Shown in pieces: positions 1 through 49,454 of a DNA stretch of 49,454 bases (position 1 is the stretch's first letter; every line of letters starts with the position of its first letter). The stretch is taken from NCBI GenBank assembly GCA_016217735.1, contig JACRGQ010000041.1:1-49454 (forward strand). Reading direction: 5' to 3'. This DNA is from Nitrospinota bacterium. GTDB lineage: Bacteria; Nitrospinota_A; UBA7883; JACRGQ01. Under the pieces are notes generated by a model. It made no database searches. It was not told the DNA's origin and saw only the letters and a program-made list of their open reading frames with translations. Position numbers and translations under genes: made by a program.

Positions 1-35
1 GAAACAGGTTCAATTGGTCAATGCTCTGTAACTCG

Positions 36-135
36 TTCAGGCTCATGATGGTATTCATCCCCCTATCATGAACAGCTTTCAGACTCATTTCATGTTGGAA
101 TCACGTCCCCCCTTCAGACTCATTCCATATTGGAA
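36..135. repeat. Imperfect direct repeats upstream of cheW
   Basis: Two 23-base copies starting TTCAGACTCATT and ending TTGGAA lie at 78-100 and 113-135. They differ at two positions and their starts are 35 bases apart. A weaker third copy starts at 36 (TTCAGGCTCAT). The last copy contains a small dyad, TTCCA-TAT-TGGAA. They sit 100-200 bases upstream of the cheW start. They could be binding sites for a regulator or the end of a repeat tract that begins before the window; the sequence does not decide. Confidence 0.45.
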
Positions 136-232
136 AAGGCTTTCGCTTGCGTCTTGTGGCAAGGTGGAATAAAATGTTGGCAGCGGCTAAAAAATATGTA
201 TCTGGTTGGAACATCCGAGGGAGGATTTTATA

Positions 233-733
233 ATGAGCCAGGCGGTGGAAACAAGATTTGACGCGGCCGAAGGGAAGGCCAAAGAAGGCAAGTACCTGAC
301 CTTCGTCCTGGGACACGAAGAGTACGGCCTTGAAATCCTCAAAGTGCGCGAAATCATCAGCGTAATGGAAATCACCGAAGTGCCGCAGGTTCCCCCGTTC
401 ATCAAAGGGGTTATCAACCTGCGCGGCAAGGTGATCCCGATTATCGACCTTCGGATGAAATTCGGCATGGCCCCGATCGAATACACCCGCGAGACCTGCA
501 TCATCGTCGTGAATGTGCATGAGCTTCTGCTCGGCATTGTGGTGGACACCGTCGCCGAAGTTTTGGATATCCCCGAAAAGGACATCGACCCCGCCCCCAC
601 CTTTGGCGGCTCCATCAAGACGGACTTCATCCTCGGGATGGGGAAAGTGAAGGGGAAGGTCAAGATATTGCTCGATATTGAAAAAGTCCTCTCGTCCGAA
701 GAGCTTGAAGCCGTGGTCGCCGTCGAGGCGTAA
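233..733 (+). CDS. cheW: Chemotaxis coupling protein CheW
   Basis: Cytoplasmic adaptor that couples chemoreceptors to the histidine kinase CheA. The 166-residue product is a single CheW (SH3-like) domain of normal length. It contains the family pattern YLTFVLGHEEYGLEI near the N terminus, then VPPFIKGVINLRGKVIPIIDLR in the core, and ends in an acidic tail. I chose the ATG at 233 because a strong ribosome site (GGGAGG) lies about 8 bases upstream; an in-frame ATG at 206 has none. It is the first gene of a chemosensory cluster but is separated from cheR by a probable terminator, so it may be transcribed apart from the rest. The CheW domain of the HPt fusion downstream (4178-5068) is a second, different coupling module. 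Confidence 0.95.
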   Translation: MSQAVETRFDAAEGKAKEGKYLTFVLGHEEYGLEILKVREIISVMEITEVPQVPPFIKGVINLRGKVIPIIDLRMKFGMAPIEYTRETCIIVVNVHELLLGIVVDTVAEVLDIPEKDIDPAPTFGGSIKTDFILGMGKVKGKVKILLDIEKVLSSEELEAVVAVEA

Positions 734-747
734 CCACCGGTTTTGAT

Positions 748-824
748 ACGAGTCCGCGCCGCCGCCCCTGGGTGTCGGCGCCACGAGGGCCGGTGAAAAG
801 TTTCCAGGGGCGGCACTCGTTTTT
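748..824 (+). terminator. Probable terminator after cheW
   Basis: ACGAGT (748-753) pairs with ACTCGT (815-820), and GCCGCCCCTGG (761-771) pairs perfectly with CCAGGGGCGGC (804-814). A short T-run follows at 820-824. The left strand carries a 7-base bulge and the loop is about 32 bases, so it is longer than a classic intrinsic terminator. Its place just after the cheW stop fits termination. Confidence 0.55.
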
Positions 825-888
825 CCCGATGCCCTTAAAACCCGGTTAATAATGTTTTCCAACCGCTCCATTTTTCATTTCTTTCATT

Positions 889-897
889 TGCTATAAT
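889..897 (+). promoter_or_regulatory. Extended -10 promoter element for cheR
   Basis: TGCTATAAT is a perfect sigma-70 -10 box preceded by the extended TGn motif, 43 bases before the cheR ATG. No good -35 hexamer is visible, which is usual for extended -10 promoters. It lies just after the cheW terminator, which supports a separate transcription unit. Confidence 0.5.
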
Positions 898-939
898 GGC
901 GCGGACAGACGATTGTCCGGGAATACAAAGAGGTTGAAC

Positions 940-1806
940 ATGGGGATGCTGGATACATTATCCGATGGTGATTTCGAGCAGTTCCGCCGCCTTATCTATG
1001 AGCAAAGCGGGATTGCCCTCAACGAATCGAAGAAGGAACTGTTGCGCACCCGCCTGCGGTCGCGGCTGGAGCGGGAGGGGTACAGCACATACCGCGAATA
1101 TTTCGATCATATTAAATCGGACAGGACCGGGGACATGCTCGTCCCGCTGCTGGATGACATCAGCACCAATCTCACCAGCTTTTTCCGCGAGGTCAATCAC
1201 TTCAACTTCCTCAAGAAGATACTGCCGGAATGGATCGAGCGCAAACAGCGGGCGGGGATAAAAAGCTGGCGTATCTGGAGCGCCGGCTGTTCCACCGGCG
1301 AGGAACCGTATACCCTCGCCTTCACCATGCTGGAAATGCTGGGAGCGCGGGCGGCAAGCTGGGATGTAAAGGTGCTTGCCACCGACCTTTCCACTGAAGT
1401 GTTGGGGCGGGCCGCGCAGGGATTGTACGACCGCGAGCGGATGAAGGATGTGCCAAAGTCGATGCAGAACGCCTATTTCACCGGAGAGCAGGCGGAACTG
1501 ACCACCAAACAGGGGAAGCGCCTCGGCATGCGTCCCTGTGTGCGGGTGATTCCCGAAGTGCGGCGGATGATAACGTTCAAGCGGCTTAACCTGATGGCGC
1601 CGCAGTATCCGTTCAAACATTATTTTGATTTCATCTTTTGCCGGAACGTGATGATTTACTTCGATAAGCCTACGCAGGAAACGCTGGTGAACAAGTATTA
1701 CCGCCATCTGGCCCCCGGGGGGTATCTCTTCATAGGCCACTCGGAAAGCCTGACCGGCCTTAAACATCAATTCAAATATATCCAGCCGACCATTTATCAA
1801 AAATAG
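940..1806 (+). CDS. cheR: Chemotaxis protein methyltransferase CheR
   Basis: S-adenosylmethionine-dependent enzyme that methylates glutamates of chemoreceptors and opposes CheB. The 288-residue product has the small all-alpha N-terminal domain (about 10-75) and the SAM-binding methyltransferase domain (about 85-288). Family signatures are NLTSFFRE (77-84), the SAM loop SAGCSTGEEPYTLA (114-127), ATDLS (147-151) and CRNVMIYF (234-241). The ATG at 940 follows an AGAGG ribosome site by about 5 bases; a TTG at 913 would extend it without support. About 340 bases without a gene separate it from cheA. Confidence 0.95.
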   Translation: MGMLDTLSDGDFEQFRRLIYEQSGIALNESKKELLRTRLRSRLEREGYSTYREYFDHIKSDRTGDMLVPLLDDISTNLTSFFREVNHFNFLKKILPEWIERKQRAGIKSWRIWSAGCSTGEEPYTLAFTMLEMLGARAASWDVKVLATDLSTEVLGRAAQGLYDRERMKDVPKSMQNAYFTGEQAELTTKQGKRLGMRPCVRVIPEVRRMITFKRLNLMAPQYPFKHYFDFIFCRNVMIYFDKPTQETLVNKYYRHLAPGGYLFIGHSESLTGLKHQFKYIQPTIYQK

Positions 1807-2143
1807 CGTGGCGGCAAAGGGGGACGGGGAAGGGAGTGCGGGTGGTTGGCAAAAGCGGTACGGCGGCGCGCATATTGAACGGATTACGCAAAACACCGGC
1901 ATCTTCGTCCGCTGCGGCGGGAACAAAGTGAAAATCGGCTTTGACATTAAAAAAATCAATGAATACAACGGGATGATTCAAGTTATAATGTCGGCTGACT
2001 ATGTAACCATTGATAACAGATTGAATTGTTTTTACCGCTGTGGAAAGCTGGCCGGATGGAAGCATAGACCGAACGGCCTTATCAGATTGAAGAGCTAAAG
2101 AGATGGATAGGCATTGCGTTATACCGGTTCATAGGGGAAATGA
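1807..2143. other. Intergenic region between cheR and cheA
   Basis: This 337-base stretch is AT-richer than its surroundings in the second half. A reading frame of 96 codons starting at a GTG (1808) crosses it, but it has no ribosome site and no resemblance to a known family, so I do not call it. The stretch holds likely promoter elements for cheA. Confidence 0.5.
1941..1989 (+). promoter_or_regulatory. Candidate promoters for the cheA operon
   Basis: TTGACA (1941-1946) is followed 17 bases later by TACAAC (1964-1969), a fair sigma-70 match. A perfect TATAAT lies at 1984-1989 without a good -35. Either would drive the cheA-hpt/cheW-cheB-REC run that starts at 2144. Confidence 0.4.
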
Positions 2144-4174
2144 ATGTCTGAAGAGATGATGGATCCAGAGGTATTTAAAGAATACCTTGCGGAAGTTTTC
2201 GAGTCCCTCGCCGGCTTGGATGAGAAGTTCGTCGCGCTGGAGCAAGCCCCCGGCGACCTCAAAATTATCGATGGCATTTTCCGGCCCGTGCACAGCATCA
2301 AGGGAAGTTCGGCATTTTTCGGCCTCAACCACGTCAAGAGTTTCGCGCACATACTCGAAAATCTGCTCGACGACCTGCGCAAAGGGGTTCGCGTTGTAAC
2401 TCCCGTCATCATCGATAACCTGCTGAAGGGAACCGATTACCTGCGGGCGATGTTCCAGCGCGTGGTGGATGGCGATATGAATTTCGTCCTCACCGATGAT
2501 GAAGACACGTGGATCAAGGGGCTGGCCGGGCGTATTGGCGGCGGGCCGGTGGAGAAAGAGGAGGAATCGCTGGGCGGTTGCCTGAATCTGATGCACGGCC
2601 TGTTGGATGAACACAAAAAAACGGGGAAGTTGACCGGCGACATGCTTGATTCCCTGGATTATTATCTGAGCAAGGCGCGTAAGATGGCCGTCGAAGGGGG
2701 CCTCGCCGCCCAGAAAGAGACCGTCCCCGCGCCGCCGGAGCCAGAGAAAAAAACCCACGAAGAGGGCGAAGGGGAAGAGGAACCGGTCAAGGTGGAAAAA
2801 CTGGGTGAAATACTCCTTGCCAGCGGCAAAGTATCCACCGCGCAGATCGAGGAGGCGCTGCGGAACAAGCTTGAGGGGGAGAAGCTGGGGGACGCGCTCA
2901 TCCGGCAGGGGGTTATCACGCGGGAGGGGCTGACCGACGCGATGGAATCGCAGAAAAAGCAGGCCGAAGAGGCGGCGAAGAAGGCGGCTCCCAAAAAGAC
3001 CATGCGCATCGAAGAAGAGCGGGTGGACGAATTCATGGCCCAAATCGGCGAACTGGTCATTATTTCCGAAACGCTTAATTATCTTGAAAAACGGCTTGAT
3101 GCCATTCCCGGCGCGTCCGCCATTTCGAAGGAATTCAAGAACTCCAATATCACGTTCTCGGAGCTTACCTATCAGTTGCAGCGCGGTCTTTCCGAAGTCC
3201 GTAAGGTCAGCATCAAGGGGCTGTTCCAGAAAGTGCCGCGCATCATCCGCGATACCGCCACGTTGCTGGGAAAAAGCGCCAATGTGGAAATCGTTGGGGA
3301 CGACGTCCTGCTGGACAAAAGTCTGCTGGAAAAACTGGAAAGCCCGATCGTGCATATGGCGCGCAACGCCATCGATCACGGCGTGGAGATGCCCGACCGG
3401 CGCGAAGCGGCGGGCAAGCCGCGTGTCGGCCAGGTGAAAATATCGGCCGAGATCATCGGCGAGAACCTGGTGATCAAGCTCAAGGACGACGGCGCGGGGC
3501 TTCCGCGCGCGAAGATACTCCAAAAAGCGGTCAATCGCGGATTGATCAGCCAGCAGGCCGGGGACCAGCTTGCCGACCGCGACGTGTTCGATTTCATCTT
3601 CGCTCCCGGATTTTCCACCGCCGAAAAAATTACCGACATATCGGGACGCGGCGTGGGGATGGACGTGGTGAAGAGCGCGCTGACCGACGTGAAGGGGAAA
3701 ATCGTGATAGAATCGGCCGAGGGCGCCGGCACCACGTTTAACATTTCGCTTCCCATGACCACCACGCTGGTCACCATCAACGGCCTTGTCGTAATGGTGG
3801 GGGAATCGCGCTTCATCCTGCCGGTGGAGGACGTCAAGGAATCGATCCGCCCGCGGCGGGAAGAAATATTCACCGTGAAGGACGCGCGGGAAATGGTGAA
3901 TATCCGCGGCGAACTATATCCCCTGGTCCGGCTGTACAAAAACTACCGGATACAGACGAACGTCACCGATGTTACCGATGCGGTGGGCATTCTCATCGAA
4001 AAGGGGGGGAAGCGGTGCTGCCTCATGGCGGACGCCATCGTGGAGCAGCAAAACGTGGTGCTTAAGGATTTGGGCCGCCCCTTCCGGAAGGTGCGGAGCA
4101 TACGCGGCGGGGCGATCCTGGGAGATGGCTCCATCGGGCTTGTTATTAACGTCGAAGGATTGCTGGAGGTTTGA
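2144..4174 (+). CDS. cheA: Chemotaxis histidine kinase CheA with inserted MshEN-like domain
   Basis: Receptor-coupled histidine kinase that starts the phosphorelay to response regulators. The 676 residues contain: an HPt domain (about 5-110) with phospho-accepting His50 in HSIKGSS; a linker; a segment at about 218-272 (LGEILLASGK...LGDALIRQGVITREGL) that resembles the two-helix repeats of MshEN/type II secretion ATPase N domains, placed where CheA proteins usually have a P2 domain; dimerisation helices (about 285-355); an HATPase with N-box HMARNAIDHG (404-413), DDGAGL (448-453) and GRGVGMDVV (501-509); and a C-terminal CheW-like domain (about 540-676). All catalytic motifs are intact. The next gene starts 3 bases after the stop, so the two are probably translationally coupled. 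Confidence 0.95.
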   Translation: MSEEMMDPEVFKEYLAEVFESLAGLDEKFVALEQAPGDLKIIDGIFRPVHSIKGSSAFFGLNHVKSFAHILENLLDDLRKGVRVVTPVIIDNLLKGTDYLRAMFQRVVDGDMNFVLTDDEDTWIKGLAGRIGGGPVEKEEESLGGCLNLMHGLLDEHKKTGKLTGDMLDSLDYYLSKARKMAVEGGLAAQKETVPAPPEPEKKTHEEGEGEEEPVKVEKLGEILLASGKVSTAQIEEALRNKLEGEKLGDALIRQGVITREGLTDAMESQKKQAEEAAKKAAPKKTMRIEEERVDEFMAQIGELVIISETLNYLEKRLDAIPGASAISKEFKNSNITFSELTYQLQRGLSEVRKVSIKGLFQKVPRIIRDTATLLGKSANVEIVGDDVLLDKSLLEKLESPIVHMARNAIDHGVEMPDRREAAGKPRVGQVKISAEIIGENLVIKLKDDGAGLPRAKILQKAVNRGLISQQAGDQLADRDVFDFIFAPGFSTAEKITDISGRGVGMDVVKSALTDVKGKIVIESAEGAGTTFNISLPMTTTLVTINGLVVMVGESRFILPVEDVKESIRPRREEIFTVKDAREMVNIRGELYPLVRLYKNYRIQTNVTDVTDAVGILIEKGGKRCCLMADAIVEQQNVVLKDLGRPFRKVRSIRGGAILGDGSIGLVINVEGLLEV

Positions 4175-4177
4175 CCT

Positions 4178-5068
4178 ATGGCATCACCAGCGGCTTTGGC
4201 CGCCTTTTTCAGCGAAACCGATACCCATACCGAGGTTATCGAGCAGTCCCTGATCGCATTGGAAAAGGACAGCGCGAACCCGGAAGTCATTAACGAGCTT
4301 TTCCGGGCCGCGCACAGCCTGAAGGGGAACGCCGGCCTTGTGGGACTCATGGATATCCACGCTCTCGCCACCGAGATGGAATCGAAGCTCTCCGACATCC
4401 GGGAAACCGGCGCCGCAGTGGACCAGCAGGTGAAGGACAAGCTCTTCGAGTACCTGGACAAGGTCAAGGGGCTGGTTGAAAAGGCGCGGGGCGGATCCGG
4501 TGAACCGGCGCCCATACACAAGGACGAACCGCGGGCCGCCGCTGAGGAGCACGATGATGAGCATCACGACGATGAGCATCACGGAGGGGGGCACGAGGGC
4601 GCCGCCGCCGGGGGGGCGCGTGGCAAGCCGGCCGGGGGGCGTTGTTCGTATCTCACTTTTACGCTGGGCCGCGAGGAGTATGGTTTCGTCATCACGTCGG
4701 TGCGCGAAATCATCCTCCGCCGGCACATCACCCACGTGCCGAATACAAAGGACTTCGTCGCCGGCATTATGAATTTGCGGGGGATGGTGATTCCGGTGGT
4801 CGACGCCAAGCGCAAGCTCGGCTTCGCCGGAGCCGAGGACAAGGCCGAAAACATCATCATTTTGGAAAACGAGGGGATGGTGACCGGCGTGCTTGTGGAT
4901 AGCGTAAAGGATATTGTCACGTTTGAGGAGAACATGATGGTGCCCGCCGAAACCGCGCTCGGCGCCATGCGGGGGGATTTCATCGACCGGATCGGCAAGT
5001 CCGACAAACACTCCATCCTGCTGCTCAATACCGGCAGATTCTGCGATACCAAGGAAAAGTACTATTAA
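4178..5068 (+). CDS. HPt-CheW fusion protein with His-rich linker
   Basis: A 296-residue protein made of a phosphotransfer (HPt) domain (about 1-105, phospho-accepting His46 in AAHSLKGNAG) joined to a CheW coupling domain (about 157-290, YLTFTLGREEYGFVI and NLRGMVIPVVDAKRKLGF). There is no kinase ATPase or dimerisation domain, so it is not a truncated CheA: the CheA next door has its own HPt and CheW-like domains. The linker (about 105-155) contains a His/Asp/Glu-rich stretch at 124-139 that could bind metal ions. A ribosome site (GGAGG) inside the end of cheA serves it. I infer that it docks at the receptor array through CheW and relays or stores phosphate through the HPt domain, but no function is established from sequence. 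Confidence 0.85.
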   Translation: MASPAALAAFFSETDTHTEVIEQSLIALEKDSANPEVINELFRAAHSLKGNAGLVGLMDIHALATEMESKLSDIRETGAAVDQQVKDKLFEYLDKVKGLVEKARGGSGEPAPIHKDEPRAAAEEHDDEHHDDEHHGGGHEGAAAGGARGKPAGGRCSYLTFTLGREEYGFVITSVREIILRRHITHVPNTKDFVAGIMNLRGMVIPVVDAKRKLGFAGAEDKAENIIILENEGMVTGVLVDSVKDIVTFEENMMVPAETALGAMRGDFIDRIGKSDKHSILLLNTGRFCDTKEKYY

Positions 5069-5082
5069 GATGGAACGGCAAT

Positions 5083-6138
5083 ATGGCAAACGGTAAAATA
5101 AAAGTCCTCATCGTTGACGATTCGGCGGTCGTTCGCAATATCCTCTCCGAGGCGCTTTCCAGCGATCCGGAAATCGAAGTGGTCGGCACCGCGCCCGATC
5201 CGTTCGTGGCGCGTGAAAAGATAGTGCAGCTCAAGCCGGATGTGATTACGCTGGATGTGGAAATGCCCCGCATGGATGGCATCACCTTTTTGCGTAAACT
5301 GATGGCGGCGAAGCCGATGCCGGTGGTGATGGTAAGCGCCATGACCCAGAAAGGCGCGTCCACCACGATGGCGGCGCTGGACGCCGGAGCGGTGGAGATC
5401 GTCGCCAAGCCCCCCATCGACCAGCGCGTGGGGGTGCGCGAGATTCAGCAGGAAGTGGTGGACAAGGTAAAGGCCGCCTCCAAGGCGAAGATGAGTGTTT
5501 ACGCCGCGCAGATCAACCGCAAGCTTGATACCACGGTCATAAAATCGTCCACGTCGCTGCTGAAGACCACCGATAAAATCATCGCCATCGGTTCCTCCAC
5601 CGGCGGCACCGAAGCTCTCAAGGAAGTGTTGGTGCGGCTTCCCACCTCCACACCCGGCATGGTCATTGTGCAACATATGCCCGAAGGGTTCACCAAGGCG
5701 TTTTCCGAGCGGCTGAACAGCCTTTGCCAGATACAGGTCAAGGAGGCCGCGGATGGTGATGCCATTATTCCCGGCCGCGCATTGATCGCCCCCGGCAACA
5801 AGCAGATGATTTTCCGCCGCTCCGGCGCGAAATATTATGTGGAAGTAAAGGAAGGGCCGCAGGTGATGCGCCACCGTCCATCCGTTGAGGTTCTGTTCCA
5901 GTCGGTGGCCAAATTCGCCGGGGCCAACGCCGTTGGCGTGATGCTTACCGGTATGGGGAACGACGGCAGCACCGGCATGCTGGAAATGAAAAAGGCCGGG
6001 GCTTATAATATCGCCCAGGACGAAGCCTCATGCGTGGTTTTCGGCATGCCCAAAGAGGCCATCAAGCTGGGGGGGGTGGATCAGGTGCTCCACTTGGACA
6101 AGATTCCGCAGGCGATGCTCGACGCCGCAATGCGCTGA
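5083..6138 (+). CDS. cheB: Chemotaxis response regulator/protein-glutamate methylesterase CheB
   Basis: Removes methyl groups from receptors and deamidates glutamines when phosphorylated by CheA. The 351 residues contain a receiver domain (about 5-125, acidic pocket Asp12/13, phospho-acceptor Asp58 in ITLDVEMP) and a C-terminal methylesterase with the catalytic triad Ser172 (GSSTGG), His198 (VQHMPEGFT) and Asp294 (GMGNDGSTGM). Length and order are standard. It starts 14 bases after the HPt-CheW stop, with GGAACGG as a weak ribosome site. With CheR it makes an adaptation pair, so the pathway probably uses methylated receptors encoded elsewhere. Confidence 0.95.
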   Translation: MANGKIKVLIVDDSAVVRNILSEALSSDPEIEVVGTAPDPFVAREKIVQLKPDVITLDVEMPRMDGITFLRKLMAAKPMPVVMVSAMTQKGASTTMAALDAGAVEIVAKPPIDQRVGVREIQQEVVDKVKAASKAKMSVYAAQINRKLDTTVIKSSTSLLKTTDKIIAIGSSTGGTEALKEVLVRLPTSTPGMVIVQHMPEGFTKAFSERLNSLCQIQVKEAADGDAIIPGRALIAPGNKQMIFRRSGAKYYVEVKEGPQVMRHRPSVEVLFQSVAKFAGANAVGVMLTGMGNDGSTGMLEMKKAGAYNIAQDEASCVVFGMPKEAIKLGGVDQVLHLDKIPQAMLDAAMR

Positions 6139-6233
6139 CGGCCGGGAGTTTCCCCCGAAGACCGGCAAAAAACATGACGGATGCCGTCAAGTTCAGTTAT
6201 ACTTCTACCGATGAATCCTGCCGGGGGTGTTTT

Positions 6234-7814
6234 TTGAGTATTAAGCTTCTATTTGCCGATGATTCCGTCACCATGCAGAAGGTGATCCAACTCACGCTGG
6301 AGAACGAGAAAGTCGACCTTCTGTTCGCCAGTGACGGAAACAAGGCATTTGCCCTCGCGCGGGAAGAGCGTCCCGATGTGGTTATCGCCGATGTTTATAT
6401 GCCCGGGCTGGACGGCTTTCAGCTCTGTGAAAAGCTCAAAAAAACTACCGAGACCGCCGCCATTCCGGTGATTCTTATTTCCGGCGAACTGGAAAACTAC
6501 GACCCCGCGCAGGGGGCCGCCGCCGGCGCCGTAGGCCACATCACCAAGCCGTTTAAGAGCGGCGAATTCATAGAGCTTATTAAACAATATTCCGGTTCCG
6601 CCGCCGGGGAAGCGCCCAAGAAGGCGGGGAGGGGCAAGGTTAAAACCGTTCCGGCCCCGGTTATGGACACTGAGGCGGAGGATGAAGATGAAGCGTTCGA
6701 GCCGGCGGTGATCGAATTGATTGACCGCGCTGCGGGCGAACCGGCCGACACGCTGGATGCCGGCGAAGAGTTGGAAGTGGTGGACGAGGACATCGACGAC
6801 TTGGCGGAAGACCTGGATGAACTTGATGAAGAGATAGAGGGGGAGATACTGGAAGAGGACGAAGCCGCGGATGAAGAGGAAGAGCCGGCCGCCGCGGCCG
6901 CGCCATCGTCCCGGAAGGGGAGGGTGTCCCTGGATGACGTACTCCCTTCCGCCGGCGAGGTGGACGCGGCTATCGCCCTTGAAGCTGTGCGGGAAACCAC
7001 CGCTTCTCCCGCGGAGGATCTCCGGATTTATGATGACGGTGCGGGCGACCTGGTTGCGGAGGCCCACGGAGCGGATCTTCCTTCCGTCCACATGGAGGAG
7101 GGGGATGACGCCGCGCGTATTTTGGCCGATGTGCTGAATGTGGCCGAGGCGCCTCCCGCGGAGCGGAAAGAAGAGGTGCAGCGGGGGGATGAAGCGTTGG
7201 AAGACGCCCTCGATTCGCTGGATCGCGCGGCTACGGCCCCCACCCCTGAAAAACCGGCGCCGGCGAAGCCGGTGGCTGGCCGCGCCGCGGCGCATGCCCC
7301 CGAAGACGATTTGTGGGACAAATCGCTGGACGAGGTTGACCAGGCGCTGGCCGTTACCGAAGCGGAGCGGGAGCCGGTGAAGGAAGAGGGCAACGACGGC
7401 ATTTGGAATGCCCCCAAACGGGAGTTGGAAGAAGCGGTGCGGCGCGCGGTGGAGACATCCGCCCCGGCGATCATCGCCGCGGAAACCGGCGGTCTGCCGC
7501 CGGAACGGTTGGAAGAGCTGTTCCGCGAAACGGTGGGGCGCGCGGTGGACGAATTTATCGCCGCGCGGGCCGAGGAAGTATTCCGCGGGGAGATGCGCCG
7601 CGCCATCGAGACCCGTTTCAAAGAATCGCTGGACACCCAGATGGAAAAGGTTTTCCGCGAGGAAATCGGCAGGGTGATGGCGGCCGGCTTCCAGAAAGCG
7701 ATGCCCCGGATGCTGGCGATCATCGACAAGATCACTGTCCAGATCACTCCCCGCATCGCCCAGCACATGATAAAAATCGCCATTGAACGCATCAAGAAAG
7801 GCGAGATAAACTAA
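6234..7814 (+). CDS. Response regulator with receiver domain, acidic linker and helical C terminus
   Basis: Last gene of the chemosensory run. The N-terminal receiver (about 1-120) has the acidic pair Asp9/10 (FADDS), phospho-acceptor Asp53 (VIADVYMPGLDG) and the conserved Lys in ITKPFKSGEF. After it comes a long Glu/Asp-rich, low-complexity stretch (roughly 140-225), then an Ala/Pro-rich region, and a C-terminal helical part (roughly 400-526) rich in charged amphipathic repeats. No DNA-binding or enzymatic output is recognisable. I chose the TTG at 6234 because the receiver begins right there after a GGGGGTG site; an in-frame ATG at 6174 would add 20 residues. It may replace CheY as the output of this pathway, which is inference from position. 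Confidence 0.75.
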   Translation: MSIKLLFADDSVTMQKVIQLTLENEKVDLLFASDGNKAFALAREERPDVVIADVYMPGLDGFQLCEKLKKTTETAAIPVILISGELENYDPAQGAAAGAVGHITKPFKSGEFIELIKQYSGSAAGEAPKKAGRGKVKTVPAPVMDTEAEDEDEAFEPAVIELIDRAAGEPADTLDAGEELEVVDEDIDDLAEDLDELDEEIEGEILEEDEAADEEEEPAAAAAPSSRKGRVSLDDVLPSAGEVDAAIALEAVRETTASPAEDLRIYDDGAGDLVAEAHGADLPSVHMEEGDDAARILADVLNVAEAPPAERKEEVQRGDEALEDALDSLDRAATAPTPEKPAPAKPVAGRAAAHAPEDDLWDKSLDEVDQALAVTEAEREPVKEEGNDGIWNAPKRELEEAVRRAVETSAPAIIAAETGGLPPERLEELFRETVGRAVDEFIAARAEEVFRGEMRRAIETRFKESLDTQMEKVFREEIGRVMAAGFQKAMPRMLAIIDKITVQITPRIAQHMIKIAIERIKKGEIN

Positions 7815-7842
7815 TCACCGCCATTAACGCGGGGAATCCCTA

Positions 7843-7848
7843 TATAAT
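7843..7848 (+). promoter_or_regulatory. Candidate -10 box upstream of valS
   Basis: A perfect TATAAT lies between the REC gene and the hairpin that precedes valS. No convincing -35 is seen at the right spacing. If used, transcripts would begin just before the 7861-7884 hairpin, which would then be a 5' leader structure. Confidence 0.35.
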
Positions 7849-7860
7849 ACCGCCATTACC

Positions 7861-7888
7861 GGCCGCCTTTTCATAAAGGCGGCCTTTT
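7861..7888 (+). terminator. Intrinsic terminator-like hairpin
   Basis: Perfect 10-base arms GGCCGCCTTT and AAAGGCGGCC enclose the loop TCAT and are followed by TTTT. It probably ends the chemosensory operon. Because a -10 box lies upstream of it and the valS start is only 22 bases after it, it could also act as an attenuator for valS. Confidence 0.7.
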
Positions 7889-7909
7889 GCATTTATGAGG
7901 TGAGAAGAC

Positions 7910-10537
7910 ATGGAAGAATTGAGCACGCGGTACGAACCGGCTGAAGTAAGCAAACGCTGGTACGCCTATTGGATGGAAAAGGGCTATTTCAAGGCGAAGG
8001 ACGGCGATACCCGCCCGTCGTTCTGCATCGTCATTCCGCCCCCCAACGTTACCGGCTCGCTCCACGTGGGGCACGCGCTGGATAACACCTTGCAGGACAT
8101 CCTTATCCGCCACCGCCGGATGAGCGGCTACAACACCCTCTGGATGCCCGGCACCGACCACGCCGGCATCGCCACCCAGAACGTGGTGGAGCGTGAACTC
8201 AAAAAAGAGGGATTCGACCGCCATCAACTGGGCCGCGAGAAATTCATCGAGCGCGTATGGCAGTGGAAAGAGGAGTACGGCCACAAGATCATCAACCAGC
8301 TTCAGGAACTGGGGGCCTCGTGCGATTGGGACCGCCAGCGCTTCACCATGGACGAGGGGCTGTCCCGCGCGGTGCGCGAAGTGTTCGTCCGCCTCTATGA
8401 AGAGGGGCTGATCTACCGCAGCAACTACATCACCAACTGGTGCCCCCGCTGCCACACGGCGCTTTCCGACCTCGAGGTGGAATACGCCGAACGGAACAGC
8501 CAGTTCTACCACATCAACTATTCGCTGGCGGACGGCGGCGGCGCGCTCACCATCGCAACCACCCGCCCCGAAACGATGCTGGGGGATACCGCTATCGCGG
8601 TGAACCCCGAAGACGAACGCTATAAACGGTTCATCGGCAAAACCGTCATCCTGCCGCTGGTGGGACGCGAGATTCCGGTTATCGGCGACAGCTATGTTGC
8701 GGCGGATTTCGGCACCGGCGCGCTCAAGATCACCCCGGCGCACGATCCCAACGACTTTGAGATCGGCAAGCGGCACAACCTTCCGTCCGTGGTGGTGATA
8801 GGCCGCGACGCGCGGATGCAGAACTGCCCCGAAAAATATGTGGGGATGTCGCGCGAAGAGTGCCGCAAGGCGATAGTGGAAGACCTCAAGGAGCAGGGCT
8901 TCCTTGTGGAGGCGCGGGCGCACAAGAACGCGGTGGGCGAGTGCTACCGCTGCAAAACGGTGGTGGAGCCGAACCTTTCGATGCAGTGGTTCGTCAAGAC
9001 CGCGCCGCTGGCCGAAGAGGCTGTGAAGGCGGTGAAAACCGGCGATATCAAGTTCGTCCCGCAATCGTGGGAGAACACCTACTTCGAGTGGATGAACAAC
9101 ATCCGCGACTGGTGCATCAGCCGCCAGATATGGTGGGGACACCGCATTCCCGCGTGGTACTGCGAGGACTGCGGCCATGTGAACGTGGCGCGCGAAGAGG
9201 TGGTGAAATGCGCCGAGTGCGGCGGCATCACCCTGCGGCAGGAAACCGATGTGCTCGATACCTGGTTCTCGTCGGGCCTCTGGCCCTTTTCCACCCTCGG
9301 CTGGCCGGATAACACCGAAGCGCTGAAGACCTTCTACCCCACCAGCGTTTTGGTGACGGGGTTGGACATCATTTTCTTCTGGGTGGCCCGCATGATAATG
9401 ATGGGCATAAAATTCACCGGCAAGCCGCCGTTCAGCACGGTCTACATCCACGCCCTCGTGCGCGACGCCGAAGGGAAGAAGATGAGCAAGAGCAAGGGGA
9501 ACGTGGTCGACCCCCTGCAACTGATGATGCAGTACGGCACCGACGCGCTCCGCTTCACCATCTGCGCCAACGAAACGCAGGGGCGCGACGCGCGGATGAG
9601 CGAGAAACGGATCGAAGGGTATCGCAACTTCGTGAACAAGCTCTGGAACGCCAGCCGCTTCGTGCTGATGAACAGCGGCGATTACGACGGCACGGCCGAT
9701 CTCTCGAAAATGAAGCTGGAAGTGGCCGACCGCTGGATTTTAAGCCGCCTGCAAAAAACCATTGCCGAGGCCGACGCCGCGCTGGAACAATACCGGTTCA
9801 ACGACCTTGCCAACGCGCTCTACCGCTTCACCTGGGGCGAGTTTTGCGATTGGTACATCGAGCTGACCAAGCCGCGCCTCGTGGCGGGCGACAAAGCCGC
9901 CGTCGCGGTGTTGACGCATGTGCTGGATAACATGCTCCGCCTGCTGCATCCGATAATGCCATTCGTCACGGAAGAGATTTACCAAAAACTTCCCAATCAT
10001 GGCGAGTCGGTGATGATAGCCCCGTACCCCAAGCCGGATACCGCGCGCATCGACGCGGCGGCCGAGGCCGAGATGGAATTGGTGATGGCGCTTGTATCCC
10101 GTGTGCGGGCAATCCGTGCCGAACTTCAGATACCGTTCAGCGTGGAACTCCGCGCGATAGTGAAATGCCGCAACGCCGAAACCGAAGCAAAGGCAAAGGC
10201 GCACGAGCAGTCGTTCCTCAGCCTCACCAAAGCGGCCGGCATTACCTTTGATACCGCCGCCGCCCGCCCGCCGCAGAGCGCCACCGGCGTGCTGGCCGAC
10301 GCGGAGATATATGTGCCGCTCACTGGCATCATTGATTTCGACAAGGAGATCGGGCGCATCCAGCGCGAACTGGCGAAGGTGCAAAAAGAGCTGGCGATGT
10401 TCGATAAAAAATTCGGCGACGAGAATTTCATGAAGAACGCGCCGGAAGAGGTGGTGGAAAAAGACAAGGCCGCTTACGAAGAAGCCCAACGCCGCCAAAA
10501 GGGCTTGGAAGACTCCCTCTCCTGGCTCAATCCCTGA
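7910..10537 (+). CDS. valS: Valyl-tRNA synthetase
   Basis: Class I aminoacyl-tRNA synthetase that charges tRNA-Val in the cytoplasm. The 875-residue product shows the HIGH-type motif HVGH (52-55) within PPNVTGSLHVGHALD and the KMSKS loop at 524-528. Between them lie the editing (CP1) domain with ATTRPETMLGDTA and two Cys-containing zinc-ribbon-like segments (WCPRCHTALSDLEVEY, and a CEDCGH...CAECGG pair). The C terminus is a coiled-coil arm with many Lys/Glu. Length is normal. GAGGTGAG stands 8-10 bases before the ATG. Confidence 0.97.
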   Translation: MEELSTRYEPAEVSKRWYAYWMEKGYFKAKDGDTRPSFCIVIPPPNVTGSLHVGHALDNTLQDILIRHRRMSGYNTLWMPGTDHAGIATQNVVERELKKEGFDRHQLGREKFIERVWQWKEEYGHKIINQLQELGASCDWDRQRFTMDEGLSRAVREVFVRLYEEGLIYRSNYITNWCPRCHTALSDLEVEYAERNSQFYHINYSLADGGGALTIATTRPETMLGDTAIAVNPEDERYKRFIGKTVILPLVGREIPVIGDSYVAADFGTGALKITPAHDPNDFEIGKRHNLPSVVVIGRDARMQNCPEKYVGMSREECRKAIVEDLKEQGFLVEARAHKNAVGECYRCKTVVEPNLSMQWFVKTAPLAEEAVKAVKTGDIKFVPQSWENTYFEWMNNIRDWCISRQIWWGHRIPAWYCEDCGHVNVAREEVVKCAECGGITLRQETDVLDTWFSSGLWPFSTLGWPDNTEALKTFYPTSVLVTGLDIIFFWVARMIMMGIKFTGKPPFSTVYIHALVRDAEGKKMSKSKGNVVDPLQLMMQYGTDALRFTICANETQGRDARMSEKRIEGYRNFVNKLWNASRFVLMNSGDYDGTADLSKMKLEVADRWILSRLQKTIAEADAALEQYRFNDLANALYRFTWGEFCDWYIELTKPRLVAGDKAAVAVLTHVLDNMLRLLHPIMPFVTEEIYQKLPNHGESVMIAPYPKPDTARIDAAAEAEMELVMALVSRVRAIRAELQIPFSVELRAIVKCRNAETEAKAKAHEQSFLSLTKAAGITFDTAAARPPQSATGVLADAEIYVPLTGIIDFDKEIGRIQRELAKVQKELAMFDKKFGDENFMKNAPEEVVEKDKAAYEEAQRRQKGLEDSLSWLNP

Positions 10538-10552
10538 CCCGCTATCAGGTGG

Positions 10553-10626
10553 GTACACAATTCATTGTGTACATCATGCCGCGAGGCATGACCTGTTTGT
10601 CCAAGACAGTCGGTCCTGCGGGCCGA
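10553..10626. repeat. Array of four consecutive short hairpins
   Basis: Downstream of valS four hairpins follow one another. 10553-10572 is a perfect dyad, GTACACAATTCATTGTGTAC (9-base arms, TC centre). 10575-10590 is CATGCC-GCGA-GGCATG. About 10593-10609 is CTGTTTG-TCC-AAGACAG (imperfect). 10610-10626 is TCGGTCC-TGC-GGGCCGA (one G-T pair). None has a T-run, so they are not ordinary terminators. The layout is like the array at 12925-13008. Confidence 0.7.
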
Positions 10627-10694
10627 TTTACAGACTAAATCCGTACTTAACCTAAGAAAGCACGGGAGAGCCTGCTGGAAGGGAAAGACGGGGG

Positions 10695-10700
10695 TATAAT
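10695..10700 (+). promoter_or_regulatory. -10 box just before the permease gene
   Basis: A perfect TATAAT ends 9 bases before the permease ATG at 10710, so a transcript from it would have almost no leader. No clear -35 is visible. Confidence 0.35.
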
Positions 10701-10709
10701 CATCCCAAT

Positions 10710-12050
10710 ATGCTCGAACGAACTTTTAAGATACGCGAGCGGGGGAGCAGCCTCTCCACCGAGGTGTTGGCGGGGCTGACCACGTTTGCCACGATGTCGT
10801 ATGTGATATTCGTCCAACCGGCGGTGCTGGGCGCGGCCGGGATGGATTTCGGGGCGGTGCTCACCGCCACCTGTCTTTCCGCCGCTTTCGGCTCCATCCT
10901 GATGGGGCTTTTGGCGAACCTGCCGATAGCGCAGGCACCCGGCATGGGGCAGAATTTCTTCTTCGCCTTCACCGTCTGCGGCGGGATGGCGATGGGGGGA
11001 TACGGTTTCACTTGGCAGCAGGCGTTGGGGACGGTGTTTTTTTCGGGCGTGATATTCGCGCTCTTCACGCTGGGCGGGATGCGCGACCGGGTGATGAAGG
11101 CGATACCCGCGTCGCTTCGATACGCCATCGGCGCGGGCATCGGCCTGTTCATCGCGTTGATCGGATTTGAATGGGGCGGCGTGGTGGTTGCCAGTCCCGG
11201 CACCATGCTGAAGCTGGGACACATCAGCCACGGCCCCGCCCCGATGGTGCTCGCCAGTGTGCTGGTCATCGCGCTGTTTATGGCGTTGCGGGTGCGGGGG
11301 GCCATCCTGCTCGGTATCGGCTTCGCCGCCGTCTGGTCGCTGCTGGCGGGGTATACCCGCTGGCACGGGGTGGCCGCCATGCCACCATCGATTATGCCCA
11401 CGCTGATGCAGCTCGACCTTACGGGGGCGCTGAGCCAGCGGCATATCGGGGTGGCGGTTTTCACCTTCACCGTGATGGTTTTGTTTGACAGCATCGGCAC
11501 CATCACCGCCATGGCGCACGAAGCGCAACTGGTGAAAGACGGCGAAATCCCCAAAGCGCGGCAGGCGCTGCTTTCGGATGCGGCGGCGACCATCGCCGGA
11601 TCGCTGCTGGGGACAAGCACGGTGACCAGCTATATCGAAAGCTCCACCGGCGTGGCGGAAGGGGGGCGTACCGGCCTCAGCGCGGTGGTGACCGGCGGCA
11701 TGTTTCTGCTGGCGCTCTTCATCTACCCGCTCGCGCGGATGATCGGCGGCGGCTATGAAGCCGCCCCCGGCGTCTTCCTTTACCCGATTATCGCCCCGGC
11801 CATGATCGTGGTCGGCTCCTTCATGGTGCCGCTGGCGGCGCAGGTGGCGTGGGACGAGCCGGCCGAGGCGATACCGGCTTTCCTCACGATGGTTGCCATG
11901 CCGTTCACCTTTTCCATCACCGAGGGGCTGGCGTTCGGCCTCATCGCCTACAGCGTTCTCCACGCCGGCATCGGGCGGCTGCCGAAAACGCATCCAATAA
12001 TCCATTTACTGGCGGCGGCGTTTTTGCTCCGCTACCTTTTTCTGGGATAA
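10710..12050 (+). CDS. NCS2-family purine permease (AzgA-like)
   Basis: Inner-membrane proton symporter for nucleobases. The 446-residue protein is almost entirely hydrophobic helices (about 12-14 membrane segments). It carries the AzgA/PbuG-type signatures AGLTTFATMSYVIFVQPAVL near the N terminus, QAPGMGQNFFFAF, and TSYIESSTGVAEGGRTGL in the second half. Those motifs favour the hypoxanthine/guanine/adenine subgroup over uracil or xanthine transporters; the exact substrate cannot be read. The following gene starts 5 bases after the stop, so the two are probably cotranscribed. Confidence 0.88.
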   Translation: MLERTFKIRERGSSLSTEVLAGLTTFATMSYVIFVQPAVLGAAGMDFGAVLTATCLSAAFGSILMGLLANLPIAQAPGMGQNFFFAFTVCGGMAMGGYGFTWQQALGTVFFSGVIFALFTLGGMRDRVMKAIPASLRYAIGAGIGLFIALIGFEWGGVVVASPGTMLKLGHISHGPAPMVLASVLVIALFMALRVRGAILLGIGFAAVWSLLAGYTRWHGVAAMPPSIMPTLMQLDLTGALSQRHIGVAVFTFTVMVLFDSIGTITAMAHEAQLVKDGEIPKARQALLSDAAATIAGSLLGTSTVTSYIESSTGVAEGGRTGLSAVVTGGMFLLALFIYPLARMIGGGYEAAPGVFLYPIIAPAMIVVGSFMVPLAAQVAWDEPAEAIPAFLTMVAMPFTFSITEGLAFGLIAYSVLHAGIGRLPKTHPIIHLLAAAFLLRYLFLG

Positions 12051-12055
12051 ACGCC

Positions 12056-12883
12056 ATGCGCCGGATATTCGCCGCGTTGCTCTTGATAACGGCATTCGGC
12101 GCGGGTGCCGCGCGGGCCGAAATATCCGTGGAGGTCTTGCCGGTGTTTTACGGCAACGCAACGGCGCTGGTGGAGCCGCTTTCCAAGCTCCTTTCGGAGC
12201 AGGGGAAAATAGTCGTTGATCCCAAGAGCAACTCCCTCATCGTGCGCGACTGGTTGGCGAACATTCGCGCCGTGCGGGAAGAGCTGACAAAACTTGATGT
12301 CCGTCCCCGCCGCGTCCGGCTTATCGCGGCGTTGACGCTCCGCGCCCGCGGGGAGGATTCGGTTCGCTGGTTTTTCAGCACCCCGGATTGGGGACAGGGG
12401 CGGCTGAAGGATGGCCTTGACCTTTTTTTCGGCGTGGAAAGCACGCCGCTGGGAGCCGGGAAAGGGTTGTCCACGTTCGGGCGGCAGGAACTGCTGATCG
12501 ATGCCGGCGCGCCGGGCAAGATAGTGATATCGGAGCGTGTGACGGACGCCGCGTTCCTGTTCCGCTATGGCATCGCGGAGGGATATATCGCCCCGCAAGC
12601 CCAATTCCGCGACATCGGCACGGTTATCACCGTCACCTGCGCCATAACCGACACCGGCGGGGTGGCGGCAACACTTACCCCCACGCTGACCCGGCTGGAT
12701 GGCGGAAGCGCCATTCCATTTCCCAAAGCGCACACGCTGGCGGTGCTGGAACCGGGAAAAGCCGTCGTGCTGGGGGGAAGCAATAATGATCCCGAAAGTT
12801 TCGGGGCGCGGTTTCTGACGGTCTTTATGCCGGACGGCACATCGCAAAAGGTGCTGCTGATAATGACCGCCAGGGCGGAGTAG
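12056..12883 (+). CDS. Exported short secretin-like protein
   Basis: A 275-residue protein with a clear signal peptide (MRRIFAALLLITAFGAGAARA). The mature N terminus (about 22-90; EVLPVFYGNATALVEPLSKLL...VVDPKSNSLIVRD) has the betaalpha-fold pattern of a secretin N domain (NolW type). The C-terminal half (DIGTVITVTCAITDTGGVAATLTPTLTRLDGG...PGKAVVLGG) resembles the beta-rich core of secretins but is much shorter than a pore-forming secretin. It may be an isolated periplasmic secretin-domain protein of a pilus or secretion system, or a pilotin-like partner. Real secretins (GspD, PilQ) are two to three times longer. The start follows the permease stop by 5 bases. Confidence 0.6.
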   Translation: MRRIFAALLLITAFGAGAARAEISVEVLPVFYGNATALVEPLSKLLSEQGKIVVDPKSNSLIVRDWLANIRAVREELTKLDVRPRRVRLIAALTLRARGEDSVRWFFSTPDWGQGRLKDGLDLFFGVESTPLGAGKGLSTFGRQELLIDAGAPGKIVISERVTDAAFLFRYGIAEGYIAPQAQFRDIGTVITVTCAITDTGGVAATLTPTLTRLDGGSAIPFPKAHTLAVLEPGKAVVLGGSNNDPESFGARFLTVFMPDGTSQKVLLIMTARAE

Positions 12884-12924
12884 GCTGGATTTCACCAATT
12901 GGGTGATTGATCGACAGTTTGGTG

Positions 12925-13008
12925 CCGCAGGATTCATCCCGCGGTTGTTTCCGTAGGAAACAAGAACTCTTGGCCCTTGTGGGCCAACAACAGGTTGAAA
13001 CCTGTTGT
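12925..13008. repeat. Array of four back-to-back hairpins
   Basis: Four hairpins fill this interval. 12925-12944: CCGCAGGAT-TC-ATCCCGCGG (one mismatch). 12945-12963: TTGTTTCC-GTA-GGAAACAA. 12970-12987: TTGGCCC-TTGT-GGGCCAA. 12987-13008: ACAACAGGTT-GA-AACCTGTTGT. Apart from the noted mismatch they are perfect. There is no T-run. The array lies between the convergent secretin-like gene and ymdB-type gene and may end transcription from both sides or be a dispersed repeat. Confidence 0.75.
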
Positions 13009-13026
13009 ACCAACGCCACCGAAGGC

Positions 13027-13857
13027 TTAGCGGCGTTGGGTGTGGTGATGTTGCGGCGGGGCTTCGTCCTTCACTGTGTATTTCGGTGCGATGCGGGTGA
13101 TTGATTCCGCATGGCCGGTTTTCACGTCCAATTCCACGATGACGGCGTTCATGATCGCTTCCCCTTTTGCCACCTCCATGAAGCGGTGGGGGATGCGGGT
13201 GTGGAACCGCTGCATTGCCTCGTACTTGTTCAGGCCGATGACCGAGTCGATGGGGCCGGCCATGCCGACATCGGTGATGTAGGCGGTACGGCCCGGCAAA
13301 ACCCGTTCGTCGGCGGTCGGCACGTGGGTGTGGGTTCCCAGTATGGCGGTCACGCGGCCGTCCAGATAGTAGCCCATCGCCTGCTTTTCGCTGCTCGCCT
13401 CGCCGTGGAAATCGACGAAGATGATGTTGGTCTCGCTCCGCACACTTTGAAGCTGTTCGTCGGCTCCGCGGAAGGGATCGTCGTAAAAATCCATATAGAC
13501 GCGCCCGATGAGGTTGATGACGCCGATGGCGGCGCCGTCCTTGGTGTATACGCCGGCGCCGCGTCCCGGCACCTTGCCCGGGGGGTAATTGGCGGGACGG
13601 AGGATGCGTTTGTCCTCCTCCACCAGTTTCAGCGCCACCTTTTTATCCCATACGTGGTTGCCGGTGGTGAGTATGTCGACGCCGGCGTCGAACATCTCCT
13701 GCGCGGTTTCCTTGGTGAGGCCGAAACCGCCGGCGAGGTTCTCGCCGTTGGCGATAACAAAGCCGATCTTGTAAAAGTCGATGGTCTTGGGGAGGAGGTT
13801 CTTAACCGCCTCCCTTCCGATTCTGCCGATGACGTCGCCGATAAAAAGAACTTTCAT
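13027..13857 (-). CDS. YmdB-type (TIGR00282) metallophosphoesterase
   Basis: Binuclear metal phosphodiesterase family whose Bacillus member YmdB hydrolyses cyclic nucleotides. The 276 residues show all expected ligands: Asp8 (FIGDVIG), Glu39/Asn40 (NGEN), Asn67/His68 (GNHVWD), His151 (FVDFHGEASSEK), and His176/His178 (GTHTHVPTAD). Length is slightly above the usual 255-265 owing to a C-terminal tail ending in a His/Gln-rich stretch. It follows rny by 26 bases on the same strand, the arrangement commonly seen for this family, which suggests a shared role in RNA turnover or signalling. Confidence 0.9.
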   Translation of the reverse strand: MKVLFIGDVIGRIGREAVKNLLPKTIDFYKIGFVIANGENLAGGFGLTKETAQEMFDAGVDILTTGNHVWDKKVALKLVEEDKRILRPANYPPGKVPGRGAGVYTKDGAAIGVINLIGRVYMDFYDDPFRGADEQLQSVRSETNIIFVDFHGEASSEKQAMGYYLDGRVTAILGTHTHVPTADERVLPGRTAYITDVGMAGPIDSVIGLNKYEAMQRFHTRIPHRFMEVAKGEAIMNAVIVELDVKTGHAESITRIAPKYTVKDEAPPQHHHTQRR

Positions 13858-13883
13858 GCCGTATCCATGCCGCCTGCCGGTTG

Positions 13884-15437
13884 CTATTTCGCTATTTCGG
13901 TCACGCGCGTTTCGCGTATGACGGTCACTTTGATTTCGCCGGGGTAGGACATCTCGCTCTCGATTTTTTTGGCGATGTCTTTTGCCAGCAGGAAGGTCGC
14001 GCCGTCGCCGATGGTTTCGGGCACCACCGTGACGCGTATCTCGCGGCCGGCCTGTATGGCGAAGGTTTTTTCCACACCCTTGAAGGAGTTGGCGATTTCC
14101 TCAAGCTGCTGCAGGCGTTTCACATAGGCCTCCAGCATTTCGGTGCGCGCCCCGGGGCGCGATGCCGACAGGCTGTCCGCCGCCGCCACGAGGGTGGCTA
14201 TGACGGTTTCCGCCTCGATGTCCTCGTGATGGCTGCCGATGGCGTTCACCACTATCGGTTTTTCGTTGTAGCGCCGGGCGAAGTCCGCGCCGATGGCGGC
14301 GTGCGAGCCTTCGATTTCATGGGTGGCCGCTTTGCCGATGTCGTGCAACAGGCCGCAGCGCCGCGCGACCTTCGGGTCGAGCCCCAGCTCCACCGCCATC
14401 ATGCCGGCGAGGAAGGCCACCTCCACCGAGTGGAGCAGCACGTTTTGCGAGTAGGATGTGCGGTACTTGAGGCGTCCCAGCAGCTTGATGATTTCGGGAT
14501 GAACCTGGTCGGCCCCCACTTCCATGACGGCCTTTTCGCCCGCTTCCACGATGACCTTGTCCAGGTCCTTGCGCACCTTGTTGACAACGTCTTCGATGCG
14601 GGCGGGGTGGATGCGTCCGTCGGCGATGAGGCGCTCCAGCGAAAGGCGGGCCACTTCGCGCTTGATCGGATCGAAGCTGGAGAGAATGACCGCTTCGGGG
14701 GTATCGTCGATGATGAGGTCGACGCCGGTGGCCTGCTCGATCGCCTTGATGTTGCGTCCTTCGCGGCCGATGATGCGCCCCTTCATTTCGTCGCCTTGCA
14801 GCGAGACGACCGAAACGGTCGATTCCGCCACGGTGTCGGCGGCGCAGCGCTGTATGGCGATGCTGATGATCCGCTGGGCCTTCTTGTTGGCTTCGGCGAT
14901 GGCTTCCTCCTCGATTTTCTTCATCAGGATGCCGCACTCGTTGCGGGTGGTCTGCAGCAGGCGTTCTTTCAGGTCGGCCTTGGCCTCTTCCTGCGTCATG
15001 GCGGCGATGTGTTCCAGCTTGCGTATCTGATCCTGCAGCAGCGATTCGTAGCGTCCTTCGGCCTCGCGCGATTTATCCATCTGGCGCCTGAGGTCCTGTT
15101 CCTGCTTCTCCATCTCCCTTTCGCGCTGCTCCACCTGATCCATCTTTTTATCCAGTTGGCTCTGGCGCTGCTGGAGGCGGCGGTCGGCCTGTTCGCGGTC
15201 CTTTTTGGCCTCGCGCACTTCGCGGTCGAATTCGTTGCGGGCCTTGAGGATGAGGTCTTTGGATTCCAGCTTCGCGTCTTTTACGATGCTGGCCGCTTCT
15301 TTGCGGGCGTTATTGATGATCTGGTCGGCTTTTTGCTTGGCTTCGGCCGCTTTGTTCCGTTCGATCAGGAGACTGATACCGACGCCGATGCCGATGCCCA
15401 CGGCGCCGATAACCGCGTAAATAATGATGTCGCTCAT
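13884..15437 (-). CDS. rny: Ribonuclease Y
   Basis: Membrane-anchored endoribonuclease that starts mRNA decay. The 517-residue protein has an N-terminal membrane helix (about 4-25), a long charged coiled coil (about 28-200), a KH RNA-binding domain with [12 protein letters not shown] (220-231), and an HD hydrolase domain with LLHDIGKA (His365, Asp366). I chose the ATG at 15437 ([11 protein letters not shown]) because it places the membrane helix at the very start; a TTG ten codons upstream is less likely. It forms a pair with the YmdB-type gene. Confidence 0.96.
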
Positions 15438-16020
15438 ACCGTTCCATTCCCTTCCCAAAAACGCCAAAAAGGGGCGCGCCTTTCATGCGGCGGGAGGAGC
15501 AGACAGCGGCGGACGGTTATCGGACGGGAAGCGGTTGCGGCGTACCCGATGTGTTCGGGCTTGTGTCACGCATGATCGATTGCAACCCCGGCTGGGCAAG
15601 GAGGCGGCGCATGGCGGCCACCGTGGCGTTAAGGGCGCGAGCCGGAATACCTGGCGTCATCGGCGTGGCAAATAGGGCCGACACGGCATGGGAAAAAGTC
15701 TGGATAACCGTCTGGGTGCAAGTCTGTTCTCCGCCGCAAACCTTTTGTACCCTGATAACGGGGAGCGGCCGCGCCAAACGCCGTGGGCAAGCGAGCATCG
15801 TAACCGACATCACGATAAAAACGAGATTAATCACGGTTATTCCACCAACTTGCGCGTTTGTTCCAGCCGTTCCCGCCACCAAAGGATTGCGGGTGTTTTT
15901 TAACTTAAGGTAAATTACCATATTCCCCCGGTGAACTCAAGGTTAACTGACAATTTTTTGCGGGGTTCCGGGATATTGGGGAAGCGGGCGGCCATGGGCA
16001 TACGGAATGTTGCATTTATT
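15438..16020. other. 580-base stretch without a convincing gene
   Basis: Between rny and the GH57 terminator I find no recognisable gene. Overlapping frames exist on both strands (+ 15485-15913 and - 15517-15921); the - frame begins MVIYLKLKN, follows a GGGGG stretch and has one hydrophobic helix, but it is nearly devoid of acidic residues and matches nothing I know. Local structures include CCCGA-TGTGT-TCGGG near 15546-15560 and the palindrome GGTAAATTACC (15909-15919). Since rny is often preceded by 6S RNA in related bacteria I looked for it and could not make out its conserved bubble. Confidence 0.4.
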
Positions 16021-16059
16021 AAAAGAGGGTCTCCGGCTGGCGGGGGGCGCCAGCCGGAG
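16021..16059 (-). terminator. Intrinsic terminator of the GH57 operon
   Basis: Perfect 11-base arms (CTCCGGCTGGC at 16031-16041 and GCCAGCCGGAG at 16049-16059) with a 7-base loop. Read on the - strand the stem is followed by ACCCTCTTTT, a T-rich tail 4-10 bases further. It lies about 55 bases after the GH57 stop. Confidence 0.65.
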
Positions 16060-16114
16060 GGGAGAGGGACAATCCGCGCCGGAGAACCCGGCGGGATTGG
16101 ATTTGGGATCTTTT

Positions 16115-17704
16115 TTACGCGTATACCCGGAAATCGATCTCCGGAAAAATGTTGTCCAGCGATTCGATCCGCTCAAGCCATTCGTAATCGACCTGCCCGC
16201 TATCCGTCTGGTCGGCCAAGCGGTTGAAGCGCGAGATGTGGTCGTTGGTCCGCTTCACGGCGTATTCGACCATCGTGCCGGTCTTCATGATAAAGGCCCA
16301 GTCGGATGCCTGCGCCAGCAGCAGTTCGCGCGCCGCCTGGTTCAGCAGCCGTTCCTTGCCGTTGGCGGTGTTCCGGTGTTGTTGCGCCAGGGTTACCATC
16401 CGCTCGGCGGCCCGGGTAAGGTGCGGGTAGACCCAGTCGTTGCTTCCTTCCAGCCAGACCTCGTTGTACCCTTTGTAGCCCCACGAGCACATCGGCGGCT
16501 GGCAGACCTGGTTGCGCGGGAATTCCTGCAGGTATTCCGACGGCGTAATGGTCTTGAAAACATTCTGGTCGTAGTTGATCTTCCGCAGCAGGAAGTTTAT
16601 CCACTCCGGCCCTTCGTACCACCAGTGGCCGTACAGTTCCGCGTCGTACGGGGCGACGATGATGGGCGGTTTGCCCCCCATCACCCCGTGCAGGTGTTCG
16701 ATCTGCTTCTCGCGGTTGTACATGAAGTTCCCCGCGTGCGACGCGGCCTTTTCAAGGGCGGCGTACTGGTTGTACGGCTCTTTGTGGTTGCTCACGCCGG
16801 TGATCTTGTAATATTTGAGGCCGGTCATTTTCCGCAGCCCGTTCGGCTGGATGTAGGGGCGCACATACTCGAAGTCGAGGTCGTACCCCACGTCGCGGTA
16901 AAATTCGCGGTAATCGTAATCGCCGGGATAGCCTTCAACGGAACTCCAGACCTGCTTGCTGCTTTCCACGTCGCGCGCGAAGGCGGCCACGCCCGCGGGG
17001 GTGTAGACCGGCGCGTAGACGCCGTATTTCGGCCGCGGCGCGGCATGCAATACACCGTGGGTATCCACCACGAACCAGCGGATGCCTTCCTCTTTCAGGA
17101 GGCTTTCCACGCCGGGGTGATAGGCGCATTCCGGCAACCAGATACCGCGCGGGCGCCGCCCGAAATGTTTTTCGTAATGTTGCGCCGCCACCCGTATCTG
17201 GGCGCGGACGGCATTCGGTACGCTCTGCATTAGCGGCAGAAAGCCGTGGGTGGCTCCCACCGTGATGACTTCCAGCACCCCTTTGTCCTGGAATTCCTTG
17301 AAGGCGGTCACCAGGTTGCAGCGGTAGCGCTGGGCGAAGAGTTCCCGCGTCTTGGTCAATTTCCAGTGGTACATTTTCGCCAGGTCGTTGAATTGCGGCT
17401 CGAAGCGGGTCCGCTCAATCTCCTTGTTGGCAAGCTCTATAAGTTTGTTCAGGTGGCGCAGGTAGCGCTGTTGCAGCAACGGGTCGACAAGCATCGATAT
17501 CAGCGAAGGACTCATCGACATGGTGATGCGAAAGTGAACGCCGTCGCGCACCAGCCCGTCAAACACCTCGATGAGCGGGGCGTAAGTTTCGGTGATCGCT
17601 TCAAACAGCCAGTCTTCTTCCAGGAAGTCGTCGTATTCCGGGTGGCGCACATAGGGCAGGTGCGCGTGGAGGATCAGCGACAGGTATCCTTTGGGGGCGC
17701 TCAT
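16115..17704 (-). CDS. GH57 1,4-alpha-glucan branching enzyme
   Basis: Glycoside hydrolase family 57 protein, most like the branching enzymes that introduce alpha-1,6 branches into glycogen. The 529 residues begin with the GH57 signature YLSLILHAHLPYVRHPE. The nucleophile region is IWLPECAYHPG (Glu192) and the acid/base region is APYDAELYGHWWYEG (Asp354), both intact. The C-terminal helical domain (about 420-520) is the one found in branching enzymes rather than amylopullulanases. Its start overlaps the stop of the DUF4912 gene by 4 bases (ATGA), so they form one operon. The pairing suggests glycogen metabolism. Confidence 0.9.
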   Translation of the reverse strand: MSAPKGYLSLILHAHLPYVRHPEYDDFLEEDWLFEAITETYAPLIEVFDGLVRDGVHFRITMSMSPSLISMLVDPLLQQRYLRHLNKLIELANKEIERTRFEPQFNDLAKMYHWKLTKTRELFAQRYRCNLVTAFKEFQDKGVLEVITVGATHGFLPLMQSVPNAVRAQIRVAAQHYEKHFGRRPRGIWLPECAYHPGVESLLKEEGIRWFVVDTHGVLHAAPRPKYGVYAPVYTPAGVAAFARDVESSKQVWSSVEGYPGDYDYREFYRDVGYDLDFEYVRPYIQPNGLRKMTGLKYYKITGVSNHKEPYNQYAALEKAASHAGNFMYNREKQIEHLHGVMGGKPPIIVAPYDAELYGHWWYEGPEWINFLLRKINYDQNVFKTITPSEYLQEFPRNQVCQPPMCSWGYKGYNEVWLEGSNDWVYPHLTRAAERMVTLAQQHRNTANGKERLLNQAARELLLAQASDWAFIMKTGTMVEYAVKRTNDHISRFNRLADQTDSGQVDYEWLERIESLDNIFPEIDFRVYA

Positions 17705-19023
17705 TCTTCGGTTTCCTCTTTCAGTTCCGGGCGGTTCTGCAGCACCGTGGTGCCGCGGGAAACCGTGGGGGTGATGGTCTTTTCAAATCTCCGGTTGGCC
17801 GAGACCGCCTTGGCCTCGATTATTTGTATGCCGTCCGGCAGCGCGAAACGGGCGGTGAAAGTGCCGTCAGGGCGCAGTTGCATGGTCTGGCCGGCCAGCG
17901 TCACGTTGGCGTCCGGCTCGGTCGCCCCGTAAACGATCAGTTCGCAGTCAAGGCGGAACCAGAATTGATCCGGTTTCCGCGTGGGGCGCGTCGGCGAGCC
18001 GGCGAAGCTGCTCACCGCGCCGGAGCTGGTTTCACCCGAAAGACGCTGGCGCATCTGCTCCTGCATATCGATGCTCATCGAGGAGCCGCGGGCCTGGAAA
18101 CCGCCGCTCAGGGCGTACATTTTCCAAAAATCATCGTCGGCTATCATCCAATCCTCATCCGTCCGGTTGGAGACGGAGCCGCGCCCCATCATGATGACAT
18201 TCGAGCGGGCCATCATGAAGAACTCGCCCTTGCGGCTTTTCAGGCCGATTTCGGCCACCCAGGCGCGGTCTTCTTCCGGCACATTGACGTACCAGCTGTT
18301 TTTGAGGCCGTGTACGCCGATGTCGAAATGCTTGTGGGCGTTGCGGCCGTTGAAGGAGACATCGGTTACGTCGTACACCCGCAGGGCGAAGTGGCATTCG
18401 CCCAGATTGGTGCCGTTTCGGGCGGCGGTATCGGCTGGCAGGTTCGGATGCAGATCCCAGAAGGTGTGGCCCCAATAGGGGTCGCGCGCCAGCAGGACGA
18501 TACGGTTGTCTTCGTAGCGGTCGGGAATGGTTGCCGCTTCAAGGTGTTCCTGTGTTTGGGCGACATGGTACTTGCTCTCTTCCACTACTTCTTCTTCTCC
18601 GGCACGGTATTTCGGCGACGGTGAAACGGTCGTTTTAACCTTGGCGGAGGAAAAATTTGCGGCAAGACCTGCTTTGGGAGAGGGGGGGGATACAGGCCTT
18701 GCCGCGTTTGTGGCAATTGATTTTGTTTTTATGGGGGCGGCCGCCTTGGGGGCGGATATTACTTCGGCTTTCTCAGAAGCGGCGGCCTTGGCTGCGCTTT
18801 TCTTAGCCGCGGGAGCTTTGCTCCCGCTCTTGCCGGCGGTCACCGTTTTCTTGGCAACAACTCCGTTCTTGGCCGGAGCGGCCTTTTTGTCGGCTTTAAG
18901 GATCGCCGCCATCATCTCATCCTTGGAGAGAGTGGCTTTTAGGGTAAGGCTGTAAACCTTTCCCAGACGGGCCAGTTCTTCCTTGGTTTGTTTCGCCAGT
19001 TTTGCTTTATTTAATTTTTCCAT
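17701..19023 (-). CDS. DUF4912 protein with N-terminal SAP/Rho-N-like segment
   Basis: A 440-residue protein of unknown function. The N terminus (MEKLNKAKLAKQTKEELARL) resembles the short helical Rho-N/SAP-type domain. It is followed by a low-complexity Ala/Lys/Pro linker (about 45-140) and then the DUF4912 domain (about 165-330; NRIVLLARDPYWGHTFWDL, FDIGVHGLKNSWYVNV). The last 60-70 residues look like another beta-sandwich (DANVTLAGQTMQLRPDGTF). DUF4912 proteins are often encoded next to GH57 enzymes, as here. The start at 19023 matches the usual N terminus; upstream in-frame ATGs extend to 19047, and neither has a well-spaced ribosome site. Confidence 0.75.
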   Translation of the reverse strand: MEKLNKAKLAKQTKEELARLGKVYSLTLKATLSKDEMMAAILKADKKAAPAKNGVVAKKTVTAGKSGSKAPAAKKSAAKAAASEKAEVISAPKAAAPIKTKSIATNAARPVSPPSPKAGLAANFSSAKVKTTVSPSPKYRAGEEEVVEESKYHVAQTQEHLEAATIPDRYEDNRIVLLARDPYWGHTFWDLHPNLPADTAARNGTNLGECHFALRVYDVTDVSFNGRNAHKHFDIGVHGLKNSWYVNVPEEDRAWVAEIGLKSRKGEFFMMARSNVIMMGRGSVSNRTDEDWMIADDDFWKMYALSGGFQARGSSMSIDMQEQMRQRLSGETSSGAVSSFAGSPTRPTRKPDQFWFRLDCELIVYGATEPDANVTLAGQTMQLRPDGTFTARFALPDGIQIIEAKAVSANRRFEKTITPTVSRGTTVLQNRPELKEETEE

Positions 19024-19080
19024 ACCCCCATATAGAGCCATATCCATGCCATGCTGGCGTATGTGTAAATAGTTTTAAAA

Positions 19081-19159
19081 CAATGCATTGCGTTTAATTA
19101 TGCATTGACGTGTCATGTGATGGGGTGTAGATGCCCCATTTATTGGGGTATATATGCCC
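19081..19159 (-). promoter_or_regulatory. Repeat-rich putative operator upstream of the DUF4912-GH57 operon
   Basis: Two near-identical dyads, GGGGTGTAGATGCCCC (19122-19137) and GGGGTATATATGCCC (19145-19159), lie with starts 23 bases apart. Closer to the gene, ATGCATTG occurs at 19083-19090 and again about 17 bases on (19100-19107). The block lies within 140 bases upstream of the DUF4912 start, where regulator-binding sites are expected. Which protein binds is unknown. Confidence 0.4.
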
Positions 19160-19188
19160 GATTTGCCTTCCCTGAAAGTGGGTCGGAA

Positions 19189-19220
19189 ATAAAAAAGGCG
19201 GGTGGATTGCTCCACCCGCC
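19189..19220 (-). terminator. Intrinsic terminator of aclBA
   Basis: Perfect 10-base arms (GGCGGGTGGA at 19197-19206, TCCACCCGCC at 19211-19220) with a four-base loop. On the - strand they are followed directly by TTTTTT. It begins 23 bases after the aclA stop. Confidence 0.9.
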
Positions 19221-19242
19221 CTTGGTTGGCTGAAATCGCCGT

Positions 19243-21078
19243 TTATTTTTTCGGCAGTTTCGGCACCGGGCGCCGGGGGGTGACGGCCCAGTTGATAAGG
19301 TAGTTGTACATGCGGATGAGGCGGCCCTGATTGCGCTTCTGGTCTATCCAGTGGCCGATCATGCCGATGGTGCGCGCCAGCATGAAGAAGCCGTTCAGCG
19401 AATCGACCGGGTAGCCCATGTCGAGCAGCACACAGCCTATCGTGCCGTCCACGTTGAGGATCAGGTTGTCCTTCTTCGTGGTGGTGATGGCTTGCACCTT
19501 CAAGGCGTAATCCAGGCGCGGCGAGGTGATCTTGTTCTCGCGCACGAACCGGATGATCTCCTCCACCCGCTTGTCGGGGTTCTTGAGGCTCTTCACGCGG
19601 TGGCCGATGCCCGGAACCGGTCCCACTTCCTTCTTCATATAGGCAAGGAAGCCGGGAACGTCGTTCGGGTAGTTCCTCAGGCCGTAATCCATATAGACGG
19701 CCGCGTCGGTTACCGCGCCGCCGAAGCGCGGTCCGATCATGATCATGCCCGCGGCGACGGATTGCGGCAGGCCGATCCCCGCGCAGGCGGCGAGAATGGT
19801 GCCGAACGCGCCGGAGACGGCGGGTCCGTGGTCGGCGGAGAGGATGATTATCCGCTTGATGAGTTCCGCTTCCAGCGGGGTGGGCAGCTTTTTGTTCCAG
19901 AGCAGGCCGATGACGTGGGGAATGTCGTATCCCTCGTTAATCAGCTCGCTGGCCGCATAGCCGCAGTAAAGCGGTTCTTCGCCGCGGTCGTCGGTGATGG
20001 TGTTTTTGAAAAGCGGCTCCACGGCGATGGTGCCGGACTTGAGCCCTTCTTCCACCTTTCTGGGAAGCTGCGGCAGCTCGGACGGCGCGAGGTCTTCCAC
20101 TTTTGTCGTCTGGCCGACGGCCTTCAGGTCTTCATACACCTTCTTGATGGCCGGTCCCAGCGCGCCGAAGGTTTCAGGGACGATGGCCCCGGCCTTTTTC
20201 AGCGCTTCCGCCTTGGAACGGGCCGAGCCTTCGCCGTGGGCTCCTTCTTTTGCGCCCGCGTGGCCGAACTTCATCCCCTTGGGGAGTTTTTCCTGGCAGA
20301 AGCCGCCCACAACGCCGATCAGCTTGATGCGGCGCGGTTTAGCGGCAAGCCATGCGGCGGCCCCTTCTTCGAGGTTGCCCCCCATTTCGCCCACGATGAC
20401 CACGGCCTTGGTGTCCGGGTCTTTTTCGAAAAGCTCAAGGTAGTCCACGAAGTCGGTGACCGGGTAGGAGTCGCCGCCGATGCCGATGGCGGTGGTGATG
20501 CCGTCGGCGAACTGCGAGATGATCCACATGATTTCGTTCGAGAGGCCGCCCGACTTGGTGATGACGCCGAACGAGCCTTGGCGGTAGAGCTTCGAAAGGA
20601 TCAGGTTGTTGTACTCGCCGCCGATCACGCCCAGCCGGGCCTTGCCGGCGGACATGATGCCGATGGCCGAGGGGCCGTTGAGCAGCTTGCCGGTCTTCTT
20701 GGCTTTCTTGATCATCAGCTTGGCGTCTTTCTCCGGCACCCCTTCGGTGATCATGGAGATCGATTTGATGTTCGGGTTGTCCATCGCTTCCATCGCGGCC
20801 GCCGCGGCGCGGGCCGGGCCGATGTAGACCAGCGCGGTGTTGATGCCGCCGTGCGCGGCGGTTGCCTCGCCCAGCGTGGCATAAATCGGCACCGCCACGA
20901 TCTGGCTGCCCACCGGGATGTCGTAGGTTTTGCCGGCGTCCGGCGGATAGACGAACGCTTCGACATAGAACGGGAGGCGGCAAAGGTGGCAGAATTCCCC
21001 CATGCGGCGCGCGGCGTTGACGGCGGCCTGGCCGCCGAGTATCACGACCTTCGTATTATCATTTGCTACAATAGCCAT
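19243..21078 (-). CDS. aclA: ATP-citrate lyase, large subunit
   Basis: Catalyses, with AclB, ATP- and CoA-dependent cleavage of citrate to acetyl-CoA and oxaloacetate, a key step of the reductive TCA cycle. The 611 residues combine a succinyl-CoA-ligase-alpha-like half with the phosphohistidine at His273 (FGHAGAKEGA) and a citrate-synthase-like C-terminal half with SADHGPAVSGAFGT (His417) and GIGHRVKS (His493). Length fits the bacterial two-subunit enzyme (about 608). A GAGGAG ribosome site precedes the ATG. It lies 11 bases after aclB. Without isocitrate dehydrogenase or 2-oxoglutarate synthase genes in view the cycle itself is inferred, not shown. Confidence 0.95.
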   Translation of the reverse strand: MAIVANDNTKVVILGGQAAVNAARRMGEFCHLCRLPFYVEAFVYPPDAGKTYDIPVGSQIVAVPIYATLGEATAAHGGINTALVYIGPARAAAAAMEAMDNPNIKSISMITEGVPEKDAKLMIKKAKKTGKLLNGPSAIGIMSAGKARLGVIGGEYNNLILSKLYRQGSFGVITKSGGLSNEIMWIISQFADGITTAIGIGGDSYPVTDFVDYLELFEKDPDTKAVVIVGEMGGNLEEGAAAWLAAKPRRIKLIGVVGGFCQEKLPKGMKFGHAGAKEGAHGEGSARSKAEALKKAGAIVPETFGALGPAIKKVYEDLKAVGQTTKVEDLAPSELPQLPRKVEEGLKSGTIAVEPLFKNTITDDRGEEPLYCGYAASELINEGYDIPHVIGLLWNKKLPTPLEAELIKRIIILSADHGPAVSGAFGTILAACAGIGLPQSVAAGMIMIGPRFGGAVTDAAVYMDYGLRNYPNDVPGFLAYMKKEVGPVPGIGHRVKSLKNPDKRVEEIIRFVRENKITSPRLDYALKVQAITTTKKDNLILNVDGTIGCVLLDMGYPVDSLNGFFMLARTIGMIGHWIDQKRNQGRLIRMYNYLINWAVTPRRPVPKLPKK

Positions 21079-21089
21079 CGTTCTGCTCC

Positions 21090-22295
21090 TCAGACTTTCT
21101 TCTTGCCGAGCGCCATGTCGACGATGTCGGTCAGCGGGGTATAGCGGTCGAACACTTCAATATCGAAGCCCTCGTTTTTCAGTTCACGCATGGCGGCGAG
21201 GCCGATGGCCTCGTTCGGGCCGCCGCGGCGCACCCAAATCTTCACGCCTTTGAGGAGCCCCTTGTCCCTGGCGATACGGAAGCCCGCGATGATTCCCTGG
21301 AACGTCACCTTCACGTCGGTGAAGTTGGCGATGGCGCCGCCGACGATGATGTGTTTGATGCCGGGGAGGGCGGCGACCCGTTCAGTCAGCGCTTGCACGG
21401 CCCATCCTGGCGGATCGCCGGAATATTCGGAATAGTTCGCTATGGTGCCGCCGAGGTTCACCACCGCGTCGGAGTAGAACACCGATGCGCCGCCGCCCGC
21501 GGGGAGCAGCGCCACTTCACCGCCGGGGATTTCAATCAGTTTCACCGATCCCTTCACTTTGGAATCGATTTCCATGATCTCTTTTTCCGCTTCGGTGTAG
21601 GCGCGGCCGAATTCCGCCGCCCAGTTGAAATTCCAGTCCTTGTGGCGGAAGCGGGCGTCGCCGTCCAACATGGTCACGGCGTCCAGCGCCACCACGTTGC
21701 CGGTTTTCTTGTCCACAACGACGGGATTTATCTCTATATACTGCCCGTCTTCGTTGTCAAACATGTCAAAAAGCGAATGCGCGCATGCGGCCATCTTTTG
21801 CGCGATGTCGCCGGTGAAACCGCATCGTTTGGCAAGCTCGGTGCATTGTCCCGGCGCCGACTTTTCGCCGACTTCCACGAAATTCCGCTGCACCTTGTCC
21901 CAGTTGGATTCAACCTCGATGCCGCCGAACTTGGCCATCAGGATTTCGGCCCCTTCGCGCACGGATTTAACGCACAGGTAGTATTCCTCGGTGTGTTCCA
22001 CCATCTCGGCCACGATGACCTGCGTTATCTTCATGCCGTCGACTTCGCGCGCCAAAATCTCCTTCGCGGCGGCCTTTACCCCGGCCAGATCGAGGTTCAT
22101 TTTCACCAAGCCCAGTTTGAATCGGCCGCCAAGCGCTTCGTGCGCCTTGGCCACCATCTTGGTGTTTGTCATCCACGGATTGGCCGCCGCCAGTGTATCA
22201 AGCTGGGCGGGATCCGAGATGACCACATGATGGGGTACGTTAATGCCCCACTTCTGGAACAGTCCCATTGCGGGGCCTTCTAACAATTTGGCCAC
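21090..22295 (-). CDS. aclB: ATP-citrate lyase, small subunit
   Basis: ATP-grasp-like subunit (401 residues; family about 398) that phosphorylates AclA and completes the citryl-CoA site. It carries YIEINPVVVDKKTGNVVALDAV, the metal-binding end of the ATP-grasp fold, and the C-terminal CoA-ligase-like domain with LPAGGGASVFYSDAVVNLGG and GGAIANFTDVKVTFQGI. I chose the GTG at 22295 because AGGGAGG stands 6 bases before it and the protein then begins MAKLLEGPA; an in-frame GTG at 22316 lies before that ribosome site. It is first in the operon aclB-aclA. Confidence 0.93.
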   Translation of the reverse strand: MAKLLEGPAMGLFQKWGINVPHHVVISDPAQLDTLAAANPWMTNTKMVAKAHEALGGRFKLGLVKMNLDLAGVKAAAKEILAREVDGMKITQVIVAEMVEHTEEYYLCVKSVREGAEILMAKFGGIEVESNWDKVQRNFVEVGEKSAPGQCTELAKRCGFTGDIAQKMAACAHSLFDMFDNEDGQYIEINPVVVDKKTGNVVALDAVTMLDGDARFRHKDWNFNWAAEFGRAYTEAEKEIMEIDSKVKGSVKLIEIPGGEVALLPAGGGASVFYSDAVVNLGGTIANYSEYSGDPPGWAVQALTERVAALPGIKHIIVGGAIANFTDVKVTFQGIIAGFRIARDKGLLKGVKIWVRRGGPNEAIGLAAMRELKNEGFDIEVFDRYTPLTDIVDMALGKKKV

Positions 22296-22392
22296 TTTGT
22301 CCTCCCTATATAACACATTGAGTTTATGTCATTGCGCGGGCCGGGAAGACATCGCATAAAATAGCGCGGATTCACTCCCCCCGGCGCGAGGT

Positions 22393-22434
22393 ATTTTCAC
22401 TTAAAATCACCGGCAAGTCAAATGTAATCACCGG
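22393..22434 (-). promoter_or_regulatory. aclBA promoter with flanking direct repeat
   Basis: On the - strand TTGACT (about 22416-22421) and GAAAAT (about 22393-22398) stand 17 bases apart, a good sigma-70 arrangement about 100 bases before aclB. The sequence CCGGTGATT occurs twice (about 22405-22413 and 22426-22434), starts 21 bases apart, i.e. two helical turns, flanking the -35. It may be an operator. Coordinates may be off by one. Confidence 0.5.
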
Positions 22435-22485
22435 GTAAATCCTGTGTGGATTCCGCGGCGGCAAACGTGCTACTATTTTCTCCTT

Positions 22486-23904
22486 ATGGAAGAGAAAAAA
22501 AGTTCGTGGGCCGTTAACGCGGCAAAAAAGTTTCTTAAAACCGTTTTTTATGTGGTGTTTGCCGCATTCTTTTTCGGCGCCGGCCTTGGGCTGGCGGCGG
22601 CGTGGCGCACGCCCGCCATGGCGGCCGAAAGCTCCTATGAAAACCTCAAAGTTTTCGCCGAGGTAATGGCGCTGATCCAGAACTATTACGTCGAGGAAAA
22701 ATCGAGCAAGGACCTGACCAAAGGGGCCATCCACGGCCTGTTGCGCACACTTGATCCGCACTCCGCTTATATGGACCGCGATTCCTACGACGCCCGGAAG
22801 CAGGAAACCGAAGGGCAATTCGGCGGCTTGGGGATCGAGATCACCGTGCGGGACAACTACGTCGTCATCGTCGCCCCCATTGAAGACACCCCGGCCGAGC
22901 GGGCGGGGCTGATGGCCGGCGACAAGATCATCAAGATCGACGGGACGGTGGCCAAGGATATGGATATTATGGATGCCGTGAAGAGAATGCGCGGCAAGAT
23001 CGGCACCCCCGTCAAGCTGAACATCTACCGCGAACAGGGCGACAAGACCTTCGACGTGGAAATCGTCCGCGCCATCGTGAAGGTGAGGTCGGTGAAATTC
23101 GGCATGATCGATAACGACACCGGCTATCTCCGGATAGTGAGCTTTACCGCCGAAACTTCGCGCGATGCCCAGGCGGCCCTGAAGGACCTCAAGGCAAAGG
23201 GGATGAAACTGCTCGTCCTCGATTTGCGCAACGATCCGGGCGGCCTCCTGAAAGAGGCGGTGGAAGTATCCGAACAGTTCATCAAGGAAGGCGAAGCAAT
23301 CGTCAGCACCCGCGGGCGCACGAGCGACCAGAACTCCCGCTTCATTTCGCGCAATTCCCACGCCGACACTGAAACGCCGGTCGTGGTGCTCATCAACGCC
23401 GGTTCCGCTTCGGCCTCCGAGATCGTCTCCGGCGCGCTGAAAGACCACCACCGCGCCGTCATCGTCGGGGTGCGGTCGTTCGGAAAGGGGTCGGTGCAGA
23501 CTGTGCGTGAGTTGAGCGATGGCGGCGGCCTGAGCCTCACCACCGCGCGCTATTACACGCCGGCCGGCACCATGATCCACGGTGTCGGCATCGAGCCGGA
23601 TGTTGAAGTGAAGCTGGACATGCCGCCCGGCACGGAACAGGGGCCGGAGCCGTTGCGTGAAAAAGACCTGATGGAGCACTTCAACGGCACCCGCGACGTG
23701 CGCCAGGACAACCTGGAAAAGAAGAAGGAAAAGACCGCCGCCGACAAGGCGAAGGAAAAGGAAAAAGAGAAGGAGCCGCTGCGCGATCCGAAGAAAATCT
23801 TTGACATGGAAAAGGATAACCAACTCCAAAAGGCCGTCCAGATTCTCAAGGATCCGTCCACCTACAAGCACATCAAGGATCAAGGGGGCAAGAAATCCGC
23901 CTGA
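22486..23904 (+). CDS. ctpA: Carboxy-terminal processing protease (S41 family)
   Basis: Periplasmic/membrane-anchored serine protease that trims exported proteins. The 472-residue product has an N-terminal membrane anchor or signal (about 18-40), the helical N domain (YENLKVFAEVMALIQNYYVE), a PDZ domain (about 110-200, GGLGIEI), and the S41 catalytic core with the Ser/Lys dyad Ser309 (GSASASEI) and Lys334 (SFGKGSVQ). The C terminus (about 400-445) is a Lys/Glu-rich low-complexity segment. The chosen ATG gives a normal family start; an upstream in-frame GTG adds an unlikely leader. It is divergent from aclB. Confidence 0.93.
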   Translation: MEEKKSSWAVNAAKKFLKTVFYVVFAAFFFGAGLGLAAAWRTPAMAAESSYENLKVFAEVMALIQNYYVEEKSSKDLTKGAIHGLLRTLDPHSAYMDRDSYDARKQETEGQFGGLGIEITVRDNYVVIVAPIEDTPAERAGLMAGDKIIKIDGTVAKDMDIMDAVKRMRGKIGTPVKLNIYREQGDKTFDVEIVRAIVKVRSVKFGMIDNDTGYLRIVSFTAETSRDAQAALKDLKAKGMKLLVLDLRNDPGGLLKEAVEVSEQFIKEGEAIVSTRGRTSDQNSRFISRNSHADTETPVVVLINAGSASASEIVSGALKDHHRAVIVGVRSFGKGSVQTVRELSDGGGLSLTTARYYTPAGTMIHGVGIEPDVEVKLDMPPGTEQGPEPLREKDLMEHFNGTRDVRQDNLEKKKEKTAADKAKEKEKEKEPLRDPKKIFDMEKDNQLQKAVQILKDPSTYKHIKDQGGKKSA

Positions 23905-23924
23905 TCCCGCCCATCGCATGAACG

Positions 23925-23964
23925 CAGCCGCCGGACGCACGATCCAGGCGGCTGTTTTGTTTTT
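23925..23964 (+). terminator. Intrinsic terminator after ctpA
   Basis: CAGCCGCC (23925-23932) pairs with GGCGGCTG (23947-23954), with an extra GGA/TCC pairing inside, and is followed by TTTTGTTTTT. It ends only about 20 bases before the next gene. Confidence 0.75.
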
Positions 23965-23982
23965 ACCCCGGAAGACCAGCCG

Positions 23983-24870
23983 ATGAAAAAGAAACCCGCC
24001 CCCGCCCGCCGCCGCATGGGGGTTTTGCCGGTACTGGTGATCGTGTTTTTCGCGGGGGGGGTATTCGCCGCCTGGCTGATCGCCCGCTATCACGCCGCGC
24101 CGGTTGAAAAAAAGATCGCCGCCCCGTATTCAGCCGGGCGGAACGCCGATGCGGGCGCCGCCGCCGTAGCCCCGCCACCCGCCATGCCGCCGAAGCCGGG
24201 GGAACGCGGCAAGCGGCTGGCCATCATCATCGATGACATAGGCCTTCGGCGCGACCCGGTGGAAAAGCTGCTGGCGGCGGGCATCCCGCTCACCTTCAGC
24301 GTGATGCCGGATCAGCCGCGCACCAAAGAGCTTGCCGCCGAAATCGCCGCGGCCGGGCAGGAGGTGATGCTCCACCTGCCGATGGAGCCGGAAAACGACC
24401 GGATAAACAATCCCGGCGCGGGGGCGCTGCTGGTGACGGAGCCGGATGAAGACATTCGCGCCGCCATAAGGCATGATCTGGGGCAGGTGCCGCAGGCGAA
24501 AGGGGTCAACAATCACATGGGCAGTCTTTTCACGCGGGATGAGCGGAAGATGGAAGTGGTGCTGGCGGAGTTGAAAGCGCGCAACCTGTATTTCGTCGAC
24601 AGCCTTACCGCCCCAACGAGCGTCGGCCATGCTGTCGCCCGGCGGCTCGGGCTGAAGAGCGCCGCGCGCCGCGTTTTTTTGGATAACGACCCCAGCGCGG
24701 AAGCGATCGCCCAACACCTCCGGCTCGCCATCGGGTTGGCCGTTAAAGAGGGGGCGGTGGTGGCGATAGGCCACCCGTATCCGGCAACGGTGGCGGCGAT
24801 TGAAAAGCTGAAGGACGAACTCGTCAAGGCCGGGGTAACGCCGGTTTTCGCGTCGCAGGTGGTGCGCTGA
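23983..24870 (+). CDS. Divergent polysaccharide deacetylase family protein
   Basis: Predicted periplasmic deacetylase-fold protein (YibQ/DUF610 group). The 295 residues have an N-terminal membrane segment (about 12-35), an Ala/Pro-rich linker, and a catalytic-like domain (about 75-290) with IIIDDIG, MLHLPMEP, NNHMGS, FVDSLTA and IGHPYP. These are the metal- and acid/base-positions kept in the family. Substrate and activity have not been settled for the family, though its genes often lie beside S41 proteases and EnvC-like genes, as here next to ctpA. It overlaps the tsaD start by one base (TGATG). Confidence 0.85.
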   Translation: MKKKPAPARRRMGVLPVLVIVFFAGGVFAAWLIARYHAAPVEKKIAAPYSAGRNADAGAAAVAPPPAMPPKPGERGKRLAIIIDDIGLRRDPVEKLLAAGIPLTFSVMPDQPRTKELAAEIAAAGQEVMLHLPMEPENDRINNPGAGALLVTEPDEDIRAAIRHDLGQVPQAKGVNNHMGSLFTRDERKMEVVLAELKARNLYFVDSLTAPTSVGHAVARRLGLKSAARRVFLDNDPSAEAIAQHLRLAIGLAVKEGAVVAIGHPYPATVAAIEKLKDELVKAGVTPVFASQVVR

Positions 24871-25880
24871 TGCTGGTGTTGGGCATCGAAAGCTCGTGCG
24901 ACGAAACCGCCGCGGCGGTGGTGCGGGACGGCGTCCAGGTGCTCTCGAACGTCATCGCAAGCCAGCACGACAGACACCAACAGTACGGCGGCGTGGTGCC
25001 GGAGCTGGCCTCGCGCCGCCATGTGGAGAACATGCCGGTCATCGTGCGCGAAGCGCTCGGCCGCGCGGGGGTGACGCTGAACGATATCGACCTCTTCGCC
25101 GTTACGCGAGGGCCGGGACTCTTGGGGGCGCTGCTCGTCGGCCTCTCCGCCGCGAAGGGGATGGCTTGGGCGTTGAAAAAACCGCTGGCGCCGGTGCATC
25201 ACCTGCACGGGCATGTCGTGGCGGCGCGCTTCAATTACGAAATAGTCTATCCGCACCTCTGCCTGCTGGTCTCCGGCGGCCATACGTCGCTGTACAAAGT
25301 GGATGGCCCCGCAAAACTCACCGAGCTGGCATTCACGCGCGACGACGCGGCGGGGGAAGCGTACGACAAAGTGGCGAAGATGCTCGGCCTCGGCTTTCCC
25401 GGCGGCCCCGCGGTGGAACGCGCCGCGAAGGAAGGGGACGAAAAAGCGGTGCCGTTCACCGTGCCGCGGGTGAAAGGGAGCGCGCTCGATTTCAGCTTCA
25501 GCGGCCTGAAGACCGCCGTGCGCGAAGCGATGAAGAAAAACCCCCGCGTGGCGGATGTCGCCGCGTCGTTCCAGCGGGTGGTGACCGAAACGCTGGTGGC
25601 GCATACGCTGCGCGCGGCGGCGCTGCACGATTTTAAAGAGATAGTGATTGCCGGCGGCGTGGCGGCGAACGGCCACCTGCGCGCCGGAATGACAAAAGCG
25701 GGGGAGGAGCACGGCCTGCGGGTGGTCTGGCCCGCGCCGGTTTATTGCACCGATAACGCCGCGATGATCGCCGCCGCCGGTTATTTTCTATATCAGGAAA
25801 ACCCCGATGACCCGCGCTGGCGCGATTTCAACGCCCTCGACGCCGTCGCCAATTTGCCGATAGACACGCTTGCGGGGTGA
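24870..25880 (+). CDS. tsaD: tRNA N6-threonylcarbamoyladenosine transferase TsaD
   Basis: Transfers the threonylcarbamoyl group to A37 of ANN-decoding tRNAs, with TsaB and TsaE (not in this window). The 336 residues show the ASKHA start LGIESSCDETAAAVV, the metal motif HHLHGH (107-112), LLVSGGHTSLY, FPGGPAVERAAK, and the C-terminal IAGGVAANGHLR and YCTDNAAMIAAAG. Length is normal. It is translationally coupled to the deacetylase gene and convergent with the BatD-like gene only 4 bases away; no terminator is visible between them. Confidence 0.97.
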   Translation: MLVLGIESSCDETAAAVVRDGVQVLSNVIASQHDRHQQYGGVVPELASRRHVENMPVIVREALGRAGVTLNDIDLFAVTRGPGLLGALLVGLSAAKGMAWALKKPLAPVHHLHGHVVAARFNYEIVYPHLCLLVSGGHTSLYKVDGPAKLTELAFTRDDAAGEAYDKVAKMLGLGFPGGPAVERAAKEGDEKAVPFTVPRVKGSALDFSFSGLKTAVREAMKKNPRVADVAASFQRVVTETLVAHTLRAAALHDFKEIVIAGGVAANGHLRAGMTKAGEEHGLRVVWPAPVYCTDNAAMIAAAGYFLYQENPDDPRWRDFNALDAVANLPIDTLAG

Positions 25881-25884
25881 GCGG

Positions 25885-26796
25885 TTAATCGACGGAGTTG
25901 ATGGGGGGAACGCTTTTTTTCTTCGGGGAGTTTTTCACGAAGTACATGGCGACGGCGAGGGCGCTGGTGGCGTCTTCGCGGTCGGGAAGTTTTTTGGTGA
26001 ACTTCGCCACGTCGCAGGTGCGCAGGAGATAGAACACGCGTTCGCGGTGATCTTCCAGCGCGGCGGGCCACGCCGCCTCCAACTCAATGGTGGTTTTTTC
26101 CGGCGCATCGACGCCGTATTCGGCGTGCAGATAGACGCGCACGGTATCGGCGATGGCGGCGAAGTATTCCTTCCCCCGTCCGGCGGCGTAGAGGTTTTCC
26201 GCCTCTATTTTTTCCAGCGCGGCGAGGGCGGTTTCAAGCGGCGAATGGGCCGGAACGGAGGGGGAAACCGCAGTCATTTTTCGTGCCCTCTTTTTTAGCT
26301 GATGCGCCAGCGCCGCCAAAAGCGCCACCAGCGCCAAAACCGCCAGGACGGGCCAGCGGTAGGCCTTCCAGTCGAAGACCGGATCCGCCACATCTTCGAT
26401 CGGCATCATCGCCGGCTCTTTGGCGTCCGGTTTCAGCACGGAGCGGATTTCCACCGTTACGGGGGGCGCGGAGACGGTTTCCGGTTTGCCGTCCGCGCCG
26501 GTCGACAAAACGGAATAGGCGGGGAGGGGGAGTGTGCCGGTCTTGAACACGGTGAGCGTGAAGACCACTTTCTTTTCGCCGCCGGTGTCATCCGCCCGCG
26601 CGTCCAGCAGTTCGAACGGCGCGGGATTTTCCAGTTTCAGCGGCAGTTCGACGCCAGCGGCATCGCGCGCGGTGATGGTGTAGCGTAAATGATCGCCGAT
26701 GGTGGCGGCCGGGGGATCCACCGCGGCGGCAAGGGTGAGCGCGGCGGCGGGAGCGGCATAGAGCGCCAGCAGCAGCAGAGTGAAAATACGTTTCAT
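25885..26796 (-). CDS. BatD-like membrane protein
   Basis: A 303-residue protein with a signal peptide (about 1-19), a periplasmic beta-rich part (about 20-135) like the N-terminal modules of BatD, one membrane helix (about 146-166), and a cytoplasmic helical domain (about 185-290) of the kind found in DUF4381/BatD C termini. It is last in an operon moxR-DUF58-batD and overlaps the DUF58 gene by 4 bases. Such operons occur in many bacteria and are linked to envelope stress; molecular function is not known. Confidence 0.65.
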   Translation of the reverse strand: MKRIFTLLLLALYAAPAAALTLAAAVDPPAATIGDHLRYTITARDAAGVELPLKLENPAPFELLDARADDTGGEKKVVFTLTVFKTGTLPLPAYSVLSTGADGKPETVSAPPVTVEIRSVLKPDAKEPAMMPIEDVADPVFDWKAYRWPVLAVLALVALLAALAHQLKKRARKMTAVSPSVPAHSPLETALAALEKIEAENLYAAGRGKEYFAAIADTVRVYLHAEYGVDAPEKTTIELEAAWPAALEDHRERVFYLLRTCDVAKFTKKLPDREDATSALAVAMYFVKNSPKKKSVPPINSVD

Positions 26797-27812
26797 CGGC
26801 CCGCCAGGATTTTCTTTTCACGCCGCTTGAAAAACTTTTCCAGCGGGGCCACCGGCGAGCCGGCGGTATCGACATCGATGAGGTCGACGCCGCACGTTTG
26901 AAAAAAGCGTTTCAGCTCCGCGTCGCGCCGCCGCGCCATCTCTTCGTGGCGGCGGCGGAAATCCTCGTTGCCGGTGTCGGCCAACACCTCGTCGCCGGTC
27001 TCCGGGTCGCGCAGCAGCACCAGTCCCGCGTCGGGAAGCCGCTGTTCGGCCCGGTCGCGGATGCGGACGGCGATAAGATCGTATTTCCTCGCCGCCACGC
27101 GGAACGGCGGCTCGAACCCGGCATCGGCGAAATCCGACACGAGAAACACTATGCCGGAGCGCCGCGCGGTGTGGAGCAGCCGCTCCAGCGCGTTCTTGAT
27201 GTTCGTCTTTTTGCCTTGCGGGCGGAATCCCAATATCTCGCGGATGATGCGGAGCGCGTGGCGGCGTCCCTTGGCGGGGGGGATGTGCAGTTCCACCGTA
27301 TCGGTGAAGATGTACAGCCCCACCTTGTCGTTGTTGCGGATGGCGGCGAACGCGATGGTGGCGCAGAGTTCCGCCGCCGTCTCGTTTTTGAAATTGCCGG
27401 CGGTGCCGAACGCGCCGCTGGCGGATGCGTCCACCATGAGGATCACCGTCAGTTCGCGCTCCTCGTTAAAGATTTTGATAAACGGCTCGCCGATGCGGGC
27501 GGTCACGTTCCAGTCGATGGCGCGCACGTCGTCGCCGGGGGCATAGGGGCGCACTTCGGCGAACTCCATGCCCATCCCTTTGAAGACGGAGTGGTACTCG
27601 CCGGAAAAAACGGTTTCGACCAGTTTCTTGCTGGAGAACTCGATTTGCCGAACTTTGGCGAACAGTTCGGGCGGGATGGTTTTGATGCCGCCGTCCGGCG
27701 CGGGAAGATCGCGCGCCGCTCCGATCTCGATTTTTTTGCGGAAGACGGCCAGCGCGGCGGCAATCGCCGCCGCCAGCGCCAGCGGAATGAGCCAAAACGG
27801 CGCGAACGGCAT
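26793..27812 (-). CDS. DUF58 domain protein
   Basis: A 339-residue protein with an N-terminal hydrophobic segment (about 5-25) and the DUF58 core, marked by MGMEFAEVRPYAPGDDVRAIDWNV around 80-103. A von Willebrand A-like fold follows (ELTVILMVDASAS, with the D-x-S metal site; VSDFADAG). It is coupled to moxR by TAATG and to the BatD-like gene by a 4-base overlap. In Bat/Mox operons the DUF58 protein is thought to act with the MoxR ATPase as a chaperone-like pair. Confidence 0.85.
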   Translation of the reverse strand: MPFAPFWLIPLALAAAIAAALAVFRKKIEIGAARDLPAPDGGIKTIPPELFAKVRQIEFSSKKLVETVFSGEYHSVFKGMGMEFAEVRPYAPGDDVRAIDWNVTARIGEPFIKIFNEERELTVILMVDASASGAFGTAGNFKNETAAELCATIAFAAIRNNDKVGLYIFTDTVELHIPPAKGRRHALRIIREILGFRPQGKKTNIKNALERLLHTARRSGIVFLVSDFADAGFEPPFRVAARKYDLIAVRIRDRAEQRLPDAGLVLLRDPETGDEVLADTGNEDFRRRHEEMARRRDAELKRFFQTCGVDLIDVDTAGSPVAPLEKFFKRREKKILAGR

Positions 27813-28789
27813 TATGGCACCGGTACGGTATCGAACACCCGTTTCACGATGTCCTCGTTGGTCATTCCTTCCGCTTCGGCTTCGTAGGTGGGGATGATGC
27901 GGTGGCGCAGCACGTCGGGGCCGATGGCCTTCACGTCGTCCGGCGTGACGAAGCCGCGATGGCGCAGGAATGCGTGGGCTTTCGCCGCCAGCGCGAGGTA
28001 GATGCTGGCGCGGGGCGACGCGCCGTATTCGATGATCTGCGGCATGGCGGTGTGCGGCTTGCGCGTGGCGAAGACCAGATCGACGATGTAGCTGAACACT
28101 TTTTCATCCACGTAGATTTCGTCTATGACGGCGCGGGCCTGATCCAGTTCTTCAGCGCCGGTCACGCCTTGCGCGTCGTGGGCGGCGGCGGACGCCATCC
28201 GTTTCACGATCTGCAGTTCCTCCTCGCGCGACGGGTAATCCATGAAGAGCTTGAACATGAAGCGGTCGACCTGCGCTTCGGGGAGCGGATAGGTCCCCTC
28301 CTGCTCGATGGGGTTCTGCGTCGCCAGCACCATGAACGGCTGGTCGAGTTTGAATTGCTGGCCGCCGATGGTTATTTGCCGTTCCTGCATTGCCTCCAGC
28401 AGGGCGCTCTGAACCTTTGCCGGGGCGCGGTTGATCTCGTCCGCCAGCAGGATGTTGGTGAAGACCGGCCCCTTCTTGATGTGGAACGCCCCGCCCTTCG
28501 CGTCGTACACTTGCGTGCCGATAACGTCGGCGGGCAAAAGGTCGGGCGTGAACTGGATGCGGCCGAACGACAGCTTCAGCGCTTTCGCCAGCGTGTTCAC
28601 GGCGAGGGTTTTCGCCAGTCCCGGCACCCCTTCGATGAGGACGTGTCCGCGGCAAAGCATGGCGATGAGCATTTTTTCCAGCAGGGGCCTGCGCCCCACG
28701 ATGACCTTGCCGGTCTCGGCGAACAGCGGCTCCACAAACGCCGAGTGCTGCTGCGCCCGCGCGTTGATTAATCCCACATCGGTAGCCAT
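27812..28789 (-). CDS. MoxR-family AAA+ ATPase
   Basis: AAA+ ATPase of the MoxR class, thought to help mature or assemble envelope complexes together with vWA proteins. The 325 residues contain Walker A GVPGLAKT, Walker B ILLADEINRAP, sensor 1 VLATQNPIEQEGTYPLPEAQ, the arginine-finger region DRFMFKL, and the C-terminal lid domain. AGGAGG lies 8 bases before the ATG at 28789; a TTG two codons earlier is less likely. It is first in the operon moxR-DUF58-batD. Confidence 0.92.
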   Translation of the reverse strand: MATDVGLINARAQQHSAFVEPLFAETGKVIVGRRPLLEKMLIAMLCRGHVLIEGVPGLAKTLAVNTLAKALKLSFGRIQFTPDLLPADVIGTQVYDAKGGAFHIKKGPVFTNILLADEINRAPAKVQSALLEAMQERQITIGGQQFKLDQPFMVLATQNPIEQEGTYPLPEAQVDRFMFKLFMDYPSREEELQIVKRMASAAAHDAQGVTGAEELDQARAVIDEIYVDEKVFSYIVDLVFATRKPHTAMPQIIEYGASPRASIYLALAAKAHAFLRHRGFVTPDDVKAIGPDVLRHRIIPTYEAEAEGMTNEDIVKRVFDTVPVP

Positions 28790-28817
28790 ATCCAAAGCCT
28801 CCTAATTTAAGGAAGCC

Positions 28818-28823
28818 ATTATA
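28818..28823 (-). promoter_or_regulatory. -10 box of the moxR operon
   Basis: On the - strand a perfect TATAAT stands about 28 bases before the moxR start. The hexamer 17 bases further upstream (TGCAAA) is a poor -35. Confidence 0.4.
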
Positions 28824-28919
28824 ACGCTCCCGCGCGTTGTTTTGCATTCTCGGTTGGCTCCGCGATAAATATAAGTAGTGGCTTATAATAAGTTGTAAAT
28901 TATAATATTCCGGTTGTTT

Positions 28920-28958
28920 CAGCCTGGTGCCACAGGATTCATCTGTGGCACCAGGCTG
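28920..28958. repeat. Long perfect palindrome with ATTCAT centre
   Basis: Perfect 16-base arms (28920-28935 CAGCCTGGTGCCACAG and 28943-28958) flank the centre GATTCAT. The string GGTGCC.CAGGATTCATC recurs at 12921-12938, and ATTCAT is also the centre of the dyad at 10553-10572, so the three look like members of one dispersed family. No T-run follows on either strand. Confidence 0.75.
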
Positions 28959-29397
28959 CGCGGGATTTGCCGAATTGCCCGGCGTCAGCAAGAGACCATT
29001 GCAGGAATGGGAACAGGGGCGGTGCAAGCCGACCGGCGCGGCATTGAAACTTCTGATTATCGCCCACCGCCATCCCGAAGCCCTGTACGCTTAATCAGGA
29101 CGTTGGGCTGTTTACGGAACATGGTTGCTCGGTAATTATTGATCCGTATACTGTGCGAGACGGTAAATCATGTCAAGTTCAACGCGGTGGGCGGGAAGAG
29201 AGCTTTGAAAATATTGCTGGGTGCCGTACCCTTGAAGGGCACTTCCGCGGCGGTTTGTACGCGGCTGGCTCCATTGCATTACGCCGCCGCATATTTATTC
29301 CGCCGCTCCCAAGTCAAGCGCGGCATGACAGGGAAATCGGCGACAGGAGTGTCGCCGCTACCGAGAAAAGTGGGATGACGGGGGAGGGGGAAAAAGG
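28959..29397. other. Gene-free stretch between moxR and kdsC
   Basis: About 440 bases with no supported gene; small frames of 73-82 codons lack ribosome sites and family resemblance. It holds a perfect hairpin CGGCGACA-GGAG-TGTCGCCG (29338-29357) and a weaker one around CCCTTGAAGGG near 29231-29241. It could be decayed coding sequence. Confidence 0.4.
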
Positions 29398-29925
29398 TTA
29401 ATCGTTGGCGGTGTAGGGCCACTTGTGCTGGGTTTTCATGATGAACTCTATCATCTCGCGCACCGCGCCAGCGCCGCCGTTGTGGCGAGATACCCAGTCG
29501 GCCTCGGCGCGGACGGTTTCGTCGGCATCGGCCGGGGCGGCGGAGAAACCGGCGGCCTTCAGCACGGCAAGGTCGTTCACATCGTCTCCCATAAAGGCGG
29601 CCTGGCTGGCGTTTAGCGAGTGTTTTTCCAAAATCTGTTCGAATATCCCCAGCTTGTCGCCCACCCCCTGACGCACTTCATGTATTCTGAGTTCCCGCGC
29701 CCGGTGTTCCACCACGGGGGAGTGGCGGCCTGAAATAATAACCACTTTGTATCCGGCCTTGACCGCCTCGGCGATGCCAAGCCCGTCGCGCACATAAAAG
29801 TTTTTCGATTCCTGCCCATCACCATCGAGAATGATCTTGCCGTCGGTCATGACGCCGTCCACGTCCAACACGAACATGGCCACGCCGCGGGCCAGCGTTG
29901 CGGGGGCGGGATTCGCGGCGGGCAT
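29398..29925 (-). CDS. kdsC: 3-deoxy-D-manno-octulosonate 8-phosphate phosphatase
   Basis: Dephosphorylates Kdo-8-phosphate in lipopolysaccharide synthesis. The 175-residue HAD protein has the nucleophile motif VLDVDGVMTDG (Asp21, Asp23), the second motif IISGR, the conserved Lys in VGDKLG, and the C-terminal metal motif MGDDVNDLAVL. It is the short cap-less C0 type expected for KdsC. It overlaps kdsD by one base, so the two steps are made from one transcript. Confidence 0.93.
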   Translation of the reverse strand: MPAANPAPATLARGVAMFVLDVDGVMTDGKIILDGDGQESKNFYVRDGLGIAEAVKAGYKVVIISGRHSPVVEHRARELRIHEVRQGVGDKLGIFEQILEKHSLNASQAAFMGDDVNDLAVLKAAGFSAAPADADETVRAEADWVSRHNGGAGAVREMIEFIMKTQHKWPYTAND

Positions 29926-30887
29926 CAGACCACCCCCGCCCGCAGCAGGTCGTGCAGGTGTATTATCCCCGCCAGTTTGCCGCCGGCATCGATTACCGCC
30001 AGCGCGGTGATTTTGTTGTCTTCCATCAGTTTCACCGCCGCCCCCCCCACCGCGTCGCGGCCGATGGTCTTGGGGGTTTTGTGCATGATGTCGCCGGCGG
30101 TTTTTTTCATGGCGTCGTCCATCGTCTGGAAAATCCGGCGGATGTCGCCGTCGGTGACGATGCCGAGCAACGTCCGGTCCGGGGCGCAGACCAGCGCCAC
30201 CCCCAGCTTTTTGCCGCTCATCTCGGTTAGCAGTTCCTTCATCACGATACCGGGGGAGACCACCGGCAGTTGCTCGCCGGTATGCATCAGGTCTTCCACG
30301 CGCACCAGCAGACCGCGCCCCAGCGACCCGCCGGGGTGGAAATTGGCGAAATCATTTTTATTGAAGCCCTTTTTCTCCATCAGCACCAGCGCCAGCGCGT
30401 CGCCCAGCGCCAACACGGCGGTGGTGGAGGAGGTGGGGACGATGTCCCACGGGCAGGCCTCGGCTTTAACACTGGCGTTCAGCCAAACGTCGGCGCCGCG
30501 GCCCAGCGTCGATTCTTTTTTGGCGCACAGGGCGATCAGCTTGAGGCCGAACCGTTTGATGACCGGTATCAGCCGGACGATCTCTTCCGTTTCGCCGGAG
30601 TTCGATATTGCCAGCACCACGTCGTCCCGCGCGATCATCCCCAGGTCGCCGTGGATAGCCTCGGCGGGGTGGACGAAGAACGCGGCGGTGCCGACGGAGG
30701 CCATCGTGGAGGCTATTTTTTGGCCGATGTGTCCGCTTTTTCCCATGCCGGTGACCACCACGCGGCCGGTGGATGCGAGGATGAGTTCCACCGCCGCCGC
30801 GAAGTTGCCGTCTATGTTGGCGGCGGCGTCCGTCAGCGCGTCGCGTTCAATGGATACGATGGCGCGGGCCCGTTCGATAATGTTCAT
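29925..30887 (-). CDS. kdsD: Arabinose-5-phosphate isomerase KdsD/KpsF
   Basis: Converts ribulose-5-phosphate to arabinose-5-phosphate, the first dedicated Kdo step. The 320 residues have an N-terminal SIS domain (about 35-170; VVTGMGKSGHIGQKIASTMAS, ISNSGETEE, PTSSTTAVLALGDALA) and two C-terminal CBS domains (about 205-318, LMHTGEQLPVV and ILHKTPKTI-like repeats). The conserved HPGGSLGR link is present. Coupled to kdsC by a one-base overlap. Confidence 0.94.
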   Translation of the reverse strand: MNIIERARAIVSIERDALTDAAANIDGNFAAAVELILASTGRVVVTGMGKSGHIGQKIASTMASVGTAAFFVHPAEAIHGDLGMIARDDVVLAISNSGETEEIVRLIPVIKRFGLKLIALCAKKESTLGRGADVWLNASVKAEACPWDIVPTSSTTAVLALGDALALVLMEKKGFNKNDFANFHPGGSLGRGLLVRVEDLMHTGEQLPVVSPGIVMKELLTEMSGKKLGVALVCAPDRTLLGIVTDGDIRRIFQTMDDAMKKTAGDIMHKTPKTIGRDAVGGAAVKLMEDNKITALAVIDAGGKLAGIIHLHDLLRAGVV

Positions 30888-30896
30888 GGGCGGATT

Positions 30897-31451
30897 TTAC
30901 TTGATAGGGGGGGATGCCGCCACCGGTTTCTTTTGCGCGAAGCCGGAAAGGCGCATCGCCCCATACGCGATGGCGGCCCCCACCAGCGCCCCGCCAACAA
31001 CGTCGGACGGGTAATGCACCCCCAGATAGAGGCGGGAGAGCGATACCAAAAACGCGGCCAGCATCCCAAACCACCAGAAGCGGCGGTCATAGAGCCCCAG
31101 CATGGTGGCGATGGCGGCGGAATTGGCGGCGTGGGAGGAGGGGAAGCTTCCGGAGTTCGAGCAACCGGGCCATCCGGGAAGCATATGCACGTCCGGCAGG
31201 GTGATGCAGGGGCGCGGCACGGCGAAGGCCTTCTTTAATATACCGGAGCAGACGAAATCGCTTGCCGTGACCGCCGCGATGACAAGCAGGAAAAAAAGAA
31301 TCCCCCTCTTTTTATCGCGGTAAATGAAGTAGCCGAAGATTGCCAGCAACAGCGGCATCCAGCTCGGGTAGCGGCTGACGAATGGCATGAAAACATTGAA
31401 GAAAGGGTTTTGCAGCCCGTGGTTCACCGCATAAAAGAGCGTCGTATCCAT
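30897..31451 (-). CDS. PAP2-family membrane phosphatase
   Basis: Integral membrane acid phosphatase-type protein, likely acting on a lipid phosphate such as undecaprenyl diphosphate. The 184 residues show several membrane helices and the three PAP2 motifs: KAFAVPRP, GSFPSSHAANSAA and SRLYLGVHYPSDVVGG, with the catalytic histidines kept. I chose MDTTLFYAVNHG as start; an ATG three codons earlier (31460) is equally possible, and no ribosome site decides. It ends 9 bases before kdsD begins and may be cotranscribed with it. Confidence 0.85.
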   Translation of the reverse strand: MDTTLFYAVNHGLQNPFFNVFMPFVSRYPSWMPLLLAIFGYFIYRDKKRGILFFLLVIAAVTASDFVCSGILKKAFAVPRPCITLPDVHMLPGWPGCSNSGSFPSSHAANSAAIATMLGLYDRRFWWFGMLAAFLVSLSRLYLGVHYPSDVVGGALVGAAIAYGAMRLSGFAQKKPVAASPPIK

Positions 31452-31566
31452 GCGGGGCATTGTGCCATTGTTTGGCGGCGCGTGGCAACCATTCTTGCCC
31501 CGGGGGAGGATGTGGTTTAGCCGGACTATTCACGGCGTTGCCGTTCATAATCCGTAAACCGCCGAT

Positions 31567-31664
31567 CTTTTGAAAATTATCGCGTTGGCTCGCATTTTTC
31601 TTAGTCAACATACTGTCAGTATGTTTCCCTCGAAAAACGCTTCACCGCCGCGTCTTTTCAAAAG
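31567..31664. repeat. 98-base near-palindrome
   Basis: A dyad centred on 31616. The inner arms AACATACTG (31607-31615) and CAGTATGTT (31617-31625) are perfect. GCATTTTTC (31592-31600) pairs with GAAAAACGC (31632-31640) with one mismatch, CGCG matches CGCG, and the outer arms CTTTTGAAAA (31567-31576) and TTTTCAAAAG (31655-31664) are perfect. It lies between the divergent PAP2 and SurA-like genes. It could be a MITE-like repeat or an RNA/DNA structural element. Confidence 0.7.
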
Positions 31665-31676
31665 CTTGACGGTTTT

Positions 31677-31703
31677 CCCGCTTTATTCCGTGAATAAAGC
31701 GGG
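31677..31703. repeat. Perfect hairpin before the first SurA-like gene
   Basis: Twelve-base arms CCCGCTTTATTC and GAATAAAGCGGG with the loop CGT, ending 16 bases before the ATG at 31720. There is no T-run, so it is not a terminator. It would form a stem at or near the 5' end of the surA-like mRNA. Confidence 0.65.
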
Positions 31704-31719
31704 TTAAACTATCCCCCTT

Positions 31720-32676
31720 ATGCGTATACAATTAAAATTGCTGATTCCGCTGGCGGCGCTGGTTCTGATGCCGCTTGCCGCGTGCAGCAAGGACGAAGAG
31801 GAGGCTATCCCCGCCCGGCAGGTGGTGGCCGAAGTGAACGGCGCCAAGATCATGGGAGACCGCTTTCTCGTCGAATACGCCCGGTTCAAAAAGCGGGTAA
31901 ATATCCAGCAGGGGAAAGACGAAGGGCTGGAAAAGGAGCTGCGGAACGGCCTGTTGGACAACTTGATACGGGACACGCTCCTGGAACAGGAGGCCGCGAA
32001 GGCGGGGATCAAGATCACCCCCGAGATGGAAGAAGAGGAAGTGCAGTCGATGCTGAAGGGAAACTCCCCGGCGCGGCTGCAGGTGATCCTGCAGGAGCAG
32101 GGGCGGACCTACGAGGAGTGGAAGGCGAGCGTGAAACAGAACCTCACCGTTGAGCGGCTGTTAAAGCAGAAGGTGGCGCCGCTGGTGCAACTGACCGACA
32201 CCGAGATGAAAGAATACTATGACGGACACGCCGACGAATTCCGCAAGGATGCGCAGGCGCATGTGTTTCACATTCTCCGTTCCACGTTTATCGATGCCGA
32301 CCGGGCCCGGATGGACCTGGCCGAGGGCAAAAAATTCGAGGATGTGGCCAGGAGCGTCAGCACAAGCCCGGAGGCGGAGAACGGGGGCGATCTGGGATTC
32401 ATCGGGAAGGGGCAGATGCCCAAAGAGCTTGACGAGGCCATTTTCCGCCTGGGATTGAACCAGGTGAGCAAGGTGATCGAATCTCCCTACGGATTCAACC
32501 TGCTGAAAGTCACGGAATTCGTCAAGCCGCGGCTGATGACATTCGCCGAGGCGAAGGACGGTATCCATAAACGGTTGTTCCAGGAGAGACTGGAAAGAAA
32601 GTTTGAAGAATGGTTGCAGGAAATAAAGAAAAACGCGCAGATAAAAATATATTCCGACCGCTTGTACCGGCTCTGA
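31720..32676 (+). CDS. SurA/PpiC-type peptidyl-prolyl isomerase lipoprotein
   Basis: Periplasmic chaperone/isomerase for envelope proteins. The 318-residue precursor has a lipoprotein signal with lipobox LAAC (Cys22). A SurA-N-like helical domain (about 30-160) precedes a parvulin (PpiC) domain at about 170-265 with HILRS, FEDVARSVSTSPEAENGGDLGFIGKGQMP and the end YGFNLLKV. The gene overlaps the next SurA-like gene by 67 bases in another frame. The hairpin just upstream may shape its mRNA. It could be named PrsA- or SurA-like; the client proteins are unknown. Confidence 0.87.
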   Translation: MRIQLKLLIPLAALVLMPLAACSKDEEEAIPARQVVAEVNGAKIMGDRFLVEYARFKKRVNIQQGKDEGLEKELRNGLLDNLIRDTLLEQEAAKAGIKITPEMEEEEVQSMLKGNSPARLQVILQEQGRTYEEWKASVKQNLTVERLLKQKVAPLVQLTDTEMKEYYDGHADEFRKDAQAHVFHILRSTFIDADRARMDLAEGKKFEDVARSVSTSPEAENGGDLGFIGKGQMPKELDEAIFRLGLNQVSKVIESPYGFNLLKVTEFVKPRLMTFAEAKDGIHKRLFQERLERKFEEWLQEIKKNAQIKIYSDRLYRL

Positions 32677-33608
32677 CGCTGCTGGCCCTGTTGCTGACCG
32701 CGCCCGCGCGGGCGGAAGAGGCCATCGACAGCATCGCGGCCGAGGTGAACGGCGAGATTGTCCTCCTGAGCGAGGTGAAGGAGCGCCAGTTCCAGATGCG
32801 CGCCATGGGGGCCGATGAAGGGCTGACGGGAGCGGATCTGTCCCGCCGCGCGCTCGACGGCCTCATCGAGGAAAAGCTGGTTATCCAGTTCGGCAAGGAT
32901 AGGGAAGAGTACAAGGTCGCCGATATGGAGGTCGACCAGGCGGTGAACGAGATGAAGAAGCGGGTCGAGGCGCAGGGGGGGGATATTCTTGCCCTGCTGT
33001 CCCGCTCGGGGCTTACGATGGAGCGCTACCGCCTGATGCTCAAGGACCAGATACTCGCCCGCAAGGTGATCGGTAACGAAGTGCGGGGCCAGGTGAAAAT
33101 TCCCGAAGAGTCGGCCCGCGAATATTACGAACAGCATGGCGCGGAATTCGCCGGCCGCCGGAGTGCGCGGATTTCCCATATCCTCAAATTCGTCCCCAAA
33201 AAAGGAACCGAGGCCGATTGGCGGAAGGCCTATGACGAAATCGCCGCCCTGCGCGACAAGATCGCCGCCGGCCTCGATTTCGCGCAGGCGGCCAAGGAGC
33301 ATTCCGACGACCCCTCGCGCGATACCGGCGGCGATCTGGGGGAGGTCGTGCAGGGGGAGATGGTGGAGGAGTTCGAGAATGTCGCGTTCGCGCTGGAACC
33401 GGGGATAGTGAGCGCGCCGGTCAAATCGCCGTTCGGCTACCACCTTATTTTGGTGAAAGAAAAGCTGCCGGCCACGGCCGCCCCTTTCGAGAAGGTAAAA
33501 GGCGAGATTGAAAACAAGATGTTCGGGGAGATGATACAGGCCGTCCGCGAGGACTGGCTGCGGCGCGTGAAAAAAGACGCGTTCATAGACGTAAAAGCCC
33601 GGTTTTAA
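32610..33608 (+). CDS. SurA-like chaperone with PpiC domain
   Basis: A second periplasmic SurA-type protein (332 residues). The signal peptide (about 16-36, cleaving after APARA) is preceded by a charged N region. The SurA-N domain (about 38-165; IAAEVNGEIVLLSEVKERQ is the typical start) is followed by one parvulin domain (about 175-280; ISHILKFVP, FAQAAKEHSDDPSRDTGGDLGEVVQGEM, FGYHLILVKEK). Its start lies 67 bases inside the preceding gene, with GAAAGAAAG upstream as a weak ribosome site. Having both in one operon suggests shared clients in outer-membrane assembly. Confidence 0.88.
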   Translation: MVAGNKEKRADKNIFRPLVPALTLLALLLTAPARAEEAIDSIAAEVNGEIVLLSEVKERQFQMRAMGADEGLTGADLSRRALDGLIEEKLVIQFGKDREEYKVADMEVDQAVNEMKKRVEAQGGDILALLSRSGLTMERYRLMLKDQILARKVIGNEVRGQVKIPEESAREYYEQHGAEFAGRRSARISHILKFVPKKGTEADWRKAYDEIAALRDKIAAGLDFAQAAKEHSDDPSRDTGGDLGEVVQGEMVEEFENVAFALEPGIVSAPVKSPFGYHLILVKEKLPATAAPFEKVKGEIENKMFGEMIQAVREDWLRRVKKDAFIDVKARF

Positions 33609-33634
33609 CGGACAACACATTTGATGGGAGCATC

Positions 33635-34657
33635 ATGGACAGGAAAGACATAAAATGCCTCGGCCTCCTTTCCGGGGGACTGGACAGCAACATCGCGGTG
33701 AAGCTCATGGTGAAGCTGGGCTACGATGTGACCGTGCTCAACTTCATGAGCCCCTTTTGCAATTGCACCACGAAGCAGGCCGACAGCTGCAAAAGCGCCG
33801 CCCACCGCATCGCCGAGGAGATGGGGCTGCCGATCAAGACGCTGTTTATGGGGGAGGAGTACATCAGCATGCTCCGCGCCCCGAAGCACGGCTTCGGCCA
33901 AGGGCTCAACCCGTGCGTTGACTGCCGCGTCATGATGTTCACGCAGACGAAAAAGGTGATGGAGGAGATGGGCGCGAAATTCATCTTCACCGGCGAGGTG
34001 CTGAGCCAGCGCCCGATGTCGCAAAAACGCGACCGGCTTGCCATCATCGAGCGGGAATCGGGCCTCAAGGGGCTTATCGTCCGGCCGCTTTCCGCCGCGC
34101 TGCTGGAACCGACCATCCCCGAGAAGGAGGGGTGGATCAACCGCGAAGAGATGCTCGCCATTTCGGGGCGCTCGCGCAAGCCGCAGGTGGAGGTCGGGCG
34201 CGGGCTGGGCATCGAGGAGGAACACCTCTGCTCGTCCGGCGGCTGCATGTTGACCGACCGGCAATTCGCGCATAAGATGCGCGACCTGCTGGATCATTCG
34301 ACCGATACCACCGTGAAGGAAGCGCGGATATTGCGGGTGGGACGGCATTTCCGGGTTTCCGACACCGCCAAGGTGATCGTGGGGCGCAACAACGGCGAAA
34401 ACGAAAAACTTCTGAAGATGCTCCAGGGGGACGATGCCGTGATTTGGGTGAAGGATCACAAGGGACCCTGCGTGGTGATCCAGGGCGCGCATGAAAACGG
34501 CGTCACGGTCACCGCCTGCATGATCGCGGCCCGCTACAGCGATGCCCCCGCGGGGGAAGAGGTCGATGTGGAAGTCGGCTCCGCCGCCGGCGGCGAAAAA
34601 TCGGTCATCCGCGTGCGCGCCATCAGCGAAGAGCAGCTCGAAAAGATGCGGATGTGA
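33635..34657 (+). CDS. PP-loop ATP pyrophosphatase, tRNA thiolation type, with DUF814-like C terminus
   Basis: A 340-residue cytoplasmic protein. The N-terminal adenine-nucleotide alpha hydrolase domain has the PP-loop SGGLDS (13-18) and a Cys-rich loop with CNC (near 43-45). NPCVDCR (about 92-98) is a typical catalytic-cysteine site of thiolases that activate uridine. The C-terminal part (about 225-340; VGRNNGENEKLLKML, VIWVKDHKGPCVVIQGA) resembles the DUF814/NFACT-R RNA-binding fold. Related proteins are often annotated as MnmA-like or ThiI-like. The cysteine desulfurase gene that follows by 14 bases supports sulfur transfer to RNA; the modified base cannot be told. Confidence 0.75.
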   Translation: MDRKDIKCLGLLSGGLDSNIAVKLMVKLGYDVTVLNFMSPFCNCTTKQADSCKSAAHRIAEEMGLPIKTLFMGEEYISMLRAPKHGFGQGLNPCVDCRVMMFTQTKKVMEEMGAKFIFTGEVLSQRPMSQKRDRLAIIERESGLKGLIVRPLSAALLEPTIPEKEGWINREEMLAISGRSRKPQVEVGRGLGIEEEHLCSSGGCMLTDRQFAHKMRDLLDHSTDTTVKEARILRVGRHFRVSDTAKVIVGRNNGENEKLLKMLQGDDAVIWVKDHKGPCVVIQGAHENGVTVTACMIAARYSDAPAGEEVDVEVGSAAGGEKSVIRVRAISEEQLEKMRM

Positions 34658-34671
34658 CTCCCCGCGCGGAG

Positions 34672-35856
34672 ATGGAGAAGGAGATGGGCGCCCAGCCACG
34701 GGAATTCCGGCGGGTATACCTCGATAACAACGCCACCACGCAACCGCGCCCGGAAGTGGCGGAGGCAATGTTGCCGTACCTCCGCGATCATTACGGCAAC
34801 CCGAACAGCGGCCACTGGTTTGGCCGTTCCGTCCGCGCCCGCGTTGAGGAGGCGCGCGAAAAAGCCGCCGCGCTCATCGGCGCGCAGCCGGATGAAATCT
34901 ACTTCTGCGGCGGCGGCAGCGAATCGGACAACACGGCGCTCAAAGGGGCCGCCTTCGCGAAACCGCGCGACGGCGCGTGGCGGGTGGTCACCACCGCCGT
35001 GGAGCATGCGGCGGTTCTCTCCACCGCCGGATACCTTGCCCAAAACGGTTATTGTCAGACGGTGGCGGGGGTGGACCGGTACGGCATGGTTGATCCGGCC
35101 GAGATGGCCGCCGCCTTTGACGATAAGACCGTGATCGTTTCAGTGATGCACGCCAACAACGAAACCGGAACCATCCAGCCGGTGCGCCAGATCGCCGAAG
35201 CGGCCAGGGCGCGCGGCATTCTCATGCACACCGACGCGGCGCAGAGCGCCGGAAAGATTCCCGTCGATGTGAACGATCTGGGGGTGGATATTCTTTCGAT
35301 GTCCGGACATAAGCTGTACGGCCCCAAAGGAACCGGCGTGCTCTACATTCGCAAGGGGGTGAAGATACATCCGCTTATAAGCGGCGGCCACCACGAGCGC
35401 GGCATGCGCGCCGGCACCGAGAACGTGGCGGGCATCGTCGGGTTGGGAACGGCGTGCGAGCTGGCCCGGAAGCACCTGGCGGAAGATTCAAAGAGGATCG
35501 CCGCCCTGCGCGACCGGCTGCAAGCGGGTATTTTTGAAAAAATTCCCTTCGCGCGCCTCAACGGCCACCCGGAGCGGCGGCTGCCCGGCACGCTCAATAT
35601 CGGCATCGAGGGGGTGGAGGGGGAAACGCTTCTCATCCAGTGCGACATGGACGGCATCGCGGTATCCACCGGCTCGGCCTGCTCGTCCGGCTCGCTGGAG
35701 CCGTCCCCCGTGCTGGTGGCAATGGGTATCCCGCGCGAGGTGATTCAAGGCTCGCTCCGCCTCAGCTTGGGCATCTACAATACCGCCGAAGACGTTGATT
35801 ATGTCATGGAACGGCTGCCGAAGATCGTCGAGGCGGCCCGCGCCGCCCTCCCCTGA
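34672..35856 (+). CDS. Cysteine desulfurase (NifS/IscS family)
   Basis: PLP enzyme that removes sulfur from cysteine as a protein persulfide for Fe-S clusters or tRNA thiolation. The 394 residues begin with YLDNNATTQPRPEV. The PLP lysine is Lys214 in SMSGHKLYGPKG and the catalytic Cys337 lies in STGSACSSGSLEPS, close to the C terminus as in the IscS/NifS group I. Several starts are possible: a GTG at 34654 overlaps the previous stop, and ATGs lie at 34672 and 34684. Gene order with the PP-loop enzyme points to tRNA thiolation as the main sulfur sink. Confidence 0.93.
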   Translation: MEKEMGAQPREFRRVYLDNNATTQPRPEVAEAMLPYLRDHYGNPNSGHWFGRSVRARVEEAREKAAALIGAQPDEIYFCGGGSESDNTALKGAAFAKPRDGAWRVVTTAVEHAAVLSTAGYLAQNGYCQTVAGVDRYGMVDPAEMAAAFDDKTVIVSVMHANNETGTIQPVRQIAEAARARGILMHTDAAQSAGKIPVDVNDLGVDILSMSGHKLYGPKGTGVLYIRKGVKIHPLISGGHHERGMRAGTENVAGIVGLGTACELARKHLAEDSKRIAALRDRLQAGIFEKIPFARLNGHPERRLPGTLNIGIEGVEGETLLIQCDMDGIAVSTGSACSSGSLEPSPVLVAMGIPREVIQGSLRLSLGIYNTAEDVDYVMERLPKIVEAARAALP

Positions 35857-35866
35857 AAGGGGTTTT
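35850..35866 (+). terminator. Weak terminator at the end of the desulfurase gene
   Basis: CCCCT-GAA-AGGGG followed by TTTT; the stop codon lies in the structure. It has only five pairs, so confidence is low. It separates the convergent desulfurase and galU genes. Confidence 0.35.
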
Positions 35867-35880
35867 CGCTATGCCGGCCT

Positions 35881-36804
35881 TTACCGGCTGGGGGCTGTAC
35901 CGCTTTTTCGGCGCTCCACTGGCGGTTTCAGCGAGGAGAGGTATGCGCGGAATTCGTCCCCAAGGTCGCTGCGCCGCAACGCGAATTCCACGGTGGCCTT
36001 GAGGAAGCCGAGTTTGTCGCCGGTGTCGTACCGTTTGCCGTAAAAGTCGCGCGCGTAGACCGGAGACTCTTTGCAGAGCATATTCAGCCCTTCGGTGAGC
36101 TGTATCTCCCCCTTATGGTCGTGTTCCACTTTTTCAAGCCAGTGAAATATTTTCGGGGTGAGGATGTAACGACCCAGAATGGCCAATTTTGACGGGGCCA
36201 TTTCAAACGGCGGTTTTTCCACAAATCCTTTTACCAGTACAGAGTCCCCCTTCTGGCTTCCAGGAACCGGATCGATCACTCCGTATTTGGAAATCTGCGG
36301 CCCCTCCACCGTCTGCACGCCAATGACGCTGGCCCCGGTTTCAAGGTGGGTTTCGATGAGCTGCATCAGAACCGGTTCGCGGTCGGAGTACATGACGTCG
36401 TCCCCCAGCAGCACGGCGAACGGCTCGTCGTCGATAAGGTCGCGCGCGCGCAGGATAGCATGGCCCAGTCCCAGCGGCTCTTTTTGGCGGATGTACCAGA
36501 AGTCGCACAGATTGGATATTTTTCTGACGCTCTCCAACTCGGTTAGCTGGCCCCGTTTTTCCAAATGGTTCTCCAGCTCGATGGAGTGGTCGAAATGGTC
36601 TTCGATGGCGTTCTTGCCCCGCCCGGTGATCATGATGATTTCTTCGATGCCGGAGGCGATAGCCTCCTCCACCACATATTGGATCACCGGTTTGTCGACG
36701 AGGGCCAGCATTTCTTTGGGCATCGCTTTGCTGGCCGGCAGGAAACGGGTACCCATCCCCGCGACCGGCAGTATCGCTTTTTTAATCTTATGTACCACGC
36801 TCAT
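35881..36804 (-). CDS. galU: UTP-glucose-1-phosphate uridylyltransferase
   Basis: Makes UDP-glucose for polysaccharide and LPS synthesis. The 307 residues begin with the nucleotidyltransferase signature KAILPVAGMGTRFLPASKAMPKEMLALVDKPVIQYVVEEA. They also carry LGLGHAILRARDLI, LLGDDVMYS, VKGFVEKPP and YDTGDKLGFLKATVEFAL. Length and motifs are those of bacterial GalU. It is convergent with the desulfurase gene. With manC, kdsC and kdsD it fits a surface-polysaccharide theme. Confidence 0.95.
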   Translation of the reverse strand: MSVVHKIKKAILPVAGMGTRFLPASKAMPKEMLALVDKPVIQYVVEEAIASGIEEIIMITGRGKNAIEDHFDHSIELENHLEKRGQLTELESVRKISNLCDFWYIRQKEPLGLGHAILRARDLIDDEPFAVLLGDDVMYSDREPVLMQLIETHLETGASVIGVQTVEGPQISKYGVIDPVPGSQKGDSVLVKGFVEKPPFEMAPSKLAILGRYILTPKIFHWLEKVEHDHKGEIQLTEGLNMLCKESPVYARDFYGKRYDTGDKLGFLKATVEFALRRSDLGDEFRAYLSSLKPPVERRKSGTAPSR

Positions 36805-36981
36805 CCCCCCGTAAAACCCCGATGATTACCCTAGGGGGGTATTTAACCCCAAGGCGGATTGCAATGCAACACGGTCACCGTTCATTGCGGCTGGATATGT
36901 GGTTAATTGGGAAGGGGGGACGGCCCGCCATGCGGGGTGGAAACTATTTTCCCTCCCCCCGGATGGCGCTGTTCCGGCGAT

Positions 36982-37170
36982 TCAGGCCTGAACGTCGACG
37001 CCGCCGCTCTTTTCGCTGGCTTTTGTTTTGGCCGATTCTTTCGATTCGGTGTCGCCGTCGCGATCCGGATCCTGTCCGGCCCCTTTGGCGGGGGCGCTTG
37101 GCGCCGCGTTGGCCGGCCTTTGAGCCGCTTGGCCCGCCACGTTATTTAGGGCTTCGCCGCTGATTTTCAT
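36982..37170 (-). CDS. Tiny protein with acidic Asp-rich loop (paralogue 1)
   Basis: A 62-residue product after a good ribosome site (GAGGAGG, 8 bases from the ATG). It starts MKISGEALNNV, has an Ala/Pro-rich middle, then DPDRDGDTES, which looks like a calcium-binding DxDxDG loop, and ends GVDVQA. It has no signal peptide. The neighbouring gene at 37242 has the same build (MKV... start, DSDGDNDG loop, NVNVTA end), so the two are probably diverged duplicates. Function unknown; metal binding is inference from the loop. Confidence 0.6.
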   Translation of the reverse strand: MKISGEALNNVAGQAAQRPANAAPSAPAKGAGQDPDRDGDTESKESAKTKASEKSGGVDVQA

Positions 37171-37241
37171 TGGACTGCCTCCTCTAAGGTTTATATACGT
37201 TCGGTAAACCGATCCGGCCCGCCGCCGTTTGTGGGACGGTA

Positions 37242-37418
37242 TCAGGCGGTAACGTTAACGTTTTCGCCTTTACCGGCTTCAGAGGCTTCGCGGGTGCCGT
37301 CGTTGTCGCCGTCGGAGTCATTTCCCTTGGCGGCTTTGGCCTGCTTGTTCTGCGATGCGTCCAAAAGCTGCTTAATGTTAACGCCGCCGCCGTTTCCTTG
37401 AACTTTCATGTGACTCAT
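37242..37418 (-). CDS. Tiny protein with acidic Asp-rich loop (paralogue 2)
   Basis: A 58-residue product beginning MSHMKVQGNGGG with GGAGG 4-5 bases from the chosen ATG (37418). An ATG three bases earlier and one nine bases later are alternatives. It contains DSDGDNDG, again like the Asp loops of calcium-binding repeats, a Lys/Ala-rich part, and ends ENVNVTA. It lies 71 bases upstream of paralogue 1 on the same strand. Not recognised as a named family. Confidence 0.6.
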   Translation of the reverse strand: MSHMKVQGNGGGVNIKQLLDASQNKQAKAAKGNDSDGDNDGTREASEAGKGENVNVTA

Positions 37419-37448
37419 CATTCCTCCGGTGATTATGTGCAGTCTCAA

Positions 37449-37687
37449 ATTATGAACCGGTATTATTATCGGATTGGAACATTAAAAACTTTAGGGCGGG
37501 CGGCAAAAACAGCGCACGCATCGAATACCTCCCATAAAAACAGCAAGTTGCCAGGTCGGTGTATGGGCAGTTTCTCCTCTTTCCCTCCAAGGAAATCGTC
37601 CGTCATGCGGGCTTTTTTAACGTTCGGCGGTTGACCTTTTCAAGTGATGGGCGGCCGCCGCCTTGTGTTAAGATATACAGTTCATTT
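37449..37687. other. Divergent intergenic region before lepA
   Basis: About 240 bases, AT-richer than average, between the small acidic-loop gene and lepA. TTGACC (37633-37638) and TAAGAT (about 37671) may be promoter parts for lepA but their spacing is poor. No ribosome site is visible before the lepA ATG. No gene or stable repeat seen. Confidence 0.4.
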
Positions 37688-39469
<1,782 letters not shown>

Positions 39470-39474
39470 GCCCC

Positions 39475-40053
39475 GTGTCGAAGAAAGCGCTGTTGTGGGA
39501 TTACGCCAAGGCGATTATCACGGCGCTCGTTTTCGCGTACATCTTCCGCGCCACCATCGCCGGGAGTTACGAGATACCGAGCGAATCCATGGTTCCCGCG
39601 CTCCAGGTCGGCGACCGTCTGCTGGTGGACAAGCTGGCCTACCGTTTCCGGAACCCCGTGCGCGGCGACATCGTCGTTTTCAAGTATCCCAAGGATCCCA
39701 GCCGCGACTTCATCAAGCGGATTATCGCCCTGCCGGGGGAAACGCTGGAGATACGCAACCGCGTGGTTTATATCGGCGGTGTGCCGCTGGCCGATTCCAC
39801 GTTCGTCTATCACAGCGACCCGGCGTGGCAGCGCGTTCCGGTACGGGATGACTACGGCCCGGTGATTGTTCCGCCGGACGCCTATTTCATGATGGGGGAC
39901 AACCGCGAGAACAGCGCGGACAGCCGCGTGTGGGGCTTTCTGAACCGGGATATGGTGGTCGGCCGCGCATTCGTCATTTATTGGTCGCGTAATCCTGAAA
40001 CGGCGTTCCCGCGCGAGATACGCTGGGACCGTTTCGGGAAATTGTTGGGCTGA
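39475..40053 (+). CDS. lepB: Signal peptidase I, first copy
   Basis: Membrane serine protease that removes signal peptides. The 192-residue product begins at a GTG five bases after the lepA stop. It has an N-terminal membrane helix (about 8-28), the nucleophile Ser38 in IPSESMVPAL, the general base Lys81 in RDFIKRIIALPGE, and the C-terminal GDNRENSADSRVWGF. All catalytic boxes are present. A second copy follows after 7 bases. Confidence 0.94.
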   Translation: MSKKALLWDYAKAIITALVFAYIFRATIAGSYEIPSESMVPALQVGDRLLVDKLAYRFRNPVRGDIVVFKYPKDPSRDFIKRIIALPGETLEIRNRVVYIGGVPLADSTFVYHSDPAWQRVPVRDDYGPVIVPPDAYFMMGDNRENSADSRVWGFLNRDMVVGRAFVIYWSRNPETAFPREIRWDRFGKLLG

Positions 40054-40060
40054 CGCGGCA

Positions 40061-40663
40061 ATGGCAAACGGCACGCAACCGCCGCGGCAGCGGGGAAAAG
40101 GGCTTCTCCGCGAATACATCGAGGCGATCCTCGTCGCCCTTATAGCCGCGTTGCTCATCCGCACCTTCGTGGCGCAGGCGTTCCGCATCCCCAGCGGCTC
40201 CATGATCCCCACGCTGCTGGTGGGGGATCAACTGCTGGTGGACAAGGTGGCCTACCGCTTCCGCCCGCCGGCGCGCGGCGACATCGTCGTCTTCAAGTAT
40301 CCCGGCGACGAAAGCCGCGATTTCATCAAGCGGGTTATCGGTCTTCCCGGCGACATCGTGGAGGTGCGCGCAAAGGCCGTTTACATCAACGGCGCGCCGC
40401 TGAACGAGCGATATGCGTTCCACGACGCGTTCGACCATATGCGCATCATCCCGCGCGACGATTTTGGGCCGGTGACGGTGCCGCCGGACAAATACTTCGT
40501 GATGGGGGACAACCGCGAAAACAGCCAGGACAGCCGCTTCTGGGGTTTTTTGGAGCGCGACAAGATTATCGGCCGCGCCTTCATCCTCTACTGGTCGCGC
40601 GATGTGGATCCCATTTTTCCGCTCGGCATCCGCTGGGGCCGCTTCGGCCTCCTCATCGAATAA
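40061..40663 (+). CDS. lepB: Signal peptidase I, second copy
   Basis: A 200-residue paralogue of the gene just upstream, also with one N-terminal membrane helix (about 19-40), nucleophile Ser47 in IPSGSMIPTL, Lys90 in RDFIKRVIGLPGD, and GDNRENSQDSRFWGF. Both copies look active. The copies diverge mainly in the middle (about 100-140), the region that shapes substrate choice, so they may serve different precursor sets. A dispersed inverted repeat follows 6 bases after the stop. Confidence 0.94.
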   Translation: MANGTQPPRQRGKGLLREYIEAILVALIAALLIRTFVAQAFRIPSGSMIPTLLVGDQLLVDKVAYRFRPPARGDIVVFKYPGDESRDFIKRVIGLPGDIVEVRAKAVYINGAPLNERYAFHDAFDHMRIIPRDDFGPVTVPPDKYFVMGDNRENSQDSRFWGFLERDKIIGRAFILYWSRDVDPIFPLGIRWGRFGLLIE

Positions 40664-40668
40664 CCGCA

Positions 40669-40737
40669 TGTCATCCTGAGCCGGAGGCGAAGGATCCCTT
40701 TCCGGAAAGAGATTCTTCGCTAACGCTCAGAATGACA
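40669..40737. repeat. Inverted repeat of the TGTCATCCTGAGC type
   Basis: TGTCATCCTGAGC (40669-40681) at one end and GCTCAGAATGACA (40725-40737) at the other form imperfect 13-base arms. Between them GGCGAAGGATC and GATTCTTCGC pair further, giving a long hairpin of about 69 bases. It fills the whole gap between lepB and manC (convergent). Elements of this type are scattered in many bacterial genomes; I recognise the sequence pattern from general knowledge. Confidence 0.75.
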
Positions 40738-40745
40738 ACAGCCCG

Positions 40746-42191
40746 CTACGGGCGCTTGTACTTGTCGTCGAAGCGGATGATGTCGTCCTCGCCGAGGTAG
40801 GCGCCGGACTGCACTTCGATCATTTCCAGCGGTTCCGTTCCGTGGTTTTCCAGACGGTGCATCGCCCCGATAGGAATGTATGTTGATTGATTCTCCGTAA
40901 GGTCGAACACCTTTTCGCCGCAGGTAACCTTCGCCGTTCCCTTCACCACGACCCAGTGTTCGGCGCGCCGCAGGTGTTTTTGAAGCGAAAGCGATTGGCC
41001 GGGCGTTACCATGATCCGCTTCACCTGATAGCGTTCTCCCGCGTCGATCACCTGGTAATACCCCCACGGGCGGAACACCCGCTGGTGGCTGATATGCTCG
41101 CGGCGTTTTTTTTCCTTGAGCCACTCCACCACATTGCGCACCTGCTCGGCGTGCGATTTTTTCGCCACCAGCACCGCATCGGCCGTTTCCACGATCAGCA
41201 CGTCTTCCAGCCCCAGCGCCGCCAGCAGGCGCGTTTCGGACAGCAGCAGCGAGCCGCGCGTGTCATGCGCGAAGACGTCCCCCCATGCGGCGTTTCGGTT
41301 TCCGTCCTTTTCCAGCAGTTCCCACAAAGCGGACCACGAGCCGACGTCCGCCCATCCCGCGTCCAACGGCAGAACCGCGCCGATCCGGTCCGCGGCCGGC
41401 CCGCCGAGTTTTTCCATCACGCAGCGGTCTATGGATTCGCCCGGACAGCCCGCAAAAGCATCCCCGGCGTGGAAAAAGGGGGTGTCGCGCTTGCCGCCGT
41501 CATGGGCGTTGGCAACACAGCCATGAATGTCGGGCCGGAGCCGCCGTATCGTCTCCAGCCATACCGATGCCTTGCAGATAAAAATACCGCTGTTCCAGTA
41601 GTAACCGCCCGCGCCAAACCACTCCCGCGTTTTTTCCATCCCCGGTTTTTCAATGAACAGCTCAATTTCGTGCGCCCCTTCTCCATCGATAAGCGCCGTT
41701 CCCCGTTTGATATAGCCGTAGGCGGATTCCGGTCTTGCCGGTTCAATGCCAAAGGCCGCTATCATCCCGCGCATCGCCAGCGGCATGGCCCGCCGGATGG
41801 ATTCATGAAGGCGTTCCGGATGCCGGATGACATGGTCGGCGGGAAAAACCCCCATGACCGCGTCGCCGTGCCGGGCGACAATCTCAAGCGCGGCAAGCGT
41901 GAGGGCGGGGGCCGTATTCCGGCCCGCCGGTTCCAGGATGATGGAATAACCGCGCCGCTCCATCTCCTCCATCTGCTCCTTGACCAGAAAGCGCGATTCA
42001 CCGCCGCAAACGATGAGCGGCGGGTCAACGCCGATTCCCTCCAGCGACATGCCGTCCAGCCGGCAAACCGTTTCCTGCAGAAGCGTCTTTTCAGCCGTGA
42101 GGGAAAGAAACTGTTTTGGGTAAAGCGCGCGCGATAGGGGCCACAGCCGCACTCCATCCCCGCCTGAAAGTATCACCGGCGCAAAATTCAT
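40746..42191 (-). CDS. manC: Mannose-1-phosphate guanylyltransferase/mannose-6-phosphate isomerase
   Basis: Bifunctional type II enzyme that makes GDP-mannose for surface polysaccharides. The 481 residues start with the nucleotidyltransferase loop SGGDGVRLWPLSR (an Asp where most have Ser), then EPAGRNTAPAL, FPADHVI, LFIEKPG and GYYWNSGIF. The C-terminal cupin isomerase domain (about 355-478) shows RPWGYYQVIDAG, SLQKHLRRAEHWVVVKGTA and IPIGAMHRLEN. It stands alone, convergent with lepB and divergent from the cytochrome c peroxidase gene. Confidence 0.92.
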   Translation of the reverse strand: MNFAPVILSGGDGVRLWPLSRALYPKQFLSLTAEKTLLQETVCRLDGMSLEGIGVDPPLIVCGGESRFLVKEQMEEMERRGYSIILEPAGRNTAPALTLAALEIVARHGDAVMGVFPADHVIRHPERLHESIRRAMPLAMRGMIAAFGIEPARPESAYGYIKRGTALIDGEGAHEIELFIEKPGMEKTREWFGAGGYYWNSGIFICKASVWLETIRRLRPDIHGCVANAHDGGKRDTPFFHAGDAFAGCPGESIDRCVMEKLGGPAADRIGAVLPLDAGWADVGSWSALWELLEKDGNRNAAWGDVFAHDTRGSLLLSETRLLAALGLEDVLIVETADAVLVAKKSHAEQVRNVVEWLKEKKRREHISHQRVFRPWGYYQVIDAGERYQVKRIMVTPGQSLSLQKHLRRAEHWVVVKGTAKVTCGEKVFDLTENQSTYIPIGAMHRLENHGTEPLEMIEVQSGAYLGEDDIIRFDDKYKRP

Positions 42192-42271
42192 TTTTTAAAT
42201 ATAGACCACAAACGCGCGATTGGAAAAGCATTTCTGAAAATCTTCCTCCCTGCGCGGTTGGCAATAAGGGT

Positions 42272-42277
42272 TATAAT
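42272..42277 (+). promoter_or_regulatory. -10 box of the cytochrome c peroxidase gene
   Basis: Perfect TATAAT 84 bases before the ATG. No good -35. The leader that follows contains a GC-rich hairpin (about 42297-42325, CGGCGC pairing with GCGCCG). Confidence 0.35.
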
Positions 42278-42360
42278 GAATGGCGAAATAACAGCGTCGG
42301 CGCCGGTGTCTGCCGCGCGCCGATAGGCGCATCACCTTAAATCGTGAGGAGGCATCACCA

Positions 42361-43413
42361 ATGAAACTTTGGCACAACACCGCGTTTGTTATGGCCGCCG
42401 CGGCGCTTATCACCGTGGCCGTTCCCGCCGAAGCGAAAAAACACGCGAAAGAGGGCGGCTACAAATGGGATTTACCGGCGGGTATCGCGCGGGGCGATCT
42501 GAAAATTCCCGCCGATAACCCGATGACCAACGCGAAGGTGGAGCTTGGCCGCCTCCTCTATTTCGACAAGCGCCTCTCCGCCGATGACACCGTCGCCTGC
42601 GCCTCGTGCCACGCGCCGGAACATGGCTTCACCGACAACGCGCCGGTTTCCACCGGCATCAAGGGGCAGAAGGGGGGCCGCAGCGCGCCGACCGTCATTA
42701 ACCGCGCTCTTTCCGAAGGCCAGTTTTGGGATGGCCGCGCCATCAGCCTCGAGGCGCAGGCCAAAGGCCCCCTCACCAACCCGATTGAGATGGGAATGCC
42801 CGATCACGACGCCGTTGTGGCGAAGCTGAAGAACATCAAGGGCTACCAAAAAATGTTCGCCCGCGCGTTCGGCAAGCCGGGCGTCAACATCGACCGGGTG
42901 GCGCAAGCCATCGCCGCGTTTGAACGGACCGTGCTTTCGGGCAATTCAAAATACGACCGCCATCAGGCGGGCGATAAAAAGGCGATGAACGAAGCCGAGG
43001 CGCGCGGCATGGAGCTTTTCAACGGCAAGGCCCGCTGCGCCACCTGCCACAACGGCGTGAATTTCACCGACGAGCAGTACCACAACATCGGCGTTGGCAT
43101 GGCCGCGAAGGAACCGGATGTCGGCCGCCAGAATGTGACGAAGGGCGATGCCGACAAGGGGGCGTTCAAGACCCCGACCGTCCGCGACATCACCGCCACC
43201 GGGCCGTATATGCACAACGGCCAGGAGAAGACACTTGAGGAAGTGGTGGCGTATTACAACAAGGGGGGCTTCCCGAACGCCAACCTCGATCCGTTGATGG
43301 AACCGCTCAACCTGACCGACGGCGAGCAAAAAGACGTTGTCGCCTTTATGAAGGCGCTCGACGGGCAGGGGGGGTGGAAGAACATCACGGCCCCGAAAAA
43401 GTTTCCGAAGTAA
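42361..43413 (+). CDS. Dihaem cytochrome c peroxidase
   Basis: Periplasmic enzyme of the CcpA/MauG family that reduces hydrogen peroxide with electrons from c-type cytochromes. The 350-residue precursor has a signal peptide (about 1-25, cleaving after VPAEA) and two haem c sites: CASCH (80-84) and CATCH (226-230). The family signatures LGRLLYFDKRLS, GRSAPTVINRA and FKTPTVRDITATGPYMHNG are present. A GAGGAGG site stands 8 bases before the ATG. A strong terminator follows. Confidence 0.94.
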   Translation: MKLWHNTAFVMAAAALITVAVPAEAKKHAKEGGYKWDLPAGIARGDLKIPADNPMTNAKVELGRLLYFDKRLSADDTVACASCHAPEHGFTDNAPVSTGIKGQKGGRSAPTVINRALSEGQFWDGRAISLEAQAKGPLTNPIEMGMPDHDAVVAKLKNIKGYQKMFARAFGKPGVNIDRVAQAIAAFERTVLSGNSKYDRHQAGDKKAMNEAEARGMELFNGKARCATCHNGVNFTDEQYHNIGVGMAAKEPDVGRQNVTKGDADKGAFKTPTVRDITATGPYMHNGQEKTLEEVVAYYNKGGFPNANLDPLMEPLNLTDGEQKDVVAFMKALDGQGGWKNITAPKKFPK

Positions 43414-43426
43414 CGAAACCGTATTA

Positions 43427-43463
43427 ACAAAAAAGGCCGGGAGAACTTCCCGGCCTTTTTTGT
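43427..43463 (+). terminator. Intrinsic terminator after the peroxidase gene
   Basis: Perfect 16-base arms (43427-43442 and 43448-43463) with loop GAACT; the GGCCGGGA core is flanked by A-run and T-run, so it can work in both directions. It starts 13 bases after the stop. Confidence 0.92.
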
Positions 43464-43552
43464 TTGCGCGCCGCGCCGCCGGCTGCTCCGGTGTTTTAAA
43501 GGCGTTTCCGCGCGCTTTATAAAACCGTTTAGCGTCTTCGCCCACAAGCCGG

Positions 43553-43558
43553 TATAAT
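43553..43558 (+). promoter_or_regulatory. -10 box before the HD-GYP-like regulator gene
   Basis: Perfect TATAAT 35 bases upstream of the ATG at 43593, after a strong terminator. No clear -35. Confidence 0.4.
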
Positions 43559-43592
43559 TAACTGGTCCATTATTTTTCCGGGAGATGGCCGA

Positions 43593-44840
43593 ATGCCGAT
43601 TAACAGCGTATTGGTGGTGGATGACGAGCCGGATGTACTCGAAATAACGGCGCATTTTCTCCACGGCAAGGGGTTTGATGTGGCCCGCGCCACGAATGGC
43701 GCGGATGCTTTGCGGCTGGCGGCCGGCAACGTCCCCGATGTTGTGTTGTTGGATATCTCCATGCCGGGGATGGACGGCATTGCCGTGCTCAAGGAACTGA
43801 GGGTGAAGCACCCCTCCACTGAAGCCATCATGATCACCGCCCACAACGAGGTGGCGACCGCCATCACGTGCATGCAGGAGGGGGCTTACGGCTATCTGGT
43901 GAAACCGCTCGATTTCAATCAGCTCCATCTGGAGGTGAGCCGGGCGCTGGAACACCGCCGGATGGCGCTGGCATTGGACGATTTCCACAAAAACCTGGAA
44001 CTGAAGGTGGAGGAGCGCGCCGGGGAGGTGCGGCGGCTCAACGAGAAGCTCCGGGAGAATTTTCTCGCCTCGGTCCGCGTGCTGATGAGCCTGCTGGAAG
44101 TGTATGAGCCGTACATGGGGAGCCACCTCAAGCGGGTGGGGGCGCTGGCGGTGGAGATGGGGCGCGCGCTGAACCTGCCGGAAAGGGAGCGCGAGGACCT
44201 GGAGATCGCCGCCCTGTTGCACGATATCGGCCGTGTGGCGCTTCCCGACGAGCATGTCCACGCCGGTTTTAACGAGCTCCCGGCGGAACACATCTCTTAC
44301 GTCAAGCAGCACACCGTCATCGCCCAGCATATCCTTTCCCCTTCCGGCGAGCTGGAGAACGCGGGGAAAATCATCCGCAGCATGCACGAGCATCTCGACG
44401 GCAGCGGCTTTCCCGACGAGTTGCGCGATGATGATATCCCGCGCCTTTCCCGCATACTCGGGGTGATAAACGCCTACGACGAGCTGGTGCATCGCCGCCG
44501 TTTCACCCACGAGCATATCGGCAGCCACGAGGAAGGGGATGTCTTCGCCCTGCGGCACCTCTATTCGGTGGCGGGACGGCATTTTGAGCGCCGCATCATC
44601 GAGGCGCTGGAGAAGGTGCTGGAAGACGTGCGGATTCGCGAGCGCAACGAGGTGAGGCTGACCGTGCGGGAACTCAAGCCGGGTATGCAATTGGCGCGGG
44701 ACATCTACACGCACGAGAGGCTGTTGCTGCTTGGAAAGGGGAGCACGCTCACATCGTTGCACATCAAGCGGATCGAGGCGTTTTGCCGGATGAAAATGGT
44801 GAATAACGAATTTTTCACCGTACACGGCGGCATCGCCTGA
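43593..44840 (+). CDS. Response regulator with degenerate HD-GYP-like output
   Basis: A 415-residue two-component regulator. The receiver (about 1-120) has Asp10/11, phospho-acceptor Asp54 (VLLDISMPGMDG) and Lys in YLVKPLD. A coiled coil (about 130-165) connects to an HD domain with LLHDIGRVALPD. The HD-GYP consensus HHExxDGxGYP is altered to MHEHLDGSGFP: the first His of the pair is Met and GYP is GFP. The later DALTSxRPY box is also changed (YDELVHRRRF). It may be a weak or inactive c-di-GMP phosphodiesterase. No GGDEF gene lies nearby. GGGAG stands 8 bases before the ATG. Confidence 0.85.
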   Translation: MPINSVLVVDDEPDVLEITAHFLHGKGFDVARATNGADALRLAAGNVPDVVLLDISMPGMDGIAVLKELRVKHPSTEAIMITAHNEVATAITCMQEGAYGYLVKPLDFNQLHLEVSRALEHRRMALALDDFHKNLELKVEERAGEVRRLNEKLRENFLASVRVLMSLLEVYEPYMGSHLKRVGALAVEMGRALNLPEREREDLEIAALLHDIGRVALPDEHVHAGFNELPAEHISYVKQHTVIAQHILSPSGELENAGKIIRSMHEHLDGSGFPDELRDDDIPRLSRILGVINAYDELVHRRRFTHEHIGSHEEGDVFALRHLYSVAGRHFERRIIEALEKVLEDVRIRERNEVRLTVRELKPGMQLARDIYTHERLLLLGKGSTLTSLHIKRIEAFCRMKMVNNEFFTVHGGIA

Positions 44841-44847
44841 TTTTTTT
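44826..44847 (+). terminator. Possible terminator at the regulator's stop codon
   Basis: GGCG-GCAT-CGCC overlaps the last codons and is followed by TGA and seven T. The stem is only four pairs, so it may be inefficient. Confidence 0.4.
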
Positions 44848-44975
44848 CAACAACCTGTCGGTGACAATGACGGGACAGGAGTGTTCTGATTCCGGGCAAC
44901 GGCGTGGCGGGGTGTCCGCAAAACGCCGCCGGCGGTTACAAAACCGGTCATGCATTGTGTTAACATGGGAAACTT

Positions 44976-46373
44976 ATGGAAACCCCTTTAATACTGATAG
45001 TTGACGATGAACCGGACAACCTTGAGGTACTGGAAAGCCGTTTGACCCGGCGCAATTACCGTGTCGTCTCAGCCGATAGCGGCGTGAAGGCACTTAAATT
45101 GCTAGAGGAAGTAGAGCCGGATATGGTTTTGCTGGACGTGATGATGCCGGGGATGGATGGGTTTGAAACACTCACCCGGATGAAAGAGATGAGAAAAGGG
45201 GTTTTTATGCCGATCATCCTCGTTACCGCGCAGGACGACAAGGAAAGCCGCATCAAGGGGCTTGATACCGGCGCGGACGATTATGTGACCAAGCCGGTCG
45301 ATATAGACGAACTGATGGCCCGCATCCGGGCGATGCTCCGCATAAAAGACCTCAAGCGGCAGATCACCGCCAAGGACCGCGAGATCAGCCGCCTTTCGCG
45401 CGAGTTGAAGGAAACCAACCGTTATCAGGACATCATCGGCGCGAGCGCCGTGATGAAAGAGTTGGGCGACAGGATACGCGGCGCCGCCGGCATCGGCAGT
45501 CCCGTGTTGATCGAAGGGGAGAGCGGCACCGGCAAAGAGCTGGTGGCCAAGGGCATCCACTACGCGTCGACGCGGGCGGAGCGCCCCTTCATCGCGGTCA
45601 ACTGCGCCGCGCTTCCCTCCGAATTGATCGAGAGCGAACTGTTCGGGCACCGGAAGGGGGCATTCACCGGCGCGATGGTTGCCGCCGAGGGACTTTTCAA
45701 GGCCGCCGACGGCGGCACCATTTTTCTGGACGAAATCACCGAAATGCCCGTGGAGGTTCAGGCGAAGATGCTGCGCGTGCTGCAGGAGGGGACGGTTCGC
45801 CCCGTCGGCGGCACCGGGGAAACGCCGATCAACGTCCGCGTCGTCGCCGCCACCAACATCGATGTGGGGCGCGCCGTCAAGGAAGGAAAGCTGCGCGAAG
45901 ACCTGTACTACCGCATCAATGTGTTGAACATCAAGCTGCCGCCGCTGCGCGCCCGCAAAGAGGACATTCCGTTGCTGGCGCAGGGGATTATCGAGCGGCT
46001 CAATGCCCGTTTCGGCCGGCGGGTGAAAGGGATCTCCGCCGGGGCGCTGGCGGCTCTCGCCCGGCACGATTGGCCCGGCAACGTGCGCGAACTGCAAAAC
46101 GTGATCGAGCGCTGTTTCTCCCTTCCCGATATCGAGGTGATTGAAGAGCGGCACATCCAGATAGCGCCGCTGGCCGGTTCGCGGGAGACGCCCGCCGCCG
46201 TTCCTGTTCCGGCGGATGGGGGGGATGTTCTTTCGCTCGACGAGGCCGAGAAGAAACTGATACTTTCCGCCCTGGCAAAAACCGGCAACAACAAACTCAA
46301 GGCGGCGCAACTGTTGGGCATCCACCGCTCCCGGCTTTACAAGAAGCTGGAGCGGTATGGCATTAAAGATTAG
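44976..46373 (+). CDS. Sigma-54-dependent response regulator (NtrC family)
   Basis: Transcription activator that opens sigma-54 promoters after phosphorylation. The 465 residues have a receiver (about 5-122, Asp54 in VLLDVMMPGMDG, Lys in VTKPVD), a short coiled coil, the AAA+ domain (about 150-385) with Walker A GESGTGKE (181-188), GAFTGA loop (228-233) and Walker B TIFLDEI, and a Fis-type helix-turn-helix at the C terminus (NNKLKAAQLLGIHRSRLYKKL). All sigma-54 contact residues are present. No histidine kinase gene is adjacent. It is followed after 24 bases by the membrane redox pair, which may share its transcript. Confidence 0.95.
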   Translation: METPLILIVDDEPDNLEVLESRLTRRNYRVVSADSGVKALKLLEEVEPDMVLLDVMMPGMDGFETLTRMKEMRKGVFMPIILVTAQDDKESRIKGLDTGADDYVTKPVDIDELMARIRAMLRIKDLKRQITAKDREISRLSRELKETNRYQDIIGASAVMKELGDRIRGAAGIGSPVLIEGESGTGKELVAKGIHYASTRAERPFIAVNCAALPSELIESELFGHRKGAFTGAMVAAEGLFKAADGGTIFLDEITEMPVEVQAKMLRVLQEGTVRPVGGTGETPINVRVVAATNIDVGRAVKEGKLREDLYYRINVLNIKLPPLRARKEDIPLLAQGIIERLNARFGRRVKGISAGALAALARHDWPGNVRELQNVIERCFSLPDIEVIEERHIQIAPLAGSRETPAAVPVPADGGDVLSLDEAEKKLILSALAKTGNNKLKAAQLLGIHRSRLYKKLERYGIKD

Positions 46374-46397
46374 GCATCAAAGGAGGGTATTCAGGCA

Positions 46398-47303
46398 ATG
46401 AGCGAGCACAAGAAACTGGTTGCGGAGGGGAGCCCCCTCCTCCCGTTGATTCTCACCGCCATCGGTATCATCGTTTTGGCGCTGGTATTCGCTGAGAGCT
46501 ATTTGGAACTGACGGGACAACCGTTCACCTTTCTGGATGTAGCGCATAAAAGCGGTTTGCTCACCGGCTATCAGGTGGCTACCCAACCCAACCGCGGCAT
46601 CTGGCATCTCGTTGGCTGGATAGGCAGCGCCTGTTTCGTTATCATGATGCTCTATTCGATGCGGAAGCATTTCAAGTTCATGCAGAACGTCGGTCCCATC
46701 CGCTATTGGCTCGACATTCACATGTTTCTGGGAATCGTCGGCACCCTGCTGGTGACGGCGCACAGCACCTATAAGTTCGGCGGCATCGTGGCGCTGTCCT
46801 ACTGGTCGGCCGTGCTGGTGGCGGTCAGCGGCTTCCTGGGCCGCTATCTGTATGTGCAGATTCCCCGCTCCATCTCCGGGCAGGAACTGAAGATGGACGA
46901 GATCAACGAGATAATGGACGACATCACCCTTGAGATCGAAAAGTTCGCCAAAGGGCAATACGACGTCCAGCATTATTTCGAGCGGATAGCCGGGCCAAAG
47001 CCCGATCGCCAGCTCAGCGCATTCGGCGCGTTGATGGCGCTGTTCACCACCGACATAAAAAACATGGCCACGATGTATGGCATATGGCGCGGCCTCAAGG
47101 CCAACAGGCGGATACCCGATCATGTGCGGAACCGCATCTTCAAGCTGATACGGGAAAAGGGGCGGCTGGTGCGCTCCATCGAGTTCCTCGAGGCGTCGCA
47201 CAAGCTGCTGCACTACTGGCACGTGTTCCACAAGCCGTTCGCCATCATCATGTTCATCGTCATGTTCCTGCATGTCGGCGTGTACTACGTCTTCCGCATC
47301 TGA
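46398..47303 (+). CDS. Dihaem b-type-like membrane protein
   Basis: A 301-residue integral membrane protein with about five hydrophobic helices (about 13-33, 70-90, 105-125, 130-152, 278-300) and a cytoplasmic-looking loop at 155-265. Two helices each carry a His pair spaced H-x13-H: His108/His122 and His278/His292. This is the layout by which ferric-reductase/NOX-type proteins hold two stacked b haems. Further His lie at 70, 268, 272 and 275. It has an AGGAGG site and is followed after 7 bases by the Fe-S/FAD gene. Together they look like a transmembrane electron-transfer module. Haem binding is inferred from spacing only; I do not recognise a named family. Confidence 0.7.
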   Translation: MSEHKKLVAEGSPLLPLILTAIGIIVLALVFAESYLELTGQPFTFLDVAHKSGLLTGYQVATQPNRGIWHLVGWIGSACFVIMMLYSMRKHFKFMQNVGPIRYWLDIHMFLGIVGTLLVTAHSTYKFGGIVALSYWSAVLVAVSGFLGRYLYVQIPRSISGQELKMDEINEIMDDITLEIEKFAKGQYDVQHYFERIAGPKPDRQLSAFGALMALFTTDIKNMATMYGIWRGLKANRRIPDHVRNRIFKLIREKGRLVRSIEFLEASHKLLHYWHVFHKPFAIIMFIVMFLHVGVYYVFRI

Positions 47304-47310
47304 GGCATCC

Positions 47311-48651
47311 ATGGACGCGTTGCTGAACCTTGTCATTCAAAACATCACCCTGATCGCGGGGGCGGTGATCATTCTGGCGGTGGTGGGACCCTACCTGCTT
47401 CTGCAAAAGCGCGGCTCCCAAAAAATGTCGAAGGAGATCGAGCGGGCCAAGCAGTACGGCCTCTCCGAGCCGGCCACCATCCATCCCAAGGTGAACCGGG
47501 CCATCTGCATCGGTTCCGGCAGCTGCATCAACGCCTGTCCCGAAAAAAATGTGCTGGGGATCGTGGATAACAAGGCGGAAGCGGTTTACGCATCCCGCTG
47601 CGTCGGCCACGGCGCCTGCGCCCGCGCCTGCCCGGTGGGGGCCATCGAACTGGTGTTCGGCACGGAAAAGCGCGGCGTGGACATTCCGCAGGTGATGCCG
47701 AACTTCGAATCCAACATGGAGCATATATTCATCGCCGGCGAACTGGGCGGCATGGGGCTTATCCGCAACGCGATGACGCAGGGGATGGAATCCGTCGGCT
47801 ATATCGAGGAAGACCTCAAGGCCGGGCATTTTCCCAAGGAGCCGGGCGTATACGATCTCCTCATCGTGGGCGCCGGGCCCGCCGGGCTGGCCGCCTCGCT
47901 TACCGCCAAGAGCAAGAACCTGAATTACATCCTGCTCGACCAAGAAGAGGAATTCGGCGGCGCGATCCTCTCCTATCCGCGCGCCAAGGTGGTCATGACC
48001 CGTCCGGTGGAAGTGCCGATCTACGGAAAAATAAGAACCGGCGAGTTGAGCAAGGAACAGCTTCTTGCGCTCTGGAAGGACATCATCGCCAAGGCGCAGC
48101 TCGAAGTGAACGGCAACGAAAAGGTGCTGAGCCTCACGCGCGATACCACGAAGTTCATCGTGAAAACCTCCAAGAGGGAACTGTTGACCCGCTTTGTGCT
48201 TCTGGCCATAGGCCGCCGCGGCACGCCGCGCAAACTGGGGGTGCCGGGCGAAAAGCTCCCCAAGGTCATGTACCGCCTGCTGGAGCCGGAGCATTACAAC
48301 GGACAGAAGATATTGGTGGTGGGCGGGGGCGACAGCGCCGTGGAAGCGGCCGTCGCGCTCGCCAAACAGGAGGGGAACGAAGTGACGCTCTCCTACCGCG
48401 GCCCAACCTTCTCCCGCATCAAGGCGGGGAACCAAACACGGATTGACGCGGCGGTGAAGGCCGGCAAGGTGACGCTGATGATGGAATCAAACGTGCGGGA
48501 GATCAAGGCAAATGCGGTGACGTTGGAACAGAAGGGGCAAACCGCCGCCATTCCCAACGACTCGGTGTTCATTTTCGCCGGCGGCATCCTGCCGAACGAC
48601 TTCCTGAAAGAGTGCGGCATCGCCATCGAAACCAAGTTCGGCACCCGTTAA
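47311..48651 (+). CDS. Membrane-anchored Fe-S/FAD NAD(P)-binding oxidoreductase
   Basis: A 446-residue protein with an N-terminal membrane helix (about 9-31), a two-cluster ferredoxin-like domain (about 58-118), and a thioredoxin-reductase-like flavin domain: FAD loop LLIVGAGPAGLAAS (about 183-196) and NAD(P) loop ILVVGGGDSAVEAA (about 334-347). The Fe-S motifs are odd: C66-IG-S69-GS-C72-INA-C76-P and C97-VG-H100-GA-C103-ARA-C107-P. In each the second Cys of CxxCxxCxxxCP is replaced (Ser, His). Thus clusters could be [3Fe-4S] or have Ser/His ligands. The redox-active CxxC of thioredoxin reductases is absent. It probably passes electrons between NAD(P)H and the b-haem partner encoded just upstream. 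Confidence 0.8.
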   Translation: MDALLNLVIQNITLIAGAVIILAVVGPYLLLQKRGSQKMSKEIERAKQYGLSEPATIHPKVNRAICIGSGSCINACPEKNVLGIVDNKAEAVYASRCVGHGACARACPVGAIELVFGTEKRGVDIPQVMPNFESNMEHIFIAGELGGMGLIRNAMTQGMESVGYIEEDLKAGHFPKEPGVYDLLIVGAGPAGLAASLTAKSKNLNYILLDQEEEFGGAILSYPRAKVVMTRPVEVPIYGKIRTGELSKEQLLALWKDIIAKAQLEVNGNEKVLSLTRDTTKFIVKTSKRELLTRFVLLAIGRRGTPRKLGVPGEKLPKVMYRLLEPEHYNGQKILVVGGGDSAVEAAVALAKQEGNEVTLSYRGPTFSRIKAGNQTRIDAAVKAGKVTLMMESNVREIKANAVTLEQKGQTAAIPNDSVFIFAGGILPNDFLKECGIAIETKFGTR

Positions 48652-48670
48652 CGGGCGTCGCACCGGGTAT

Positions 48671-49270
48671 TTAGCGGAACCACCACTGTTCCCACTCCAG
48701 CACCAGCGCGGCGAGAAGCGTATAGCCGCCGCCGTCGGGGTGGTGCTTGTCGTGGCCGTCAATTTCCTCCATCCACAAGGCCGATTTGCTCAAGGGGGTG
48801 AAGATGTCGAGGTATGGCACGCCCAGCTTTTTGGCGGCGGCGGCGTAAGCGGCGGAAAGCCGGGCGATCCGTTTGTTGTGCGCCGGGTCGGATACCGGCG
48901 GCGGACCGACCATGATGACGCCATACTGTTTCATCGCGGGGGTGAGGATGGCCCGCAGGTTCTTGACGGAATCGCCGAAGGATACCCGCTGCTTGCCTTT
49001 GACGATGGCGGTGTCGTTTACGCCAAAGGAGAGGACGATCCGTCCGCTGAACGGCCCCGTCAGCCGGCTCGCGGCTTCACGCTTCCAGCGCAGCTTCACG
49101 TCCGCCGAGGTGTCCCGCCGCACCCCGAGGTTGTAAAAAGTGATTTTACTCCCCTTGCTGTTGGCGATCTGACAGACCCGGCCGGCCCATCCGAGACACT
49201 CGGTGTCGCCCGTTCCATTGACGAACGAGTCGCCGATAAAACAGATGCGGATATCGTCAGCGTTTTGCAT
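48671..49270 (-). CDS. SGNH/GDSL-family hydrolase
   Basis: Serine esterase/lipase-type enzyme without signal peptide (199 residues). Block I is FIGDSFVNGTGD (nucleophile Ser15), block II has NLGVRRDTS, block III SFGVNDT (Asn85), and block V DKHHPDGGGY (Asp174 and His177). The catalytic set is complete; substrate unknown. It is convergent with the oxidoreductase gene (19 bases between stops). A 7-base-arm hairpin touches its start codon. Confidence 0.9.
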   Translation of the reverse strand: MQNADDIRICFIGDSFVNGTGDTECLGWAGRVCQIANSKGSKITFYNLGVRRDTSADVKLRWKREAASRLTGPFSGRIVLSFGVNDTAIVKGKQRVSFGDSVKNLRAILTPAMKQYGVIMVGPPPVSDPAHNKRIARLSAAYAAAAKKLGVPYLDIFTPLSKSALWMEEIDGHDKHHPDGGGYTLLAALVLEWEQWWFR

Positions 49271-49292
49271 ACCGGGACATTACCATCCCGGT
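49271..49292 (-). promoter_or_regulatory. Hairpin abutting the SGNH hydrolase start codon
   Basis: ACCGGGA and TCCCGGT (7-base perfect arms, 8-base loop) end exactly one base before the ATG on the - strand. No ribosome site other than GGGATGG inside the stem is visible, so folding would limit initiation. Confidence 0.4.
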
Positions 49293-49317
49293 GGGGAAAA
49301 ATAAAATAAATTAATAA

Positions 49318-49329
49318 TTGGAGCGGGAG
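49318..49329. repeat. Copy of the tRNA-Gly 3' end
   Basis: TTGGAGCGGGAG at 49318-49329 is identical to 49407-49418, which covers the CCA end and acceptor strand of tRNA-Gly. The copy lies 89 bases downstream of the real tRNA end. This pattern is seen at attachment sites and at decayed tandem tRNA genes. Confidence 0.5.
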
Positions 49330-49407
49330 TGCGTAGCCGAAGGCGGAGCCTGCCGGGAGCCGCGTCAAAGCGCGGTTTGGGTTTGGGATTATTTTTAGGG
49401 ATGTTCT

Positions 49408-49454
49408 TGGAGCGGGAGACGGGATTCGAACCCGCAACCTTCAGCTTGGGAAGC
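49408..49454 (-). tRNA. tRNA-Gly(CCC), 3' part
   Basis: Read on the - strand the end of the window gives the anticodon loop TTCCCAA (anticodon CCC), a variable region, the T arm GCGGG-TTCGAAT-CCCGT, the acceptor strand CTCCCGC, discriminator T and an encoded CCA. The T73 and the strong resemblance to bacterial tRNA-Gly support glycine. The 5' half lies beyond the window. Confidence 0.9.

Follow-up and report, generated by a model that had tools for sequence, protein, structure and literature searches.

The stretch of DNA analysed here, referred to as the window, comprises 49,454 nucleotides from a Nitrospinota bacterium and carries a pair of adjacent genes on the forward strand. The second gene (47311..48651, +) encodes a flavoprotein subunit of 446 residues, defined by the open reading frame call together with Pfam, NCBIfam and PDB matches. 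Its architecture is a transmembrane (TM) anchor, a ferredoxin domain with six cysteines and an apparently circularly permuted FAD/NAD(P)H domain. The N-terminal anchor, residues 12–31 (47344..47403, +), corresponds to the hydrophobic stretch ITLIAGAVIILAVVGPYLLL and is a helix in weak structural models. The first gene (46398..47303, +) lies directly upstream, with 7 bases from its end to the flavoprotein start, and encodes a membrane partner of 301 residues with five TM helices, which is assigned to the PCC3 type by comparing its signature with the published one (PMC5566968).

Two regulators are encoded upstream of the pair: a response regulator with an HD (HD-GYP-like) domain (43593–44840) and a sigma-54 response regulator (44976–46373), with 25 bases between the end of the latter and the membrane partner. 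A sigma-54 response regulator is also found upstream in the two closest relatives (loci L019 and L020), and control of the pair by a two-component system is possible. Elsewhere in the window, a protein encoded on the reverse strand (19243–21078, −) combines citrate-synthase C-terminal and CoA-ligase domains in the manner of ATP-citrate lyase, an indication of a reductive TCA cycle. A partial tRNA occupies the end of the window (49411–49454, −; Rfam RF00005, 29.5 bits).

The ferredoxin domain of the flavoprotein contains two Fe-S motifs. Motif I is C66-x2-S69-x2-C72-x3-C76-P (residues 66–77, CIGSGSCINACP; 47506..47541, +), with Ser69 encoded at 47515–47517, and motif II is C97-x2-H100-x2-C103-x3-C107-P (residues 97–108, CVGHGACARACP; 47599..47634, +), with His100 encoded at 47608–47610. 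Thus, the domain lacks the eight cysteines of the 2[4Fe-4S] CxxCxxCxxxCP pattern, as Ser69 and His100 replace the second cysteine of each motif. It nonetheless matches the dicluster fold profile PF13237 (Fer4_10) with 38.3 bits, the cut-off being 25.5. There are exactly six cysteines in the domain, and the only further one in the protein, C435, is not conserved. The initial annotation had described both motifs as missing the second cysteine, leaving six in the domain, and this is exact in the sequence and conserved in homologues.

Homologues were collected from 385 genomes spread over the bacteria and from one Emticicia oligotrophica plasmid, and conservation was assessed in the 38 full-architecture proteins. 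Searching whole genomes proved much more fruitful than a single-protein contig scan, which returned just two near-identical relatives from Nitrospinales MAGs (89–90% identity). The six ferredoxin cysteines are invariant in all 38 proteins, and position 100 is His in 37 and Ile in one. Residue 69 is Ser in 19, Cys in 16, Thr in two and Met in one, so that of the two residues that an alignment might have found fixed, only His100 nearly is. All 14 Nitrospinota proteins have the Ser69/His100 combination, as does the protein from the plasmid, which belongs to an isolate, is 48% identical and was the one good relative in a plasmid search; its annotation is only 'NAD(P)-binding domain-containing protein'. 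That plasmid (strain DSM 17448) also encodes the membrane partner and two multihaem cytochromes. These three counts (38/38, 37/38 and 14/14) argue that the six-cysteine pattern is neither chance nor error. A decayed gene or a sequencing error, which the departure from the textbook eight-cysteine pattern could have indicated, is effectively ruled out by the presence of the same residues in independent genomes and on the Emticicia plasmid.

The history of the two substitutions was followed on a family tree built without columns 69 and 100. The tree contains a split (support 98/96) between 15 proteins, all with Cys69, and 23 proteins, 22 of which have another residue, and two changes between Cys and non-Cys at position 69 suffice to explain the distribution. 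In the sub-clade of the window's protein, position 69 varies and is mostly Ser, Thr or Met, while the sister sub-clade has Cys and is therefore a seven-cysteine form, exemplified by L043 and L047. On these sequences His100 is a family-wide feature and residue 69 separates the two halves of the family. A joint loss at the same place in both motifs, as originally suggested, is consequently not right, because His100 is common to the whole family whereas Ser69 is confined to one sub-clade. Homologues with all eight cysteines, named as a finding that would overturn the proposal, were absent among the 38 full-architecture proteins.

In dicluster ferredoxins, each cluster is held by three cysteines of one motif and the last cysteine of the other. 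By analogy, both clusters are likeliest to be [3Fe-4S], because the characterised ferredoxins with CXX(H/S)XXC motifs are of this type. In Mycobacterium marinum, ferredoxins with His, Asn, Thr, Tyr, Ser or Phe at the second position occur, and the non-Cys set came out as [3Fe-4S] from aerobic and anaerobic isolation alike, its potentials spanning −340 to +230 mV (PMC6237146). A less probable arrangement, compatible with the same complex, is one in which Ser and His each supply the fourth ligand of a [4Fe-4S] cluster. His ligation is known in hydrogenases, Asp at this very position supports the [4Fe-4S] form of a Pyrococcus ferredoxin (both discussed in PMC6237146), and the near invariance of His100 is as expected of a ligand. 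Against this, all of the characterised M. marinum non-Cys ferredoxins were obtained as [3Fe-4S], even anaerobically, the His imidazole is not a ligand in two structures of His-bearing ferredoxins (PMC9868604), and relatives have Thr, Met or Cys in place of Ser69. In the seven-cysteine relatives, cluster I should, from the binding pattern of dicluster ferredoxins, be an ordinary [4Fe-4S] cluster.

The [3Fe-4S] ferredoxins of P450 systems, with the pattern CXX?XXC(X)nCP (Child et al. 2018, PMC6237146; PMC9868604), share the replacement of the second cysteine by His or Ser. They differ in being small, soluble, single-cluster proteins, whereas the present two-cluster domain is altered in each of its motifs and is part of a membrane-anchored flavoprotein. 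Nor is the flavoprotein a small ferredoxin encoded beside a P450: it is a 446-residue fusion with two motifs, and the genes around it encode the membrane partner, regulators and a GDSL lipase.

The remainder of the flavoprotein (47851..48648, +) consists of an FAD-binding Rossmann domain (GAGPAG, residues 187–192) and an NAD(P)H domain (GGGDSA, residues 338–343). Residues 181–440 match two-dinucleotide-binding flavoproteins (PF13738, E=4e-44), and both the FAD and NAD(P) motifs are conserved across the 38 homologues. R363 and R369, which follow GGGDSA, are invariant in homologues and, by comparison with thioredoxin reductase (TrxR), suggest a preference for NADPH. Among solved structures, Bdr/YpdA come closest (7a7b, E=4e-32), and enzymes of this type run about 50 residues beyond the point at which the flavodomain stops. 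A candidate for the missing part, a relocated C-terminal FAD strand-helix, is present at residues 114–170 (47650..47820, +; ETN..FIAGELGG..LI.NA..QG), after the ferredoxin domain and ahead of the Rossmann motif, as indicated by profile matches and a re-ordered alignment. A profile of this segment (A2) matches the C-terminal FAD segments of GltD, the small chain of glutamate synthase, and of dihydrolipoyl-dehydrogenase-type enzymes. These matches are individually weak (E 0.007–0.05), and all eight are to two-dinucleotide-binding flavoproteins. When the segment was returned to the C-terminus, the alignments to both Bdr/YpdA structures became longer, rising from 115.2 to 120.2 and from 106.6 to 111.1 bits. 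From the segment-profile matches and the longer Bdr alignments after re-ordering, it is concluded, at the level of sequence, that the flavodomain is circularly permuted. AlphaFold models were weak owing to shallow alignments (pLDDT 39 and 54); in a Foldseek search with the latter, YpdA and TrxR folds were at the top, with the ferredoxin domain unplaced and the permutation unproven in three dimensions.

From these solved relatives and Foldseek matches, the protein could be read as a disulphide reductase of the thioredoxin or bacillithiol type whose ferredoxin domain is vestigial. This reading is disfavoured and highly improbable. There is no CxxC outside the Fe-S motifs, so the TrxR disulphide is missing, the GGGPCG of YpdA is GAGPAG here, the NCBIfam model for YpdA gives 166.3 bits against a cut-off of 339.9, and the ferredoxin cysteines are invariant. 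The flavoprotein shares with YpdA/Bdr and TrxR-type proteins (7a7b, 7a76 and 2zbw) the two-dinucleotide-binding fold and the FAD and NAD(P) motifs, and differs from them in being permuted, in lacking the catalytic cysteines and in its fusion to a TM anchor and a ferredoxin domain.

A sister group (L022, L063–L065, L067, L068 and L071–L074), several members of which have the permuted domain, lacks the N-terminal ferredoxin and instead carries a membrane part and, at the C-terminus, an ordinary ferredoxin with the second cysteine present. Four of its permuted members (L063, L064, L068 and L022) have the same flavodomain as the window's protein, at 31–40% identity, with the ferredoxin at the opposite end and the second cysteine in both motifs. 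Multihaem neighbours were absent from the loci seen for these four.

The membrane partner carries the motif W104-x3-H108-x13-H122 on TM3 (46707..46763, +), SGFLG on TM4 (an SGXXG motif with S144; 46827..46841, +) and W274-x3-H278-x13-H292 on TM5 (47217..47273, +). All four histidines are invariant in 26 diverse homologues, 21–63% identical to the window's partner, as is the Trp of the TM5 motif, and two b haems are predicted from this pattern. Neither the partner nor the porin candidates described below matched a Pfam family above cut-off, and against the FRD family (PF01794) the partner scored 10.5 bits, below the cut-off of 28. The inner-membrane protein of PCC3 and PCC4 is defined by WX3HX13H on TM3 and TM5 and SGXXG on TM4 (He et al. 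2017, PMC5566968). With five TM helices, two WX3HX13H motifs and SGXXG, the partner has this signature, and it shares the length of about 300 residues with the PCC3 protein (PMC5566968); the likeness is one of described signature.

He et al. likened the PCC3/PCC4 inner-membrane protein to the haem-b domain of NOX and ferric reductases, with a link to the quinone pool that was hypothetical (PMC5566968). The likeness to NADPH oxidases and ferric reductases (FRD, PF01794) would extend to the pair as a whole, with cytoplasmic NAD(P)H and a flavin on one side, two stacked b haems on HX13H pairs, and electrons leaving on the far side, as is proposed for the flavoprotein–partner complex. In contrast to those enzymes, the flavodomain is unrelated and Fe-S clusters would be placed between the flavin and the haems.

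At a threshold of E about 1e-48 or better, the partner profile (A1) matched 40 of the 385 genomes: all 35 that have the full flavoprotein and five of the other 350 (Fisher p about 1e-44). In 27 of 38 loci the genes are no more than 120 bases apart, and in two they are fused into one polypeptide (L049, 946 residues; L056, 753 residues). The initial annotation had proposed a membrane-anchored Fe-S/FAD/NAD(P) protein with a b-haem partner and had asked whether that partner co-occurs; adjacency, co-occurrence and fusions all bear this out.

Outside Nitrospinota, multihaem cytochromes with 8–52 CxxCH motifs, often exactly 20, are found beside the pair in 22 of 24 loci, and both exceptions are cut by contig ends. 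At 14 control loci with other flavoproteins of the superfamily there were none (p=1e-8 for 0/14 vs 22/24). Pfam places the cytochromes in the Cytochrome_C7/c3 families, with similarity to MtrC/MtrF domains. Many loci also encode a nearly cysteine-free protein of 420–600 residues that ends in ..GYRF, ..YRF/..YQF or similar, an ending typical of outer-membrane barrels, and these neighbours are predicted to be porin-like. A porin-like protein and two multihaem cytochromes are found in one cluster in loci such as L040, L047, L048 and L043, which, judged by gene content, are PCC3-type conduits with an added NAD(P)H subunit. The resemblance to the described PCC3 clusters (PMC5566968) includes multihaem cytochromes of about 20 and 20–40 haems together with the porin-like protein. 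The difference is that PCC3 as described has four genes and the quinone pool as its partner, whereas the present loci add an NAD(P)H-FAD-ferredoxin subunit. The circular permutation of the flavodomain and the link to multihaem cytochrome/porin conduits had not been part of the initial annotation.

Among Nitrospinota, loci of the window's family (L080–L083) have a cytochrome of 29–38 haems and a porin-like protein beside the pair, and another locus of this family (L084) has a 23-haem cytochrome and a porin. In a second Nitrospinota family with the pair, most loci have no cytochrome nearby. The 49 kb of the window lack a multihaem cytochrome: two or more CxxCH motifs occur in a single gene, that of a di-haem peroxidase, and the locus does not show the PCC3 combination of a porin clustered with two multihaem cytochromes. 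On another contig of the same genome (C63), a protein of 957 residues with 30 CxxCH motifs (L109:4897–7767) is 38% identical to the L082 cytochrome, and next to it a porin-like protein of 430 residues ending in LDYRF (L109:3608–4897) is 32% identical to the neighbour of that L082 cytochrome. The window's complex probably uses this 30-haem cytochrome. The genome also contains a second, distant paralogue of the partner (contig C42, L093:7846–8694), with no flavoprotein beside it and directly followed by a 9-haem cytochrome (L093:8697–9503), and a multihaem cytochrome cluster with 5, 9, 13, 3, 19 and 17 CxxCH motifs (contig C40, L108).

The main reading, to which a probability of roughly 0.7 is given, is that the flavoprotein and the partner form one inner-membrane complex that connects the NAD(P)H of the cytoplasm with the cytochromes of the periplasm by electron transfer. 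The best reading of its role is as the NAD(P)H entry for PCC3-type conduits. Here, the FAD of the permuted flavodomain would take up a hydride from NAD(P)H, and single electrons would travel over the ferredoxin domain's two Fe-S clusters to the two b haems held by the four histidines of the WX3HX13H motifs, the two subunits presumably being in physical contact. From these haems electrons would reach the giant multihaem cytochromes, cross the outer membrane through the porin and leave the cell by the PCC3-type conduit. A [3Fe-4S] cluster would have a potential above that of a normal [4Fe-4S] cluster, which would suit the oxidation of NAD(P)H and not chemistry at the level of ferredoxin. The potential of NAD(P)H is about −320 mV and the gene clusters contain no recognised ion-coupling subunit, and for these two reasons the flow is taken to be outward. 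Counting against the main reading, a multihaem cytochrome is missing from the window's own locus, most loci of the second Nitrospinota family have no cytochrome close by, and in some genomes the partner and cytochromes occur without the flavoprotein.

The main rival is that the quinone pool is the working partner of the membrane protein, with the flavoprotein as an NAD(P)H oxidoreductase of separate or regulatory function that either reduces quinone with NAD(P)H or receives external electrons by way of quinone. This is the model of the PCC3 literature, in which structural similarity of the inner-membrane protein to quinone-active cytochrome b was noted (PMC5566968). It also draws support from clusters that lack the flavoprotein. 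L091, a cluster of four genes, encodes a partner 35% identical to the window's, 20- and 19-haem cytochromes, the former 42% identical to that of L040, and a porin-like protein, and L092 likewise has the partner and cytochromes. As such clusters have the same make-up otherwise, the flavoprotein is a module, and quinone-linked use of the partner is possible. What makes the quinone rival rather unlikely for the pair is the 35/35 co-occurrence, the direct adjacency and the two in-frame fusions, together with the finding that the same class of partner adjoins other cytoplasmic Fe-S/NAD(P)H modules. In L099 (G287, 5577–10134), a partner relative and a 6-haem cytochrome lie between NuoF-like and NuoG-like genes, apparently another type of NADH module beside the same partner class; in L097 the partner class has a fused multi-4Fe-4S domain; and in L069 it is beside an unpermuted flavoprotein with cNMP and 4Fe-4S domains.

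An inward flow, in which extracellular donors such as Fe(II) would reduce NAD(P)+ via the conduit, the haems and the flavoprotein, is considerably less probable still. PCC3 is mostly considered in connection with iron oxidisers (PMC5566968, PMC10734462), and flavoproteins of this type can be reversible. However, reducing NAD(P)+ with Fe(II) at neutral pH is strongly uphill, and electrons moving inward oppose the membrane potential in clusters where an ion-coupling subunit is not recognised. Moreover, S. lithotrophicus ES-1 down-regulated PCC3 on Fe(II) (PMC8788666).

Further support for a shared function of the NAD(P)H–conduit gene set comes from its independent retention by phages. Viral contigs (IMG/VR) include a jumbo-phage family with a seven-cysteine flavoprotein at 47–48% identity (loci L111/L128, L112/L130, L129 and L131–L134; L145:6849–7295, L146:1006–1452 and L149–L152). 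A contig of 328 kb with genes for the terminase large subunit (E=2e-216), head closure, ribonucleotide reductase and ClpX-like proteins encodes a miniature membrane partner of 149 residues that keeps both WX3HX13H motifs and has SGVIG. This mini-partner adjoins a small barrel-like protein, and a barrel-like protein also lies beside the contig's c7-family cytochromes with 4 and 7 CxxCH motifs; across the family, the phage cytochromes have 4–5 and 7. The whole set is repeated on a second phage contig, and a third, a fragment, has the flavoprotein and cytochromes and no partner. No full-length relative was present among the INPHARED phages. A phage-borne trans-envelope electron chain is a possible reading of these genes. 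The broader proposal, that a widespread quinone-bypassing module leads from cytoplasmic NAD(P)H, by way of a pair of non-standard Fe-S centres and the two b haems, directly to trans-envelope haem wires and that its jumbo-phage miniature drains or redirects the reducing power of the host to the surface in infection, is tentative and falls somewhat short of even odds.

The individual parts are of known kinds and, as far as the literature searched extends, their coupling is undescribed. The suggestion of an undescribed complex therefore holds for the coupling to the flavoprotein and not for the membrane half, whose PCC3/PCC4 signature was described in silico in 2017 (PMC5566968). He et al. mention unnamed 'redox genes' in PCC4 (PMC5566968), which might be related to the flavoprotein. 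A literature search that was short of most subscription papers and preprints returned no account of an NAD(P)H flavoprotein tied to PCC3 and none of phage multihaem cytochromes.

The well-known systems by which Gram-negative bacteria send electrons outward start from the quinone pool. If the proposed complex is real, it would be a quinone-independent entry for sending electrons outside, and it would give the orphan PCC3 inner-membrane protein a testable function. It would also help to explain why the Fe-S centres are tuned to something other than the low potentials of ferredoxin chemistry, and the phage version would be an unexpected viral route into the redox balance of the host. The generic name given to the Emticicia relative is a warning for annotation pipelines. 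Taken as proposed, the complex suggests a little-known route by which electrons pass from metabolism to the cell surface.
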